From Bacteroidota bacterium (GTDB taxonomy: Bacteria > Bacteroidota > Rhodothermia > Rhodothermales > JAHQVL01): a DNA stretch of 64,000 nucleotides. The notes under the pieces are model-generated. The model worked only from the letters and a program-made list of their open reading frames with translations. It did no database searches and had not been told where the DNA came from. Made by a program: the position numbers and the translations under genes. Below are positions 1 to 64,000 of this stretch, in pieces (position 1 is the stretch's first letter; the number at the start of each line of letters is the position of its first letter). Where the stretch lies: assembly GCA_039111535.1 (NCBI GenBank), contig JBCCIM010000005.1, positions 1 to 64,000 on the forward strand, read 5' to 3'.

Positions 1-32
1 AACTGCTACAAAAAGCAGACCATTTCATGCGG

Positions 33-1637
33 CTAGCGCGCCGGCGTACCGATACGCTCCAGTTTACCCCACACCATACCAAGCCCTAAAAATTCTTCTA
101 CGGTTGCAAACGTTTTGCAAACATCGATTATCAGGATGAAAAACAGCCTGTAAAAGAGCGAGTAGAAAATGAGCCGGGCCTCCTCTTTCTCAACCGCTAC
201 GCAATAGAGCGCAGCGATAAGATCCAGAATTGTAAGGCTCAGCCACCAGTAGGCAAGAAAGTAAATCAGGCCAAAGGCGGTGGCAATAAAGATGAAATAC
301 AGGTTTGCAAACACATTCATCACCGGCCAGATCAATGACTCAAAGGCCATTGCCCACATAACCATCGTTCCGCCGAAGTTGATGGTTGGATTAAAAAATA
401 AATCCCGGTGCTTACGAATGGCCTGAATAATACCGCGCGTCCAGCGATAGCGCTGTTTCAGCAAGTCGGTAAGTTTGTCTGGTGCTTCAGTAAAAGACTG
501 TGCCCGCGGTTCATATTCTACGCGCCAGCCTTCTCGGATAATTTTCAGTGTCAGATCACAATCTTCAGCAAACGTATCTGAGCTATAACCGCCGGCATCA
601 ATGATGGCCTGCTTCCGAAACAACCCAAGTGGCCCTGGAATGATGTTAACGAGTTTAAACAGGCTTTGCGCAGACCGGGCCATGTTCAACCCTTCTACGT
701 ACTCAAGGGCCTGCAAAGTTGTCCAGATATTGTTGCGATTGTCCACTTTTACGTTGCCGGCCACCGCGCCAATACGCGGCTCACGGAAGTGGCGCATGGC
801 CTCGCGCAGGGTACCAGGCGAAAGCTGGGAATCACCATCTACGCATAATACAAAGTCGTGCGATGATACCTGAATGCCGGCATTAAGCGCCGTAGACTTC
901 CCACCGTTGGTCTTTTCAACCAATTTCACGGTAGCGTGGCCATAGTCACCAACAAGACTGTGAGCAACGGCCCGCGTATCATCTTTAGAGCCGTCATCTA
1001 CAACAACTATTTCAAAAGAAGGATAATTCAGCTTAAGGAGCGAACGCACCGTATTGGTGAGCAACTTGCCCTCATTATAGGCTGGCACAATAATCGAAAC
1101 CGGTGGATATCCTTGTGCGGACTTCTCTGAAATGGTGTACTTGGCGGTATTCAGATAAGCAATATTGAGCAACGCCAGATAACGCAACAGAAGCACTACA
1201 AGGAAGAATACAAGGGCGACAATCGAAGAATACACGCCAAGTCCTTCCCAGGTGAGCGTTGTGCGCTTGCCGGTCCAGTTGCGCAAAATACCGCCCGGGT
1301 CCTCCATAAACACGTAAATAACCGCAAACAGAAAAACCGACAGCAACCCGTAGGTTAGCATGCGGCGGCGGTACTTTTTCCCTTTGTCCTCTACTTCATC
1401 AGCATCAGAATGGTCATCGGGCATAAACGCCTTCCGCACCAGTGGCATCTGGCGCCGGCGAGGAAACCAATCGTCTGGCGGAATGACCGCTGTTCGCTGT
1501 GAATAAGGCGCAGAAAAGGCAGGAACGCGCGCATCTTGTTTGTTCTCGTCTTCCCGTACCTCTTCCCCTTCAGATGCTTTTGCATCTTCATTGCCTCCGG
1601 AGAGGAAAGAAAAGATATTTCTAAATGATGCTTTCAT
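33..1637 (-). CDS. Membrane glycosyltransferase family 2, exopolysaccharide synthase (PgaC/BcsA-like)
   Basis: Predicted inner-membrane processive beta-glycosyltransferase that polymerises and extrudes an exopolysaccharide. The 534-residue protein starts at ATG 1637; a TTG four codons earlier is less likely. It has a charged N-terminal extension of about 90 residues, two membrane segments (about 93-112 and 136-158), a GT2 domain with VVDDGS (about 213), DGD (267-269), EDCD (358-361) and QRYRW (395-399), and C-terminal membrane segments. These are the D, DxD, TED-like and QxxRW motifs of cellulose, PNAG and hyaluronan synthases. No PilZ domain is present. It is last of three co-oriented genes, 94 bp after the TPR porin gene, which fits a synthase-plus-secretin operon. 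The polymer cannot be told from sequence; a PgaC-like product is a guess. Confidence 0.85.
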   Translation of the reverse strand: MKASFRNIFSFLSGGNEDAKASEGEEVREDENKQDARVPAFSAPYSQRTAVIPPDDWFPRRRQMPLVRKAFMPDDHSDADEVEDKGKKYRRRMLTYGLLSVFLFAVIYVFMEDPGGILRNWTGKRTTLTWEGLGVYSSIVALVFFLVVLLLRYLALLNIAYLNTAKYTISEKSAQGYPPVSIIVPAYNEGKLLTNTVRSLLKLNYPSFEIVVVDDGSKDDTRAVAHSLVGDYGHATVKLVEKTNGGKSTALNAGIQVSSHDFVLCVDGDSQLSPGTLREAMRHFREPRIGAVAGNVKVDNRNNIWTTLQALEYVEGLNMARSAQSLFKLVNIIPGPLGLFRKQAIIDAGGYSSDTFAEDCDLTLKIIREGWRVEYEPRAQSFTEAPDKLTDLLKQRYRWTRGIIQAIRKHRDLFFNPTINFGGTMVMWAMAFESLIWPVMNVFANLYFIFIATAFGLIYFLAYWWLSLTILDLIAALYCVAVEKEEARLIFYSLFYRLFFILIIDVCKTFATVEEFLGLGMVWGKLERIGTPAR

Positions 1638-1731
1638 AAGATCGAACAAGACCCGCAGCGGTCTACATTCGGTGTTTCCAAATTCATTTTGTATCCGTAC
1701 AGCAGTATCAAAACGCTACACTTTCACGCCA

Positions 1732-4728
1732 TTAAAGGGTCCAATACAGCGATCCGGAAAAGACAAACGTTTTAAACCCTTCGTCACGGAGGAACTGCTG
1801 TCCGTCAAGAAATCTTACAGAGTAGCCGCCACTTCCACTCAAACTAAAGGAAAGATGCGGGTTAAATCGGTAAATAAGGTCTGACTCAAGCCGCATGGCA
1901 AATGCACCACGACGGTATGATACCAGGCCAGTTGTGGCACGTGTGCGCCAAAACCACTTGGTCCACACCTCATTTTCGTATTCGAGCCAGATATCGTACG
2001 CCTGATAGCCCATCGGGGAGAAATACGTTTCAAGCGTATGGCGATAATGAATGTTGTTAAAGGACAGGCCGAGATAGGTATTGCGCAGGACCCGGTAGCT
2101 GGCTTCGAGTCGAAGGTCTGTCCCTCTGTTATACTGAATGCGCGTCAAGGTACTGTCTGGTCGGCCATTGACGAGGTTCAGTGCAAGAGAAGCGCTCAGG
2201 CGCAGGGTCGAATCCGGCATAACGTTTACTGTTCGCGCCTTCACATCAAACTGGGTCAGGCGCAATCCAAACTCGCCCCCTGCAGGCGACCACAATTGTA
2301 GCGCAGCTTCTGTACTACGCGCGCCAATTGACGCCGTATACTTGTTCGGCACCTGCTTCAGGTAGCGCAAATCAGCAAACCCGACGGTACGGGCGCCAGA
2401 ATAATCAAATACGCCAAACTGCAACCATAGCCGGTTGGTGTAGCCGGCATTAGCAGAGTAAACAGGCGGCGTTATATCAAAATAGCTGCCGGCCATCACC
2501 TGGTTGATGCGCGTCAGGGTATTGGTTGTACCAGGCAGCAGGCGGCGCGTGCCGTTCACAAAATGTGAGACAAGGCCGGCTGTGATCATAAATGGACGCG
2601 GCATTGCTGGCAAAGTAACCTGGGTAAGCAACCCCTGTCCCCAGTGCTCATAACTTGTGATGCTGCCTTTAGCGCGGATATATTGCGATACAGGCACAAC
2701 AAGCCCTACAAAATCTGTGTCGATAGCCCGCTCCACGAGACTAATGCGTTGTATAAGCCGCTCTTCGAACTCAGCCTGAAGGCGAGAGTTTTCAGCCAAC
2801 CGGTCCACGCGGGAAAGGTAAACGGAGTCGGCCTGCCGGTAACGCAATGATTCCAGATAGACCTGCTGGAGAAACTCGCGGGCTTCCGCATCACGGGGGT
2901 TTTTATCGATCACTTGCTCCAGTTCGCGAATGGCGCCGGCGTGATCCCCGAGGTAATACCGATTTCGGGCAACCTCTTTTGCGACAGAAAGGGTGTATCC
3001 TTTGCGCTGAATCGCTTCAAGAATACTGGCTGCTGTTTGAAAGTCCCCTGAAAGCGAATAAAGCTGCGCAAACTCTTGCATGTCTGAGCGTGTCCGGGTG
3101 CCTTTCATCTGGAAATACGACTCATACTGCGCGATGGCATTATCGTACTGCCCTTCAACGGCAAGGGCGCGCGCTTCACCAAGCGCATCAACTTCCCGAT
3201 TAATTTCGTCCCGGCGGAGGGCCTGCTCAATTCTGCGATCGAGGTAGAGGAGCCGGCCGCGGTCTTGTGGCAAACCAAACGTAAATGCCCGCCGCAACAA
3301 CATGTCAGCTTCTTGCGGATTGCCTTGCTGCAAATGCAATTCAGACAAATCAAGCAATACATCCACATCTTCCGGATATGATTCCAGATAATTATTCACC
3401 CGGACAAGCGCATCCGTGACCGGTGTATCACAGGCAAGCACAATACGCACGTAAAGCCGCAGGTATTGCACATTTTCAGGATTGTATTCCAGCAACGTCG
3501 AAGCTTCACCAAGCGCATCGCTGTACATGCCAATATCGAGTAACAGGCGGGCGTACTGATAGCGAACACCATCCAGTTCAGGGTGCAGGGTCAGCCAACG
3601 GCGGTACAATTCAACTGCGTCTTCCGGGCGCCTGGCAATCTGGAAAAACCCGATGAGCTGCGAAATTCTACTTTCGTTCTCCGGTTCTTCAGCAAGTTGT
3701 TTTTCCAGTTCAACAATGCGTTCCTGGATCCACGTATTCCGCCGGCTGTCGAGCATTTGCAACCGGTGCATGTATCCTGCATCCTGCGTATCGATGTGTT
3801 CGGGGACCAGGAGCGTACGGTAAGCTTCTTCGATCCGATCTTTTTCAAGGTACTCATCTACCAGCGCATACCGCACGAGCAGGTTGTCGGGCTGGTGGGC
3901 CAGTAAATACCGGTATCGGTCGATGGGATAGACAGGCGAATTACCTGTCGCGCGTACAAGCGCTACATCAATTTGCGAGAAAAGCTCAAGCCAGCGCTGC
4001 GTGCCGTCGTGCCGCTCAGCAAGCAACATCAGTTGTTCATGGGCCGAATAATACCGGTTGTAACTGAGCAAGTCGTAAATAAAGCGATACCGGCGCTCAT
4101 CAAGTTGCGGATAGTCTGCCGGGTCAGCTACAGAAGCGGGCGGCGGGTTTTCCAGCCGTTGCTCCAGGGTTTCACTCGCAGTTGCCTCAGCAAGCCCTTG
4201 CTGAGAGAGTGCGTGGTCCGGATTTAACTTGAGGGCTTGTCCAAACGCTTCTCGCGCAGCATCAAAATTGCCCTGCCACATGCGGAAATAGCCGAGCCGC
4301 ATGTACAGTTCATGGTCGGTAGGATAAATGGCGAGGTACTTTTCGGCTGCGGCTACTCCCCGTGCCTCATCACCCGGGTAACCGGCAATTGCAATGAGGT
4401 ATCGCTGGATGGTATCTGGCGACCCCTGCATGTGCTGCAGAAACCGCTCATACTGCCCAACGGCCTCGCGAAAGCGGCTGTTGTCGTACAACATGTCGGC
4501 GTATTGCCGGCGCGCCTGAAAGTCGTTGGGCGAACGTTCGAGGTGCGCATGTAATGCTTCCGGGCTATCAAAAGAAGCTACGCCGTCCACTTGCTGAACG
4601 GGCACCTGCGCCATTGCAGATTGTGCAGAAACAATCCACAGTAAAATCAAACCAGCAACAACCATAGCGGACATCACAACGGCAATCTTGCTGTCGGCGG
4701 ATGGTGATATGTAATCAGTGCGCTGCAT
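1732..4728 (-). CDS. TPR-repeat outer-membrane exopolysaccharide export protein (PgaA/BcsC-like)
   Basis: A 998-residue exported protein. Residues 1-40 form a signal peptide with a long hydrophobic core ending near AMAQ. About 55-660 are tandem TPR-like helices (for example ARREYADMLYD-, LYMRLGYFRMWQGN- and YRRWLTLHP-type units). The last ~300 residues are rich in alternating polar/aromatic strands (YLGLSFNNIHYRH, RFNPHLSFSLSGSGGYSVRF) typical of an outer-membrane beta-barrel. The TPR scaffold plus C-terminal barrel matches PgaA and BcsC, which carry a polymer through the periplasm and outer membrane. It lies between the KaiC/GGDEF-like gene and the GT2 synthase on the same strand. Barrel assignment is from strand pattern only. 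Confidence 0.8.
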   Translation of the reverse strand: MQRTDYISPSADSKIAVVMSAMVVAGLILLWIVSAQSAMAQVPVQQVDGVASFDSPEALHAHLERSPNDFQARRQYADMLYDNSRFREAVGQYERFLQHMQGSPDTIQRYLIAIAGYPGDEARGVAAAEKYLAIYPTDHELYMRLGYFRMWQGNFDAAREAFGQALKLNPDHALSQQGLAEATASETLEQRLENPPPASVADPADYPQLDERRYRFIYDLLSYNRYYSAHEQLMLLAERHDGTQRWLELFSQIDVALVRATGNSPVYPIDRYRYLLAHQPDNLLVRYALVDEYLEKDRIEEAYRTLLVPEHIDTQDAGYMHRLQMLDSRRNTWIQERIVELEKQLAEEPENESRISQLIGFFQIARRPEDAVELYRRWLTLHPELDGVRYQYARLLLDIGMYSDALGEASTLLEYNPENVQYLRLYVRIVLACDTPVTDALVRVNNYLESYPEDVDVLLDLSELHLQQGNPQEADMLLRRAFTFGLPQDRGRLLYLDRRIEQALRRDEINREVDALGEARALAVEGQYDNAIAQYESYFQMKGTRTRSDMQEFAQLYSLSGDFQTAASILEAIQRKGYTLSVAKEVARNRYYLGDHAGAIRELEQVIDKNPRDAEAREFLQQVYLESLRYRQADSVYLSRVDRLAENSRLQAEFEERLIQRISLVERAIDTDFVGLVVPVSQYIRAKGSITSYEHWGQGLLTQVTLPAMPRPFMITAGLVSHFVNGTRRLLPGTTNTLTRINQVMAGSYFDITPPVYSANAGYTNRLWLQFGVFDYSGARTVGFADLRYLKQVPNKYTASIGARSTEAALQLWSPAGGEFGLRLTQFDVKARTVNVMPDSTLRLSASLALNLVNGRPDSTLTRIQYNRGTDLRLEASYRVLRNTYLGLSFNNIHYRHTLETYFSPMGYQAYDIWLEYENEVWTKWFWRTRATTGLVSYRRGAFAMRLESDLIYRFNPHLSFSLSGSGGYSVRFLDGQQFLRDEGFKTFVFSGSLYWTL

Positions 4729-4859
4729 CAGGTGTAAATTCTCAACAGTTAGGCGGATCTGATACGCCAGCTATCATGCTATCCAAAAGCCATGCCGCAC
4801 ACAGGGGCCGCAAGTCGCTTTCAGCATTGGGGGCGCAATAAAGGTGGAAATGTGTCCTG

Positions 4860-6125
4860 TTAGTTGCCTTCGAGGGCATATGCGAGGAAATCTTCCGGAT
4901 TTTCAAAAGGTTCGCCGTTAGGCACAACGACAGCCGATACAACATGCGGCAGTTGATCAGCCACCGACGGGTATTTTTCTCTGAGCTGGTCTTGAATTGA
5001 TTCAAAAAACTCCTGAACGTTGTCTCCTTTTTTGTTAGGCAGAAAAGCGATGATGCGGCCCCGGGCCATATCGACCAGAATATCTTCCGGGTGGACAACA
5101 ATCTGCTCAATGGCAGGGAGCAACATATCGAGTCCAATGGTGCCATCAGGCGTGGACTGTTCTGCCTCCATGCGGAGCGCTACGAGAAGGAAAGGTTTGT
5201 ATTTTTTACTGGCCCGTTGTTTAAACGATTTCTTAAGCTTTGCAAAAAAAGCTGCGTGTGAATTTTCCAGCGCGCGCAAAGAATCTACGGCGACAGAGGG
5301 CACCGGCATACCGGCAAGCGACAGGCTCTCCGGGTTAATTGTCGTCGACGAGGCCTCAAAAGGAGAGACTGGTACGTCGTGTCCCGGGGTGCCCAGGGAT
5401 CCAAGTTGGCTGCCGGCCATTCCTGAAGGATTATCAGCTAGCGACAACATCGGAATATCCCACGGATCTACAACTTCGTGCGTAACGTGCCCAAGGCCAG
5501 GCCAAAGTACCAGCCGGCGGCTGCCCGTCGGACCTGCACCTTTGGCATCTTCGGGCATTGAAACATGCATGGAGCCCGACATCTGGTTGCGCATGAATTC
5601 CATGATGTGCTGCGACTGCGCATTAATGATGTCTGGCATCATCAGTAGTACAGTGGTTTGCACCGTAGCCAACTGCCCCATCATCCAGCCAAATACCTGG
5701 CGAAAACGGTCAAAGGAGCGAAATTGCAAGAAAGGCACAAAATCGTTAATCAGTACCCGTTGCGGCCGCTCAGCCATGATAAGCTGGACCAACTCTTCAA
5801 TTGCACGCGAAGCAGTAGCATCTGACATGTTAGGGCCAGGGGCCGACGCAGGGATCCAGACCATTTTAACGCGGCCCTGCTTCTGTGCCTGATCAAGATC
5901 AAAACTTACCGAAGCAGCCTGAATCATCCAGTCCTGGGGCCGGCCGGGAGATAGAAACAGCGTCTGTTCCTCCAGCACGACACCCGTCTGCAGAAACAGC
6001 ATACCCAGTAGACCTCTCCCGTTGGAAGCATGTCCATAGCACATGTATGACCCACCCTGGTACATACCACCCCAGGATTTGTCGACTACATCGATGCCCG
6101 ATAGGATTTTAGGGACGTAAGTCAA
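4860..6125 (-). CDS. Degenerate KaiC/RecA-like ATPase fused to a degenerate GGDEF-like domain
   Basis: A 421-residue soluble protein, first gene of the exopolysaccharide operon; TTG at 6125 is the best start. Residues 1-230 follow the KaiC/RecA layout (SGIDVVDKSWGGM, then a P-loop position, then hydrophobic strands ending RVLINDF). The Walker A position (31-40) reads GHASNGRGLL, so the catalytic Lys and Thr are replaced by Arg and Gly. Residues about 300-421 align with a GGDEF fold: HPED sits where the RxxD I-site would be (345-348), ARGRI replaces the GGDEF loop (354-358), followed by IAFLP and the SAVVVPNGEPFENPEDFLAYAL end. Both catalytic signatures are therefore lost. From family knowledge, BcsE of cellulose systems also combines degenerate domains of this kind. 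I infer a nucleotide- or c-di-GMP-responsive accessory protein for the synthase. Confidence 0.6.
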   Translation of the reverse strand: MTYVPKILSGIDVVDKSWGGMYQGGSYMCYGHASNGRGLLGMLFLQTGVVLEEQTLFLSPGRPQDWMIQAASVSFDLDQAQKQGRVKMVWIPASAPGPNMSDATASRAIEELVQLIMAERPQRVLINDFVPFLQFRSFDRFRQVFGWMMGQLATVQTTVLLMMPDIINAQSQHIMEFMRNQMSGSMHVSMPEDAKGAGPTGSRRLVLWPGLGHVTHEVVDPWDIPMLSLADNPSGMAGSQLGSLGTPGHDVPVSPFEASSTTINPESLSLAGMPVPSVAVDSLRALENSHAAFFAKLKKSFKQRASKKYKPFLLVALRMEAEQSTPDGTIGLDMLLPAIEQIVVHPEDILVDMARGRIIAFLPNKKGDNVQEFFESIQDQLREKYPSVADQLPHVVSAVVVPNGEPFENPEDFLAYALEGN

Positions 6126-6783
6126 AGCTGCCGAAAACCTGATTAATAAATAATATCGAGAAGAACAGCTGTAATACGTTGAGGGGATTCAGCGTAGGTA
6201 TCCTGTTTAATCGACAGTCTAACCTGCATCGCGAATCCGTTCGACTTGCCTACTTTCACGAGAGACGCATAAATCAGCATTTAAGAACCAAACAGTGCGT
6301 CGCTCGGTGTGATCTGGCAGGTGAAACAATCCGTTTCAGCCGCCAACTCAAATGCCAAACCAGCATCGCTTTACTTGCGCGTGCAGAGAGTTAAACTTTT
6401 TTTCTCTCAATTCGTTGCAATTTCTTTTTTTACGGACCTTTGGCGGGGTCTTTGGCAATTAGGATTGGTAGAGAAGGTTGATTTTCAGGAGCTTCGATAA
6501 GCTTTTTATTATTAACCAATCATCCCCCAGTACGCCCGCCAGCACGGGTTCGGTGCACCTGAAGGACAGCAATTGGCGCGCTACCCGGGTTCATCGCCGG
6601 CCGCTTAAAATCGCCCGTATCAAGCGATGAGATCACGTCACAAAGATCGTGCTCGCAAGGTGCAACAAGGTTGTTCTTAAAATCTGATTAAACTTCGCAA
6701 AGGAATGCTGCTTGCCAACCAAATGGCTCGTATTATACGCGGAGCTGTCAGATTTAACGCATAGATTCTTTTTTTCGAAAGTT
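6126..6783. other. Gene-free divergent spacer upstream of efp
   Basis: About 660 bp between the minus-strand exopolysaccharide operon and plus-strand efp. Short open frames here (up to 71 codons) have no recognisable protein pattern or convincing start. It presumably holds the two divergent promoters, but I could not pick a box with confidence. No tRNA or structured RNA was seen. Confidence 0.5.
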
Positions 6784-7356
6784 ATGGCAGATACTAGCGA
6801 TTTCCGGAATGGCTTAACGCTCGTGTATAATAATGACCTCTGGTCGATTATTGAATTCCAGCACGTAAAACCGGGCAAAGGCGGTGCATTTGTGCGCACC
6901 AAACTTAAAAACGTCAAAACCGGCCGTGTTGTAGACAACACGTTTCGTGCGGGCGAGAAAGTAAAGACGGCACGTGTAGAAAGAAGACCCAATCAGTTTC
7001 TCTACGAAGACGACCTGGGCCTGCACTTTATGAATACAGAAACTTACGAGCAGTTTTCCCTCCGGGCTGAAATGGTAGATCGCCGGCCTTACATTAAAGA
7101 GGGTGGCATCGTGGATATTCTTTTTCATGCAGAAACGGATCAGCCCCTTACCACTGAGATCCCTACCAATGTCGAGTTGCAGATTGTGGAGACGGAGCCG
7201 GGTATTAAAGGAGATACTGCGCAAGGTGCAACCAAACCGGCTACCCTTGAAAGCGGCGCCACGGTATATGTACCGCTGTTTATCAATGAAGGTGATGTAA
7301 TCCGGGTCAACACCGAGACAGGTTCTTACGTCGGCCGTGTAAATTCTGCGTCCTGA
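6784..7356 (+). CDS. efp: Translation elongation factor P
   Basis: EF-P binds stalled ribosomes between the P and E sites and helps form peptide bonds at polyproline stretches. The 190-residue protein has the usual three beta-barrel domains. The tip loop HVKPGKGGAF carries Lys32 at the position that is modified (lysylated, rhamnosylated as Arg, or similar) in the family, and the C-terminus has the signature LFINEGDVIRVNTETGSYVGR. I chose ATG 6784 rather than the upstream in-frame start at 6712, because the family begins about eight residues before the conserved xGL motif and the extra residues do not fit. It heads efp-accB-accC, an order seen in many bacteria; accB starts 38 bp after its stop. 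Confidence 0.97.
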   Translation: MADTSDFRNGLTLVYNNDLWSIIEFQHVKPGKGGAFVRTKLKNVKTGRVVDNTFRAGEKVKTARVERRPNQFLYEDDLGLHFMNTETYEQFSLRAEMVDRRPYIKEGGIVDILFHAETDQPLTTEIPTNVELQIVETEPGIKGDTAQGATKPATLESGATVYVPLFINEGDVIRVNTETGSYVGRVNSAS

Positions 7357-7394
7357 CGCAACGTACTTTTTGTTAACACTTTTGTGTGCATATT

Positions 7395-7916
7395 ATGGAT
7401 CTATCGCAAATTAGAGAAATTCTCAAAATCGTTGCTGAAAGTGGCGTGGCTGAAGTGGAAATCGAAGAAGATGATTTCAAAATGGTCGTTCGGCTGAACA
7501 CACCCAACGTGTCAATACAGTCGCAGGCCCCAGCCTACCCATTCCCGCAGCCTGTTTATGCGCCCCCACCGGCGTATGCACAACCACCGGCAGCACCTGT
7601 TGCACCCGCGCCGGCACCAGCAGCAGCAGCGCCTGCCGCACCTGCGGCGGCTACCCCTGCGCCGGCAGCTGATCCTGCCAATACCATCAAGGCCCCAATC
7701 GTTGGCACCTTCTACCGCGCTCCGTCGCCAGAAGCTGACGCTTTTGTCAAGGTAGGAGACACCGTGCAGGTGGGTGATGTACTTTGCATCATTGAGGCCA
7801 TGAAACTAATGAACGAAATCGAATCGGAAGTAGCGGGTACCATCAAAGAAATCCTGATTCAGGATGCTGAACCCGTTGAATACGATCAGCCGCTATTTGT
7901 TATTGAGCCCGCGTAA
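7395..7916 (+). CDS. accB: Biotin carboxyl carrier protein of acetyl-CoA carboxylase
   Basis: Carries biotin between biotin carboxylase and carboxyltransferase in the first committed step of fatty acid synthesis. The 173-residue protein has an N-terminal helix region ([13 protein letters not shown]), a flexible Pro/Ala-rich linker at about 45-95, and a C-terminal biotinyl domain with the EAMKLMNE motif whose Lys is biotinylated. ATG 7395 is preferred over the GTG three codons upstream because [10 protein letters not shown] is the family N-terminus. It is followed after 124 bp by accC; that spacer contains two strong hairpins. accA and accD are not in the window. Confidence 0.97.
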
Positions 7917-7946
7917 TTGCGTCGGATTGCTTGAACTATACAGGCA

Positions 7947-7970
7947 AGCGAGGGGGTATCCCCCTGCGCT
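7947..7970 (+). promoter_or_regulatory. Hairpin 1 in the accB-accC spacer
   Basis: AGCGAGGGGG (7947-7956) pairs with CCCCCT-G-CGCT (7960-7970) around a TAT loop: ten base pairs with one bulged G. No T-run follows, so it is not a standard intrinsic terminator. It may stabilise the accB message or attenuate accC. Confidence 0.5.
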
Positions 7971-7988
7971 ACGTTGTTAGACCATACC

Positions 7989-8026
7989 AATTCCGTAACA
8001 GGTTCAACCTCGAACCTGCCGGAATT
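7989..8026 (+). promoter_or_regulatory. Hairpin 2 immediately upstream of accC
   Basis: AATTCCG (7989-7995) pairs with CGGAATT (8020-8026), and CAGGTTC (7999-8005) with GAACCTG (8012-8018). The loop is AACCTC and there is a small internal loop (TAA opposite C). It ends 14 nt before the accC ATG. The two arms give 14 base pairs. Without a T-run, a role in RNA processing or in control of accC translation seems more likely than termination. Confidence 0.5.
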
Positions 8027-8040
8027 AGTCAGATAACTGT

Positions 8041-9390
8041 ATGATTAAGAAGGTTCTTATTGCCAACCGGGGTGAAATTGCATTGCGCATCATCCGTACC
8101 TGCCACGAAATGGGCATCCAAACGGTTGCAGTCTACTCTACCGCAGATCGGGATGCATTGCACGTGCGCTTTGCAGATGAAGCCGTTTGCATTGGCCCAC
8201 CAGCCTCTCGCGAAAGCTACCTCCGCTCAGACCGGCTGATTGCTGCCGCAGAAGTCACAGGCGCCGACGCCATCCACCCGGGCTACGGTTTTCTTTCCGA
8301 AAATGCTGAGTTTAGCGACATCTGCGCTGATCACAACATTAAATTTATTGGCCCTTCAGCCCACACCATCACCTTGATGGGTGACAAGAGCCTGGCCAAA
8401 CAGACCATGCAGGCGGCCAACGTCCCGACAGTCCCTGGCTCTGCCGGCATCCTGGCGAATCCGCAGGAAGGCATGGCACTGGCTGCAGAGATGGGATATC
8501 CTGTACTGGTAAAAGCCAAAGCAGGTGGCGGCGGACGCGGCATGCGCGTCATCGAACGGGAAGAGGATTTTGCCAACCAGTTTAATGCTGCGCAATCAGA
8601 AGCAGCTGCTGCATTTGGGAATGGCGATTTGTACCTCGAGAAATTTGTCACCCAGCCGCGGCATGTTGAGATCCAGTTGCTTGGCGATGGCAAAGGCACC
8701 GTCATTCACTTTGGCGAACGCGAGTGCTCTATCCAGCGCCGGCACCAAAAGCTGGTGGAAGAATCGCCCTCTCCGATCATCACGCCAGAGCTACGGCGTC
8801 AGATGGGAGAAGCAGCAATCAAAGGGGCCGAAGCAGTCAATTACGAAGGCGCCGGCACCGTCGAATTCCTGGTTGATGCTGACCTGAACTTCTATTTCAT
8901 CGAAATGAATACCCGTATTCAGGTTGAACACCCGGTTACGGAAGAAGTAACGGACTGCGACCTCATTGAATACCAGATTCGCGTTGCAATGGGTGAAACC
9001 ATTCGCAAACGAGAGATCGAAATGGAAGGCCACTCGATTGAGTGCCGCATCAACGCAGAAAATCCATTCAAAAACTTCAGCCCTTCACCGGGCACCATTA
9101 CCACATTCCATCCTCCGGGTGGCCACGGTATCCGATTGGATACCCATGCATATACTGGCTACAAAATCCCGCCACACTACGACTCAATGATCGGCAAACT
9201 GATCGTTCGGGCACACACGCGGGATCTTGCCATTAAAAAAATGCGTCGGGCACTGGATGAATTTGTCATTGAAGGCGTAAAAACCACCATTCCGTTTCAC
9301 AAACAACTGATGGTGCACCCCGACTTCCAGTCTGGTAACTTCGACACCCATTTTCTTGAGACTTTCGAGCTCAAACCTGAAGCAGAGTAA
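8041..9390 (+). CDS. accC: Biotin carboxylase subunit of acetyl-CoA carboxylase
   Basis: ATP-grasp enzyme that carboxylates the biotin on AccB using bicarbonate. The 449 residues match the usual AccC length. Visible landmarks are the N-terminal [17 protein letters not shown], the [14 protein letters not shown] motif, the glycine-rich ATP loop [11 protein letters not shown] (about 160), the [12 protein letters not shown] segment, and the catalytic [14 protein letters not shown] stretch (about 285-298). It forms an operon with accB. No Shine-Dalgarno motif precedes the ATG; a stable hairpin does. Confidence 0.98.
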
Positions 9391-9407
9391 CCTAAATCGA
9401 TACGTTT

Positions 9408-9794
9408 ATGGATTTCCCAGATCAGTTGCGGTACAGCAAAGACCACGAGTGGATTCGTGTAGAAGAGGACGGTAAAACAGCCGTAGTTGGCATTTCTGCC
9501 TTCGCGCAGGGTGAACTCGGCGACATCGTATTTGTCGAACTGGAAGATGTTGATTCTGCCATCGGCAAAGACGAGCCTTTTGGTACGGTCGAGGCCGTCA
9601 AAACAGTTTCAGAACTATTTATGCCCGTTGCCGGCACCATCATCGCCCATAACGATGCACTGGAAGACAATCCGGAACTCATCAACAATTCTCCATATGA
9701 AGACGGCTGGATGGTTAAAATTAGCCTGGATGATCCAGCACAAGTCAATGAGTTGATGGCTGCTGCAGACTATGCCACAATGGTTGGTCAATAA
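9408..9794 (+). CDS. gcvH: Glycine cleavage system H protein
   Basis: Lipoyl carrier that shuttles the methylamine group between the P, T and L proteins of the glycine cleavage complex. The 128-residue protein has the normal length and layout: RYSKDHEWIRVEEDGK at the N-terminus, GDIVFVELEDV, then FGTVEAVKTVSELFMPVAG, where the Lys of EAVK is the lipoylation site. It starts 17 bp after accC and is probably co-transcribed with it. The gcvP and gcvT genes are not in this window. Confidence 0.97.
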   Translation: MDFPDQLRYSKDHEWIRVEEDGKTAVVGISAFAQGELGDIVFVELEDVDSAIGKDEPFGTVEAVKTVSELFMPVAGTIIAHNDALEDNPELINNSPYEDGWMVKISLDDPAQVNELMAAADYATMVGQ

Positions 9795-9882
9795 TTTAGC
9801 TATTCTTTCTTTTAGCCCTGCTGCGTATCCGGAATCGTGACCCATCGAGTCTGGTACGGGAAGTGCCCAATTTATAAGTGAC

Positions 9883-11451
9883 ATGCAGGAACGCATCATT
9901 ATCCTGGATTTTGGTTCACAATTCACCCAGTTGATTGCGCGTCGCGTGCGTGAGGCCGGCGTCTACTCTGAGATTTACCCGTGTACCGAGTCCCCTGAAA
10001 AAATCAGGGCGCTCAATCCTGGCGGACTCATTTTGTCTGGCAGCCATTACTCTGTTTACGACGATGACGCCCCCGCACTCGACCCCGAATTTCTGGCATT
10101 TACGCGGCAAGATGGTTCGCCAGTGCCAGTTTTGGGCATTTGCTACGGCCTCCAGTCTATGGCCTATTGTCTCAATGGCTCCGTTGAGCAAGCCGCCCGC
10201 AGGGAGTTTGGCCGCGCAGCACTGATTGTCAACGACAACACAGACTTGCTGGCCGGCGTATCGTCGGGTGCTACAGTGTGGATGAGCCACGGCGACCACA
10301 TTACCAACATGCCGGCCGGGTTCGACATCATCGCGCACACAGAAAACGCGCCTATTGCTGCGGTAAAACACAATACCAAACCACACTACGGCGTACAGTT
10401 TCACCCGGAAGTAGTGCATACCGTACCGGGCAAACAGATCATTGAAAACTTTGTCCTCAATATCTGCGGCGCATCGGGCACCTGGTCTCCCCACTCTTTC
10501 ATCGATGAAAAAAAGCGTGAAATCAGGGAAACGGTTGGTGATAAACACGTAATTCTAGGCTTGTCGGGCGGGGTTGATTCTTCCGTTGCCGCAGTGTTGC
10601 TGCATGAAGCAATCGGCACCCAGCTCACCTGTATTTTTGTAAACAACGGTCTGCTCCGCAAAGGCGAGTGGGAAGAGGTACAAGAAACGTTTCGCGGTAC
10701 GTTCAACATCAACCTCCGCGCTGTAGACGCGACCGACATTTTCCTGGACCGACTGGCCGATGTGGAAGACCCGGAGCGCAAGCGCGTCATTATTGGCAAC
10801 ACTTTTGTTGAGGTATTTGAACAGGAAACGGAAGCCATCAGCAAGGAATTGGGCATTAAGCCGGCGTTCCTTGCCCAGGGTACCCTTTACCCTGATGTAA
10901 TCGAAAGCGTGTCTTTTAAAGGCCCTTCTGCTACCATCAAAACGCACCACAACGTAGGTGGACTGCCAGAGAAACTTGGGTTTGAAATTCTGGAGCCCTT
11001 CCGCGAGTTGTTCAAAGACGAAGTGCGTGAAATTGGCCGGATCCTGAATATTCCCGAGGCCATCATTGGTCGGCATCCTTTCCCCGGGCCAGGACTTGCC
11101 GTTCGGATTCTCGGACCTATCACCCGCGATGCATTGGCCGTTCTGAGCGAAGCAGACGCTATTTTCATTGAAGAACTGAAAACCCAGGGGCTTTATGATA
11201 GCGTATGGCAAGCCTTTGCCGTACTTTTACCTGTACAAACTGTTGGCGTCATGGGAGACGGCCGAACCTACGAAAATGTATGCGCCTTGCGCGCAGTCAC
11301 CAGCGTAGACGGCATGACCGCTGACTGGGCAAAATTGCCCTATGATTTTCTGGCCCACGTATCAAACCGTATTGTAAACGAAATCCGGGGAATTAATAGA
11401 ACGGTCTACGACATCAGTTCGAAACCCCCAGCAACCATTGAGTGGGAATGA
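9883..11451 (+). CDS. guaA: GMP synthase (glutamine-hydrolysing)
   Basis: Converts XMP to GMP with ATP and glutamine. The 522-residue protein has a class I glutamine amidotransferase domain (nucleophile Cys in [10 protein letters not shown], His/Glu in [11 protein letters not shown]), an ATP-pyrophosphatase domain (P-loop [13 protein letters not shown]) and the C-terminal dimerisation domain ending [20 protein letters not shown]. Length and domain order are those of the bacterial enzyme. Its TGA stop overlaps the ATG of the next gene (ATGA), so the downstream periplasmic protein is probably translationally coupled. Confidence 0.98.
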
Positions 11452-12902
11452 AAAGGTTATTTTTATTGATTTCTGTTGTACTCCTTGCGTGGAGCGTACA
11501 ACCAGCGTCAGCACAACTGACCCAACAGAATCTGATTCCCGTAATAGAATCAGCTGAATCGGTATTTGCCACAGCAATCCAGGCGTACGAAGACCAGGAC
11601 TACGAGACTGCTGCACGCCTTTTTGGCGTAGTTGCCAATACCTTCGACATGCATAGCAAAACCACCGCATCCCTGCTGATGCGCGGTAAAGCGCTGTTCA
11701 TGAACCGGGAATACGACCAGGCTGTTGAGGTATTACAAGATTTCACGGCAACCTATCGCACCAGCCGATACATCCGGGATGCCGAGCAAATTATGCAGAT
11801 GGCTACGCAAGACCCGGCCTCCTTCGCACAGGATACCCAGATCTTCAAGCTCGGCATTGCACTCCCGCTCAACGGCGACGCCTCCGCCCTCACACAGCAG
11901 ATGTTTAATGGCATCCGTATGGCTGTCGAAGACCACAATGCGGTGCCTTATGACAGCCTGATGGGGCCTACCAGAAAAATTCAGATGGTTTTTCGGGACA
12001 CGCAGAATGACCAGGGGGTCGCACAATCTGCCATCCGCAGCCTCGCAGCAGAACAGGTGAATGCCATCATTGGGCCGCTGTTTAGCAGCGAAGCCCTTGC
12101 TGCAGCACAGATAGCGGAACAGGAAGGCATTGTGTTGCTTGCACCGCTTGCAACTGACGACGCTGTTTCTCGCAGCAAACAATACGTATTCCAGGCCAAC
12201 CCAACAATTGCAACCCGCGGCCGGCTGATGGCCCGACACTCAGTACTTGGCCTGGGCATCAATGAAATTGGCATCATCGCCGACCTGAATAACAACGAAA
12301 GCCTGCGCATGGCAAAAGCCTTTGCAGATGAAGTGCAGGCATTGGAAGCAAACCTGGTGTTCAACGAAGGCATTGCCAACGCCAGAACATGGTTTCGCCT
12401 TTCAGAAGGCATCAGCAAAGACACCTTATTGAAAGCAGATGCCATTTACCTGCCCATTAACGGTGGCAATGCCTCAACCCTTATTGGGGGTGCCTTAACA
12501 AGCCTGGACCGGATGGGTTTTGGCTCTCGCTTGCGCCTGCTTGGCAATGTGGAATGGCATAACATTTCCCAGGTCTCCCTCGCCGGCAACTACAGCACCA
12601 CCTATTCAAACGATTTTTACCCCAACCCAACAGACTCGCTCACAACAGAATTCCAGATTCGTTATCGCACACAAACCGGCGCCGATCCCACCCGCCTATC
12701 GTATAGCGGTTACGACGTAACGGATTTCCTGGCCCAACAGATGCAGCGAGCACTGTATGAAAACCGCCCCCTGGACTTCGTGATGCGTCAGGCCCCCATG
12801 TACGAGGGCTATGCCAACAGGCTGGATTTCTCGAAAGGCAACGTCAATGAAGCCATGTTTTACCATCGCTATGGCGGCGGTACGGTAGAGTTGATTCGTT
12901 AA
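11448..12902 (+). CDS. Exported TPR plus periplasmic-binding-fold protein (LpoA-like architecture)
   Basis: A 484-residue secreted protein. Residues 1-24 are a signal peptide (hydrophobic core, then PASAQ). About 35-115 form TPR/YbgF-like helices ([31 protein letters not shown]). About 130-480 form a type I periplasmic-binding fold as in branched-chain amino acid receptors ([45 protein letters not shown]). TPR plus this fold is the layout of LpoA, the outer-membrane activator of PBP1A, although there is no lipobox Cys here. ATG 11448 overlaps the guaA stop; a GTG two codons earlier is less likely. No transporter genes are adjacent, which argues against a solute receptor. The next gene is bamD. 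Confidence 0.65.
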
Positions 12903-12942
12903 CCAGGCGGAACCGTTTGGCCGCTACAGATTACACGTTACG

Positions 12943-12960
12943 CGCTTTTGAACAAAAGCG
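12943..12960. other. Perfect short hairpin between the LpoA-like gene and bamD
   Basis: CGCTTTTG and CAAAAGCG are separated by AA (equivalently seven pairs with a GAAC tetraloop). It lies 40 bp after the stop of the LpoA-like gene. No clear T-run follows on the plus strand, so it is a weak terminator candidate at best. Confidence 0.3.
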
Positions 12961-13127
12961 ACGGTGACGATACCCCCTTTGTTTAATGCGGGGCTAATCC
13001 GCCCACCACCTTAACACCTACAACCAGCTGGCTCGACGAAAGACCAGGCGTATTTGCCCGCGGGTATATACTATTTGGGATTGCAGGACGTTATTACCTG
13101 GAATCATCTTTCAGTGGCTTCTATCAT

Positions 13128-13994
13128 ATGTTCAAATCCAGACTTTTTCTCGCTTTGTGCTGCACGGTAATGCTTGTTGCCGGCTGTGGCAGTGCAAACC
13201 GTATTTCGTATGACACCCCACAAGAAGCCTTCGGCAAAGGTAAAGTGCTGTACGAAGAAGGAAAGTATACAGCAGCAATTACGTATTTCCAGGGTGTTTT
13301 CAGCTTCGGCCGTACACACCAATGGGCCGCTGACGCGCAGTTGTACCTTGCACGGGCTTACCGCGACAACAAGGAATATTTGCTGGCTTCAAACGAATAT
13401 GAACGGTTTACAAAAATCTACCGCGCTGATCCCCGGCTTGCACGCGTAAATTTTGAGCGGGCTGAAACGTTTGCCCAAATGTCTCCCGCGCCAGCACTGG
13501 ATCAATCAGATACAAAGCGTGCCATTCAGGAATTCCAACTCTTTATTGACCGTTTCCCAAATGATGACCTCATCGGTGAAGCGCAAGAGCAAGTTGTTGC
13601 CCTGCGTACAAAGCTCGCTGAGAAACAATTCCTTACGGCCCAGCTCTACGAACGTCGCGAATTGTTCGAAGCTGCAGCCCTGTCTTTTGAATCTGTATTC
13701 GACCTCTACCCGGATACGCCGTGGGCGCAGCCGGCGCTCGTTGGTGCAATTAAAATGTATATCGCCTTTAGCGATCAGAGTATTGCCCTGCGTCAGCCAG
13801 AACGCCTCCGTTCAGCCATTAAAAACTACGACCGCCTGATTCAGATCTTCGAACCCAGTGAACATCACAAAGAAGCTGAAAGCTATTACGAGCAGGCTCA
13901 GGCCAAACTCAAAGCGCTACAAGACGCGGATGCTGCAAAAGATGCAGCCATGAAAACAGCCTCTACCGAAGCAGCTGAATCGACGGAGAACTAA
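13128..13994 (+). CDS. bamD: Outer membrane protein assembly lipoprotein BamD
   Basis: Lipoprotein partner of BamA in the beta-barrel assembly machine at the inner face of the outer membrane. The 288-residue product has a signal peptide with lipobox LVAGC (Cys about 20) and then five TPR-like repeats: PQEAFGKGKVLYEEGKYTAAITYFQ, DAQLYLARAYRDNKEYLLASNEYERF and DTKRAIQEFQLFIDRFPNDD are typical of BamD/ComL. A short Ala/Lys/Glu-rich tail follows. It lies 225 bp after the LpoA-like gene and 6 bp before nadD. bamA is not in the window. Confidence 0.88.
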   Translation: MFKSRLFLALCCTVMLVAGCGSANRISYDTPQEAFGKGKVLYEEGKYTAAITYFQGVFSFGRTHQWAADAQLYLARAYRDNKEYLLASNEYERFTKIYRADPRLARVNFERAETFAQMSPAPALDQSDTKRAIQEFQLFIDRFPNDDLIGEAQEQVVALRTKLAEKQFLTAQLYERRELFEAAALSFESVFDLYPDTPWAQPALVGAIKMYIAFSDQSIALRQPERLRSAIKNYDRLIQIFEPSEHHKEAESYYEQAQAKLKALQDADAAKDAAMKTASTEAAESTEN

Positions 13995-14000
13995 CACTGC

Positions 14001-14588
14001 ATGAAGATCGGGATCTATGGAGGATCTTTTAATCCTCCACATATTGCCCATCTGGTTGTCGCAGAATCCGTAAGAGACCAGTTTGGACTGGATAAAGTTC
14101 TCTGGATCCCCGGATATATCCCTCCGCACAAAACACATTTGCGACTGGTTGATGCAGCACATCGACTAGCCATGGTGGAGTTGGCGACGGCAAGCAATCC
14201 GTTTTTTGATGTATCAGACATCGAAATTGCGCGTAAAGGCACCTCATTTACCATCGACACGGTAACCGATCTCAAGAACAATGAGCCCGAAAACACCTAT
14301 ACGCTCGTAATCGGTGAAGACAGCCTGCTGGACTTTATGACCTGGCATCGACCGGCAGATATTGTTGATGCAGTAGAACTGCTCGTTTACAGCCGCCCGG
14401 GCCGGGCTGATGAAACAGCAGAAGCGCTGGCGTTATTTCCGAATCGTATACATTTTGCAGAAGCCCCGCTACTCGATGTGTCTAGTGCTTCGCTAAGGGC
14501 GCGCATCAAATCAAACCAATCTATCCGGCATCTTGTACCCGATCCAGTCTTTGCCTATATAAAGCAACACGGACTGTATCAGGACTAA
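14001..14588 (+). CDS. nadD: Nicotinate-nucleotide adenylyltransferase
   Basis: Adenylates nicotinate mononucleotide to deamido-NAD in NAD biosynthesis. The 195-residue protein shows the nucleotidyltransferase N-terminus GIYGGSFNPPHIAHL (GGSFNPxHxxH), the IPGYIPPHK substrate segment, LVIGEDSLLDFMTWHRP and the SSASLRARI motif equivalent to ISSTxIR. Length is normal. It follows bamD by 6 bp and is likely co-transcribed. Confidence 0.95.
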   Translation: MKIGIYGGSFNPPHIAHLVVAESVRDQFGLDKVLWIPGYIPPHKTHLRLVDAAHRLAMVELATASNPFFDVSDIEIARKGTSFTIDTVTDLKNNEPENTYTLVIGEDSLLDFMTWHRPADIVDAVELLVYSRPGRADETAEALALFPNRIHFAEAPLLDVSSASLRARIKSNQSIRHLVPDPVFAYIKQHGLYQD

Positions 14589-14629
14589 CCGCCTGCACCT
14601 CTGCTTTGTAATCCTTAATCTTTAACTCC

Positions 14630-16189
14630 ATGGCTAGCTCATACATGGACCGCCTCAGATTGAAGGCGGCGCAGGTTGTATTTCCGAGGCTTGGCTCCAA
14701 TATGCCGCCCCCTGTGCGCGTAGCGGAAGACATCGACCGATTCCGGCCCCTGCAAAACAAATATCAATTTGGCGGCATTGTGCTGTTTAACGGCGACACC
14801 CGGCACACGCCGGCATTGCTCGCTGACCTTCAACAACATGCAGCCCGTCCGATCCTGGTTGCCTCCGATATTGAGCGCGGCACAGGACAACAAATTGCCG
14901 GTGCGACGCTTTTCCCGCATGCCCGCGCTTGCGCAATTGCCGGCACAGAAGCGGTTCAAACGTTTGCGCGCATCACGGCCACAGAAGCACTGGCCTGTGG
15001 CCTCCACATCACGTTTGGCCCCGTCGCAGATGTCAACTCCAATCCGTTGAACCCAATCATCGGAATCAGAGCCTTTGGCCATGATCCGGTGGAAGTGCAG
15101 CAACACGTTACAACATATGTGAAAGCATGCCAGGAGGTGGGCCTGCTTGCTACGGCCAAACATTTCCCCGGCCATGGCGATACAGCGACCGATTCCCATG
15201 CCATGCTCCCAGTTGTGAACCGGGACGCGCAAGCCCTCGGTCAGGTTGAATTCCCCCCTTTTATTGAGGCGATCAAGATGGGCACCGACCTCGTCATGAC
15301 TGCCCATGTTGCGTTCCCCAGCCTACACGACACCACCACCCCCGCAACCCTGTCAGCACCCATATTGCAAGGTGTCCTCCGGCAAAAACTCGGATTCACA
15401 GGGGCTGTTATTTCAGACAGCCTGATTATGAAAGCCATTCAGCCGGCAGACGGCGACATGGCCCGCTATGCTGCCAACCTGCTCAATGCCGGCCTCGACA
15501 TCCTCCTGGACCCCTTACATCCGGTCACCATGGTAGAAGGCCTTGTCGAAGCTATAACAACTGGTATCCTAAACGAATCACGGATGGATGCAGCAATTGC
15601 GCAAATTGACAAACTGCGCAGACGCATTACGAAAAAATTTGGCAGCGGGTTTTTCACGGATCCCAATGAGGTTTTCCCCATAGATCTTGTAGGATGCAAA
15701 GGACACCAGAAGCAGGCCCATGGCATTGCAGCACGTGCCATTTCAGCGGATGCGCCTGCAACCAATGTGGAAGGGAAGAAAATGGCCGTATTTGTCACCC
15801 CATACCGCACAAGGCTCGACCCCACGGAAGCGCCACTGGGTGAAGCTCTCAGACAGCGGGCAGCCAACCACCCTGCGCTCTCCCTGACCTACCATGAGGT
15901 AGATGCAGATACGGAGGAGGCAACGTTTGACACGCTCATCAAGGCCCTCCAGAACTGCAATGAAGCCTTTATCTTTGTTGTCTCCAAGCCGGCTGCATGG
16001 CACGCCTACGGCTTGCCGGATAACCTGTCAGCCTTTGTTACCACCGTTACCCGGACACTCCCGACAACCCTCGTCTCGCTTGGCGATCACCACATCCTGG
16101 CAGCTTACCCTGAGGCAATGCGCACCTTTTGCGCCTACAGCGATGTGCCGGCGTCTCAGGAAGCCGCTGCCAGCGCAGTGTTGCGTTAA
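14630..16189 (+). CDS. nagZ: GH3 beta-N-acetylhexosaminidase (NagZ-type)
   Basis: Likely removes N-acetylglucosamine from muropeptides during cell-wall turnover. The GH3 catalytic domain spans about 1-345, with the KHFPGHGDTATDSH loop carrying the catalytic His and VISDSLIMKAI carrying the nucleophile Asp (the Bacillus NagZ form has TDALNM here). About 175 residues of a second domain follow, as in the longer two-domain enzymes. The protein has 519 residues and no signal peptide, so it looks cytoplasmic. ATG 14630 is used, though ATG 14645 is also possible. Its TAA overlaps the stop codon of the convergent serine hydrolase gene within one TTAA. Confidence 0.85.
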   Translation: MASSYMDRLRLKAAQVVFPRLGSNMPPPVRVAEDIDRFRPLQNKYQFGGIVLFNGDTRHTPALLADLQQHAARPILVASDIERGTGQQIAGATLFPHARACAIAGTEAVQTFARITATEALACGLHITFGPVADVNSNPLNPIIGIRAFGHDPVEVQQHVTTYVKACQEVGLLATAKHFPGHGDTATDSHAMLPVVNRDAQALGQVEFPPFIEAIKMGTDLVMTAHVAFPSLHDTTTPATLSAPILQGVLRQKLGFTGAVISDSLIMKAIQPADGDMARYAANLLNAGLDILLDPLHPVTMVEGLVEAITTGILNESRMDAAIAQIDKLRRRITKKFGSGFFTDPNEVFPIDLVGCKGHQKQAHGIAARAISADAPATNVEGKKMAVFVTPYRTRLDPTEAPLGEALRQRAANHPALSLTYHEVDADTEEATFDTLIKALQNCNEAFIFVVSKPAAWHAYGLPDNLSAFVTTVTRTLPTTLVSLGDHHILAAYPEAMRTFCAYSDVPASQEAAASAVLR

Positions 16190-17337
16190 CCATCAAACGG
16201 GAATTCGCCTATGCCAGAGAGAAAGGCATGGTATGCTGCAATTTTCGGATAGCTGGCGCTCACGCGGTATCGGTTGTAGAAGACAATAAAACACAGCTCT
16301 TGCTCCACCAGCCGGGTGAAACTTGTATTGAAGCCGGCAACCTGTCCCCCGTGTCCTACTTGCAGCACGCTACGATACGGACGAAGCTGCCAGCCCAATC
16401 CGTATTCGGTATCTTTTCCATTGGGCAACACGGTGCTGGTCCACATGGCCGCTTTAGAAGCCGCAGTCAACAATTCATCGCCATACAGCGCATTGTCCCA
16501 TTTGATCAGGTCGTGCACTGAAGACAGCAAGCCGCCGGCACCTAAAGTTGACGAAGATTCTGTAGGATTTCTGTTAATGAGTTGGTCAACGCGGTTCACC
16601 CAGTATCCTGAAGCCCGGTGGGGGATGATGGCCTCAGGGTCTGCCATACGGGTCTGGGTCATGCCCAGCGGCTCAAATATTCTTTTTTGAAGTACGTATC
16701 GCAAGGGCTGCCCATCCAGCCGTTCAACAATCATACTGAGGATGTAATAGCCCGTATTGCTGTAGTAATACCCTTGTCCCGGGGCAAAATCCATGGGCCG
16801 GCTATGGGCAATGCGAATGACTTCTTCTGGCAAAAGCCGAAACCGGTAGACATCATAAGAGCGAATGGTCTCATAGTCTGGTATGCCCGATGTATGGGAC
16901 AACAAATGCCGAACGGTTACCCCCAGCCACTCACCCGGCAGGTCGGGCAAGTGTTTGTGGATGGGATCATCCAGCTCAAGCTTCCCTTCCTCCGCTTGCA
17001 AAAGGGCAGCCACAGCTACAAATTGTTTGCTGATGGACCCAATTTCGAACACACTGCTGTCACTTACCGGCACCGACAATTCAACATTGGCAAGTCCATA
17101 CGTTTCGAGATGCAATATTTTACCTCGCGAGGCCACGGCAATGACCGCACCCGGAATCTTAAACTCCGCCATATGGCCGCGCACGCGTCGATCAAGCGTA
17201 GCCAGTGCTTCTGCGGAAGGCTCCACAACAGCCTGCCCATTAACCTGCCCGATACCAGCCAGCAGTACAAAAATCAGAAGCATTAATTGCTTACATGCTA
17301 CAGATGAAGCACAATAATCCAGGGCGTTTGTTTTCAT
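16186..17337 (-). CDS. Exported serine hydrolase, class C beta-lactamase/DD-peptidase family
   Basis: A 383-residue secreted protein of the penicillin-binding/AmpC superfamily (Pfam Beta-lactamase). It has a signal peptide (core LMLLIFVLLAGIG), the SxxK nucleophile motif as SISK in FEIGSISKQF, YSN in YYYSNTGYYIL for the Tyr-x-Asn element, and HGG in VGHGGQVAGF for the third motif. Members include D-aminopeptidases, esterases and true beta-lactamases; nothing here proves antibiotic hydrolysis. It is convergent with nagZ, the two stops sharing TTAA. The pairing with a muropeptide-processing enzyme suggests a cell-wall role. Confidence 0.8.
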   Translation of the reverse strand: MKTNALDYCASSVACKQLMLLIFVLLAGIGQVNGQAVVEPSAEALATLDRRVRGHMAEFKIPGAVIAVASRGKILHLETYGLANVELSVPVSDSSVFEIGSISKQFVAVAALLQAEEGKLELDDPIHKHLPDLPGEWLGVTVRHLLSHTSGIPDYETIRSYDVYRFRLLPEEVIRIAHSRPMDFAPGQGYYYSNTGYYILSMIVERLDGQPLRYVLQKRIFEPLGMTQTRMADPEAIIPHRASGYWVNRVDQLINRNPTESSSTLGAGGLLSSVHDLIKWDNALYGDELLTAASKAAMWTSTVLPNGKDTEYGLGWQLRPYRSVLQVGHGGQVAGFNTSFTRLVEQELCFIVFYNRYRVSASYPKIAAYHAFLSGIGEFPFDG

Positions 17338-17635
17338 GGTTTTGCAGCGCTATACCTGATGGGACAAAGATCGTCTGCATCATATTACAGGTAATAAACC
17401 ATAATTGTTATGACAAGCCGGCCATGTATTGCACCCACCATACCGCCAGTTACCCCTACCAAGCAAGCAAAACAAAAATCCCTCTTCCCCCAAACTCTTC
17501 ACTCCTTTCTCCTCACTCCCAACCCCAAAACCTCAATCAATTTCCAGTTGAATTTAACTTTCTTAGCTGTCTCGCGTTGAATACCTGCTTTTACTGGGGT
17601 AGCTCCCAGTCGTTACTCCTTAAATCCTTGGACTT

Positions 17636-18307
17636 ATGGGATTTTTAGACAGCATCTTCCGGGAAAATGATTTCCCACCGCTTGTAAGCGAAGCATCAGA
17701 CGAAATCCATGAAATGGTGCGGCGGGGACGGTATATGTTTGAGGCCGCTACGGGGCATCTTCTCGAAAACGAAGTCCTCGAAGAAGACCTCAGCAAAATG
17801 GACGAGCTCATCAACAATGGTGAGCAGCATATCCGGCGCGTGGTATTTGAACACCTGAGCTTCCATCCCGAACAAGATCTGATTTTCTGTCTGAAGCTTG
17901 TCAGTATTGTCAACGAAGCAGAACGAATTGGTGATTTGGCCAAATCAATTGCAAAAGTAGCCAATATGGCGAATCAACCGCGCATGGGAGCCCTCGTCAG
18001 GCCATTGCGGGATTTCAGGGACATCATCCTAGAAATGTTTTTACAACTTGAAGAAGGCTTTTTCAGAGGCAACGAAGACGAGGCGCAGCAGATTATGCAA
18101 AAGCATCAGACCCTCAAAGGCGATGTTGCGGCATACATTATCAACCTTGCCAGCGAGGAGAACCTGAGCGGCAACCAGGGCGTCGTTTACGCGTTGAGCG
18201 CACGTATGCTAAACCGGGTAAGTGCACACATCGCCAATATAGCCTCGACCGTAGTTTCGCCGATTGACCAGATCCGGCGGACAGCAGCCTGGCCAGAAGA
18301 CGAATAG
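17636..18307 (+). CDS. PhoU-domain protein
   Basis: A 223-residue helical protein with two PhoU-like three-helix halves. Recognisable segments are MVRRGRYMFEAATGHLLENE, SIVNEAERIGDLAKSIAKVAN (the E-x-x-R-I-x-D metal-binding signature) and, in the second half, LSARMLNRVSAHIANIASTVV. PhoU proteins sense or regulate phosphate transport, usually through PstB and PhoR, or sit beside Na/Pi cotransporters. No phosphate transporter or two-component genes are nearby, so its partner is unknown. The 298-bp spacer upstream is pyrimidine-rich and contains degenerate copies of the CTCCTCA heptamer. Confidence 0.8.
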   Translation: MGFLDSIFRENDFPPLVSEASDEIHEMVRRGRYMFEAATGHLLENEVLEEDLSKMDELINNGEQHIRRVVFEHLSFHPEQDLIFCLKLVSIVNEAERIGDLAKSIAKVANMANQPRMGALVRPLRDFRDIILEMFLQLEEGFFRGNEDEAQQIMQKHQTLKGDVAAYIINLASEENLSGNQGVVYALSARMLNRVSAHIANIASTVVSPIDQIRRTAAWPEDE

Positions 18308-18330
18308 GCCGTACAAACGGCTACCGTTTT
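18308..18330 (+). terminator. Weak terminator-like hairpin after the PhoU gene
   Basis: GCCGT (18308-18312) pairs with ACGGC (18317-18321) around ACAA, followed by TACCGTTTT. The stem is short and the T-run is interrupted. Confidence 0.35.
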
Positions 18331-18371
18331 AGCAAGTCACTATACAAAACACCAGTTTCTATCCTTTAACT

Positions 18372-18956
18372 ATGGCAGTAGCATCCAACATGCCGGCACT
18401 CGGCAACCAAGCAACCACGTTTGACCTCCCCATTGCCAATCCCTGGATCGATGACCAACAGGGCGAAACGCGTAGCATGGCCGCGTACGATGCAGCCGAC
18501 GTACTGGTCGTGGTCTTCACGTGCAACCATTGCCCTTATGCAATTCATGTAGAAGCTGAATTGATTCAAATCGCAAAAGCATACGCAGCACGGGGGGTAC
18601 AATTTGTAGCCATTAGCTCCAACGACCCTGCGCAATACCCAACCGACAGCTTCGATCATATGGCTGTCCGGGCCAAAGAACACGCTTACCCGTTTCCCTA
18701 CTTATGGGATAAGACCCAGGAGATCGCACATGCCTATGGCGCTGCCTGTACACCAGATTTCTTTGTCTACGACGCCAACCGCACCCTTGCCTACCGTGGT
18801 CGCATGGATGAAACGCGTCCTGGCCTCGGTGATGCACATGGCAGTGAATTGAAGGCCGCGCTCGATCTAATCCTCGAAACAGGCAAAGGGCCGGCACAAC
18901 AGCACCCTTCCATGGGATGCAGCATCAAATGGTATCCGGGCAACGCGCCGGCCTGA
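18372..18956 (+). CDS. Thioredoxin-like (redoxin/AhpC-TSA family) protein
   Basis: A 194-residue cytoplasmic protein with a thioredoxin fold. TCNHCPYA (about 49-56) gives a CxxC redox motif after a beta-strand (VLVVVFTCNHC). It is followed by the redoxin pattern FVAISSNDPAQYPTDSFD, FPYLWDKTQEIAHAYGAACTPDFFVYD (the cis-Pro is in the TPDFF segment) and RMDETRPG. This matches the widespread thioredoxin-family protein with a CNHCPY motif, whose physiological substrate is not established. It starts 64 bp after the PhoU gene. Confidence 0.85.
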   Translation: MAVASNMPALGNQATTFDLPIANPWIDDQQGETRSMAAYDAADVLVVVFTCNHCPYAIHVEAELIQIAKAYAARGVQFVAISSNDPAQYPTDSFDHMAVRAKEHAYPFPYLWDKTQEIAHAYGAACTPDFFVYDANRTLAYRGRMDETRPGLGDAHGSELKAALDLILETGKGPAQQHPSMGCSIKWYPGNAPA

Positions 18957-19028
18957 TCGCGCACAAAGTGAAGCATCGATCCCCACTGTTTGCTATAATG
19001 GGGCATCAACAAACCCACCTTCCTGCGC

Positions 19029-20453
19029 ATGGACTGGATTGTACTGCTTCCTCCGATTGTAGCCATTGGCCTCGCCCTCTGGACCCGCGAAGTCTACCTT
19101 TCCCTTTTTATTGGCCTTTGGCTGGGCACAACGATTCTTGTTGGCGGCAACCCCATACTGGGACTGCGCGAGCTTGGTGACCAGTTGGTTACCGTTTTTT
19201 CCGATGCCGGCAATACGCGGATTGTCTTTTTCTGTCTGCTTGTTGGTAGCCTCATCGCCCTGGTTCAAGCTTCTGGGGGCGTACTCGGGTTTGTAAACTG
19301 GGCGCAAAAACGGGGCCTTGGCACCACCCGCAGAGGCGCAGAGCTGCTTGCCTGGGTTGTCGGGATGGTCATTTTTGTCGAATCCAGTATCACCTCCCTC
19401 ACCGTCGGCGCCGTTAGCCGGTCCTTTTTTGACAAGCTGCAAATTCCGCGAGAAAAGCTGGCCTACTACTGCGACGCAACCAGCGCACCAGTCTGCATGA
19501 TGTTACCCCTCAATGGCTGGGGCGCGTACATCCTCGGACTCCTGGCGGCGCAAGGCGTGATGGATAGCGAAGCGGTTGGCCTGCTGATCAATGCGCTTGC
19601 GTTCAACTTCTTTGCAATCTTTGCCATCATCATGGCGTTTGTGCTGGCCTTTACCGGCTGGAGCTTCGGTCCGATGGCCCGCGCCGAAAACCGCGCGGCA
19701 GAAACAGGCCAATTGATCAGAGAAGGTTCAGTCCCCATGATTTCGGAAGACGTCTCGGAAATCCAGCCTGTTTCCAACTCGAGCCATCAAACGATCGACC
19801 TGCTGCTGCCTATTTTCACCATGATCGGGATGATATTCGTCAGCCTGTACATCACAGGAGACGGTAACTTGATGAAAGGCAGTGGTTCAACCTCGGTACT
19901 CTGGGCAGTAGCTACCGGCATTGCTGTTGCCATGGCGATGTATGCCATCCCGCGCAAAGGTAAAATGCTGATCTCGCCAGTTAAGTCTACCGGTCTTATT
20001 CTAAAGGGTGCATCCGGGCTGTTACCGGTGACGATCCTGATTGTGTTTGCCTTTGCGCTCGGCCAGGTTTCTCGCGCGCTTGAAATGGGCCCTTACCTTG
20101 TTGATTTAATTGGTGATGGCGCACCGGCGTGGTGGATCCCGTCGCTGATCTTTGTCATCGGCTGCCTCGTCTCCTTTTTTCTCGGCTCGTCATGGACCAC
20201 GTTTGCGGTCCTGATTCCCATCGCCCTCCCCCTGGCGGAAGGCCTTGGCTTGAGTCCAGCCCTGATGCTTGGTGCCGTGCTTTCTGGTGGCGTCTTTGGT
20301 GACCACGCTTCACCGCTATCTGATACGTCGATCATTTCGTCGATGTCTGCTGCCTGCGATCATGTGGACCACGTAAATACGCAGTTGCCGTATACGCTCG
20401 GACTGGCTGGAGTCACTATTGTAGCCTTCATTATTGCCGGCTTGATCTTTTAG
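19029..20453 (+). CDS. Na+/H+ antiporter, NhaC family
   Basis: A 474-residue polytopic membrane protein with roughly 11-12 hydrophobic segments. NhaC-family features include VVGMVIFVESSITSLTVG, the CDATSAPVCMMLPLNGWGAYI segment, the GSSWTTFAVLIPIALPLA stretch and SGGVFGDHASPLSDTSIISS. The last is the hallmark acidic and polar motif of this superfamily. The likely role is sodium or organic-cation/proton exchange. It begins 72 bp after the thioredoxin-like gene. A second, divergent NhaC-type protein is encoded at 57438-58925. Confidence 0.85.
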   Translation: MDWIVLLPPIVAIGLALWTREVYLSLFIGLWLGTTILVGGNPILGLRELGDQLVTVFSDAGNTRIVFFCLLVGSLIALVQASGGVLGFVNWAQKRGLGTTRRGAELLAWVVGMVIFVESSITSLTVGAVSRSFFDKLQIPREKLAYYCDATSAPVCMMLPLNGWGAYILGLLAAQGVMDSEAVGLLINALAFNFFAIFAIIMAFVLAFTGWSFGPMARAENRAAETGQLIREGSVPMISEDVSEIQPVSNSSHQTIDLLLPIFTMIGMIFVSLYITGDGNLMKGSGSTSVLWAVATGIAVAMAMYAIPRKGKMLISPVKSTGLILKGASGLLPVTILIVFAFALGQVSRALEMGPYLVDLIGDGAPAWWIPSLIFVIGCLVSFFLGSSWTTFAVLIPIALPLAEGLGLSPALMLGAVLSGGVFGDHASPLSDTSIISSMSAACDHVDHVNTQLPYTLGLAGVTIVAFIIAGLIF

Positions 20454-20570
20454 CCGAATCTCCCGGCCCCTGCAGGCGTAAAGCCTTTACGTATCTACCG
20501 GTTTCTCCATTGTAGTTGGTTGAGAGATGTGGTATGGTATAAATTACTGTCCACTACAATCACCAGCGAC

Positions 20571-20780
20571 ATGTTCAACTCTCAAGCATTTCAGTCGTGG
20601 TTCACCGTCCTGTTTGGCGGACTGGTGTTTGGGATGCTTTTTGTGCTGGTCGGGATTATGTCTGAATTGGTTCTGGACGGCGAATTTCACATGACACGTA
20701 TGGCTGTCTCGCTTGGGCTACTGGCATTTGTTGGATATGTGGGCGTCGCCAGCGCCATCCGTATACACAAACAGCAGTAA
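20571..20780 (+). CDS. Small two-helix membrane protein, unknown
   Basis: A 69-residue product with two hydrophobic segments (about 10-30, FTVLFGGLVFGMLFVLVGIM, and about 45-62). I recognise no family. I prefer ATG 20571 to TTG 20520 because the extra residues look non-coding. The gene is flanked by NhaC and by a repeat-rich spacer. Confidence 0.5.
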   Translation: MFNSQAFQSWFTVLFGGLVFGMLFVLVGIMSELVLDGEFHMTRMAVSLGLLAFVGYVGVASAIRIHKQQ

Positions 20781-20851
20781 TATGGGGCTGCGATGCGGTT
20801 AGGTATGCGCTAAGTCAACGCCTCGATTCACCAGGACACTGCGTTTCAGCC

Positions 20852-20877
20852 AGATCCTTCGCAAGCTCAGGATGACA
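20852..20877. repeat. REP-like palindromic intergenic element
   Basis: AGATCCTTCGC-AAGCTCAGGATGACA: ATCCT (20854-20858) and AGGAT (20869-20873) pair around the centre. The wording resembles a dispersed intergenic repeat of the form AGATxCTTCG...CTCAGxATGACA that I associate with many bacterial genomes. Only one copy was noticed in this window. Confidence 0.4.
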
Positions 20878-20910
20878 AAACGGAACAATTCAACACACCC
20901 CTATACAAAA

Positions 20911-20970
20911 CTCCTCACTCCTCACTCCTCACTCCTCACTCCTCACTCCTCACTCCTCACTCCTCACTCA
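20911..20970 (+). repeat. Heptanucleotide tandem repeat CTCCTCA, eight copies
   Basis: Eight perfect head-to-tail copies of CTCCTCA (20911-20966) plus a partial copy. The stop codon of the minus-strand DUF3224 gene (20964-20966) lies inside the last copy. The same unit recurs inverted at 47881-47922. Confidence 0.97.
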
Positions 20971-21356
20971 AAACCATACGCAAACACGTAGCAGTGCGTC
21001 CCGGCCTCATTGATAATTTCCATGCTGCCGCTGAGGCCGGCCAGTTCATCAGTACCTGAATCCGGCACTACTTCGAGAATCAGCCGGCTGTCTGTGCCGG
21101 CCATCACGCCAAAGTGTTGCAATACGAAGGTGCCCGTCTTCCCCATCAAACTACCCTCAACCTGTTCAATCGCCACGTAGCCCGCAGAGCCTTTTACATC
21201 CGTCATCGCTGTCAACATCTCTCCCTGGCTGGTGCCTTCGAGGTCGCCGGCAAAGGTTTTATCCAGGGACATACGTCCAAGCTGTGCGCCGGCTTTGCTG
21301 GCGGCGTAGGCGTCGATGGGTTTCATGGTCACGTCGAAGGTGCCTGTAGCTTTCAT
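20964..21356 (-). CDS. DUF3224 domain protein
   Basis: A 130-residue cytoplasmic protein of the DUF3224 family, a small beta-barrel. It opens with MKATGTFDVTMKPIDAY and contains LGRMSLDKTFAGDLEGTSQGEML, GYVAIEQVEGSLMGKTGTFVLQHFG and VPDSGTDELAGLSGSMEI, the conserved pattern. The biochemical role of the family is unknown to me. Its last codons run into the CTCCTCA array, so the repeat has expanded up to or into the 3' end. Confidence 0.85.
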   Translation of the reverse strand: MKATGTFDVTMKPIDAYAASKAGAQLGRMSLDKTFAGDLEGTSQGEMLTAMTDVKGSAGYVAIEQVEGSLMGKTGTFVLQHFGVMAGTDSRLILEVVPDSGTDELAGLSGSMEIINEAGTHCYVFAYGFE

Positions 21357-21451
21357 GGTCTTTCCTGCTGGATCCGCTCAATATTGTGTATACCGCAAGC
21401 TCATTTTTAACTATGACAACGTTGTGTCATCCTTGTAAAGTATGCAAAATA

Positions 21452-21484
21452 AAAAAGGCGGGACCACGCACGTCCCGCCTTTTT
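21452..21484 (-). terminator. Bidirectional intrinsic terminator after the glucan phosphorylase gene
   Basis: AAAAAGGCGGGAC (21452-21464) and GTCCCGCCTTTTT (21472-21484) form a 13-bp stem with a seven-base loop and A/T runs on both sides. It lies 28 bp beyond the stop of the minus-strand phosphorylase gene and upstream of the DUF3224 gene. Confidence 0.9.
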
Positions 21485-21511
21485 GTCATTTATCCGTCCT
21501 CCGAATAAAAA

Positions 21512-23578
21512 TCATACACTTGCCGTTTCTGGTACGCGGTACACCTGGTCGATGTAGTCGATTACCATACGTTCTGCGCTAAAGGCAGCCGGCAGTGTTT
21601 TCATTGCATCGCGCATTGCTGCGATCCAGCCCAGGGGCAGTCCCGCTTCGTTGCGGTCGTAGAACAGGGGAATTACCTGCTCATGCAACGCATCATGCAA
21701 GAATTTCACGTCTTCAGCATCTTGAATTTCAGGGTCTTTGGTATCAGCAGACGACTCGTGACCAATCGCCCAGCCATTCTTCTCATTATACCCTTCTGGC
21801 CACCAGCCATCGAGGATAGACAGGTTCAGGCCGCCATGCACTGGCACTTTCTGGCCGCTTGTTCCACTGGCCTCATACGGCCGGCGTGGGTTGTTCAGCC
21901 AAACATCGGTACCAGAAACCAGCATCCTGCCAATTTCCATGCTGTAGTTTTCGAGAATGATCAGCTTGCCAGCAAATGCAGGGTCGCGGCTCACCTCAAA
22001 CAACTGCTGGATCAGGCGCTTGCCTTCGCCATTGGCCGGGTGTGCTTTACCGGCAAACAGAATCTGCACCGGGCGATCTGAATCTGAGAACAACGCACGC
22101 GCCTTTTCCAGGTCTTCAAAAAGCAGTGAAGCCCTTTTGTACGGCGCAAAACGGCGCGCAAAACCGATGGTCAAGGCTTCTGGATCGAGCTTATCCTCAA
22201 ATTTCAGTGTTTGCGAGCCAATTTTCTCTTTCACAAAAGAAATCAGGCGGTGCCGCAAGCTGTTGCGATACGCCCAAAGATCTTCGTCAGATACAGCATC
22301 GAGCTGCTCCCAGAATGCCACGTTGCTGCGATGCTCGTTCCAGCCTACCAGGTTTTGGTCGAGGAAGAGCTGGGCAGACGGCGCCGTCCATGTAGGCACA
22401 TGCACACCGTTGGTAATCTGCCCGATAGGCACTTCGCTCACAGTACGGTCTGCATAATGGTGTCGCCACTGCCGGCGCGCCACTTCTCCATGCAATGACG
22501 AAACGCCATTAGATGTACGGGAGAAGTTCAAGGCAAGCACGGTCATTGTAAACGATTCTTCCGGATCGTTCGGATTTACACGGCCATATGCCAGCAAATC
22601 ATGCTCAGAAAAGCCCATTTGCTCCCGAAATGCTGCCATTTGCTCGAGGAAAATGTCTGGCGCAAAACGATCGTGACCAGCCATTACCGGCGTGTGCGTG
22701 GTAAATACACACTGGTCGCGTACGCCGGCTTCTGCTTCTTTGAGGCTGTAATCAGACAACACATTGCCCGACTCAAGCGACTCACGCAGGAGTTCAAGCG
22801 CCAGAAAGGCACAGTGCCCTTCGTTCATGTGATATACATCGGTGTCAATACCCATTGCCCGCAGTAAACGGATGCCGCCAATACCGAGGATAATTTCCTG
22901 CTGGATGCGCACGGCGCGACCGTTCTGGTAGAGCCGGCAGGTTAAAGAGCGGAACTCAGACGGGTTCGCATCAAAATCCGAATCGAGGAGATACACGTGG
23001 TTGCGGCCCAGATTGATGCGCCATGCCTGAAGCTGCAAAGGCGCTTTCGCAAGGTGTACCGTCACGCGAAGCGGATTGCCGTCTTCGTCGCGGACAAGAG
23101 AAATAGGATGTTTTTCAGGATCCAGCCGGGTATATTTTTCCTGCTGCATGCCTGCTGCATCAAAGTACTGCTGGAAGTAGCCATCGCGCAGAAAGAGGCC
23201 AATCGCCGTAAACGGGAGTCCGAGATCTGAAGCAGCTTTCGTGTGGTCGCCTGCGAGGATACCGAGTCCGCCTGCGTACAGTGGCAGGCTTTCGTGGAAG
23301 CCATACTCCATGCAGAAATACGTCACGGCCGGCGCATCTGCATATGAAGTTTTGGTATTCATATAAGACGTGAAGTCTTCATAAACCTTTTCGACTTCTG
23401 CCTGGAAAGCTGCATCTTTCAGTACAGTTGCATCAGCAGCCTGCAGTGCTGCAACCGGATTCTGGTCTGTCGATTTGAATACTTCAGGATTCAACTGGCT
23501 AAACAAGGCCTGTGCAGCGGGATTCCAGCTCCACCACAGGTTGCCGGCGAGTTCATTCAGCTTGTCTTTTATACTCAT
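21512..23578 (-). CDS. glgP: Alpha-glucan phosphorylase, GT35 (short AGP type)
   Basis: Releases glucose-1-phosphate from glycogen or maltodextrins using pyridoxal phosphate. The 688-residue protein starts with the DUF3417-like N-terminal segment (LNELAGNLWWSWNPAAQALF). It has YFCMEYGFHESLPLYAGGLGILAGDH, the MNEGHCAFLALELLRE segment and the C-terminal EASGTSGQKVPVHGGLNLSILDG block (Lys about 577), where Lys binds PLP. This is the alpha-glucan family form of Thermotoga/Thermus rather than the E. coli MalP/GlgP form. It is shorter than the roughly 820-850 residues I expect for that form, with the loss at the C-terminal end. The downstream terminator marks a monocistronic unit. Confidence 0.9.
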   Translation of the reverse strand: MSIKDKLNELAGNLWWSWNPAAQALFSQLNPEVFKSTDQNPVAALQAADATVLKDAAFQAEVEKVYEDFTSYMNTKTSYADAPAVTYFCMEYGFHESLPLYAGGLGILAGDHTKAASDLGLPFTAIGLFLRDGYFQQYFDAAGMQQEKYTRLDPEKHPISLVRDEDGNPLRVTVHLAKAPLQLQAWRINLGRNHVYLLDSDFDANPSEFRSLTCRLYQNGRAVRIQQEIILGIGGIRLLRAMGIDTDVYHMNEGHCAFLALELLRESLESGNVLSDYSLKEAEAGVRDQCVFTTHTPVMAGHDRFAPDIFLEQMAAFREQMGFSEHDLLAYGRVNPNDPEESFTMTVLALNFSRTSNGVSSLHGEVARRQWRHHYADRTVSEVPIGQITNGVHVPTWTAPSAQLFLDQNLVGWNEHRSNVAFWEQLDAVSDEDLWAYRNSLRHRLISFVKEKIGSQTLKFEDKLDPEALTIGFARRFAPYKRASLLFEDLEKARALFSDSDRPVQILFAGKAHPANGEGKRLIQQLFEVSRDPAFAGKLIILENYSMEIGRMLVSGTDVWLNNPRRPYEASGTSGQKVPVHGGLNLSILDGWWPEGYNEKNGWAIGHESSADTKDPEIQDAEDVKFLHDALHEQVIPLFYDRNEAGLPLGWIAAMRDAMKTLPAAFSAERMVIDYIDQVYRVPETASV

Positions 23579-23612
23579 TTATTTTCTGCTTTAAACATGA
23601 ACATGGGTACGC

Positions 23613-23631
23613 GAATACCTCTTGGGTATTC
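23613..23631 (-). promoter_or_regulatory. Inverted repeat upstream of the glucan phosphorylase gene
   Basis: GAATACC (23613-23619) and GGTATTC (23625-23631) around TCTTG, 35 bp upstream of the phosphorylase start. It could be an operator or 5' UTR hairpin. No regulator is encoded nearby. Confidence 0.3.
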
Positions 23632-23840
23632 CCTTGGGGCAAATGCGGGCCGAACAAACGGATCACCGGATTCGCATGTAGTATTTTTCAGGGGGTTGGA
23701 CCTTTTAAGTCCATGCAATATGTAAACCTGGTATCAATTTCACATACGCTGCAGACATGGGGTTTGCCGCATGTCAGAACGGGCTACGGAATTTATCGGT
23801 TATTTTTGCAAACCATTAATAACACGTATATGAAATAATT

Positions 23841-24713
23841 ATGGGGGATACCAAAACACGGTGGACGCGCGCGTCACTGATTACTAAAAGTACACGCGAG
23901 TTAGAGGCGGTAAACATAGGAGATGCGCGCCGAAATGTCGAATGGATCTTGTGCGAATTGCTTAAATGCAATCGTGCATCGCTCTATGCCCATCCTGAAG
24001 CGGAAATACCGCCAGCCATCTTGCCTGTATTTGAGGCCATGCTGGACCGTCGGCAAAAGCGTGAACCGTTGCAATACATTCTCGGCTATACAATCTTTTG
24101 CGGACTCAGAATCGACGTGACACCGGACGTCCTCATCCCCCGCCCTGAAACTGAATCCCTCGTTGTGCGCGCTACGGAAATACTCTCGCCTATTCAGAAG
24201 GCCGGCGTACTCGATATTGGTGCTGGCAGCGGCTGCATTCCCCTTGCCATCAAACACGCAGCGCCAGATGCCCGGGTATCAAGCTGTGATGTAAGCCACA
24301 ACGCCCTCGCCATTGCAAAGAAAAATGCTACGGCACTGGATTTGGACGTGCATTTCTTCCACAACGACATCCTCACCAAAAAAATTCAGTTGCCAGAAGA
24401 AGAGAAATTCCATCTGATCATATCCAACCCCCCTTACATTCCAGAAACGGAATACCTGGCACTCGACACAGAAGTAAAGGACCATGAGCCCGGCCTGGCG
24501 CTGACTACGGGAGATGACCCCCTACGTTTTTACCGGGCCATTGCCCAGGCAGCCACACAAAGGCTGCATCAAGGCGGTCATCTGCTGGTTGAAACGCATT
24601 GTGACTATGCAAATGCTACGGCTGACTGCTTTAAAGATGCCGGCTTCATCAACGCGCAGGTATTGCAAGACCTGACTGGTCGCGACCGTTTTGTGCGGGC
24701 GTACTGGCCGTAG
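23841..24713 (+). CDS. prmC: Peptide chain release factor N5-glutamine methyltransferase
   Basis: Methylates the Gln of the GGQ motif in release factors RF1 and RF2. The 290-residue protein has the PrmC N-terminal helical domain (NIGDARRNVEWILCELL), the VTPDVLIPRPETESLV segment, SAM motif I VLDIGAGSGCIPLAI, and the catalytic NPPYIPE motif (about 195-201) that defines PrmC/HemK. Length is normal. It is divergent from the glucan phosphorylase gene, with a 262-bp spacer, and 60 bp before the C-N hydrolase gene. Confidence 0.95.
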   Translation: MGDTKTRWTRASLITKSTRELEAVNIGDARRNVEWILCELLKCNRASLYAHPEAEIPPAILPVFEAMLDRRQKREPLQYILGYTIFCGLRIDVTPDVLIPRPETESLVVRATEILSPIQKAGVLDIGAGSGCIPLAIKHAAPDARVSSCDVSHNALAIAKKNATALDLDVHFFHNDILTKKIQLPEEEKFHLIISNPPYIPETEYLALDTEVKDHEPGLALTTGDDPLRFYRAIAQAATQRLHQGGHLLVETHCDYANATADCFKDAGFINAQVLQDLTGRDRFVRAYWP

Positions 24714-24773
24714 CAATACTGTTCACAAATAATTGGTCCTGACACACCACCAACGTCAACCTTCTTAGCTCAA

Positions 24774-25610
24774 ATGAAAATAGCCCTCGTTCAATACCAG
24801 CCCACTGCAGACCTGAATGCTTCAATCAAACGCGGACTGGAAGCGCTCGAAACAGCTGCGCAAGCAGGCGCCAGGCTTGTTGCTTTCCCGGAATTGGCCT
24901 TCACCCCCTTTTACCCCCAACACTGCGCAACACCGCTTTCGAAAGACCTGGCAGAGCCTATCCCGGGTCCTACTACCGCCATTTTTCAGGAAGCAGCCAA
25001 ACGCCTTGGCGTAGTTGTCGTCCTGAATCTGTACGAGCGTGATGGTGACGACGCCTATGACACCTCACCCGTTATTGATGCAGATGGTACGCTGCTCGGT
25101 AAAACGCGCATGATGCATATCACTGATTACGAAGCATTCTATGAGCAAGGGTACTATACACCCGGAGATACGGGGATGCCGGTTTATGATACAGCTGTCG
25201 GCAAAATTGGTGTGGCCATTTGTTACGACAGGCACTATCCGGAATACCTGCGAGCCCTGGCGCTTGCCGGCGCCGAACTGGTGATTGTCCCGCAGGCCGG
25301 CGCACTGGATGAATGGCCAGGCGGACTCTACGAGGCTGAATTAAAAGTGGCTTCTTTCCAGAATGGGTATTTCATGGCCCTTGCCAACCGTGTCGGCAAA
25401 GAAGCCGTACTCACATTTGCAGGGGAATCGTTCGTTACAGATCCGTTTGGACAGGTTGTTGCGCAAGCGCCAAAAGCAGAAGAGGCCATTCTGTATGCAG
25501 ATCTCGACCTTGCGCGGTGTAATGAATCGCCGGCTAAAAAGCTGTTTTTCCAGCACCGCCGGGCAGACCAGTATGGGTCGCTGGTCAAAACACCTGCCCC
25601 GGTGCGTTAA
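24774..25610 (+). CDS. Carbon-nitrogen hydrolase (nitrilase superfamily)
   Basis: A 278-residue member of the nitrilase superfamily with the full catalytic set: Glu in FPELAFTPF, Lys in GKTRMMHI and Cys in ICYDRHYPEYLR. The overall pattern, including the VPQAGALDEWPGG and ANRVGKEA segments, resembles N-carbamoylputrescine amidase (AguB) and beta-ureidopropionase branches. No polyamine or pyrimidine catabolism genes are adjacent, so I leave the substrate open. Confidence 0.85.
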   Translation: MKIALVQYQPTADLNASIKRGLEALETAAQAGARLVAFPELAFTPFYPQHCATPLSKDLAEPIPGPTTAIFQEAAKRLGVVVVLNLYERDGDDAYDTSPVIDADGTLLGKTRMMHITDYEAFYEQGYYTPGDTGMPVYDTAVGKIGVAICYDRHYPEYLRALALAGAELVIVPQAGALDEWPGGLYEAELKVASFQNGYFMALANRVGKEAVLTFAGESFVTDPFGQVVAQAPKAEEAILYADLDLARCNESPAKKLFFQHRRADQYGSLVKTPAPVR

Positions 25611-25623
25611 TCACGTAAGATGA

Positions 25624-26148
25624 TCAGGGGTTGCGCTTGCGGTAATCCTGAAAAGATTCGGTTTGAAAAGCGCCTGTATTGATGTAGTGGAGGACGTGCA
25701 TAAAGTCCGGCGCTTCGATAAACCCGGGCACACGCGTGATGTAGTCGCCGGTTGAAGACAGAAATACAATGGTTGGGGTCCCTTCTGCACCCAGGCCGGC
25801 GGCTAATTCGGATGCGCTGAGTTCGTAGCCCTTGAAATGGATGACTTTATCAGCATCATCGATGTCCAACCGTACCGTTTCAAAATTTTTATTGAGGTAT
25901 GCGCGCACATCATCCTTGGCGTACACTTCTTTTTGAAGCCGCTGACACCATGGACACCACGGCGCATAGACATCAACCATCAAAGCTCGTCCACTAACCT
26001 CTGCGGCCTCCAATGCCTCGCCAAAATCCTGCCACTCAAGTGGCTGCGTGTTTGGGGGTATCGGAGAATTACCATCATCGGTTTGGGCTTTGAGGGCGGG
26101 GGGCGAAATCAACAACCCGATGATTAAAAAGGAAAAAATGTGCTTCAC
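25624..26148 (-). CDS. Periplasmic thioredoxin-fold protein with CPWC motif
   Basis: A 174-residue exported protein. It has a signal peptide (FSFLIIGLLISPPALKAQ) and a thioredoxin domain with VDVYAPWCPWCQRLQKEV as its redox CxxC, then FETVRLDIDD and the cis-Pro in GTPTIVF. It belongs to the DsbD-C/SoxW-like group of periplasmic disulfide reductases. The GTG start (26146-26148) overlaps the stop of the GT4 gene, so the pair is probably translated in tandem. Confidence 0.85.
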   Translation of the reverse strand: MKHIFSFLIIGLLISPPALKAQTDDGNSPIPPNTQPLEWQDFGEALEAAEVSGRALMVDVYAPWCPWCQRLQKEVYAKDDVRAYLNKNFETVRLDIDDADKVIHFKGYELSASELAAGLGAEGTPTIVFLSSTGDYITRVPGFIEAPDFMHVLHYINTGAFQTESFQDYRKRNP

Positions 26149-27290
26149 TGTTCTGGTACAGGGATTAGGTTTTTGTAATTTCGCCGGAGTACCTGTGATG
26201 CATTTTCCCAGTTAAAAGTTTCGAATACTGCAGGGGATGCAGCAGCCCATTTTGCTCGATCAGCCGGCGCATCTACCATCTCCTGCAATACCGCACCAAT
26301 TTGCGCAGGGTCCGAAGCATCTACAACGCGGCCTACACCGTAGTCTTCTATAACACCGCCCACTTCAGGCAAGTCGCTTCCCAGCACAGGCACGCCGGCC
26401 ATCAGGTATTCAAACAATTTGTTCGGTAGCGCATATCGATGGTTCAGACACGTGTCTTCCAGCAAGGTGACCCCAATATCTGCCGAGCAAGTGAATGCGT
26501 GCAGTTCGTCGGGTAATACAGCGGCCTTGAACTTGACCCGATCCTGAAGTCCATATTGTGCAACCGCTACCTCAAGGGGTTGCCGCAGGGGTCCATCTCC
26601 CAAAAACACAAGCGTTGCCCCTGCCACGTGTTGCATGGCCTGAAGCAGCAGCAAACACCCGCGTGACTTCTGCATTTTCCCCTGATGCAAAATGACAGTT
26701 TGCGATACCGCAATGTCCAGCGTTTCTCGAAGCTGTTCAGAAGGCACTGCTTTTTTGAAGGCCGGTACATTGTACAGCACGTCCGGCAATGCGATGTTGT
26801 AGGAGGCAGCGATGTGAGAAGCGATGCTCTGGCTCACGGTAAAGACGCTATCAGCGCGGCGTATATGGCGCGATTCGAGCATTTCCCAGAAAAACCGCGC
26901 CCAGGGCCGGCCAACTGTTGACGCCACGTACGGATAACGCTCACGGGCATCGTAGACCAGTTTGCCGCCTGTTTTTTTTACGCGTCCGGAAAGTGCCGGC
27001 AACACATAGAGATCACTTGCATGGTACGCACGCGCTTTCACGCCGGCGACGTACGCAGAAAAAAGCTGATGTGTCTGCCAGAAAAACTTTGGCCCGCCCC
27101 CCGAAGGCCGTTCCAGTAACTGCAGACGGATCCTTTCGTAGAGCATCTCCGAAGCAGGTGCAGCAGCAAGTCCAACAACGTGAACATCGTATCCGGCTGC
27201 TGTGAGTACCTCCAGTTGTTTGAGCGCCCGCGAATTGTATCGTGGATCTCCGGTAATTGCAAAAAGAATATCTGGATCAGATAATGGCAC
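26145..27290 (-). CDS. Glycosyltransferase family 4, GT-B fold
   Basis: A 381-residue cytoplasmic glycosyltransferase. The N-terminal half contains the acceptor domain (ILFAITGDPRYNSRALKQLEVL, LVYDARERYPYVAS). The C-terminal half has the nucleotide-sugar domain: VILHQGKMQKSRGCLLLLQAM, LVFLGDGPLRQPL and the E-x7-E region ALPNKLFEYLMAGVPVLGSDLPEVG. I chose GTG 27290. The longer frame to 27380 would translate an inverted-repeat spacer (27334-27421) and adds residues unlike the family. Sugar and acceptor are unknown. Confidence 0.8.
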   Translation of the reverse strand: MPLSDPDILFAITGDPRYNSRALKQLEVLTAAGYDVHVVGLAAAPASEMLYERIRLQLLERPSGGGPKFFWQTHQLFSAYVAGVKARAYHASDLYVLPALSGRVKKTGGKLVYDARERYPYVASTVGRPWARFFWEMLESRHIRRADSVFTVSQSIASHIAASYNIALPDVLYNVPAFKKAVPSEQLRETLDIAVSQTVILHQGKMQKSRGCLLLLQAMQHVAGATLVFLGDGPLRQPLEVAVAQYGLQDRVKFKAAVLPDELHAFTCSADIGVTLLEDTCLNHRYALPNKLFEYLMAGVPVLGSDLPEVGGVIEDYGVGRVVDASDPAQIGAVLQEMVDAPADRAKWAAASPAVFETFNWENASQVLRRNYKNLIPVPEQ

Positions 27291-27333
27291 GAAGAGCGGT
27301 TTAGTTTGATGGATAAAGGGGGAGTTAATTGTC

Positions 27334-27421
27334 GAGTGCCGATTTTCGAATGACGATTTTCGGGAGCAGGCTGCTATCATTCATTCAACATCATTCACTC
27401 GGCATTCGACAATCGGCACTC
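27334..27421. repeat. Inverted repeat of 19 bp flanking a 50-bp spacer
   Basis: The reverse complement of 27334-27352 (CATTCGAAAATCGGCACTC) matches 27403-27421 (CATTCGACAATCGGCACTC) at 18 of 19 positions. Between them are CGATTTTCG and CATTCA words. It occupies the spacer between the GT4 and ECF genes and looks like a dispersed intergenic repeat or mini-element. Confidence 0.7.
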
Positions 27422-27514
27422 AAAAAAACCGGCATTTTGCAGGATTTCCAGTGAACATGCGCATGGTATGGCCTTGAAAGATGCACAGTTGTCCGCCGTT
27501 CCCTATTTTCAGGT

Positions 27515-28090
27515 ATGGCCGGCAAAAACGCGTTCGATAGCAAGCTAGTTAAAAAAGCGCAACAAGGCGATGCTGAAGCTCGTGAGCATCTAATGAAAGC
27601 GCTCGACCCGCTGCTACGCGCCTTTTTCATCAAGCGCATAGGCTTTAAGTCGGAAGTAGACGATCTGGTCCAGAATACCCTCATGCGCGTACACAAAGGA
27701 CTTGAAGACCTGAAAGATCAGTCAAGTCTCAAAGCATTTGCCATGAAAGCCGCCCTGTTCGAGTTGCAAGACCTCTATCGCGGCAGATACAGCGCAAAAG
27801 AAACGCTTTACGACCCGGACCACGCACCGAAACCGGATGCTGACGAGATGACCACACCAACCCAGATGGATCTCGAAAAAGCCCTCTCCGCCCTCTCCCC
27901 CCGCGCACGCCGCATTATTGAATTGCGTGAATATGGATACCGCTACGAGGAAATAGCCAATATTGTAGGTTCAACAGAAGCAGCCATCAAAATGCAGGTC
28001 AAGCGCGCGTTTGAGAAAATGCGGGAATTGCTGATTAGTCTACTGGTCATCACCGTCATCGCTTCACTCCGCGGATCGATGTTGCGATAG
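27515..28090 (+). CDS. ECF-type RNA polymerase sigma factor with hydrophobic C-terminal tail
   Basis: A 191-residue sigma-70 family protein with region 2 (LVKKAQQGDAEAREHLMKALDPLLRAFFIKRIG, SEVDDLVQNTLMRVHKGL) and region 4 helix-turn-helix (LSALSPRARRIIELREYGYRYEEIANIVGSTEAAIKMQVKRAFEKMREL). About 14 hydrophobic residues (LLISLLVITVIASL) and a short basic end follow. That tail is not usual for ECF factors and could tether the protein to the membrane. No anti-sigma factor is adjacent. The gene is convergent with the ECF42 gene, 13 bp apart. Confidence 0.85.
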   Translation: MAGKNAFDSKLVKKAQQGDAEAREHLMKALDPLLRAFFIKRIGFKSEVDDLVQNTLMRVHKGLEDLKDQSSLKAFAMKAALFELQDLYRGRYSAKETLYDPDHAPKPDADEMTTPTQMDLEKALSALSPRARRIIELREYGYRYEEIANIVGSTEAAIKMQVKRAFEKMRELLISLLVITVIASLRGSMLR

Positions 28091-28103
28091 ACAACGAGAT
28101 GAA

Positions 28104-29333
28104 CTAAGGCTGCAGCCGGCGTTCCAGCAGGGTTTTTATTGAGGGAGTGGGTGCAAGTTTAAGGGCCTCTTCTCGATAGCGCGCCGCCTCCTGCACATTT
28201 CCTATCCGCCGGTGCAAATCTGCCATCACAGCAACCCATAAATACGAGCCAGTGAGCCATGTTGGAGGCTCAAATGTTTTTAACACAGCAAGCCCGGCAT
28301 CGGCGCCTTTCCATTCCGCCATGGCTACAGCAAGGTTGAGGCGGTGAATGGCTGAAGGTGCCATTTGCTCGAGCAATTCATAACATCCTACAATTTTATC
28401 CCACTGTGTGGCCTCAAAAGATGGCGCCATGCAATGCGCAGCTGCAACGCCGGCTTCAGCATGGTAACGAGAGTAATGTCCGCCGGCAGCCGACTTGGCC
28501 AGCCAGGAGAGTCCACGTCCTATACGCGCCTTGTCCCACCTGGAGCGGTCTTGTTCTTCCAACAAGAGCAATCCTCCCATTGCATCCTGCCGCGCTGTCA
28601 TGCGCGCAGCGTGCAACTCCATCAGGGCAAGCAAAGCGTACGTTTCGGGCACTTGCCCCACAGGATGCTCCACCAACAAACTCGCCAGTCGCAGGGCTTC
28701 GTTGCAAAGCTCTTCCCGAATGGCAAAGGCCGCGTGTCCTGACAGGTAACCTTCGGTAAAAAGGAGGTACAGAATGCGATGTACAGCCGGCAAACGCGCG
28801 GTGTAGGTACCTTTCGTGAGGCCATCTGTTTGTGGTGGGTTTTCGCGCAACCGATTGCGGGCACGTGTCAGCCGTTTATACACGTTGGCTTCGCTGGTAA
28901 ACAACCGAAGGGCTATTTCGCGCGCACTGAAACCACAGAGAATCTTTAGTGCAAATACAAGCTGGGAAGGCTCAGGGATGTGCGGGTCACAACATACAAA
29001 CAGCATCCGCAAGAGGTCGGTCTCTTCAGCTGTAGCTGTACCCTCCTCATCTGTACGCCCTGGCTGCAACGCTGTGGTCTGCTGTAGAAGCAAGCGACGC
29101 CGGCCAGCAGCCTGCCGCAAGGCCCCAATGATCTCATTATGGGCTACGCGGTACAACCAGGCGTCCGGGTTGGGCGGCACACCCGCCACAACCCAGGACT
29201 CCAGCGCTTTTTGCAATGCCGTCTGAACAGCATCTTCAATGTCTTCGATATATGCTGCACCAATCCGGCGCGACAGCTGGGCAACCAGCCGGCTGTATGC
29301 GCGCCGGAAAAAGTGCGGCGCCAACTCAGTCAT
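28104..29333 (-). CDS. ECF42-type sigma factor with C-terminal TPR-like domain (DUF6596)
   Basis: A 409-residue sigma factor. Residues about 10-165 are sigma-70 regions 2 and 4 (IEDIEDAVQTALQKALESW, FSAREIALRLFTSEANVYKRLTRARNRLRE). About 185-409 are helical repeats of the DUF6596 type (RILYLLFTEGYLSGH, LLALMELHAARM, AIHRLNLAVAMAEWKG, ADLHRRIGNVQEAARYREEALKL). This fused architecture defines ECF42, which lacks a classical anti-sigma factor and works with DGPF-domain proteins. Its start overlaps the end of the DGPF gene by 8 bp, so the two form one operon. Confidence 0.92.
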   Translation of the reverse strand: MTELAPHFFRRAYSRLVAQLSRRIGAAYIEDIEDAVQTALQKALESWVVAGVPPNPDAWLYRVAHNEIIGALRQAAGRRRLLLQQTTALQPGRTDEEGTATAEETDLLRMLFVCCDPHIPEPSQLVFALKILCGFSAREIALRLFTSEANVYKRLTRARNRLRENPPQTDGLTKGTYTARLPAVHRILYLLFTEGYLSGHAAFAIREELCNEALRLASLLVEHPVGQVPETYALLALMELHAARMTARQDAMGGLLLLEEQDRSRWDKARIGRGLSWLAKSAAGGHYSRYHAEAGVAAAHCMAPSFEATQWDKIVGCYELLEQMAPSAIHRLNLAVAMAEWKGADAGLAVLKTFEPPTWLTGSYLWVAVMADLHRRIGNVQEAARYREEALKLAPTPSIKTLLERRLQP

Positions 29334-29667
29334 GATCAGGGATGACTATTTCCCGGACTTCCACGCTCGATCCAGCATGCACGCCAGGGCTTTCGTGTGC
29401 AACCTGTACAGCCTTCTCCATCGTCTCCGCTTTGATAATCATGTAGCCCCCAATAACTTCCTTGGATTCGACAAACGGGCCATCTGTCGCGCCCTCTTCA
29501 CGCACAACCCGGCCGTCACCGAGCATGCCTCCCAGGTCAACAATATTGTCCTGAAATTTCTCTTTCCAGTTATGAAATTTGGAGTAGATCGCTTCCATCT
29601 GCGCTGGAGACAAACCGGGACTGCCGCCGGGGGCGCTGCGCTGAATACAAAGATAGGTTTTGGACAT
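29326..29667 (-). CDS. DGPF/YCII-related domain protein, ECF42 partner
   Basis: A 113-residue protein with a ferredoxin-like YCII fold. It contains the exact DGPF signature within GATDGPFVESKEVIGGYMIIKAET, plus the usual N-terminal KTYLCIQR. Such genes sit upstream of ECF42 sigma factors as presumed targets or signalling partners. Unlike most genes here it has a strong Shine-Dalgarno sequence: AGGAG at 29672-29676 on the minus strand, four bases before the ATG. Confidence 0.92.
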   Translation of the reverse strand: MSKTYLCIQRSAPGGSPGLSPAQMEAIYSKFHNWKEKFQDNIVDLGGMLGDGRVVREEGATDGPFVESKEVIGGYMIIKAETMEKAVQVAHESPGVHAGSSVEVREIVIPDHD

Positions 29668-29711
29668 AATGCTCCTCTATATTTTTTTAACATGCCTGCC
29701 GATCAATGCAA

Positions 29712-29717
29712 TCGACA
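29712..29717 (-). promoter_or_regulatory. Candidate ECF42 promoter -35 element TGTCGA
   Basis: TGTCGA on the minus strand, 44 bp upstream of the DGPF ATG. I recall TGTCGA as the conserved -35 motif reported for ECF42-controlled DGPF genes. A matching -10 (CGTC-like) is not clear at 16-18 bp, so this is tentative. Confidence 0.4.
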
Positions 29718-29789
29718 CCCCTTAACGTCTGGCAGTTGTTTTTTTGGACACTGTATCCAATTTTTTTTCTTAAAAGGACTTCAAAAAGA

Positions 29790-30572
29790 TTAGCCGGCAG
29801 TCCAATGTTGCATAATAATACCCGCTGCAATGGCTGCATTGAGCGATTCTGTGCCAGCTCCAGATTGATTGCCAACAATCGTCACCCGGTCATCCAGCAG
29901 GGCCTGGACGGGGGCTGAAATGCCATTTGCTTCGCCACCAATCACCAGCACAGTTTTGTCTGCAGGTTGCCATTTCGGCAGCACTGTACCTTCCAGATCA
30001 GCGCCAACCAACTGGAATCCGGCGGCCTTCAATGCCGCTAACGCCTCAACAAATGCTGGCTCGCGTACTAGTGCAGTATCCCAAATACCACCCATCGTAG
30101 CCCGTACCACTTTGGGGCTAAAAAAATCTGCTGTATCAGCATTGCCCAAAACCGCATCAATACCAAACCAGGCGGCTGTACGGATGATTGTGCCTACATT
30201 CCCCGGATCTTGCACACTATCCAACGCGAGCACGGTTTGGAAAGTGTGCAATGTACTGACCGATGTTTTGCCGATTTCTGCTACAGCAAAAATACCGGGC
30301 GCTGTATTCACGGCAGAAATCTGCCGGGCTACTTTTTCGGTGATTTCGTAAATAACCACACCTTGCCGCCCATCAAGCAATTCCAGCACAGCGGTATCAA
30401 CAGCCATGCTTGGAGTAAGCAGCACTTCAATGACCGGAGCGCCTGCCTCAAGTGCAGCGGCAACGGAGCGCCATCCCTCTATCAGCATGAGCTGCAGGGT
30501 TTGTCGACCTTTTCTTCTGGCAAGCGAAGCGATGGCCTTGCGGCGTTGATCTGATAAATGCCGGCGTGTCAC
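29790..30572 (-). CDS. SpoU/TrmH-family RNA 2'-O-methyltransferase
   Basis: A 260-residue SPOUT methyltransferase acting on tRNA or rRNA. It has a substrate-binding N-terminus (LARRKGRQTLQLMLIEGWRSV) and the three SpoU motifs: LDSVQDPGNVGTIIRTAAWFG, VLVIGGEANGIS and GAGTESLNAAIAAGIIM. The start is GTG 30572. Motifs are complete, so it should be active; the modified nucleotide cannot be told from sequence (RlmB/TsnR-like). Confidence 0.9.
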   Translation of the reverse strand: MTRRHLSDQRRKAIASLARRKGRQTLQLMLIEGWRSVAAALEAGAPVIEVLLTPSMAVDTAVLELLDGRQGVVIYEITEKVARQISAVNTAPGIFAVAEIGKTSVSTLHTFQTVLALDSVQDPGNVGTIIRTAAWFGIDAVLGNADTADFFSPKVVRATMGGIWDTALVREPAFVEALAALKAAGFQLVGADLEGTVLPKWQPADKTVLVIGGEANGISAPVQALLDDRVTIVGNQSGAGTESLNAAIAAGIIMQHWTAG

Positions 30573-31084
30573 TGTTCGTTTACGTTCGGTTGTCTGTTCG
30601 GGCTGATATTCGCCTGGGCTGCAATCATGCTGCGCCGGCTGCTAAAGTACAATATTTACACGCATAAAACGCCCCATTGCGTTACAAAAGCGGCAGCCAA
30701 CATTGTGCTAACCGGATACCAGTGGGCTTTGGGCACAGAAAAACCTGCGTTACTGCCCAGGTCTTTTTCTGGAATGATCTATGCAGAAGCTGCATCCAAA
30801 TTTTCGCACAACGCTGAACTGAAGAAATCAGGCCCTTTTGCTTCCTGAAGGGACGAAAAGATCATTACAAATATTCCGCTTTTTGAAGAATCTGTTCGTA
30901 TTGAAAGTAGCCAAACAGAAAGCGCTTCCAGTGCGTATATTTTGCGCTTTCATTTTTACGTATCGACATCGTGTAGCAACGGAGTTTACAAGCGGAGTAT
31001 ACACGGCCATAAGCACAGGGCGAAGGGCGTACGCTGTCGAGACACCATCCCCAACCAATCTGTAAATCTTTTTGAGCCTAACAC
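30573..31084. other. Gene-free spacer upstream of glutamate dehydrogenase
   Basis: About 510 bp between divergent genes. Small frames of up to 96 codons lack any recognisable pattern. It presumably contains the promoters for both neighbours; AT-rich TATATT near 30940 is one possible -10, but no matching -35 was found. No structured RNA was recognised. Confidence 0.45.
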
Positions 31085-32392
31085 ATGCCAACAAAGAAAG
31101 GCGTTTACGCCAAATCCGTATATAAAGAGCCCTCCCCGTTCGCACACAAGGACGATCCGTTCCACGCGATGATTGAACGCTTTGATATCGCAGCGGACAT
31201 CCTGAATCTGGAAAAAGGGTTTTACGAATACCTGTGCGCGCCGGCACATATTCATATCACGTCCAACCCAATCGTAATGGACGACGGTGAAATCAAGGTG
31301 TTCAAAGGCTTTCGAGTAATCCACAATGATGTTCTTGGTCCCGGCAAAGGTGGGATTCGGTACGCACCTGACGTCAATTTGTCGGAAGTAAAAGCGCTGG
31401 CAGCATGGATGACGTGGAAGTGTGCCGTTGTAAATGTGCCTTTTGGTGGTGCAAAAGGAGGCGTGGTGTGTAATCCGCGAGAAATGAGTCCGGGCGAACT
31501 GGAACGCCTGACCCGCCGATACACCTCAAGCATGATTGAGGTTTTTGGCCCCGACAAAGACATTCCGGCGCCAGACATGAATACCAATGAGCAAATCATG
31601 GCCTGGATCCTCGACACTTACGCCATGCACTCGCGGCGTACAGACATGGCCGTAGTTACAGGGAAGCCCCTTTCGCTTGGCGGTTCGCAGGGGCGTAAAG
31701 AGGCTACCGGACGCGGTGTGATGCGCTGCACCCTTGCCGCCATGGAACGCATTGGAATGAAGCCCGGTTCAGCTTCCGTTGCTGTACAAGGATTTGGCAA
31801 TGTGGGCTCCGTGGCAGCTCGGCTCTTGCAAGAGCAAGGCTGTAAAATTGTTGCTGTAAGCGATGTATCAGGCGGCTACTACAATGCTGACGGCCTTGAT
31901 ATCGAAACCATGATCGAATACGCTGCAGCCAACAAGTACAGCCTTGAAGGCTATAAAAACGCAGAAAAGATCTCGAATAACGAATTGCTCACGTTAGATG
32001 TGGATGTCCTTGTGCCGGCTGCCAAAGAGGACCAGATCACCAAAGCAAATGCCCCGAACATAAAAGCAAAAATCATTGCTGAAGGCGCCAATGGTCCAAC
32101 AACACCGGAAGCTGATGACATTCTGAATGAAAACGGTGTGCTGGTTATCCCCGACATTCTCGCAAACGCCGGCGGTGTAACCGTATCCTACTTCGAATGG
32201 GTACAAAACCGACATGGGTATTTCTGGAGCCTCGACCGCGTCAACAGGCGCCTCGACCGTATGATGCGCGAGGCGTTTGATAGCGTCTATGATACAGCCG
32301 AGAAGCACAACATTTCGATGCGCATTGGGGCCTACGTGCTCTCTATCGATAAGGTAGCCAGCGCACTACGGATCCGCGGCATCTACGCTTAA
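31085..32392 (+). CDS. gdhA: Glutamate dehydrogenase (Glu/Leu/Phe/Val dehydrogenase family)
   Basis: Interconverts glutamate and 2-oxoglutarate plus ammonia with NAD(P). The 435 residues match the hexameric enzyme. Visible motifs are GPGKGGIRYAPDVN (substrate Lys), PFGGAKGGVVCNP (catalytic Lys), DIPAPDMNTNEQIMAW and the Rossmann loop VQGFGNVGSVAARLL (about 235-250), with VISDVSGGYYN-like residues after it. Coenzyme preference cannot be assigned safely. It stands alone with long spacers. Confidence 0.95.
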   Translation: MPTKKGVYAKSVYKEPSPFAHKDDPFHAMIERFDIAADILNLEKGFYEYLCAPAHIHITSNPIVMDDGEIKVFKGFRVIHNDVLGPGKGGIRYAPDVNLSEVKALAAWMTWKCAVVNVPFGGAKGGVVCNPREMSPGELERLTRRYTSSMIEVFGPDKDIPAPDMNTNEQIMAWILDTYAMHSRRTDMAVVTGKPLSLGGSQGRKEATGRGVMRCTLAAMERIGMKPGSASVAVQGFGNVGSVAARLLQEQGCKIVAVSDVSGGYYNADGLDIETMIEYAAANKYSLEGYKNAEKISNNELLTLDVDVLVPAAKEDQITKANAPNIKAKIIAEGANGPTTPEADDILNENGVLVIPDILANAGGVTVSYFEWVQNRHGYFWSLDRVNRRLDRMMREAFDSVYDTAEKHNISMRIGAYVLSIDKVASALRIRGIYA

Positions 32393-32481
32393 GCAGGATA
32401 AAGGCGGGTTTTGTTGCCCCAATCCGGATCAGAATTCGGGGATGGGCATACCTTGATGGAATTTGATTTGCTTTCCATCCC

Positions 32482-33084
32482 ATGCGACACCCTGCCTTAC
32501 TTTTTGTCTTGCTTGGCAGCCTTGCTTCCCCAGCAATTGCCCAGCCTGCAAACACTACTGTGTTTCAGGACCTCGCGCTGCAGTGTGTCGCTTTTGTTGA
32601 GGATTCATCTGGAGACCTGATTATTGACACGCCGGCCGCCCGAATGCCTTATGTGCGCAGTGCCATTGTGCAAGCGCTCGATGCATCGGGCCGCCAGGTG
32701 TATCTGGCAGATTCTAGCTACACCACACAACCGGATAACCTGCTTACGCTCCGGTACCAGGTAGACGGTACTTCTATCGACTATAAACGACTCAGGAAGA
32801 AACGGGCGCAACGATCCGTAACCCTGACAGCCTCTGCTACACTTATCGACACCCAGGGCGCTTTGGTGGTAGATAAGTCCTGTAGCGAACTGGCAGTAGA
32901 CACCGTTGCCATTGCGACACTGAAAGGACTTGAGAACAGCGTCTACCGGGAGACGCAGGGGCCCACGGTACAATCAGGGTTTGTCCGCCGCTTCCTGCAA
33001 CCGGTTATGTTGACCGCGGCAACATCGCTTTCCGTCTACTTGTTTTTTGCCCTGCGCAGCGATAGCAACAGCGATGAAAACTGA
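32482..33084 (+). CDS. Secreted or membrane-anchored hypothetical protein
   Basis: A 200-residue protein with a signal peptide (FVLLGSLASPAIAQ), a beta-rich middle (YLADSSYTTQPDNLLTLRYQVDG, RSVTLTASATLIDTQG) and a C-terminal hydrophobic helix (PVMLTAATSLSVYLFFAL) before a polar SDSNSDEN tail. I recognise no family. Its 3' end overlaps the next gene by 11 bp, so the two are probably co-expressed. Confidence 0.7.
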   Translation: MRHPALLFVLLGSLASPAIAQPANTTVFQDLALQCVAFVEDSSGDLIIDTPAARMPYVRSAIVQALDASGRQVYLADSSYTTQPDNLLTLRYQVDGTSIDYKRLRKKRAQRSVTLTASATLIDTQGALVVDKSCSELAVDTVAIATLKGLENSVYRETQGPTVQSGFVRRFLQPVMLTAATSLSVYLFFALRSDSNSDEN

Positions 33085-34807
33085 CGCCGGCCATACATAT
33101 CTCCTCATTCGCCGTGCACAACAGCGATATACCCTTTTACTCGCCGTTGTGTTGGGGATTACCTCTTGCGCAATTCCTGTTCTACCTACAGGCGGACCGC
33201 AAGACAAAGAGCCTCCTGTCATCATTGATGCAACACCGAAAGCAGAAAGCGTGAACGTCTCAACAGACCACGTCCGAATCGTTTTCTCGGAATTTGTCGA
33301 CCAGGCCTCTTTTGCACAGGCCATTGCTGTAACTCCTGCGTTTGATCGTCCGCTGCAATACAAGTGGCGCAAAAACCGGGTTGATATCACCTTCCCCGAG
33401 CCTCTTCGCGACAATACAACCTACATCCTCACCATCGACACCAAACTGCGCGATGTGAACCGGGTTGCGCTTACACAACCCATCACGTTTGCCTTTGCAA
33501 CCGGCCCCGTGATCAACCGTGGCAAAATCGCCGGCCGCGTTATCGAACCCCTCGAAGGCACGGGCGTCGCCAGCTTCGATGTCTTCGCATATGCCCTCGC
33601 CGATTCCACCCTGCCTGACTCGCTCCCCGATAGCCCGGCCTATCGCATTCAAACAGACGACCAGGGCGCGTTTGCTTTCGACTATATGAGCGAGCAGCCC
33701 TATTTCGTGGTGGCGCTCCGAGATCTAAACAGAAACCGCATGCCTGATGGCATCGAGCCCTTTGCCGTCCCTCCGGTGCCAATTATTTATGCAGATACGA
33801 CGAGTCCTGATGGCGCACTAACCTGGTTGGTGACCAAAACAGATACCATTTCCCCAAAAATTCAGCGCGTGCGCGCCTTGTCGAACCAGCGGTTCATGTT
33901 GCGGCTTTCCGAGTCCATTCAGATCACCAGGCGCGATCCTGCGTTGTGGAGCCTGAAAGATTCTGTAAGCAACCAGACTTTCCCGATTGAGGACATTTAC
34001 CTGTATCCCGAAGACCCGAAACAGATCTACATTAAAACAGCAGAGCTTTTTGCCACAACACATCTACTGCAGGCCGGCGGACTTTCCGATTCAACGGGTA
34101 ATCCTGTAGACACAACAGCTATTACCTTCAGACCATCCGCAAACCCGGATACCTTGCAGTTGCGTTTCCTTGGTTTTCAGCCCGAGAACCTTTCCCCCAA
34201 CGAAATTGGCGCATCTGTGCTACCACCTGACATCAATGCCGGCATTCGACTGAACCAGGCGGTCACCCCGGAAACCCTTGCAGGCTTTGTAACAGTCCAG
34301 GATTCCACACAAACGCCGCAAGCTTTCGAGAGCCGTTCTACCGATGGTTCTATTTATGAACTTACCTTCCCTGATTTGCCCGCCGGTATGCCATTCACCG
34401 TACAAGTTGACGGCGCAGGTGTTGGTGCCCCAGACACCACCTATACCAAGTTATTCCAGCAGTTGACCGACGAAAACCTCGGCGAATTGCGCGGGCAACT
34501 GATTGCTGCAGATTCTGTCGGCCAGGCTGTGGTAGAACTCTACCCAACCACGCGGCCAGTTGCCCGCGAGCGTATTGCTGTAGAGACACCAGATACCTCC
34601 GGCACCTTTGTCTTTTCTCGCCTGCCCGACAAATCGCAATACCGTTTTCGCGCATTCCAGGATTACAATGCCAATCTGCGTTGGGATGGTGGCCAATTGC
34701 TGCCCTACCAAAACGCCGAACCCCTTGCATGGTATAGCGACAGCCTGCAGGTACGTGCACGTTGGGAGCAGACGTTGTCCGATACCCTGAAGATCGAGCA
34801 ACGATAA
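33074..34807 (+). CDS. Ig-like domain lipoprotein (Bacteroidota GGPxD type)
   Basis: A 577-residue predicted lipoprotein. The signal peptide ends in a lipobox (VLGITSC), then comes the PTGGPQDKEPPVIIDATPKAESVNV segment shared by a Bacteroidota family with an N-terminal big Ig-like (SbsA-type) domain (RIVFSEFVDQASFAQAIAVTPAF, TYILTIDTKLRDVNR), followed by further beta domains and a carboxypeptidase-regulatory-like segment (FVFSRLPDKSQYRFRAFQDYNANLRWDGG). ATG 33074 is preferred to 33047 because it gives a normal lipoprotein signal. Function is unknown, probably structural at the cell surface or in the periplasm. Confidence 0.8.
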   Translation: MKTDAGHTYLLIRRAQQRYTLLLAVVLGITSCAIPVLPTGGPQDKEPPVIIDATPKAESVNVSTDHVRIVFSEFVDQASFAQAIAVTPAFDRPLQYKWRKNRVDITFPEPLRDNTTYILTIDTKLRDVNRVALTQPITFAFATGPVINRGKIAGRVIEPLEGTGVASFDVFAYALADSTLPDSLPDSPAYRIQTDDQGAFAFDYMSEQPYFVVALRDLNRNRMPDGIEPFAVPPVPIIYADTTSPDGALTWLVTKTDTISPKIQRVRALSNQRFMLRLSESIQITRRDPALWSLKDSVSNQTFPIEDIYLYPEDPKQIYIKTAELFATTHLLQAGGLSDSTGNPVDTTAITFRPSANPDTLQLRFLGFQPENLSPNEIGASVLPPDINAGIRLNQAVTPETLAGFVTVQDSTQTPQAFESRSTDGSIYELTFPDLPAGMPFTVQVDGAGVGAPDTTYTKLFQQLTDENLGELRGQLIAADSVGQAVVELYPTTRPVARERIAVETPDTSGTFVFSRLPDKSQYRFRAFQDYNANLRWDGGQLLPYQNAEPLAWYSDSLQVRARWEQTLSDTLKIEQR

Positions 34808-34809
34808 AC

Positions 34810-36411
34810 ATGCCGAAGCTGCCAACAAGTACCATGTTGCCGGCCTTGACTGCAACTGCCATGCGGGAAGCAGATCGGTTTACCATAGAAGCACTTGGCA
34901 TCCCGGGCTTCACCCTCATGGAATCAGCCGGCCGTGCTGTACTGCCGGCTATCTTGAAGCAGTTCAACATAACCTTGTCGGAATTGGCAGGCTGGCAAGT
35001 ACTCTGCCTCTGTGGGAAAGGGAATAACGGCGGCGACGGACTCGTGGTAGCACGTGTACTGGCGAGCGCCGGCGCACAGGTCAACATATGGCTGATTGCG
35101 CCAGCTGAAGAACTCTCCCCTGAAAGCAAAACCAACCTCGCCATTCTCGAAAAACTGGTCGAGCAGGACGCGTCGCTACGTTTGAGTATCCATGTAATGC
35201 AAGCATCTGAAGCATTGCCACCGGATGGCTCTTACAACCTGATTGTCGATGCTTTACTCGGTACGGGCGTTTCACGGCCATTGCGCGCCAGCTATGTTGC
35301 GGTTGTGAATTGGATCAATGCGCAATCGGCCCCTGTCATTGCACTAGACATCCCAACAGGCCTCCACACCGACTCGGGCATTGTGCTCGGTGCTGCGGTC
35401 AGGGCCGACCTTACGGTAACCATGGGTGCACTTAAAACTGGCCTGTTGTGCAACGAAGGCCCGGCACACGCGGGCCAGGTTGAGGTTGCTGAAATCGGGA
35501 TTCCACGGATAGCACTGGACCGCGCAGCAGATTTGCATGCGTGCCCCTATGTAACCACACGCAAAGCCGTGGCTTCCTGGTTACCCAAACGGTCTAGAAA
35601 CACCCACAAATATGCTGAAGGGATGGCGGTGGTAGTTGCGGGCGATGCCGGCATGGCCGGCGCAGCAACCCTTGCCGCAACCGTTGCTGCACGCAGTGGG
35701 GCCGGCGCAGTGCTTTGCGCAGCCCCCAAAGCCTTACAACCCGTTCTGGCTACCAAACTGACGGAGGTCATGACCCTTGGCCTTCCCACAACACAAGACG
35801 GCATCGACGGCAAAGGAGCCCTTTCATTGCTTGCCGATCACGAGAAAAAGGCAACAGCCTTGCTGGTAGGATGTGGCATGGGAAAGAAATCGTTAACGCA
35901 GAATTTCATCCGCAACCTCGTCCATAAAACCACGTTACCCACCATTATCGATGCGGATGGCCTCAATGCATTTGTCGGGTATACCGATACATTCAAGGAC
36001 TTGCGGCAGCCTGTAGTCCTGACGCCACACTGGGGAGAGTTCAGAAAACTGACTGGTGTCGAAGATGCCAAAGCAGACCGGCTCAAGCTTGCACATCAAT
36101 ACGCAACAGCGTGGAATTGCGTACTGGTATTGAAAGGAGCGCCAACGGTAGTAGGTACACCCGAAGGGGCGCTTTTTATCAGTCCGATTGTGAACCCGGC
36201 CCTTGCTACGGCAGGCAGTGGCGACGTGCTTGCCGGCCTCTGTGTGGGGCTCCTTGCGCAAGGACTTACTCCTGTACAATCGGCCCTGGCGGCCCTCTAT
36301 CTCGGCGGAGAGGCTGCCAACCATTATACGCAACACAATCATCCGGCCACGATGCTGGCTTCCGATCTGATTGCACACTTCAATATCATTATGAACGCTT
36401 ACAAATCCTGA
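34810..36411 (+). CDS. nnr: Bifunctional NAD(P)H-hydrate epimerase / ADP-dependent dehydratase
   Basis: Repairs hydrated NAD(P)H. The N-terminal YjeF_N epimerase domain (about 1-215) has TAMREADRFTIEALGIPGFTLMESAGRAV and CGKGNNGGDGLVVAR. The C-terminal dehydratase domain (about 230-533) has VVAGDAGMAGAATLAATVAARSGAG, IDADGLNAF, LTPHWGEFRKLTG and the NPALATAGSGDVLAG signature. Length fits the fused enzyme. ATG 34810, 2 bp after the previous stop, is chosen over 34762, which would overlap the Ig-like gene. A VanZ-like gene follows 4 bp later. Confidence 0.95.
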   Translation: MPKLPTSTMLPALTATAMREADRFTIEALGIPGFTLMESAGRAVLPAILKQFNITLSELAGWQVLCLCGKGNNGGDGLVVARVLASAGAQVNIWLIAPAEELSPESKTNLAILEKLVEQDASLRLSIHVMQASEALPPDGSYNLIVDALLGTGVSRPLRASYVAVVNWINAQSAPVIALDIPTGLHTDSGIVLGAAVRADLTVTMGALKTGLLCNEGPAHAGQVEVAEIGIPRIALDRAADLHACPYVTTRKAVASWLPKRSRNTHKYAEGMAVVVAGDAGMAGAATLAATVAARSGAGAVLCAAPKALQPVLATKLTEVMTLGLPTTQDGIDGKGALSLLADHEKKATALLVGCGMGKKSLTQNFIRNLVHKTTLPTIIDADGLNAFVGYTDTFKDLRQPVVLTPHWGEFRKLTGVEDAKADRLKLAHQYATAWNCVLVLKGAPTVVGTPEGALFISPIVNPALATAGSGDVLAGLCVGLLAQGLTPVQSALAALYLGGEAANHYTQHNHPATMLASDLIAHFNIIMNAYKS

Positions 36412-36415
36412 ATTT

Positions 36416-36760
36416 ATGTTGCGTCGTTACGCGCTTGCAATCGGATGGACCCTCTTGATCCTGGCCGGCTGCTCCATTCCAGGCAATGACATTCCCGACG
36501 TAGGGTTTGATCTGTTTGAACAGGACAAGTTAATCCATTTCACTTTTTTCCTCGTCTACGGATTACTCTGGTCCCGGGCATTGCCCGACACAGTGCCTGG
36601 GAAGTTTGCCTGGGTTGGCATTTCAGGGATTCTGTACGGTGTGGGCACAGAAATATACCAGGGCATGTTACCCTGGGACCGTACCCCCGACCCTATGGAT
36701 GCCATGGCAAACATGACAGGGTTGCTTATCGCCATTCTCTATTACGGACTACGAAAGTAG
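36416..36760 (+). CDS. VanZ-like family membrane protein
   Basis: A 114-residue protein with about four membrane segments and the VanZ-like pattern DKLIHFTFFLVYGLLW, GISGILYGVGTEIYQGMLPWDRTPDPMDAMANMTGLLIAILYY. The conserved H, E-x-x-Q and D-x-x-D-x-x-x-N residues are present. The VanZ-like family is broad and mostly uncharacterised; a teicoplanin role is not implied. It follows nnr by 4 bp. Confidence 0.85.
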   Translation: MLRRYALAIGWTLLILAGCSIPGNDIPDVGFDLFEQDKLIHFTFFLVYGLLWSRALPDTVPGKFAWVGISGILYGVGTEIYQGMLPWDRTPDPMDAMANMTGLLIAILYYGLRK

Positions 36761-36764
36761 CTAA

Positions 36765-37577
36765 CTACATCGGTCTGATTTTAATATTCCGCCAGCGGCA
36801 TTTTGCCCCCGTTGCCCATCGATTGCTGCCGCCGTGAATTTGCACAGCTATTGAGCCGCTGCGCCCCAGCAACTGCCGTACATTCTCCCGGTCGTATTTG
36901 GGATGTGCAAACGTTGACCCGTTGAAATCAGCAATGAGCGTATCATTGATCCATGTTTTGATGATCGGGTAATCGCCAACACAAACCACGCGCACCCGAT
37001 TCCAGTCGTCAATTTTCCACGCGTTAATCCACTCATCTGCCGTACAGGCGTGTGAAATGGGCGCCTCTGCATACGCGTCATGCGCCACGCTATCAAAGCC
37101 GACCAGTTTGCCGGCTGCGTCTTTTTTGCTGCGTAAACTAAAAGAACGCGTATTAAACGCACCCGTGCGCTCCCCATACAGGTGCCCTACGATGCCACCA
37201 TCGAGGTAATCCACCATCATCTGGATGCACTTCCCATCGTCGTGTCCACGCAGGAAAAGGCCAGAGTCGATCCCCCAGTCTGGTTTTATTTCAAGATGTA
37301 ACTCAAAATCACCAAAGTGCTGATCAGTCAGCAGAATCCCACCATTCCCTGAGCCTGGCGGATCCTGCTCTCCTACAATCGCGCCGTCTTCGACGTACCA
37401 ATTCCCTCCCGTTCCGTGCCAGATTTTCTCGGGGTTGATGTGCCAACCGTTTAACGATTGCCCATCAAACAGCGTGATAAAGTCGTCTGGCGCAGACTTT
37501 CTGGAGGTTGAGATCGAAGGCACAGCCAGCAAAGGCGCTGCTGCGGTATGTTTGAGAAAAGATCGACGAGATGGCAT
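36765..37577 (-). CDS. Tat-exported DUF1080 (3-keto-disaccharide hydrolase) domain protein
   Basis: A 270-residue protein with a twin-arginine signal (MPSRRSFLKHTAAAPLLAVPS) and a DUF1080 LamG-like jelly-roll domain. Features are ITLFDGQSLNGWHI, WYVEDGAIVGEQDPPGSGNGGILLTDQHFGDFELHLEIKPDWGIDSGLFLRG and the C-terminal CRWRNIKIRPM. Members hydrolyse 3-keto-glycosides or bind sugars. I chose ATG 37577 because it places the RR motif at the right distance; the frame runs upstream to 37670. It is convergent with the VanZ-like gene, 4 bp apart. Confidence 0.88.
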   Translation of the reverse strand: MPSRRSFLKHTAAAPLLAVPSISTSRKSAPDDFITLFDGQSLNGWHINPEKIWHGTGGNWYVEDGAIVGEQDPPGSGNGGILLTDQHFGDFELHLEIKPDWGIDSGLFLRGHDDGKCIQMMVDYLDGGIVGHLYGERTGAFNTRSFSLRSKKDAAGKLVGFDSVAHDAYAEAPISHACTADEWINAWKIDDWNRVRVVCVGDYPIIKTWINDTLIADFNGSTFAHPKYDRENVRQLLGRSGSIAVQIHGGSNRWATGAKCRWRNIKIRPM

Positions 37578-38014
37578 GGCAAGGGGGCGGTGTTGGTGAA
37601 TGATTGGAGGAAGGGTTGAATTTAACGCCGATTGATGCGCTTGCATAGCATACAATAGCGTCTCTATCAATACTGAAAAAAACGAATACCTGAAAAACTT
37701 AGATCATGTCTTGGTTCATAAATTCGCATGGTACGTAGTTTACCCTTTTTAGGCCGTTACATCAACTTTTGCGGTCTTATCACAATAATTGCCACCACGC
37801 CTAAGAGGCAACACAAAGCGTCAGGGGTGTTAATCATCTGCATCGTAATAATCTGTCGCAAAAAACAGCAACTTTGCCAAATAGGCCGGGTCTTTTACTT
37901 GAAGGATCACGAATTTCGTGTTTACGGCGTCAAATCAATTGACCTTGCCAGTAAACTTTCGTTATCTTCTCGATCTCACCTTTGAAGTGCATTGGAGAAG
38001 TATTAGGTAAAACC
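37578..38014. other. Gene-free divergent spacer upstream of tonB
   Basis: About 440 bp between the DUF1080 and tonB genes. A TTGACC at 37939-37944 resembles a -35, but no good -10 follows at 17 bp. Short frames here look non-coding. Confidence 0.4.
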
Positions 38015-38671
38015 ATGGCATTACGTAAATCTGAAAACGCCGACTTGCGCAGCAAATACCCGCTTTTTGTGCAACTTGGGCTCATTATTGCACTGGTTGT
38101 TCTGATTGGCGCTTTCCGCGTCAATTTCACTCCAGAATCTGATTTCCAGATTGTTGAAGTTCAACAGGAAATTGTACAGATGGAGGAGATCCAGCAAACC
38201 AAGCAAATTGAAAAACCACCTCCACCACCAAAGCCACCAGTGCCCATTGAAGTGCCTGATGACGAGGTGCTTGAAGACGAAGACCTTGACCTTGACGTTT
38301 CCCTTGAGCTCGACGAGGAGATTGTAAATCTTCCACCGCCGCCAGCTGAGGAAGAAGAAGAGGAAGAGCCAGAGATCTTCATGATCGTGGAAGACATGCC
38401 GGAATTGATCGGCGGCCTTGGCTCAATCCAGAAGAAAATCAAGTATCCTGAAATTGCCAAGAAAGCGGGCGTTGAAGGACGTGTATTTGTACAGTTTGTT
38501 GTTAATGTAGACGGTAGCGTTGAAGACCCCGTAGTTGTACGCGGTATCGGCGCCGGCTGTGACGAAGAAGCTGTACGTGCCGTAGCACAGGCTAAATTCA
38601 AGCCTGGTCGCCAGCGCGGCAAAGCGGTACCTGTAAAGATGTCGCTGCCAATCACGTTCAAGCTGAAGTAA
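38015..38671 (+). CDS. tonB: TonB energy transducer
   Basis: Couples the inner-membrane proton motive force to TonB-dependent outer-membrane receptors. The 218-residue protein has an N-terminal anchor (FVQLGLIIALVVLIGAF), a proline-rich periplasmic stretch with PPPPPKPP and PPPPAEEEEEEE, and a C-terminal TonB domain (about 135-218: IKYPEIAKKAGVEGRVFVQFVVNVDGSV, AVRAVAQAKFKPGRQRGKAVPV). The central segment is strongly acidic (EVLEDEDLDLDVSLELDEE). ATG 38015 is preferred to 37982. exbB, exbD and receptor genes are not in the window. Confidence 0.93.
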   Translation: MALRKSENADLRSKYPLFVQLGLIIALVVLIGAFRVNFTPESDFQIVEVQQEIVQMEEIQQTKQIEKPPPPPKPPVPIEVPDDEVLEDEDLDLDVSLELDEEIVNLPPPPAEEEEEEEPEIFMIVEDMPELIGGLGSIQKKIKYPEIAKKAGVEGRVFVQFVVNVDGSVEDPVVVRGIGAGCDEEAVRAVAQAKFKPGRQRGKAVPVKMSLPITFKLK

Positions 38672-38694
38672 TCAGCTAGACGGAAAGTTTATTG

Positions 38695-38728
38695 AAAAAG
38701 CCCTGTTGCCGTGCAGCAGGGCTTTTTT
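38695..38728 (+). terminator. Intrinsic terminator after tonB
   Basis: AAAAAGCCCTGTTGC (38695-38709) pairs with GCAGCAGGGCTTTTT (38713-38727) with one G-T pair, around a CGT loop, and continues in a T-run. It lies 23 bp after the tonB stop. Confidence 0.9.
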
Positions 38729-38810
38729 CGTTTTTGACGTAGATTAGCAAAGGCAGTTTTCTACTTGATCGCCAGCCATAGGTAGCCCTGCAGGTTACAT
38801 ACCCAACCAT

Positions 38811-39512
38811 TTAGCTTTTGTGCAGCGTCCGCACGCTACCATCCGCTTCGGCCACAAGCACACGGGCGGTCATGTTGATAAACAGGCCATGATCCAGCAC
38901 GCCTGTTAATCCCTTGATTGCCGCATCCAGCACTGCCGGCGCTTCGATGCCGGCAAACTGCGCGTCCACAACCCAGAATCCCTGGTCGGTAACCACGGGG
39001 CCATCTTTATGCTTGCCCATCCGGATGGCCGGTACAGCGCCCAGCGCCTCCAGCGATCGCATTACAGGTGTTACAGCCATCGGCAACACTTCCACCGGCA
39101 CAGGTTTACGCGTACCGAGTTGGTCCACAAGCTTCGACGCATCCACCAGCGCCACAAACATATCAGCCAGCGCCGCGACCACTTTCTCACGTGTATGTGC
39201 AGCACCACGGCCCTTGATCAGGTTTAATGCTCCGTCCACTTCATCTGCACCATCCAGCGCAATGTCCAGGCGATCAACAACATCCAGGGATACAATGGGA
39301 ATACCCATTTCGCGGCCCAACCGCTCAGCAGCAAAGGATGTCGGCGTACCTACAATTTTTAATCCCTCCTCTTTCACGCGCCGGCCTAACTCCTGTATTG
39401 CAAACGCTGTTGTTGACCCCGTACCCAGCCCCACGCGCATACCGTTATCAACGAGTTGTGCTGCGTGAATCCCAACTGCTTTTTTGGCAGCCTGCTGCTT
39501 GTTTGCATCCAT
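38811..39512 (-). CDS. rpiA: Ribose-5-phosphate isomerase A
   Basis: Interconverts ribose-5-phosphate and ribulose-5-phosphate in the pentose phosphate pathway. The 233-residue form from ATG 39512 (MDANKQQAAKKAVG) matches the family N-terminus; ATG 39539 upstream is possible. Motifs seen are VGLGTGSTTAFAI, SLDVVDRLDIALDGADEVD (catalytic Asp pair), LIKGRGAAHTREKVVA (Lys and catalytic Glu) and LGTRKPVPVEVLP. Length is normal. Confidence 0.95.
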   Translation of the reverse strand: MDANKQQAAKKAVGIHAAQLVDNGMRVGLGTGSTTAFAIQELGRRVKEEGLKIVGTPTSFAAERLGREMGIPIVSLDVVDRLDIALDGADEVDGALNLIKGRGAAHTREKVVAALADMFVALVDASKLVDQLGTRKPVPVEVLPMAVTPVMRSLEALGAVPAIRMGKHKDGPVVTDQGFWVVDAQFAGIEAPAVLDAAIKGLTGVLDHGLFINMTARVLVAEADGSVRTLHKS

Positions 39513-39616
39513 AACGCCAGACAATGTATGAGTAATCATTCCTGAAACTGCTTTGATGAGAATTAGCTCCAGGAAGAAGTATCGGCAAGAGAATACGCAG
39601 ACCAAGTCCCACAGCT

Positions 39617-40156
39617 TTACTCAGCCCTGTTGAATGTATAGGTGTGGCGAACAAACGGTGCTGAGGCCCCATCCAGCAATATATAGCGAGTTATCGACAG
39701 GCTGTCCCCTTGCCGTTGAATGACGTGGTCTATCTGCGCATCCCGGTCATTGTCCTGCCCCCTCCTGGTAATTTTGACCTCAAATGTGTTCTTATCTGCG
39801 TCCATCTTGTGGCTCATAAGCTTATGTGAAGCCCCGTTAAACATCACCCGATCACCGCCGGCAATTCTTATTGCACCTTCTCCATCAACTTCTTCTCCTC
39901 CAGGTTCCGTATAGACAAACCGGTAGACGATATGATCTTCCTCCTGGCTATACACCGCACGCGTAGGCAAAGTCACACGTGTTTTGTCATCACCGTAATT
40001 CAAATATTCGAGGGCTCCTTCCCATGTACCCGTCAGAAATGCCAAATCTTCGACCGACAGCTGATCGGACGTGGCTACATCCATGGTGGTGCGTTTTGCA
40101 TTACAGCCAAACACAAAGAGCAAAAGCAAAACGTAAACTGCGCTAAAATCCTTCAT
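39617..40156 (-). CDS. Lipoprotein with DUF6265-like domain
   Basis: A 179-residue protein with a lipoprotein signal (VYVLLLLFVFGC) and a lipocalin-like beta-barrel pattern: EDLAFLTGTWEG near the start, RVMFNGASHKLMSHKM and RYILLDGASAPFVRHTYTFNR. The FLTGTWEG opening is typical of DUF6265 and related domains. ATG 40156 is used because it precedes the signal directly. Ligand and role are unknown. Confidence 0.65.
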   Translation of the reverse strand: MKDFSAVYVLLLLFVFGCNAKRTTMDVATSDQLSVEDLAFLTGTWEGALEYLNYGDDKTRVTLPTRAVYSQEEDHIVYRFVYTEPGGEEVDGEGAIRIAGGDRVMFNGASHKLMSHKMDADKNTFEVKITRRGQDNDRDAQIDHVIQRQGDSLSITRYILLDGASAPFVRHTYTFNRAE

Positions 40157-40390
40157 AACAAACCCTCTATGGGAAATGGTTGAACATGTCTCCATATTAC
40201 GAGGATATTGTTCGCTGAAGGGTCAAATCATGGAATGAGAAGTGTCAAAACACACTTTGAGGACGTTAACCTGGTCCTTTCCCGGCAAGTGCAAAAAATT
40301 GAATAAGGTATATCTATTCGCTGTTGAAGCCTCAAACGACTTGCCGTATCAAAAGGGTGGACAAGCGGCAGTGTAGAGAATCCGATACGC

Positions 40391-41620
40391 CTACTCGTAC
40401 CGCAACGACTCAATCGGATCGAGGCCGGCAGCTTTGAAGGCAGGGAAGCCACCAAAGACAAGGGAGATGATGGTCACCATGGCAACGCCGTAAAACGCCC
40501 AGTCCCAGGGGAAAACGGGGGTTATATCAAAGTAGATGGCCACATAGTTACCCACAGCAGCACCAAGCAAAATGCCCAGAAAACCGCCAATCTGGCACAG
40601 GAAAAATGCTTCTAGCAGGAATTGCCGCATAATGTCGCGGCGTTTGGCGCCAATAGATTTGCGCACACCAATTTCGCGGGTACGTTCCGTAACGGAAACC
40701 AGCATAATGTTCATGATCCCGATGCCGGCTGCAAGCAGTGCAATCGCACCGATAAAAGCACCACCCATGGTCAGGGTGCCGGTGAACGCGTCAAATACAC
40801 CCTGAAACGTATCGTTGGTTTCGATTTCGAAGTTGTTCTCTTCGCCGGCCTGCACTTTGCGAATCACGCGCATTCGACCAATCGTTTCCTCCTGTGCTGC
40901 CGTCAACAATTCCGGACTCGCCACCCGCATGCTAATGCTCGCCATATTACGCTCGGGAATCCCATACAGGGAAAAACCGCGCGTAATCGGCGCCAAAATG
41001 CGGTTGTCCTGGCTAAAGCCGAGAAAACTGCCTTTTTCTTTGAGCACGCCGATCACTTCGAACCGGTGGCCGTCCATCCGAATGGTTTTGCCAAGGGGTG
41101 ATTCGTTCGGGAAAAGCTCTTCTGCCGGCTCTGCTCCGATGACGGCAACCGGGCGCGCATACTGGACATCCTGCTCGGTCAGGAAGCGCCCCTGCGAAAG
41201 CTCGTAGCTGAAATTGCCCAAAAAGTTTTCGTCGGTCCCAAGCAAAACCAGGTTGGGCTCTGTGTCTTCAGTCCCATACCGCACGGCACCCAGGTGAAAA
41301 TCCTCCACGATGCTGACAATCACGGGGGTCTGCATGCTACGTTTGAGGCGTGTTACCTGCTCGTACGTAATGCTGGGGCGATTTCGGTCACTCCGGTTAC
41401 GGCCACCGTCCTGAATCTGGGGATACCGCGTAACAGAGTAGGTAGAGGAGCCAAGGAATTGCATCGACTCCTTGAAATACACGTCAATCACTTCCACCGC
41501 TGTAACGGATACAATGATGGCAAAAACCCCGATAACCATACCAAGCAGGGTAAGCGCAGAACGCATCATGTTGGCGCGCAGCGCAGACATTGCCATCCGA
41601 AAAGCTTCAAAAAATCCCAT
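40391..41620 (-). CDS. MacB/FtsX-like ABC transporter permease
   Basis: A 409-residue membrane protein. It has an N-terminal membrane helix (MRSALTLLGMVIGVFAIIVSV), a large periplasmic MacB_PCD domain (about 45-270) and three C-terminal helices of the FtsX domain (MGGAFIGAIALLAAGIGIMNIMLVSVTERTREIGVRKSIGAKRRDIMRQFLLEAFFL, then two more, ending DPIESLRYE). MacB-type systems use mechanotransmission to drive peptide, antibiotic or lipoprotein export. The second permease starts 50 bp upstream in the same orientation; no ATPase subunit gene lies between or around them. Confidence 0.9.
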   Translation of the reverse strand: MGFFEAFRMAMSALRANMMRSALTLLGMVIGVFAIIVSVTAVEVIDVYFKESMQFLGSSTYSVTRYPQIQDGGRNRSDRNRPSITYEQVTRLKRSMQTPVIVSIVEDFHLGAVRYGTEDTEPNLVLLGTDENFLGNFSYELSQGRFLTEQDVQYARPVAVIGAEPAEELFPNESPLGKTIRMDGHRFEVIGVLKEKGSFLGFSQDNRILAPITRGFSLYGIPERNMASISMRVASPELLTAAQEETIGRMRVIRKVQAGEENNFEIETNDTFQGVFDAFTGTLTMGGAFIGAIALLAAGIGIMNIMLVSVTERTREIGVRKSIGAKRRDIMRQFLLEAFFLCQIGGFLGILLGAAVGNYVAIYFDITPVFPWDWAFYGVAMVTIISLVFGGFPAFKAAGLDPIESLRYE

Positions 41621-41670
41621 ATCGCGTGTTGGTTCGGGGTCGTGTTTTAATTGCTATCAGAAGCCTGCTG

Positions 41671-42906
41671 TTATTCGTACCGCAGCGCTTCGATGGGCTC
41701 GGCTTTTGCCGCCGTCCAGGCCGGCGCAAGGCCGAAAACCAGGCCAATAAGAATACAAATAATAAACGCCGTGGCGACCGTAGAGGCCGGCAATACAGCC
41801 GTCAGGAAGGCATTGATCAATGCAGTTATAAGGATCGAGATGCCAATACCAATGAGTCCGCCCAGCACACACACGACGATGGCTTCGATGATAAATTGCA
41901 TAAGAATGGTTCGGCGCTTGGCACCAATGGCCTTGCGGATACCAATCTCTCGCGTGCGTTCCTTTACTGATACAAACATGATGTTCATCACTCCGATTCC
42001 ACCAACCAACAAGGAAAGCGCCGTCAGGAAAATACCGATGGAGTAGATGGTCAGTTTGATAGGCGCCAACTGCTCGCGCAGAGAACGCTGCTCGTTGATC
42101 TCAAAATTGTCTTTGTCCGCTGCATCCAATCGGCGCGCCGTACGCACAATACCAGTTAACTCATCTTTTGCGTCATCCATCACCCCCGAATCTACAATAC
42201 GGACCCGGATAGAAGAACTGCGCTTCGATATACCAAAATTGTTTTTAAACGCCGTGATGGGTACCTGTATTTCCAAATCCCCGGACCCTTGTCCCTCTGC
42301 GTTCGACCCTTCTTTAGCAAGCACACCGATTACCTGAAACCGAATACCGGAAACTCGTATTTGCTTTCCAATCGGCTCTTCAAGAGGAAAAAGCTGTTCC
42401 GCCACAGCAGCACCAATCACACACACATTGCGCCCACTCCGGTCTTCGATGTCGCTGTAAAAACGGCCTGACTCAATTTCTACGGAAAAGACCCTCGGAT
42501 AATCTCCAGACGACCCCTGAACGCGAACACCCGACAAAGTCTTGTCGCCAAACCGGACCGAGCGCCCAGTGTTAACAACGGGTACCGCTGCCACGGCAAA
42601 ACGAGACTTTTCAGAGATCACCTCAGCCAGATCCGGCTTAATGTCGGGACGGTTGATGTATTCCCACCATTTAAAACCAGGGCCACGGGTCCACGGCCAC
42701 TTTTCGATATAGAGCACATCCGTCCCGAGTTCGGACATCTGCTCTTCGAAGTTTTGCTCTACCCCGTTGATGATCGTCGCCATTGCGGTGACGGAGGTAA
42801 TACCAATGATAATACCCAACGTGGTGAGTATCGATCGTAGTTTGTTGGCACGAATGGCACGGAGCGCAATTCGCAAGCCTTCCCAAAGTTCTAGAAGAAT
42901 GTACAC
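41671..42906 (-). CDS. MacB/FtsX-like ABC transporter permease
   Basis: A 411-residue paralogue-like partner of the downstream permease, with the same layout: first helix (LRSILTTLGIIIGITSVTAMATI), MacB_PCD periplasmic domain (FGDKTLSGVRVQGSSGDYPRVFS, VAEQLFPLEEPIGKQIRVSGIRFQVIGVL) and three C-terminal helices with VSVKERTREIGIRKAIGAKRRTILMQF and the end AEPIEALRYE. The start is GTG 42906. The two may form a heterodimer. Confidence 0.9.
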   Translation of the reverse strand: MYILLELWEGLRIALRAIRANKLRSILTTLGIIIGITSVTAMATIINGVEQNFEEQMSELGTDVLYIEKWPWTRGPGFKWWEYINRPDIKPDLAEVISEKSRFAVAAVPVVNTGRSVRFGDKTLSGVRVQGSSGDYPRVFSVEIESGRFYSDIEDRSGRNVCVIGAAVAEQLFPLEEPIGKQIRVSGIRFQVIGVLAKEGSNAEGQGSGDLEIQVPITAFKNNFGISKRSSSIRVRIVDSGVMDDAKDELTGIVRTARRLDAADKDNFEINEQRSLREQLAPIKLTIYSIGIFLTALSLLVGGIGVMNIMFVSVKERTREIGIRKAIGAKRRTILMQFIIEAIVVCVLGGLIGIGISILITALINAFLTAVLPASTVATAFIICILIGLVFGLAPAWTAAKAEPIEALRYE

Positions 42907-43022
42907 AGGGTGCGTGGTTCTGGTAGATTAAAGCTAACCGAGACTAACACTAGGTGGTCCTAAAACGTACGCATGGCCGGGCAACTGGTTGCGCCTGCGG
43001 GATACAACCGGCGGGTTAAGTG

Positions 43023-43457
43023 CTAGATCGCCTTCTCAAACTGTAGGCGGTAGTCCTGAAAGACTGTGTTAAAATCGGCTTTGGACACATGAAATCCTTC
43101 CTCTAACCCCATGATGGTCATACCAGGGTGTTTGTTGGGGAAGGTATCAAACGTAAACCGCGCAAAACCCATTTGTTTGACCCGGGCAATCATATCGTAC
43201 AACATGACACGTGCAATGCCTTGCCGGCGGTAAGAGGACAACACCCCGCCCTTGGCGCTGTAAAACGTCTCCATGTCCTGGCGATAGCCGATTTTAAACC
43301 CAATGGGCTCATCTTTCAAGTACGCCAGTAGCATGAGCAAGTCTTCCCGATCGAACGTATTAATGACCCGTTCTTCCTCGAAAATTGTGACATTGAGTTT
43401 CCGGATTATATCCAGGTGCTCAAAGCCTACTTGTTGAATGCGGATGGCGTCTTGCAT
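43023..43457 (-). CDS. GNAT-family N-acetyltransferase
   Basis: A 144-residue acetyltransferase fold. AIRIQQVGFEHLDIIRKL opens the domain, and SSYRRQGIARVMLYDMIARVKQMGF is the acetyl-CoA-binding R/Q-x-x-G-x-G/A motif with its helix. MTIMGLEEGFHV near the end is also typical. ATG 43457 starts at the domain boundary; ATG 43493 adds 12 residues. Substrate unknown. Confidence 0.8.
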   Translation of the reverse strand: MQDAIRIQQVGFEHLDIIRKLNVTIFEEERVINTFDREDLLMLLAYLKDEPIGFKIGYRQDMETFYSAKGGVLSSYRRQGIARVMLYDMIARVKQMGFARFTFDTFPNKHPGMTIMGLEEGFHVSKADFNTVFQDYRLQFEKAI

Positions 43458-43519
43458 GGGAATCAAGCCAGCGGGCAACTTACCGGTTAACATGCTTTGT
43501 AGTAAAATACATTAATGTC

Positions 43520-45595
43520 TTAAAAGGGCAACACAGGGAGCTCCGGATCTTCTGCATCACTATCACTTTCGCCGGCGTCTTCAATAAGGGGTGGTGTGTC
43601 GGTTGCCTGAACAGCAGAATCTTCGATGAGTGACCAGGGCTCAAGCAGGCTTTCGGGAATGCCATCGACAAACCGGCTGGGGTTCGACAAAAACTCTCCC
43701 TGATGCCGGCGGTACTGCAATACCGGATAGGTGATAAACAGGTTGTCCTCAGCGCGGGTAATCGCAACATACAGAAGCCGTAGTTCTTCGTCGATGCCAG
43801 CGTCTTCCTTCAGCGCATAACCCGACGGCAAGATCCCATCCAGTGCATGGATCAGGAAAACAGTGTGGAATTCAAGCCCTTTGGCGGAATGGATGGTAGA
43901 CAGCACAAGGGGGGCCTCATCGTCGTCTACCGGGTTTGTGTCGAGCGCTGACAGCTCGATCGGGTCCAGCGCCAACGAAGACAGGAATTCGGTGCGGTTT
44001 TGCACATTTTCTGCCAGTGCCACAAAGTGATCCAGGTCCTGCAGCCGCTTGGGATAATCTTCGAAGTACTTCTTTTTCAACAGCGGCTCGTAGTACGTAA
44101 CAAGCGCCTCCAACTGCACATTGAGGCTTTTCTGCGGATTCACCAGCGGCCGCATCACTTTAAACAGTGCTTTCAGCGCTTCTACATACCGAGGCGAAAA
44201 AGGCCGGTTTTCCAATTCAAATGGATCACCAGAGGCATCTGTAATCCACCCAATGAGTTCTTGGGCAGTTTTAGGGCCTACGCCGGGCAGCAGCTGCAAA
44301 ACGCGATTCCAGGCTACTGCGTCTTGCGGATTTTCCAACACACGCAGGTGCGAAATCACGTCTTTGATGTGTGCCGCTTCGCTCAGCTTCATCCCTCCGT
44401 ATTTGACGTAAGGAATATCCCGCTGCCCGAGCTCTACTTCGAGGTCAAAAGAATTTGCGCTGCTTCGAAAAAGCACAGCCATGTTGTTGAGCGGGATACC
44501 CTGCTCGCGTAGCTGCAAAACCATTTGGGATACAAACCTGCTTTCGAACCGGTCATCGGGTGCGGCCACGAGGCCCGGCAGTTCATCCCCTTCACGGCGG
44601 CTAAAAAGCGACTTGTCGTATTTCTGCCGCGCCTCTTCCATGATATGGTTGGCGAGGTTCAGGATAGGCTGCGTGGAGCGGTAATTCTGCTCAAGTTTGA
44701 GCACCTGGGTGCCAGTAAACTGCTCAGGAAAAGCAAAGATATTCCGAAAATCAGCGCCCCGAAATCGGTAAATACTCTGGGCGTCATCACCAACAACCAT
44801 GACATTGTTGTGGACGCTCGCCAGGCATTCGACGAGTTGGGCCTGCAGCTTGTTGGTGTCCTGGTATTCATCGACGAGCACATGCCGGCAAACCGTACCC
44901 ACCTGCACACGCACTTTATCGCTTGTTTGCAGGAGCTCCAGCGTGTAGCGCAACAGGTCATCGTAGTTCATGAGACCATGGGTACGCTTGTAGGCCTCAT
45001 ATTCAGATTGGAGGGTCGTCATAACGTCCAGATGCCCCATAAACTGCGGATACTGGTATGCCAGCACCTCTTCGATGGGCATCTCACGGTTTACGGTGGC
45101 AGAGAAAATGGACTGCAGGGTACGCTTTCGCGGGAATCGCTGCTGTGATTTATGCAGGCCGCGGGCTGTGCGCAACACATCAATTACATCAGCATCATCA
45201 GCGGCATCCATGATGCTGAATTTTTTGGAAAAGCCAATTGCCGGCGCGTGTTCGCGGAGGATGTTCAAGCAAAAGGAATGAAACGTTCCCCCTCTTACCC
45301 GGTTACAACGACCATCGAGCACCGTACTTGCTCGAGCCAGCATTTCGCGTGACGCCCGACGCGTGAAAGTAAGGAGCACAATTTGTTCAGGAGGTGTGCC
45401 TGTTTCTACCAGGTAAGCAACCCGGTAAACCAGCGTACGCGTTTTTCCAGTGCCAGCGCCAGCGATTACGAGAACAGGTCCACCAGGAGCCTGTACCGCC
45501 GCCAGCTGCTGCGTATTCAACTCGGCAGCATAATCAATTGTCAGCCGTGATTGGGCCGGCGTATTGTCGGTCTTGAGTACAAAGCGACGCGCCAT
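43520..45595 (-). CDS. UvrD/PcrA/Rep-type superfamily 1A DNA helicase
   Basis: A 691-residue 3'-5' helicase. All SF1A motifs are visible: Walker A VIAGAGTGKTRTL, Ia TFTRRASREM, II VDEYQDTN, III VVGDDAQSIYRFRGA, IV LEQNYRST, V TIHSAKGLEFHTVFL and VI LYVAITRAEDNLF. It is a little shorter than E. coli UvrD (720), and the C-terminus is acidic (ESDSDAEDPELPVLPF). Whether it is the UvrD, PcrA or Rep equivalent cannot be decided here. It is divergent from parA. Confidence 0.93.
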   Translation of the reverse strand: MARRFVLKTDNTPAQSRLTIDYAAELNTQQLAAVQAPGGPVLVIAGAGTGKTRTLVYRVAYLVETGTPPEQIVLLTFTRRASREMLARASTVLDGRCNRVRGGTFHSFCLNILREHAPAIGFSKKFSIMDAADDADVIDVLRTARGLHKSQQRFPRKRTLQSIFSATVNREMPIEEVLAYQYPQFMGHLDVMTTLQSEYEAYKRTHGLMNYDDLLRYTLELLQTSDKVRVQVGTVCRHVLVDEYQDTNKLQAQLVECLASVHNNVMVVGDDAQSIYRFRGADFRNIFAFPEQFTGTQVLKLEQNYRSTQPILNLANHIMEEARQKYDKSLFSRREGDELPGLVAAPDDRFESRFVSQMVLQLREQGIPLNNMAVLFRSSANSFDLEVELGQRDIPYVKYGGMKLSEAAHIKDVISHLRVLENPQDAVAWNRVLQLLPGVGPKTAQELIGWITDASGDPFELENRPFSPRYVEALKALFKVMRPLVNPQKSLNVQLEALVTYYEPLLKKKYFEDYPKRLQDLDHFVALAENVQNRTEFLSSLALDPIELSALDTNPVDDDEAPLVLSTIHSAKGLEFHTVFLIHALDGILPSGYALKEDAGIDEELRLLYVAITRAEDNLFITYPVLQYRRHQGEFLSNPSRFVDGIPESLLEPWSLIEDSAVQATDTPPLIEDAGESDSDAEDPELPVLPF

Positions 45596-45931
45596 TTGGG
45601 ACCGTACCTTTGGTTATTCAGGCTATACTTGGCTGTTTAGGCCATGCACCTGCACTCCCGTGCTCCACTTCTTTGTGCATGCCTGATTCAGCAAGATCAA
45701 GAATACACGGCTAACATCAAAACTTTGATCCACCAGAATTTCTTCATTTGGAATACTGGTATGCCGCAACAATTCTTCATACCTTCTGAAGCATGGCTTC
45801 GGGCTTTATTGTTGCAGATCCACGTGAAAAGCTGTCATCACGCTTCATGCCCCCGAAACTGAGTACCTAACCGTTTTTAGGCAGTGCCTGTTTTAAGGCG
45901 CTGTAGCACAGTACCAAGCGATACATGTACC
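45596..45931. other. Divergent spacer between the helicase gene and parA, with a parS-like palindrome
   Basis: 336 bp. AGATCCACGTGAAAAG at 45816-45831 matches the parS consensus TGTTYCACGTGRAACA at 12 of 16 positions, including the CACGTG centre. No DnaA box was seen here. A site near parA would be expected for ParB, but the match is imperfect. Confidence 0.3.
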
Positions 45932-46768
45932 ATGGGTAAAGTCATTGCGGTTGCTAACCAAAAAGGTGGAGTAGGGAAAACAACTACAGCGATCAATCTA
46001 GCCTCGTCTTTGGCCGCAACAGAACACCCAACGTTGCTCATCGACATTGATCCACAGGCGAACTGTTCTTCCGGCGTTGGCATCGACCCCCGCACAGCCA
46101 GTGCTTCAACGTACGAGTTGCTCATCGGTGAAGTCACCACAGAAGAAGGTGCACGCCCTACTGATATGCCGTTTCTTGATATCATCCCCAGCCACATAAA
46201 CCTGGTGGGCGCTGAAATCGAGATGATTGACGTCATTGAACGGGAAAGCATCCTGAAAAAAGCAGTAGCCAGCGCACGCAAGAAGTATGACTTTATTGTC
46301 ATCGATTGCCCCCCATCACTCGGCTTGCTTACGCTAAACTCCCTGACCGCCGCAGACTCGGTACTCATCCCTGTACAGGCTGAGTATTTTGCGCTAGAAG
46401 GGCTTGGGCAACTGCTAAACACCATCAAAATTGTCCGGCAACATTTGAATCCGGAACTGGAAATTGAAGGGGTGTTGCTGACCATGTTTGACGCCCGGTT
46501 GCGGCTATCAAACCAGGTTGCTGAAGAGGTAAGGCGCTATTTTGGCGAAAAGGTATTTAATACCATCGTTCAGCGCAATGTCCGTATTTCGGAGGCACCA
46601 AGTTTCGGGAAGCCGGTATTACTTTATGATGCCGCCAGTATGGGTGCAAAAAATTACATATCACTGGCGCGTGAAATTCTGCACAGCAACAAAGCATACT
46701 TGAAAGAGAATGCAGCAGAGCTCGAAGAAGGCGCATCCCCTTCGCAGGCCAACGGGTTTGCACTCTAG
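45932..46768 (+). CDS. parA: Chromosome partitioning ATPase ParA
   Basis: Walker-type ATPase that moves ParB-parS complexes along the nucleoid. The 278-residue protein begins [22 protein letters not shown] with the deviant Walker A KGGVGKTT, then [34 protein letters not shown] and the [15 protein letters not shown] signature typical of chromosomal ParA (Soj). ATG 45932 is chosen over an upstream frame start because the family begins just before the Walker A. parB follows after 96 bp. Confidence 0.96.
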
Positions 46769-46864
46769 CGACAGTGCTATAGTAAAAGCTACAATGCGCT
46801 AGCCCAGCTTTACGTTAAGCGGCATGCCCAAACAGTAACATCTCCAATATTATTAGCATCATCC

Positions 46865-47824
46865 ATGGCAAAGAAAGTTGCATTGGGCAAAGGCTTAAAG
46901 GCCCTCATCCCAACCATTGACTCAGACGAAGAAGGCCTCGAAGGAGATGACAAAGGCGGGAAGCTGTACAAGTTTCAGGATGGCCGAAAAAGCCGGCTGC
47001 AGGGTAAAGTAGCCGAAATTCAGGTTGCCAATGTGCGCCCCAATCCGTATCAGCCCCGACAGGTCTTTGAAGAAGAAGCGCTGGAAGAATTAGCGGCCTC
47101 CATCCAACAGCTTGGTATTATCCAGCCGATCACCGTGCGCACCCTGGGTGACGGGCAATTTGAACTAATCTCGGGTGAACGCCGGCTCCGCGCGTCGCGT
47201 CGCGCCGGCCTTGAAAAAATCCCTGCCTACGTCCGTGAGGCCGATACGGAAGAAATGCTCGAAATGGCCATCGTCGAGAATGTCCAGCGCGAGCAGCTCA
47301 ACCCCATTGAGGTTGCTATTGGCTACCAGCGCCTGATTGAAGAGTGCGACCTCACACAGGAGAAAATTGCAAAGAAAGTTGGCAAGAAGCGCGCAACTGT
47401 TGCTAACTTCCTCCGCCTCCTCAAGCTGCCGGCCCCTGTTCAGGCAGCCCTCCGCGATGAGTCCATTTCCATGGGCCACGCCCGCGCCCTAATTCCGGTT
47501 GATGACAAAAAAGTACAGCTGGATATTCTGACTGAGATCGAAGTATCCGGACTCTCAGTGCGCGACGTCGAACGACGTGTACGCGCCTGGCAAGATGGCG
47601 ACACGCCAGATAAACAAGGCCCCACCCTCGTTGAAAACCTCGAAACCGCTGACGCAGACCGGGACCAGTTACAGATTCGTGCTTTTGCAGATCACCTCAG
47701 GGCACAACTCAGCACCCAGGTACAAATCAAACACAAAAAAGGCGGTGAAGGCGGCAAAATTGAAATCGCCTACTACTCAAATGACGACCTCGAACGGCTC
47801 ATGGAACTGCTCGGACAGCAGTAA
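46865..47824 (+). CDS. parB: Chromosome partitioning protein ParB
   Basis: CTP-dependent clamp that loads at parS and spreads. The 319-residue protein has KVALGKGLKALIPT at the N-terminus (ParA-interacting), a ParB/Spo0J nuclease-like domain with NPYQPRQVFEEEALEELAASIQQLG, the CTP-binding GERRLRASR motif, ENVQREQLNPIEVA, and the KorB-like HTH region (LTQEKIAKKVGKKRATVANFLRLLKLP). The C-terminal dimerisation segment includes KKGGEGGKIEIAYYSNDDLERLMELL. It is in an operon with parA. Confidence 0.96.
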   Translation: MAKKVALGKGLKALIPTIDSDEEGLEGDDKGGKLYKFQDGRKSRLQGKVAEIQVANVRPNPYQPRQVFEEEALEELAASIQQLGIIQPITVRTLGDGQFELISGERRLRASRRAGLEKIPAYVREADTEEMLEMAIVENVQREQLNPIEVAIGYQRLIEECDLTQEKIAKKVGKKRATVANFLRLLKLPAPVQAALRDESISMGHARALIPVDDKKVQLDILTEIEVSGLSVRDVERRVRAWQDGDTPDKQGPTLVENLETADADRDQLQIRAFADHLRAQLSTQVQIKHKKGGEGGKIEIAYYSNDDLERLMELLGQQ

Positions 47825-47880
47825 GGGGTGAAGCCGCTGATTAGGTAACCTGCGATAGCGATGGGTATTATTAGGGCCGT

Positions 47881-47922
47881 GAGGAGTGAGGAGTGAGGAG
47901 TGAGGAGTGAGGAGTGAGGAGT
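47881..47922 (+). repeat. Heptanucleotide tandem repeat GAGGAGT, six copies
   Basis: Six perfect copies of GAGGAGT between parB and the DUF5683 gene. Its reverse complement ACTCCTC is a cyclic permutation of the CTCCTCA unit at 20911-20970, so it is the same unit in the opposite orientation. Confidence 0.97.
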
Positions 47923-48061
47923 GAATGCTTGTGTTTGGGGGGTGTTTCAACCATTTACTGCGCCTAAATACGGGCATATGGCGGCACAAAACTACGGATA
48001 AGCGTATATACCCAACCCTTAACGCTTCAGTACGCGATAGTAAAGAACGCAAATTATCTAC

Positions 48062-48688
48062 ATGCCTGCTGTCAGATCGACCGTTTTGCGCCTTGTTTGC
48101 GCGCTGTGCTTTTTGAGCATCCATCCGGCTATTGCTCGTGCGCAGTCTGCCGATTCTTTGGACACAGGTGTTACCAACGCCAGGCTACCCGTAAACCATA
48201 GCCCAAGCCGCGCCCTAAGGCGTGCACTCGTGTTGCCTGGTGGCGGCCAATTGTACAATCGACAATACTGGAAGCTACCCATTGTGTACGCAGGCCTGGG
48301 GGTGATGACGTGGCGTTCCATCCAGGCAAACCAAAACCACAAGCTCTACACACGGGCATTTCAGTACAAAGATTGGCAAGATGAGGTGGATGCCGGCAGG
48401 GCAGAAACCCACCCGTTCCCCGAATTTGAGGATGAATATGAGCAGGTGTTGATAGAGCAATGTGAGGGTACCTGCACCGCCTCAGCAAACGAACTTGAAC
48501 AAATACGAGATAATTTTAGACGGAACCGTGACCTTTCGCGGTTTGGCATCGGCTTAATATATGGTCTGTCTATTATAGACGCCTTTGTAAGTGCACATTT
48601 GCTCGATTTTGACGTGGGCGAGGACCTTACGGTCCAGTTTCTTCCCCATCCCAACGGCGCAACGGCACACCTGCGTATTGGCTTTTGA
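48062..48688 (+). CDS. DUF5683 domain envelope protein
   Basis: A 208-residue protein with a signal peptide (LVCALCFLSIHPAIARAQ) and the DUF5683 pattern SPSRALRRALVLPGGGQLYNRQYWKLPIVYAGLGVM, followed by a charged loop and LSRFGIGLIYGLSIIDAFVSAHLLDFDVGEDL. In Bacteroidota this family often lies directly after parA-parB, as here. Its function is unknown; it probably forms two or more membrane helices. Confidence 0.85.
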   Translation: MPAVRSTVLRLVCALCFLSIHPAIARAQSADSLDTGVTNARLPVNHSPSRALRRALVLPGGGQLYNRQYWKLPIVYAGLGVMTWRSIQANQNHKLYTRAFQYKDWQDEVDAGRAETHPFPEFEDEYEQVLIEQCEGTCTASANELEQIRDNFRRNRDLSRFGIGLIYGLSIIDAFVSAHLLDFDVGEDLTVQFLPHPNGATAHLRIGF

Positions 48689-48728
48689 CTCCGCTTGTAT
48701 TCAGAACTTTTGATAGTAAGCTTTGTAG

Positions 48729-50036
48729 ATGCCTGAATTTAGAACAAATAATCGCACGCTGGCTAAAACACAGCCGGCAGAAGTGACGACCCTTGTGAAG
48801 GAAGAACCCTCCCTATTTAAGAAGACGCACCGCTTCTTCGATCCCTCTGGTGATTACGCACAGGTTAAAAATGCTGACCTGTATCCGTACTTCCACCCGA
48901 TCGAACGAAACGAAGGTACGCGCGCAATCCTGGACGGCCGTGAAATCATTATGGCCGGCTCCAACAATTACCTGGGCCTCACAGCAGATCCCCGGGTAAA
49001 GGAAGCTGCTATCAAAGCCATCGAACAATACGGCACTGGTTGTACCGGCAGCCGGTTCTTGAATGGCACCCTCGACCTACACCTCGAACTCGAAGAACGC
49101 CTTGCCGCGTTTATGGGTAAAGAAGGGTGTATTCTGTACTCAACAGGATACATGACAAACCAGGGCGTGCTGCAGTCTATTGCATCAAAAGGGGATATCA
49201 TTTTTTCAGACAAGGATAACCACGCCTGTATTATTGCCGGCCAGCAAGTTAGCCTCGCTGAAACATGGCGCTACCGTCACAACGACCTGAAACACCTCAA
49301 GCTGCAACTCGAGAAAGCGGATCGAGAACGGCCAAACGCAGGCAAACTCATCGTTTCTGATGGCGTCTTCTCTATGAACGGCGTCATTGCAAAAATTCCT
49401 GAGCTGGTTGAACTGGCAGAACAGCACAATGCTGCGCTCATGCTGGACGATGCACACGCAGTAGGCGTCATCGGACCAAAAGGGGAAGGATCCGCAGCGG
49501 TCTTCGGACTCACAGAACAGGTAGACCTGATTACGGGTACCTTCTCAAAAAGCTTTACGTCGCTTGGCGGATTCTGCGTTGGCGACCGTGACGTTATCGA
49601 GTTTATCCGGCATACCAGTTCTGCGCACATTTTCAGTGCCTCCATGCCGCCGGCAAACGTAGCAACGGTATTGAAGTGCCTCGACATTCTCGAGCAAGAA
49701 CCTGAGCGCCTCGAACGCCTCTGGGAAATCTCAGATTACATGCGCGAAGGCTTCAGAAACGCAGGCTTTAACGTATGGACCAGCCAGACGCCGATTATTC
49801 CAGTTGTTGTAGGTGACCTTATGACCTGCTTCAAGTTCTGGAAAGACCTATTGGATGAAGGCGTATTTGCCAACGCAGTAGCACCACCAGCTGTCCCACA
49901 GGGTCAGTCGCTCATGCGTACCTCATATATGGCAACCCACACAAACGAAGAGCTTGACTTTATTCTCGAAGCTTTTCGTAAGGTTGGCCTCAAAAACGGC
50001 GTAATTTCCAGCAACGGTACGCCCAAAGAACTGTAA
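48729..50036 (+). CDS. spt: Serine palmitoyltransferase (alpha-oxoamine synthase)
   Basis: PLP enzyme condensing serine with an acyl-CoA to 3-ketosphinganine, the first step of sphingolipid synthesis. The 435-residue protein has the alpha-oxoamine synthase fold: GSNNYLGLTADPRVKEAA, GTGCTGSRFLNGTLDLHLELEE, DNHACIIAG (His165 stacking on PLP), LMLDDAHAVGVIG and TGTFSKSFTSLGG with the PLP Lys274. The GSRFLNGTLDLH and FSASMPPANVAT patterns are those of bacteroidetal SPT rather than BioF or KBL. It has an N-terminal extension of about 40 residues. The next gene is a likely ceramide synthase. Confidence 0.88.
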   Translation: MPEFRTNNRTLAKTQPAEVTTLVKEEPSLFKKTHRFFDPSGDYAQVKNADLYPYFHPIERNEGTRAILDGREIIMAGSNNYLGLTADPRVKEAAIKAIEQYGTGCTGSRFLNGTLDLHLELEERLAAFMGKEGCILYSTGYMTNQGVLQSIASKGDIIFSDKDNHACIIAGQQVSLAETWRYRHNDLKHLKLQLEKADRERPNAGKLIVSDGVFSMNGVIAKIPELVELAEQHNAALMLDDAHAVGVIGPKGEGSAAVFGLTEQVDLITGTFSKSFTSLGGFCVGDRDVIEFIRHTSSAHIFSASMPPANVATVLKCLDILEQEPERLERLWEISDYMREGFRNAGFNVWTSQTPIIPVVVGDLMTCFKFWKDLLDEGVFANAVAPPAVPQGQSLMRTSYMATHTNEELDFILEAFRKVGLKNGVISSNGTPKEL

Positions 50037-50116
50037 TTGCAGTTTGAAATCTTATATTTGCAGCTTTGCGGGCTATACCAGCCGGCAAAGCTGCATTCCT
50101 TTATATACAAAGATTT

Positions 50117-51277
50117 ATGTCGGTCTTAAGCCCAGCCGCTGTGTCTACACCTGTTGTAATTCGGCCGGTTACGTCCCGTGCGGACTATAAACGGTTTATC
50201 AACTACCAGTATACCTTTTATCAGGACTACCCCTACTACGTCGCCCCACTTCGCTCTGAAGTGACCAAGATCCTCAACCCCAAGAAGAATGCGTTCTTTG
50301 AGCACGGGCAGATACAGCCGTTTTTGGCCGAGGATAAAAACGGCAACATCGTAGGCCGTATCGCTGCCATCATTAATGGCATGCACCTGAAAAAGTACAA
50401 CGACCAGACGGGCTTCTTTGGCTTTTTCGAGTGTACCGAGGATTACAGTATTGCTGAGCAATTGCTCGATACCGCTGCAAATTGGCTCAAGGAGCAAGGT
50501 ATGCAGCATGTCCGCGGGCCGGCCAATCCCTCCCTGAACGAAATATCAGGCTTACTTGTCGCCGGCTTTGAGCGAGAACCCTCGTTCATGATGCCGTACA
50601 ATCCATCCTACTACATGGATTACCTGACAACCTACGGGTTTGACAGAGCCATGACGATGTGGGCCTACTACATCCACTACAAATACGCCAAGATCGACAA
50701 GCTGAAACGCGGCGTCGGCCTCTTGATGCGCCGGTATCCCGACCTGAACCTGCGCTCCCTCGACATGAAGCGCTTTGACGAAGATGCCCGGCATATCCTG
50801 GACATCTACAACGATGCCTGGGGCAACAATTGGGGCCATGTGCCGATGACTGATGCAGAATTTGCGCAGCTGGCCAAGGACCTCAAACAGATTATAGATC
50901 CGAACGTGATCTACATTCTGGAAGAAAAAGGCGTACCGATTGGCTTCTCCATTACGCTGCCCAACATCAACCTTGCATTGCGGCACGTTAAAAATGGCCG
51001 GCTCCTGCCAACAGGCCTTTTCCAACTCCTCTTCCGTGCAAAGTTTGGCGGTATTCATGATGGGCGCACCTTACTCATGGGCATCAAGCAATCTCATCAA
51101 GGCAAAGGATTTGACGCCATTCTTAACCTTGCAATAATTGAAGGCGGCCCCAAGAATGGGTATTACGGCAGCGAAATGAGCTGGGTACTCGACAGCAACA
51201 AACCAATGCTGAACGCGCTGATCGATTTTGGGGGAACTTACGAAAAAGAATACGTTATGCTCGAGAAGTCGCTCTAG
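50117..51277 (+). CDS. GNAT-fold acyltransferase, probable bacterial ceramide synthase
   Basis: A 386-residue protein of the tandem-GNAT family found in sphingolipid-producing bacteria. It shows FINYQYTFYQDYPYYVAPLRSEVTKILNPKKNAFFEHG near the start, then WLKEQGMQHVRGPANPSLNEISGLLVAGF, DIYNDAWGNNWGHVPMTDAEF and a second acyl-CoA region (LMGIKQSHQGKGFDAILNLAIIEGG). Bacterial ceramide synthase (bCerS) is a GNAT-like enzyme that N-acylates the sphingoid base. Placement 80 bp after the SPT gene on the same strand supports this, but the assignment is from context. ATG 50117 is preferred over 50066. Confidence 0.65.
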   Translation: MSVLSPAAVSTPVVIRPVTSRADYKRFINYQYTFYQDYPYYVAPLRSEVTKILNPKKNAFFEHGQIQPFLAEDKNGNIVGRIAAIINGMHLKKYNDQTGFFGFFECTEDYSIAEQLLDTAANWLKEQGMQHVRGPANPSLNEISGLLVAGFEREPSFMMPYNPSYYMDYLTTYGFDRAMTMWAYYIHYKYAKIDKLKRGVGLLMRRYPDLNLRSLDMKRFDEDARHILDIYNDAWGNNWGHVPMTDAEFAQLAKDLKQIIDPNVIYILEEKGVPIGFSITLPNINLALRHVKNGRLLPTGLFQLLFRAKFGGIHDGRTLLMGIKQSHQGKGFDAILNLAIIEGGPKNGYYGSEMSWVLDSNKPMLNALIDFGGTYEKEYVMLEKSL

Positions 51278-51331
51278 GCTACCTGCCTGTGATGACACGC
51301 ATTCCTGTATTTCTAATCTTAGCCCAATGTT

Positions 51332-52036
51332 ATGCCTGCTCGCCTGCCAGAACCAGGGTTTGTCTATTTCGACCTGGACGACACCATCCTAGACCACCGC
51401 AAAGCAGAAAAACGCGCCCTTGCTGACGTCCGTGTTCAGCATAGTGATATACTGGGTACCTTCAACAAAAAAACGATTGAAGATGTATACCACGAGGGGA
51501 ATGTAAAACTCTGGCACCAGTATGGTGCAGGTGAAATCACAAAACCGCAGCTCCAACGCAAAAGGTTTGAGTACTTGCTCGATGGCCTTGCCATCAAAGG
51601 GGTTAATCCGGATAAAATGGGGGCGTACTACATTGAGCGCTACACCCACTATTGGGATTACATTGAAGGTGCTGAGCAGGCGTTTTTCCAGATTGCAGAA
51701 AAATACCCTGTCGGCGTGTTGACCAACGGGTTTGCAAAAACACAGCATAAGAAGCTGGCACAGTTTGCTACCATGCGAGACAAGCTTGCGAGTATTGTAG
51801 TGAGCGAAGAGTTTGGCTACATGAAACCACATCCAAAACTGTTTGCTTACGCCGCTGAACAGGCTGAAACGCCACCGGAGAATATTGTATATGTGGGAGA
51901 CTCGATGCACTCAGATGTGAAAGGCGGCCAGCAGGCCGGCTGGACCGTCATCTGGTATGCCCCGCAAACAGAAGAAGCGCCAGCAAATGTGCACCACGCG
52001 CGAAACTGGGATGACGTCACCAGTTTTCTGATTTAA
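51332..52036 (+). CDS. HAD-superfamily hydrolase (YjjG-like)
   Basis: A 234-residue phosphatase with the four HAD motifs: DLDDTILD (nucleophile Asp), LTNGF (motif II Thr), the Lys in YMKPHPKLF (motif III) and VGDSMHSDVKGG (motif IV). The helical cap at about 20-95 fits the YjjG/subtype I class, which dephosphorylates nucleotides or phosphosugars. Co-orientation with the sphingolipid genes 54 bp upstream is suggestive only. A terminator follows. Confidence 0.88.
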   Translation: MPARLPEPGFVYFDLDDTILDHRKAEKRALADVRVQHSDILGTFNKKTIEDVYHEGNVKLWHQYGAGEITKPQLQRKRFEYLLDGLAIKGVNPDKMGAYYIERYTHYWDYIEGAEQAFFQIAEKYPVGVLTNGFAKTQHKKLAQFATMRDKLASIVVSEEFGYMKPHPKLFAYAAEQAETPPENIVYVGDSMHSDVKGGQQAGWTVIWYAPQTEEAPANVHHARNWDDVTSFLI

Positions 52037-52057
52037 TCAGTAATATTACAAAAAAGA

Positions 52058-52087
52058 AAAGCCGTCTCTCCCCAAAGAGACGGCTTT
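52058..52087 (+). terminator. Intrinsic terminator after the HAD hydrolase gene
   Basis: AAAGCCGTCTCT (52058-52069) pairs with AGAGACGGCTTT (52076-52087) around CCCCAA, then CAATTTTT. It closes the spt-GNAT-HAD unit. Confidence 0.9.
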
Positions 52088-52302
52088 CAATTTTTCTGCT
52101 ACCTCGGCGCGACAGCCTCCCCTGAATAGAGCATACCAACAGCATAAAGCATGCAAGCAGGGCCCGATTCATCGGGGGGGAGGGAGTGTCTCACGTGCAG
52201 GAACCATGTCCGGCACGCTGGCGATGGTATTTCGGGTTACACATCGAAGGGTGTTTACATCGCAAGAAGCTACAAAAGCAGCAAGTTGCACATAAATACT
52301 CT

Positions 52303-52813
52303 ATTTGCATCACCTTATTTGCACAGCATGAGCTGTCTGCGCAAATAACCATCTGGCGAAAAACTATCCCTAAAACCTTGCAAAAACCCGCACCATTTGC
52401 AGAACAAATCGTGCAGGCACTTCCGTGGGCCTTCACCACATAGCAAATCAGCAGCCTGTTGTACTTTTCCTCAAGTTATCCACAGTGGGATTTACCTGAT
52501 TAAACGCACAGTTCTTCTCGTGATTGCCCGACGATATAGAAAGCAGTAAGCGTTCATATATCTAAAACCAGAGAAGCCGGCAAAACTGGTAGCATGCGCA
52601 GCCGTAACTGCGGCATGGGCAAAAAACCTGCAAATCAAGCCAATTAAGGTGGATTTACCGTTTTGAGGGTTAACCTCATGTTGCCTAGAGACTCAGTCGC
52701 GTCAAGGAACAGTGCCGTTAAGCACTGTAATAATTGTACGGGGTATAACCCCACTATGCAACATTGCACTTCCACAAACAACCCACACGTTTTCCACAGG
52801 CGTTTGTGAATAA
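52303..52813. other. Candidate replication origin (oriC) in a 1-kb gene-free convergent region
   Basis: The 52037-53049 stretch has no credible gene. It contains two exact DnaA boxes (TTATCCACA at 52476-52484; TGTGAATAA at 52805-52813, which is TTATTCACA reversed), one near match TTTTCCACA (52790-52798), and six copies of ATTTGC or GCAAAT (52303, 52317, 52341, 52395, 52443, 52630). An AT-rich patch AAACAAAAACCTTTTAAAA follows the second box. parA-parB lie 5-7 kb away. dnaA is not in the window. Confidence 0.4.
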
Positions 52814-52831
52814 ACAAAAACCTTTTAAAAC

Positions 52832-52866
52832 GTAACAAGCCCGACACAAAGCGTCGGGCTTGTTAC
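52832..52866 (-). terminator. Strong hairpin terminator for the minus strand
   Basis: GTAACAAGCCCGAC (52832-52845) pairs perfectly with GTCGGGCTTGTTAC (52853-52866), loop ACAAAGC. On the minus strand it is followed by GTTTTAAAAGGTTTTTG, so it fits termination of the rhomboid transcript, about 180 bp past its stop. Confidence 0.75.
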
Positions 52867-53049
52867 TGCTCATGTACAATTTGCGACCGAGGATTTCTAT
52901 AAGCATCCAGGCAGCATGAGGTATTAGGTAGAAGAATCTACGCGAAAAGTGTGGAGATAGCAACCATCAATAACGGTATATGAGCCACTGATCACCTAAT
53001 TCCTGAGATATCAAGAACTATCAATAACGGATAAACGATTGAGACAAGC

Positions 53050-53712
53050 TTAAAATACGCTTTGCAGAAACCTCTGCACACTCCTGATAAAAATTTCGAT
53101 CGACTCCGGATCAATCAACATCGTCAACAACAGCCCCCCTATCGCACCGCCAAGGTGCGCCTCATGAGCAATTCGGCCGCCGCCCCCCTTATGAGAGCGC
53201 TTCATTGCATAGATGGACCCGGCCACGTAAAGAAACGCAAACACAATGGCCGGAATAGGAATGGCAAACATGAAGTACAGCATGGAGAAAGGCAGATAGA
53301 GACAATACGCAAATACAATCCCACTTATTGCCCCTGAAGCACCGATGGCCGAGTAGTACGGGTCATCTTTGTGGTAATACATGGTGAGGGCGTGTGCAGT
53401 AAGCTCTGAGCCAAAATACAAGACCAGAAACATCCCCATCCCGAGCCAGGGCCCAAATATATCTATAAATCGGCCTTCCAATAAAGGGCCAAAGAAGTAG
53501 AGGGTGAGCATATTAAATGCAATATGCCACAACTCCTGATGCACAAACCCAGCTGATATAAACCGGTAATATTCTTTCTTGTCGAGAATTTGCCGGGGCC
53601 TGAAGGCCAGGCGACCAACGATATTTGCGTTAACAAACATCGCATACCCAAAGATGAAAACGTTGATTACAAGTAGAATCAACGTGACGGGAGTACCTGA
53701 TAAATCAGCCAT
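53050..53712 (-). CDS. Rhomboid-family intramembrane serine protease
   Basis: A 220-residue polytopic protein with six hydrophobic segments. The catalytic Ser lies in SAIGASGAISGIVFA (GASG motif) and the catalytic His in AHEAHLGGAIGG; FNMLTLYFFGPLLEGRF and the upstream HQELWHIAFNML supply the conserved His/Asn of the active site. A glycine-rich loop (HKGGGG) precedes the last helix. It should cleave membrane-protein substrates within the bilayer; the substrate is unknown. Confidence 0.9.
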   Translation of the reverse strand: MADLSGTPVTLILLVINVFIFGYAMFVNANIVGRLAFRPRQILDKKEYYRFISAGFVHQELWHIAFNMLTLYFFGPLLEGRFIDIFGPWLGMGMFLVLYFGSELTAHALTMYYHKDDPYYSAIGASGAISGIVFAYCLYLPFSMLYFMFAIPIPAIVFAFLYVAGSIYAMKRSHKGGGGRIAHEAHLGGAIGGLLLTMLIDPESIEIFIRSVQRFLQSVF

Positions 53713-53853
53713 GCAAATTAAGAGCGTTAATACAAGACAGATAGCGTGTGTGCGGGATTACCTTGCGGCGCGTACACCAAATGGGTAGGCGCGCAGGCAA
53801 TTTACAGCGCAAGCTGCACAAAAGGAGCAAACATAAAAGGGGTGCATTGCCGG

Positions 53854-54567
53854 CTAAACCGCAGCTTCTTCAGCGGTCAGGTATGCCACCATGGATTCAA
53901 ATATCTTAACCCCTTCGCCCGTCCCCGTAAGTAATCCTTCTGCACAGCGTTCGGGGTGCGGCATCATACCGAGCACGTTGCCTTGTTCGTTGATAATGCC
54001 GGCAATGTTTCGGGCTGAGCCATTTGGATTGCCGGCAGCATTGGCTTCCCCATTGTCATCTACGTATCGAAAAACAACCTGGTTGTTTGCCTCAAGGGCG
54101 TCAAGCTCTTCTTCGCTTGCGTAATAATTGCCTTCTCCGTGGGCAATCGGGATAGTAAGCAGCGCTTTGGGTTGTAGCGAAAAGGTAAACGGCGTATCAA
54201 CGTGTTCAACGCGTAGCTTTGTCTGCTGACAGATAAAACGGAGCGAAGCATTGCGCATCAAAGCACCCGGCAGCAATCCGCTTTCACAAAGAATCTGGAA
54301 GCCATTGCAAAACCCGATCACTAACCCACCTTCATTTGCAAAACGCACAACATCCTTCATGATGGGAGAAAAGCGGGCAATAGCGCCACAGCGCAAATAG
54401 TCACCGTGTGCAAAGCCACCAGGAATGATGATCACATCTACATCTCCCACGCTGGTTTCTTTGTGCCAAATCATGCGCGCCTCTTGTGCAACTACGTCAT
54501 TGGCAACATAGAATGCGTCGTAATCTGAATTTGAGCCAGGAAAGAGCACTACACCAAATTTAATCAT
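53854..54567 (-). CDS. purQ: Phosphoribosylformylglycinamidine synthase, glutaminase subunit
   Basis: Supplies ammonia for FGAM synthase in purine synthesis. The 237-residue form from ATG 54567 begins [18 protein letters not shown], the family N-terminus; upstream in-frame codons look non-coding. It has the [22 protein letters not shown] segment, the nucleophile Cys in GFCNGFQIL, the AHGEGNYY segment and the catalytic His/Glu in [10 protein letters not shown]. purS and purL are not nearby. Confidence 0.96.
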
Positions 54568-54809
54568 GACCTCTGGTAACTTTGGAGATTTGATGCCAGA
54601 CCACAGGATGCCTGCCGGCGTGGCCGAGCGTTGAACTTGCACATGATAAACGCCGCTAATTTACGCCACGATTTATTCGGATACCACCAGCCAGCCACGC
54701 CTTGTTTATTGTTATCTGATTCTTATTATTCATAACACCCTTCACTTCGTTGAACAAGGCGCAGCAACCCAGCATCGCACAAACACAGCACAACAAGAGG
54801 TACTCTCGC

Positions 54810-55631
54810 ATGCAGACCTTAAAAGATAAAACATTGTTTATTACCGGCGCCAGCAGAGGCATTGGCAAAGCCATGGCTTTGCGCGCAGCAAAAGATGGCG
54901 CCAACATCGTTATTGCCGCAAAAACAGCAGAACCGCACCCCAAATTGCCCGGCACAATCTACACGGCTGCAGAAGAAATTGAGGCTGCAGGGGGACAGGC
55001 CTTACCGCTTGTGGTTGATATTCGTCATGAAGACGTTGTTGCTGACGCCGTCAGCAAAGCGGTAAACCATTTTGGCGGTATCGACATTCTGATCAACAAT
55101 GCAAGCGCCATTTTCCTTGCCGGCACCGTTGAAACCTCAATGAAACGGTTCGACTTGATGCACCAGGTAAATGTGCGCGGGACCTATCTCTGCTCACAAC
55201 AATGCATTCCACACCTTAAGGAGGCAGCCAATCCACATATCTTAAACCTCTCCCCTCCCCTTAATATGGAAGCACGCTGGTTTGCCCCACACGTCGCCTA
55301 TACCATGGCGAAGTTTGGGATGAGCATGTGCGTGCTGGGCATGGCTGAAGAATTGAAGTCAACAGGTATCGCCGTAAATGCCCTCTGGCCTCGCACAACC
55401 ATTGCAACTGCCGCAATCCAAAACCTGCTCGGCGGCGACCGCGTGATGAAGCACAGCCGCAAGCCGGAAATCATCGCAGATGCTGCCCATTGGATCCTTA
55501 CGCAGGAAAGCAGCAGTACCACGAGCAACTTCTTTATCGACGATGAAGTGCTGGCAAAAGCAGGTGTAACCAATTTGGATCATTATGCGGTAACACCTGG
55601 AGTAGACTTATATCCAGATTTTTTTGTATAA
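54810..55631 (+). CDS. Short-chain dehydrogenase/reductase (HSDL2-like)
   Basis: A 273-residue classical SDR. TLFITGASRGIGKAMALRAA is the cofactor loop, INNASAIFLAGT the structural Asn motif, and AYTMAKFGMSM carries the Tyr-x-x-x-Lys pair. The catalytic Ser position is in LNLSPPLN. The PPLNMEARWFAPHVAYTMAKFGMS and ALWPRTTIATAAIQNL patterns match the HSDL2-like branch. ATG 54810 follows a fair Shine-Dalgarno AGAGG. Substrate unknown, possibly acyl or steroid-like alcohols. Confidence 0.88.
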   Translation: MQTLKDKTLFITGASRGIGKAMALRAAKDGANIVIAAKTAEPHPKLPGTIYTAAEEIEAAGGQALPLVVDIRHEDVVADAVSKAVNHFGGIDILINNASAIFLAGTVETSMKRFDLMHQVNVRGTYLCSQQCIPHLKEAANPHILNLSPPLNMEARWFAPHVAYTMAKFGMSMCVLGMAEELKSTGIAVNALWPRTTIATAAIQNLLGGDRVMKHSRKPEIIADAAHWILTQESSSTTSNFFIDDEVLAKAGVTNLDHYAVTPGVDLYPDFFV

Positions 55632-55633
55632 AA

Positions 55634-55659
55634 AAACAGGTCACCGTGATGACCTGTTT
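55634..55659 (+). terminator. Terminator-like hairpin after the SDR gene
   Basis: AAACAGGTCA (55634-55643) pairs with TGACCTGTTT (55650-55659) around CCGTGA, directly after the stop codon. The T-run is short. Confidence 0.7.
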
Positions 55660-55826
55660 ATGCCTGCCAGAGGTCGCCGGTTTACCTCTTATTGATCATT
55701 AAAGAATCCGGCGACTTCCGGTCAGGCAATTTTTATTCTGGCTATACAGAAAATGTGTTATTGCTTCTTTGTTGTATAGCCGGCCCGGATCGTTCGAGTA
55801 ACTTTTCTCGCGATAAGAACCACCGG

Positions 55827-56228
55827 TCAAATCGCAACAATCTGCGCCTCCCAATGCTTCCGGTGTGGCCGTAAGACCAGGCGGACGCGCTCATCGCCAT
55901 TTTTATAGATAACGGTAGTGGCGCGACGTGTTTTGCGCACAGAGACGCGGGTAAATCCAACTTTCACAAAATCGTTGTGGTAACTGGAAAGGATAAAATC
56001 TGGCCTGTCACGATAAACGATGGCGTGACCGTTTTTAACAGCGCGCCGGCTCACAACAGTAACGTTGGGTACGGTGCGAATGGTCAAGTGCCCCGGTTTG
56101 TATGCAAAAGCGCGCACTTTGGGGCTGCCAATCTGGATTTTCACGCGGGCGACCTGCGCATCAACGGGGGCCGGCATAAACAGAAAAAGCCCCAGCATAA
56201 CGAGTACTATTGTTTTAATTTTTTTCAT
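55827..56228 (-). CDS. Small basic secreted protein, unknown
   Basis: A 133-residue protein with a clear signal peptide (KTIVLVMLGLFLFMPAPVDAQ) and a mature part rich in Arg and Lys arranged as short beta strands (RVKIQIGSPKVRAFAYKPGH, TTVIYKNGDERVRLVLRPH). No family recognised. The ATG AAA AAA start is well placed. Confidence 0.7.
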   Translation of the reverse strand: MKKIKTIVLVMLGLFLFMPAPVDAQVARVKIQIGSPKVRAFAYKPGHLTIRTVPNVTVVSRRAVKNGHAIVYRDRPDFILSSYHNDFVKVGFTRVSVRKTRRATTVIYKNGDERVRLVLRPHRKHWEAQIVAI

Positions 56229-56338
56229 GGCTTAACTACTATTTTTCAATAATATATCACGATGGGTGTTTGACTTGAGTACACCTGCTGCGTGACGTCA
56301 CCCCTACCCCTTGTTGAGAATTTTTCTTTTTACAAAAG

Positions 56339-56370
56339 AAGCGCTGGCATCCACCTGGCTGCCAGCGCTT
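56339..56370 (-). terminator. Intrinsic terminator after the nucleoside phosphorylase gene
   Basis: AAGCGCTGGCA (56339-56349) pairs with TGCCAGCGCTT (56360-56370). On the minus strand it is followed by CTTTTG and further T residues. It lies 24 bp past the phosphorylase stop. Confidence 0.8.
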
Positions 56371-56393
56371 CCTTACCCATCAGGGCATACCAC

Positions 56394-57254
56394 TCAAACG
56401 GGCACACAAACGGAGCGGTAGTGGAGTCGCACGAAATTCAGTGCGATCTCGATGATTTTCTCAACAGATTTACCTTTAAGCTCCTGCGCATCTGAAAACG
56501 GCTGATCGTCACCGATAACCGCGAGCAATGTACCAACAGAGATATCCTGGGCAGCATCCTCTGGCGTATCTATAGCAGATATTGGCTTGATGTTTTTGTT
56601 GTGGCACATCCCGAGGATAAACAGGAGGCTCGATTCCATTTCAGTTGCGAGAACGCCCAGATTGGTCAAATTACGGATGTAGGCGTCGTGGACTTCTTTG
56701 AGCGGACTGTAGCCAAACTCGCGGCCATACAGGGTTGATTTACAGTGAACAATACCACAGTACGTATTCTCGCCCCAATCAGAGGCAATGGCCGCCTTGT
56801 TGAGATACTCTACGTACTCAGGTGTAGCAACAGCCGGCACTTCGATGGGTGCATAGTCAGCAGACGCGCGTTCGTCTCGCACTGCGGCAGTAACAACAAC
56901 GGCACTGGGCACGCGAATTTTCTCTGGTTGCAACGACCCACAGGTACCAATACGCAGGAAACGGCGGGCGCCGGCAAAGATCAATTCACTCAGAATGATC
57001 TCGATACTGCTCACGCCCATACCTGTTGAAATGGAGGCAACATCGATGGACTCGCCTTCTGATTTCAGGGTGCCCAGATACAGGTCATGACCACGGTCGC
57101 TTTTCCGCACAACAAGGTTTGAAAAGTGGTGCTCAGCTACCCGTTTTGCGCGCGAACCCGAACCCGACAGGAAGACATACCTGCCATAAGATCCGTTGCC
57201 TTCAAAGTCGCCATTCTCTGTTGTGATGTGATTCAGTTGCTTCGTTTTTGACAT
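56394..57254 (-). CDS. Nucleoside phosphorylase (uridine phosphorylase-like)
   Basis: A 286-residue member of the PNP/UDP phosphorylase family 1. It contains VFLSGSGSRAKRVAEHH (phosphate loop), SISTGMGVSSIEIILSELIFAGARRFLRIGTCGSL, and GVLATEMESSLLFILG with the ribose-binding ME pair; AIDTPEDA occupies the base-binding loop. It is somewhat longer than E. coli Udp (253). ATG 57254 is chosen by alignment to the domain. Substrate could be uridine or another nucleoside. Confidence 0.85.
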   Translation of the reverse strand: MSKTKQLNHITTENGDFEGNGSYGRYVFLSGSGSRAKRVAEHHFSNLVVRKSDRGHDLYLGTLKSEGESIDVASISTGMGVSSIEIILSELIFAGARRFLRIGTCGSLQPEKIRVPSAVVVTAAVRDERASADYAPIEVPAVATPEYVEYLNKAAIASDWGENTYCGIVHCKSTLYGREFGYSPLKEVHDAYIRNLTNLGVLATEMESSLLFILGMCHNKNIKPISAIDTPEDAAQDISVGTLLAVIGDDQPFSDAQELKGKSVEKIIEIALNFVRLHYRSVCVPV

Positions 57255-57381
57255 AGGTATGTATCTGACAATAAGAAAACGTGGGTAAAGGAGGGTTTGC
57301 ACGCAGATCTTGCTGTAGTACTACCAACAAAACAAAGATTGGTTGTTTAGCTTTTTGTTATGCAGGAATAAACAAAAAATG

Positions 57382-57424
57382 AGCAATCAACAATCCGCAG
57401 CCTGATTGAAGATTGTTGATTGCT
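57382..57424 (-). terminator. Intrinsic terminator after the second NhaC gene
   Basis: A 14-bp perfect stem: AGCAATCAACAATC (57382-57395) with GATTGTTGATTGCT (57411-57424), 15-base loop. On the minus strand it is followed by CATTTTTTG. It lies 13 bp past the NhaC stop. Confidence 0.85.
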
Positions 57425-57437
57425 TAATTTTGACGGG

Positions 57438-58925
57438 TTAAGAGGTAGCTACTTCCTGGCCTTCTTCGTCGAGTTTGACAATGCTGAAACCGGTATAGCC
57501 ATAAATCATGGCGATAATGGGGTTCATCAGATTGAAAAAGGCAAATGGAAGATAGGCCACCGTGGCAACACCCAGGGTGGAAGCCATAAAGGCCCCACAG
57601 GTATTCCATGGAATAAGCGGCGAAGTGATCGTGCCGGCGTCTTCAAGGGTACGTGACAGGTTTTTGGGTGCCAGGTTGCGCTTCTCGAACTCGGCGCGAT
57701 ACATCCGACCGGGCACTACAATAGCGATGTACTGGTCAGAAGCGATGATGTTGGCCCCAATGCTCGTAGCCACGGTAGCGGTGATCAACCCACCCGTGCT
57801 CTTTGCCATACCGAGCAAGCGCCCGGCAAGCTCCTGGAGCATACCTGTCTTTTCCATAACGGCGCCGAACATCATGGCCGACACAATCAGCCAGATGGTA
57901 TTGAGCATGCTGCTCATCCCGCCGCGGCTCAGCAAATCATTAAGCGCCTCGTTGCCCGTATTTGCTTCAAAGCTATCGAACATCGTGATCCAAAAGCCTT
58001 TCAGGAGCGCAAAAAATGGCGGCAGGTCGGTTTCTCCAACCAATTCGAATACAACCGGCTGCTGAAATATCATCGCAAAAACACCCCCGATGAGCGAGCC
58101 GATGAGCAACGCAGGGAAAGCCGGCATTTTCTTGTAAATCATAAACAAAACAGCCACCAAAGGCAGCAACAGATACCACCCGATATTAAAGCTGCTGCTG
58201 AGTGCGGTAAGCATTTCTTCAAGCCCGGCAGCATCAGCAGGTGTATCCCCCATCAATCCGATAATGGTGAACAGGGTAAGCGCAATGATAAAGCTCGGCA
58301 CCGTTGTATAGAGCATGTGCCGGATGTGGGTAAACAGATCGGTACCCGCCATTGCCGGCGCAAGGTTGGTGGTATCAGAAAGTGGGGAGAGCTTGTCGCC
58401 AAAATAGGCACCGGAAATGATTGCACCAGCAGCAATGCCAAGGCTAAGCTCAAACGCACCGGCAATGCCCACAAGGGCGATCCCAACGGTACCAGCAGTT
58501 GTCCATGAACTTCCTGTAGCAAGGGCCACAAGGGCACAGATCACACAGCAGGCGGCATAGAAAATGGTGGGGTTCAGAATTTGCAGTCCATAGTAGATCA
58601 TGGTGGGCACAATGCCGGCCATAATCCAGGTGCCGATAAGCGATCCAACAACCAGGAGGATAAAAATAGCACCCATGGCGAGGGAAACGCCGTGCACCAT
58701 CCCATCTTTAATCTCTTTCCATGTAAAGCCGTTGCGTATGCCAATGATGGCGCCCACCATGGCAGAAAGAATCAGGGCGATTTGGTTGGGGCCATATGAT
58801 GAGTTATCCGCATAAAAAACAACCGAAGAAGCCAGCAGTCCCACCATCACAAAAACCGGAATTAACGACTGACCCAGGCTTGGTTTCCGTTTTGTGCCGT
58901 CCTCAAAATCAGCACCATCTTCCAT
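57438..58925 (-). CDS. nhaC: Na+/H+ antiporter NhaC
   Basis: A 495-residue polytopic membrane protein, roughly 12 segments. It shows the NhaC signatures LVALATGSSWTTAGTVGIALVGI, SGAYFGDKLSPLSDTTNLAPAMAGTDLFTHIRHMLYTT and IASDQYIAIVVPGRMY, and ends in a charged tail (DEEGQEVATS). ATG 58925 is preceded by AGG at a suitable distance. It is only distantly similar in text to the NhaC-type protein at 19029-20453 and is closer to the classical NhaC pattern. Confidence 0.92.
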   Translation of the reverse strand: MEDGADFEDGTKRKPSLGQSLIPVFVMVGLLASSVVFYADNSSYGPNQIALILSAMVGAIIGIRNGFTWKEIKDGMVHGVSLAMGAIFILLVVGSLIGTWIMAGIVPTMIYYGLQILNPTIFYAACCVICALVALATGSSWTTAGTVGIALVGIAGAFELSLGIAAGAIISGAYFGDKLSPLSDTTNLAPAMAGTDLFTHIRHMLYTTVPSFIIALTLFTIIGLMGDTPADAAGLEEMLTALSSSFNIGWYLLLPLVAVLFMIYKKMPAFPALLIGSLIGGVFAMIFQQPVVFELVGETDLPPFFALLKGFWITMFDSFEANTGNEALNDLLSRGGMSSMLNTIWLIVSAMMFGAVMEKTGMLQELAGRLLGMAKSTGGLITATVATSIGANIIASDQYIAIVVPGRMYRAEFEKRNLAPKNLSRTLEDAGTITSPLIPWNTCGAFMASTLGVATVAYLPFAFFNLMNPIIAMIYGYTGFSIVKLDEEGQEVATS

Positions 58926-59071
58926 AACAACAACCTCATGTCTCGTTTGCAGGTGGCATAATATACACAACGAGATGTAAATGAGAATATTGCCGGCAAC
59001 ATTTTGGAAATACTGGATGCCAGCGCCACCTGGCGTGCACAACACGTGGTTGCCAGCATCCAGTTATTTGG

Positions 59072-59878
59072 TCAGTTTGCGGGCTTTACGCCCCGCACCG
59101 TGACGCTCAGCACTTGCATACCCGACGCATCGTATTCCGCCAGATGCGCTGCACTCAAGTTCTGTTCGAGTACATCGCGCGGCACTTCGATGACGTTGGA
59201 CTTCAGCGTTTCGGATGCCTCGAAGCCGGCTTCAGCAATAATCTGCATGTACCGATCCTGTGCTACCGCACCAGAGACACACCCCACATAGAGCTCAGCT
59301 GCCCGCTGGATCGCCGGCGGCATGGTGCCTTTGACAACGATATCCGACACACAGAAATGCGCACCCGGCTTGAGCACGCGGTATATTTCTGCAAAAGCCT
59401 GTGCTTTGTTCGGCACCAGGTTCAGCACACAGTTGCTGATTGCAACGTCGATACTGTTGTCAGCAACCGGCATGTCTTCGATATCGCCCTGGACAAACGA
59501 CACGTTGTCAAACCCCATTTTTGCGGTGTTTGCGCGTGCTTTTTCGACCATTTCAGGGGTAAAATCGACCCCGATTACGTGCCCGCTGTCGCCCACGATG
59601 GAGCGCGCAGTGAACGCGTCGAGTCCGGCGCCGGCGCCGAGGTCGAGTACGGTGTGTCCGGGTTGAATGCCGGCTACCTCTGTAGGCACCCCGCATCCGA
59701 GGCCCAGGTCTGCATCAGCCACATAACCGTCCACTTTATCGTAGGCATCCCCTACGATGTTGAACGCTTCCGCGCTGCTACTGCAGCCACACCCGCAGCC
59801 TTCTGCCGGCGGGCCCTCGTTGGCGATGGTCCCGTATTTCTCGCGAACCAGCGTTTTTATTGATTCATTGGTTTCCAT
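59072..59878 (-). CDS. arsM: Arsenite S-adenosylmethionine methyltransferase
   Basis: Methylates As(III) to less retained or volatile species. The 268-residue protein has an N-terminal Cys cluster (GCGCGCSS), SAM motif VLDLGAGAGLDAFTAR, and the three conserved arsenic-binding cysteines: Cys62 in GLGCGVP, Cys150 in ISNCVLNLV and Cys200 in YVGCVSGAV. ATG 59878 starts 4 bp after the ArsR gene stop, so the two form one operon. No arsC or arsenite efflux gene is present in the window. Confidence 0.95.
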   Translation of the reverse strand: METNESIKTLVREKYGTIANEGPPAEGCGCGCSSSAEAFNIVGDAYDKVDGYVADADLGLGCGVPTEVAGIQPGHTVLDLGAGAGLDAFTARSIVGDSGHVIGVDFTPEMVEKARANTAKMGFDNVSFVQGDIEDMPVADNSIDVAISNCVLNLVPNKAQAFAEIYRVLKPGAHFCVSDIVVKGTMPPAIQRAAELYVGCVSGAVAQDRYMQIIAEAGFEASETLKSNVIEVPRDVLEQNLSAAHLAEYDASGMQVLSVTVRGVKPAN

Positions 59879-59882
59879 TTTT

Positions 59883-60209
59883 TCAGCAGCAATTTTTGTT
59901 GAAGATGTCTGCGAACAGGGCTTCAAATGCCTGCTTTGCTTTTGTAAGTACTGCTGCATCCAAACAATAACACGAACGCGGCCCGTCGACCACCCCCGTG
60001 ACAATGCCAGATTTCTTGAGCGCTTTGAGGTGCTGGGATACAGTCGCCTGCGCAAGCGGCAATACCTCAACAATCTCCCCGCAGATGCAGGATTTACGCT
60101 CAGCAAGTACTTTCAGAATAGCAATGCGGGCGGGATGCCCCATGGCTTTGGCCAATTCGGCCAGTTCAACTTCTTCTGCAGTGAAGTTTTCTTTTTTTGC
60201 TACGGCCAT
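59883..60209 (-). CDS. arsR: ArsR-family metalloregulator
   Basis: A 108-residue winged-helix repressor. AELAKAMGHPARIAILKVLAERKSCICGEIVEVLPLAQATVSQHLKALKKSGIV contains the HTH and a CxC pair (Cys41, Cys43) at the ELCVCDL-type metal site; further cysteines are Cys80/Cys82 and a terminal CysCys. It should dissociate from DNA on binding As(III) and derepress arsR-arsM. ATG 60209 is preferred; TTG 60215 also exists. A palindromic operator lies just upstream. Confidence 0.93.
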   Translation of the reverse strand: MAVAKKENFTAEEVELAELAKAMGHPARIAILKVLAERKSCICGEIVEVLPLAQATVSQHLKALKKSGIVTGVVDGPRSCYCLDAAVLTKAKQAFEALFADIFNKNCC

Positions 60210-60230
60210 AGTCAAATGAATTCATTGTAC

Positions 60231-60246
60231 ATCGTAGATATACGAT
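60231..60246 (-). promoter_or_regulatory. Candidate ArsR operator
   Basis: ATCGTA-GATA-TACGAT, a perfect 6-bp inverted repeat with four-base spacer, 22 bp upstream of the arsR ATG. ArsR-family sites commonly have this length and AT-rich dyad form. Confidence 0.65.
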
Positions 60247-60305
60247 AAAAGGGAGATTGTTTCAATCAAATCTGAAAAACTTAGGATTTATCAACTTAGG
60301 TTGAA

Positions 60306-60337
60306 GGTTCAAAGTTTGGGGCCTTCAACTTTGAACC
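60306..60337 (-). terminator. Hairpin between umuD-like gene and arsR
   Basis: GGTTCAAAGTT (60306-60316) and AACTTTGAACC (60327-60337) form an 11-bp stem with a 10-base loop, 16 bp past the umuD-like stop on the minus strand. No strong T-run follows, so termination is uncertain. Confidence 0.45.
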
Positions 60338-60352
60338 GTTAACAAGTATGCC

Positions 60353-60733
60353 TCAAGTTCTGAACTGGTTGATTGCAGCCACTACTACGCCCCATACCTC
60401 GTCCATGTCGGTCATTTCTACTTCGGGAAACTGGTCGACGGTGGCGTACAGAACGATCCGCCGCAGCTCTTTGCGGATGGCGCGGAGCATGAACTCACCC
60501 TGAACAGCGGCTACGACGATGTCACCGTTTTTTGGTTTGAGGGAGTGGTCTACAATGAGCAGCGCCCCTTCGTTGATGCCGGCGCCTTCCATTGCGTTGC
60601 TGCGGGCAAACACAAACTGGGTGGCGTGGGGGCGCTTGACGAGGTAGGTGTGCAGGTTCAGGTCTTCGTCGCGGTAGTCCTGCGACTGGTTGGAGAAACG
60701 CATGCAGTAAGGTTTAGCAGTGTCTTCTGGCAC
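60353..60733 (-). CDS. UmuD-like S24 protein lacking the Ser/Lys catalytic dyad
   Basis: A 126-residue protein that aligns with the UmuD core. DYRDEDLNLHTYLVKRPHATQFVFARSNAMEGAGINEGALLIVD matches UmuD from DYVEQRIDLN onward, and GDIVVAAVQGEFMLRAI matches GDIVIAAVDGEFTVKKL. The catalytic Ser of GDSM is Ala47 (SNAM) and the catalytic Lys is Arg84. Upstream of the fold there are only about 12 residues and no clear CG or AG cleavage pair (C10-M11 at that position). The GTG start at 60733 is the only start before an in-frame stop. I infer a non-cleavable, already UmuD'-like partner for UmuC. It is divergent from umuC rather than in an operon with it. Confidence 0.75.
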   Translation of the reverse strand: MPEDTAKPYCMRFSNQSQDYRDEDLNLHTYLVKRPHATQFVFARSNAMEGAGINEGALLIVDHSLKPKNGDIVVAAVQGEFMLRAIRKELRRIVLYATVDQFPEVEMTDMDEVWGVVVAAINQFRT

Positions 60734-60804
60734 CCGGGAGACATGGCGGTGGGTGTGCCAACTTCAATAACAACGCTCACTCAAACTACACAACAAACCC
60801 GAAC

Positions 60805-60824
60805 CTGTCACGGAATGGGGACAG
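60805..60824. promoter_or_regulatory. Candidate operator in the umuD-umuC divergent spacer
   Basis: CTGTC (60805-60809) and GACAG (60820-60824) with a ten-base spacer, centred between the divergent genes. It resembles the half-sites of LexA boxes but not their N8 spacing in enterobacteria (CTGT-N12-ACAG here). Confidence 0.35.
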
Positions 60825-60899
60825 TAGTTACACATATTTCACACACATCGCGCATTCATCTCAGCAGATATTGTAACAGTCACCAATTACCCCCTGCCT

Positions 60900-62141
60900 A
60901 TGGACCCTTTTGCGCTGATTGACTGCAATAACTTTTTTGTCTCCTGTGTACGTGTGCACGAACCACGGCTTTGGAATCGTCCGGTTGTCGTGCTTTCTAA
61001 CAATGACGGTTGCTTCATCTCATGCAGTCCCGAAGCCAAAGCACTTGGCTTTCCCCGAGGGGGGACGGCCTTTAAATATAAAGACGCCCTTAAGAAGCAC
61101 AACGTTGTTGTCAAATCATCGAACTTCACGTTGTTTGCCGACATTTCAGATCGCGTTTATAACACGTTACGCAGGTTTTCGCCTGAAATTGAGAAGTACA
61201 GTGTAGATGAATCCTTTCTCAAACTTCCTGATGTTACCCATCCCAAACATATACGCGATGAACTCTATCGGTACACGAGGATTCCGGTTACCGTTGGCGT
61301 AGGACAAACCAAAACGTTGTCTAAAGCCGCCAACCACATCGCAAAAAAAGACGCATCATTCGCCGGCGCCCTGACGCTGCCAGAGGGCGACGCTGCTAAT
61401 GCGTTTTTGCAACGTGTGCAGGTCCAGAAAGTCTGGGGCATCGGCGGGCGTTGGGCAGCTAAGCTTGCGCAACTCGGTATTGACGACGCACTAGCGCTCA
61501 AATACGCGCGCGACAGTCTCATCCGCCAGCAGCTTAATGTCGTGGGCTTGCGCGTCGTGCATGAGTTACGCGGCATGCGCTGCATTGAGCTTGAGGAGGT
61601 GATACCGGACAAGCAGCAGATGATGTGCTGCAGGAGCTCTGACGGACCGATCACCAGCTATGAAAAGCTACGCGAGTTTGTGGCGTATCTGGCCTCAACG
61701 GTGGCGGAACGGTTGCGCAGTGAAAACCAGGTGGCTGCCGGCATCCGGACCTACATCACCACCAAACAATTTGAGCAGCGAAAATACAGCAAGGCCCATG
61801 GCGTGCTGATGCCTGAAGCAACTGCATTTACCCCCAGGCTTGTAGACTTTGCCATTCAAAACCTCAAACAAATCTACCGCCCCGGATTCAGATACCGACG
61901 CGCCGGTGTTTTTCTGTGGGGCCTCAACAAAAACAAATTCCTGCAAATGGACCTGTTTGACGCGCAGCACGCCTCGAAACACCTCACGCTGATGGACACC
62001 CTCGACAAAATCAATGCGCGATACGGCAGGGATACGGTGTTTGTAGGCAGTATTGGAGTAGAGCGGGATTGGCTATCGCGGGCTGCAGATCCGCCCAAGT
62101 TTTATACAACGCGCTGGCACGACCTTGCCCGGGTTGGCTAA
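60900..62141 (+). CDS. umuC: Y-family DNA polymerase, Pol V catalytic subunit
   Basis: Error-prone translesion polymerase. The 413-residue protein has the catalytic palm motifs FALIDCNNFFVSC (first Asp) and YSVDESFLKL (Asp-Glu pair, about 103), the NHIAKK segment, a helix-hairpin-helix region (VQKVWGIGGRWAAKLAQLGI) and the C-terminal little-finger domain. QMDLF near the end of the LNKNKFLQMDLFD stretch is a likely beta-clamp-binding motif. Length is close to E. coli UmuC (422). The catalytic residues look intact. Confidence 0.93.
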   Translation: MDPFALIDCNNFFVSCVRVHEPRLWNRPVVVLSNNDGCFISCSPEAKALGFPRGGTAFKYKDALKKHNVVVKSSNFTLFADISDRVYNTLRRFSPEIEKYSVDESFLKLPDVTHPKHIRDELYRYTRIPVTVGVGQTKTLSKAANHIAKKDASFAGALTLPEGDAANAFLQRVQVQKVWGIGGRWAAKLAQLGIDDALALKYARDSLIRQQLNVVGLRVVHELRGMRCIELEEVIPDKQQMMCCRSSDGPITSYEKLREFVAYLASTVAERLRSENQVAAGIRTYITTKQFEQRKYSKAHGVLMPEATAFTPRLVDFAIQNLKQIYRPGFRYRRAGVFLWGLNKNKFLQMDLFDAQHASKHLTLMDTLDKINARYGRDTVFVGSIGVERDWLSRAADPPKFYTTRWHDLARVG

Positions 62142-62143
62142 GC

Positions 62144-63961
62144 CTAGGCTACGGAGCGTTCTTGCTCTTTATATTGCAGTTCATAGAGCTTGCGGTAGAG
62201 ACCACCCAATGCAAGCAACTCCTGGTGTGTGCCCTGCTCGCGCAACTTACCGCGGTGCATCACAAGGATACAATCAGCATCTTGAATGGTGGAGAGGCGG
62301 TGGGCAATCACCATAGAGGTGCGTCCTTCGATCAATTTTTCGAGGGCGTTCTGGATGAGTTCTTCCGTCTCGGTATCGATACTTGATGTTGCTTCGTCGA
62401 GCACCAAAATTGACGGGTTGTAGACGAGCGCTCGCGCAAAAGAAAGCAATTGCCGTTGGCCGTGCGAGAGGGAAGCGCCACGTTCGCGTACATCGTGGGT
62501 GTATCCATCGGCCAGTTTGTTGATAAACGCATCTGCGCCAATCAAACGGGCCGCCTCTTCGACCGCTGCGTGGTCGATCTCGTCATTTTCGAGGGTAATG
62601 TTGCGTTCTACCGAGCCGGAAAACAGGAAAACATCCTGTAGCACGAGTCCGATGTGCCGGCGTAAGTCTGCCAGCCGCATATCGGCAATATCAATTCCAT
62701 CAACCAGAATTTGCCCTTTGTCGATTTCGTAGAAGCGCAGCAACAGGTTGATGATTGTAGTTTTGCCGGCGCCAGTAGCCCCCACAACAGCTGCAGTCTG
62801 GCCGGGCTTTACTACAAAAGACACATCCTGTAAAATCCAGTTCTTTTCCGTCTCCTCTTCCGTTTCTTTATCATAGGTAAACCACACGTTCTTGAATTCG
62901 ATGTGGCCCTCAAACTCGGCGATATCAACCGGGCTATCCGTTTCTTCGATCGCAAAGTCTTTATCCAACAAACCAAAAATGCGCTCAGCGCCGGCCATGG
63001 CGCTTTGCAGCGTATTGTACTGGTCAGACAGGTTGCGAATCGGCTCGAAAAACTGCCGCGCGTACTGGATAAAAGCAATCAAGACCCCAACAGACAACGC
63101 ACTGCCCATCGCACGGACTCCGCCGTACCAGAGCACGAGACCAAGTGCTGAAGAAGCGATGATATCTACTGCCGGCCAGAAGAGGGCAAAGTAGAAAATG
63201 GTGCGGATCTGGGCTTGCCGATGATCTCCGTTGATTTCCTTGAACCGGCGCAATTCCTCTCTTTCGCGATTAAAGAGCTGCACAATGGTCATCCCGGTTA
63301 CGTGCTCCTGGACAAAAGAGTACAGGCGGGCAACCTGCTTTCGCGTTTCCCGATACTGTTCACGGACTTTCTTTCTGAACCAGAACGTCACGTATAACAT
63401 CACGGGCAATGCTGCCAGGGTAACCAGCGCAAGGCGCCAGTTTAGCGAGAACATAAACGCGGCAATAAAGAAAATTCGAAATACGCTACCAAGGATGGTA
63501 ACGATGCCGGCGGAAAGCACGTCACTAAGCGATTCGACGTCGCTTGTGGTACGTGTGATCAGCGTCCCGATCGGGGTTTTGTCGAAAAAGGACAGCGGCT
63601 GGTTTTGGATGTGGCGGTACACCTTTGTGCGCACATCATAAATGGCCCGCTGCCCGATCCATTGGGTCAGATAACCTGTAATAAATGCAAGAATCCCTTC
63701 CGCAAACAGCACCCCAATAAGAATCCATATGAACCCCTGCAAGCCGGTCAGGTCGCCGATAACGATGTAGTCGTCAATCGCTATCTGGACAAGCTTGGGG
63801 CGTAAAGGCCCAAGAAATGACGCGCAAAGCACCAGGACAAAGGCAAGGGCAACCCAGCCTTTGTAGGGCATCAGATAGACTACAATGCGCCGAAACAGTT
63901 TGCCGTCGATGCCTGTCGGTTTTTTTTCTTCCTCTTCGCTATGTGCTTGGTTTGCAGACAA
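62144..63961 (-). CDS. ABC exporter, fused permease and ATPase (MsbA/LmrA type)
   Basis: A 605-residue half-transporter. About 25-320 form the six-helix exporter domain (FFDKTPIGTLITRTTSDVESLSDVLSAG is the coupling region). About 355-600 form the ATPase, with Walker A VVGATGAGKTTI, Q-loop VLQDVFLFSG, signature SLSHGQRQL (LSHGQ in place of LSGGQ), Walker B ILVLDEATSSID and the H-loop His in VIAHRLSTI. It may export lipid or drug; homodimer or heterodimer is not resolved because the window ends 39 bp beyond its start. The N-terminus is acidic (SEEEEKK). Confidence 0.9.
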   Translation of the reverse strand: MSANQAHSEEEEKKPTGIDGKLFRRIVVYLMPYKGWVALAFVLVLCASFLGPLRPKLVQIAIDDYIVIGDLTGLQGFIWILIGVLFAEGILAFITGYLTQWIGQRAIYDVRTKVYRHIQNQPLSFFDKTPIGTLITRTTSDVESLSDVLSAGIVTILGSVFRIFFIAAFMFSLNWRLALVTLAALPVMLYVTFWFRKKVREQYRETRKQVARLYSFVQEHVTGMTIVQLFNREREELRRFKEINGDHRQAQIRTIFYFALFWPAVDIIASSALGLVLWYGGVRAMGSALSVGVLIAFIQYARQFFEPIRNLSDQYNTLQSAMAGAERIFGLLDKDFAIEETDSPVDIAEFEGHIEFKNVWFTYDKETEEETEKNWILQDVSFVVKPGQTAAVVGATGAGKTTIINLLLRFYEIDKGQILVDGIDIADMRLADLRRHIGLVLQDVFLFSGSVERNITLENDEIDHAAVEEAARLIGADAFINKLADGYTHDVRERGASLSHGQRQLLSFARALVYNPSILVLDEATSSIDTETEELIQNALEKLIEGRTSMVIAHRLSTIQDADCILVMHRGKLREQGTHQELLALGGLYRKLYELQYKEQERSVA

Positions 63962-64000
63962 TATTCAGGGTCTATTACGCTGTCTTTGGTGATTTCTTGC

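Follow-up and report, generated by a model that had tools for sequence, protein, structure and literature searches.

The window analyzed here, meaning the whole 64,000-nucleotide stretch, opens contig C5 (its first 64 kb) in a genome of 6.6 Mb with 97.6% completeness. Close to its start lie three genes, which encode a GT2 synthase, a tetratricopeptide repeat (TPR) porin-like protein and a protein with a KaiC-like and a GGDEF-like domain, hereafter KG. A preliminary description had presented them as a co-oriented polymer operon, and minus-strand open reading frames are present exactly where it had placed them. The operon itself is longer than the window shows, in the order KG, TPR porin, GT2 synthase, small single-transmembrane (TM) protein and two NodB-like proteins (six genes), and its KG-TPR-GT2 core is conserved across two clades. 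A search of the window genome with a relative's downstream gene located the last three of these genes, all on the minus strand, where contig C123 (19,918 bases) ends. Judging from gene order in relatives, rather than from reads, C5 and C123 probably adjoin. The genes are as follows.

33..1649, minus strand: GT2 processive polysaccharide synthase, 538 aa (open reading frame; Pfam GT2; motifs and TM segments)
1732..4728, minus strand: TPR outer-membrane porin-like protein, 998 aa, with a PgaA/BcsC-like layout (open reading frame; Pfam TPR)
4860..6125, minus strand: KG, 421 aa, cytosolic, operon leader, TTG start (open reading frame; Pfam KaiC; AlphaFold)
G000:C123:14635-19599 (L111), minus strand: remainder of the operon, small TM and two NodB-like genes (search with relative's gene)
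C123:19114-19599, minus strand: small single-TM protein, 161 aa (search with relative's gene)
Contig C123, minus strand: two NodB-like proteins, 747 and 671 aa (search with relative's gene)

Within the window, the genes are separated by 82 nt (GT2/TPR gene) and 131 nt (TPR gene/KG), and the divergent neighbor of KG encodes elongation factor P (EF-P), beyond which are genes reading as accB and accC. An overlapping frame at 4742-5146 encodes no family recognizable by Pfam, and PADLOC defense models produced zero matches. The partners of KG most resemble the PgaABCD machinery for PNAG, with which they share a TPR porin, a processive GT2, a NodB-type protein and a small membrane partner. The GT2, in which the catalytic motifs are intact (VDDGS, DGDS, AED and QRYRW), is closest to the PgaC and NodC models. 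However, it scores 209.3 bits against NCBIfam PgaC, below the cut-off of 422.3, and the TPR protein—which has an N-terminal hydrophobic segment at residues 15-33—scores 37.6 bits against NCBIfam PgaA, far below the cut-off of 366.65. Furthermore, while the 671-aa NodB-like protein matches the Pfam deacetylase family above threshold (37.7 bits versus 23.1), inspection of 34 aligned members did not reveal the usual NodB catalytic residues (TFDDG and HxxxH), with one possible exception (L090), and these proteins seem to lack them. Finally, pgaABCD as described includes no KG-like protein. The small protein has one TM segment and a disordered tail. The tail closes with the motif Y-T-S-x-G-Y/F, which is conserved: a strict pattern recovers it in 16 of 20 small TM proteins across both clades.

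KG homologues were detected in 31 of the 60 genomes of the order, and a one-peptide-pattern scan of 84,980 species genomes placed KG in Rhodothermales and in a clade of Ignavibacteria. In a 395-genome sample of the phylum, a sharp gap separates the best matches of family members, which extend down to E 1e-69, from the next best ones in other genomes, which begin at 1e-23 and resemble generic KaiC proteins. A TPR gene directly follows KG at 18 distinct Rhodothermales loci and at 17 of 18 Ignavibacteria loci; past it, where the contig continues, there are usually GT2, small TM protein and NodB-like genes. The preliminary description had tied KG to the GT2/TPR pair, which our neighborhood survey bears out in part: the KG-TPR-GT2 arrangement recurs in two clades, but GT2 is missing from 19 of the 31 KG-bearing genomes of the order. 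Conversely, all 12 genomes of the order (out of 60) with a GT2 orthologue possess KG, a co-occurrence with a Fisher p of 1.4e-4, uncorrected for relatedness. Because the operon is also found in the Ignavibacteria clade, the synthase-less genomes appear to have lost the synthase and kept KG. Rhodothermales and Ignavibacteria are split with full support in the KG tree as well as in the GT2 tree, which is consistent with vertical descent in which the synthase part was lost repeatedly; at least three changes are needed on the tree, where some long branches are unsure. No shared partner was found beside KG in synthase-less genomes, its neighbors being UvrA-like, PIG-L and leucyl-tRNA synthetase genes or unknowns; in some Rhodothermales (L041, L042, L044, L051 and L077), it adjoins a PIG-L de-N-acetylase and leucyl-tRNA synthetase. 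Separately, some Ignavibacteria (L100:2677-3525, also L096, L101 and L102) have a tandem KG paralogue the size of the N-terminal domain (~280 aa) before KG.

These data bear directly on whether KG is simply a general cytosolic protein of the clade, with a housekeeping or signaling role, to which the polymer genes are merely adjacent. Such a role would account for the 19 genomes in which KG occurs in the absence of GT2, and for the fact that KG without synthase often still resides near EF-P/accBC. Yet KG is present in every synthase-bearing genome, the operon has the same gene order in the second clade although its flanking genes differ between Ignavibacteria and Rhodothermales, and the two trees have a deep split in common, all of which make this explanation unlikely.

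The AlphaFold model of KG (pLDDT 84) consists of two domains, both mostly above 90, joined by a disordered linker (residues 230-277), and no TM segment was found in the protein. The preliminary description of two degenerate nucleotide-binding folds is borne out, the first being KaiC-like without its lysine and the second GGDEF-like without its motif. The N-terminal features are these.

5457..6122, minus strand: KaiC/RecA-fold domain of KG, residues 2-223 (Foldseek; Pfam)
6006..6035, minus strand: degenerate Walker A GHASNGRGLL, residues 31-40 with the start Met as 1 (sequence; family comparison)

This domain matches Pfam KaiC (PF06745) with 37.4 bits, above the cut-off of 26.6, and Foldseek retrieves KaiC (E 8.5e-13) and FlaH (E 1.1e-12). 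As had been claimed, the Walker A motif has no Lys: Arg37 occupies its position, and a Gly replaces the Ser/Thr (GRG). This position is Arg in 21 of 24 Rhodothermales homologues, Asn in two and Lys in one, and the missing Lys is therefore a family trait and not a sequencing error. Ignavibacteria homologues vary between GRT and GKT, several of them retaining GxxxxGKT, and Walker-A decay looks graded across homologues. KG thus shares fold and Pfam family with KaiC ATPases but differs from them in having a single KaiC domain, a fusion to a GGDEF-like domain, no intact Walker A (GHASNGRG) and no catalytic Glu pair, LFLSPGRP being aligned to KaiC FEESP. An ATP-driven switch of the KaiC type, in which KG would bind nucleotide despite the Arg and gate the synthase by ring assembly, draws support from the good fold match, the P-loops retained in those Ignavibacteria and an acidic Walker-B-like segment (VLINDF/VVIDDF) conserved among homologues; with neither Lys nor Ser/Thr in the P-loop of the window protein and the Glu pair replaced, we find it quite improbable.

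The features of the second domain are the following.

4863..5297, minus strand: GGDEF-fold domain of KG, residues 277-421 (AlphaFold; Foldseek)
5037..5093, minus strand: HPED-ILVDM-ARGRI-IAFLP, residues 345-363, where I-site and GGDEF motif are both lost (sequence; models; alignment)

Because a profile search against PDB sequences gave nothing credible (the best match was a designed protein), only fold comparison placed this domain; the Pfam GGDEF_2 match is weak (E 0.03, below cut-off). Modeled alone by AlphaFold (pLDDT 89, pTM 0.84), it has GGDEF domains and PelD as top Foldseek matches (PelD, GcbC and FimX), with a best E of 2.5e-3, hence none below 1e-3, and PelD giving the highest query TM-score (0.60) among these top matches. 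The predicted fold, which the preliminary description had related to GGDEF, is thus not unrelated and appears closest to GGDEF domains, though the match is distant. The GGDEF/GGEEF active-site motif of diguanylate cyclases (PF00990) reads ARGRI in KG and is absent in the homologues listed. The spacing argument made previously survives for one motif and not the other: ARGRI is at the GGDEF position, with strands in the models flanking the hairpin as around GGDEF, but HPED is not the I-site, since the RxxD column conserved in relatives, which replaces that register, starts one residue upstream. The window KG has V344...E347 there, and no RxxD under either register. Among homologues, RxxD is kept in 20 of 34 from Rhodothermales, where it aligns close to R415-T-G-D418 of BcsE, and the Arg is found in none of 15 from Ignavibacteria.

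The window genome was searched for GGDEF, EAL and PilZ family proteins, and none was detected; E. coli and others served as positive controls. Of the 12 genomes with a synthase, 11 have neither GGDEF nor EAL, the exception being G030, in which a single protein carries the two; PilZ is missing from all 12. The search covered these three families; the genomes are drafts, but the pattern recurs in many of them. In Ignavibacteria, 15 of 17 genomes have only one or two weak GGDEF matches, and two such proteins that we translated, each the single one of its genome, read GEKEF or LDERI and are probably inactive. One of them (L119:1179-3041), a 620-aa protein with GEKEF, is an apparently dead cyclase, and the weak matches in most Ignavibacteria genomes searched are proteins of similar length. 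Of the other two genomes, one has a canonical GGDEF protein and the second, G066, has 25 matches and may be a mixed bin; this MAG, labeled Tenericutes, harbors an Ignavibacteria-type KG (L092). A c-di-GMP sensor, which was our first working model and corresponds to the signal-reading module proposed earlier, was dropped once no GGDEF, EAL or PilZ had been found in the window genome; such a sensor is unlikely in this organism, given also the loss of the I-site from the window protein and the lack of a synthase in 19 of the 31 KG-bearing genomes. A c-di-GMP receptor like PelD or BcsE, switching GT2 on via the GGDEF-like domain, is very doubtful, for the fold, the PelD match and the RxxD of many Rhodothermales homologues are outweighed by V..E in the window protein, the missing Arg in Ignavibacteria, the near-complete lack of these families in synthase-bearing genomes and the probable inactivity of the two Ignavibacteria GGDEF proteins.

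BcsE, a component of cellulose secretion of the E. coli type, heads its operon and is a dead NTPase-REC-GGDEF protein; it binds c-di-GMP at an RxxD motif, and the single-pass peptide BcsF recruits it by adding a strand to its NTPase domain (PMC7439463; PMC11470070). Support for the parallel with BcsE drawn in the preliminary description comes from profile similarity that is weak but collinear across the two domains, and from a BcsF-like small membrane protein in the operon. Profiles were needed because aligning the single sequences of KG and E. coli BcsE with hhalign yielded no meaningful match. With a seven-sequence BcsE alignment, hhalign matches the two domains of KG in collinear order (p 0.0022 and 0.0058), and column-shuffled profile controls scored as high in 1 of 150 and 0 of 150 cases. 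The BcsE model PF10995 does not match the window KG, which does not reach the Pfam gathering threshold; in a search of 40 relatives it picks one KG orthologue (E 6e-4, 19.3 bits versus a threshold of 25), and it matches 2 of 24 KG homologues (best E 9e-4). Both proteins lead their operon, with a degenerate RecA/KaiC-like N-terminal domain and a degenerate GGDEF C-terminal domain, accompanied by a small single-TM protein with a cytosolic tail—bearing the conserved motif in our operon—and by an adjoining GT2 synthase system with a TPR porin. In contrast to BcsE, KG is shorter and has no middle REC domain, the corresponding residues 230-277 being disordered, and no RxxD in the window protein; in addition, BcsQ and BcsR were not found in its operon, its synthase has no PilZ match and its host has no detected c-di-GMP proteins. 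KG is therefore not a BcsE member, being below the Pfam threshold and without REC, while these sequence comparisons support the notion that it may work like BcsE.

On balance, and with confidence only just better than even, we favor the view of KG as a cytosolic assembly scaffold, itself catalytically dead, for a synthase-dependent exopolysaccharide machine; this scaffold would be BcsE-like and operate without c-di-GMP. By analogy with the docking of BcsE by BcsF, the small TM protein would dock KG at the inner membrane; KG, probably oligomeric, would then hold or stabilize the GT2 synthase, and the polymer would meet the NodB-like proteins before it exits via the TPR porin. Several points weigh against such a scaffold. 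Since 19 of the 31 KG-bearing genomes of the order have no synthase, KG has, or had, another role. RxxD is retained in many homologues from cyclase-free genomes, which a pure scaffold leaves unexplained. The resemblance of KG to BcsE in sequence is weak and does not reach the Pfam threshold, and neither the middle REC domain of BcsE nor its BcsQ and BcsR partners are present.

PelD, like KG, has a degenerate GGDEF fold that serves a polymer synthase. However, it has TM helices and a GAF domain and binds c-di-GMP via RxxD, whereas KG has no TM segment, no GAF match in Pfam and no RxxD, and carries a KaiC-like domain instead. A dead GGDEF domain ties polymer machines to c-di-GMP in the standard examples, BcsE and PelD, and the occurrence of a KG-type architecture without detectable cyclases, phosphodiesterases or PilZ makes an assembly-first role of dead domains testable. 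Tentatively, we suggest a wider possibility, namely a widespread and undescribed synthase-dependent exopolysaccharide system in Rhodothermota and Ignavibacteriota, assembled by a pseudo-enzyme scaffold of the BcsE type, its hosts having lost c-di-GMP signaling or never possessed it. If this is true, architectures joining a dead NTPase to a dead GGDEF domain would have scaffolding as their core or ancestral role, onto which c-di-GMP sensing was added. This points to an uncharacterized polymer system in two poorly studied clades, for which Melioribacter, which is cultured, is a candidate host. Nothing on a KaiC/GGDEF polymer operon in these clades was found in the literature searched, and the main text of a survey of synthase-dependent operons (PMC7112194) does not mention these taxa; the parts are ordinary, and their combination is unusual and undescribed in that literature. 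As for the polymer, a gene of the GH9 (cellulase) family is directly upstream of KG in many Ignavibacteria (e.g., L088:6968-8608), which suggests either beta-1,4 linkages in the polymer or an enzyme with a clearing role.
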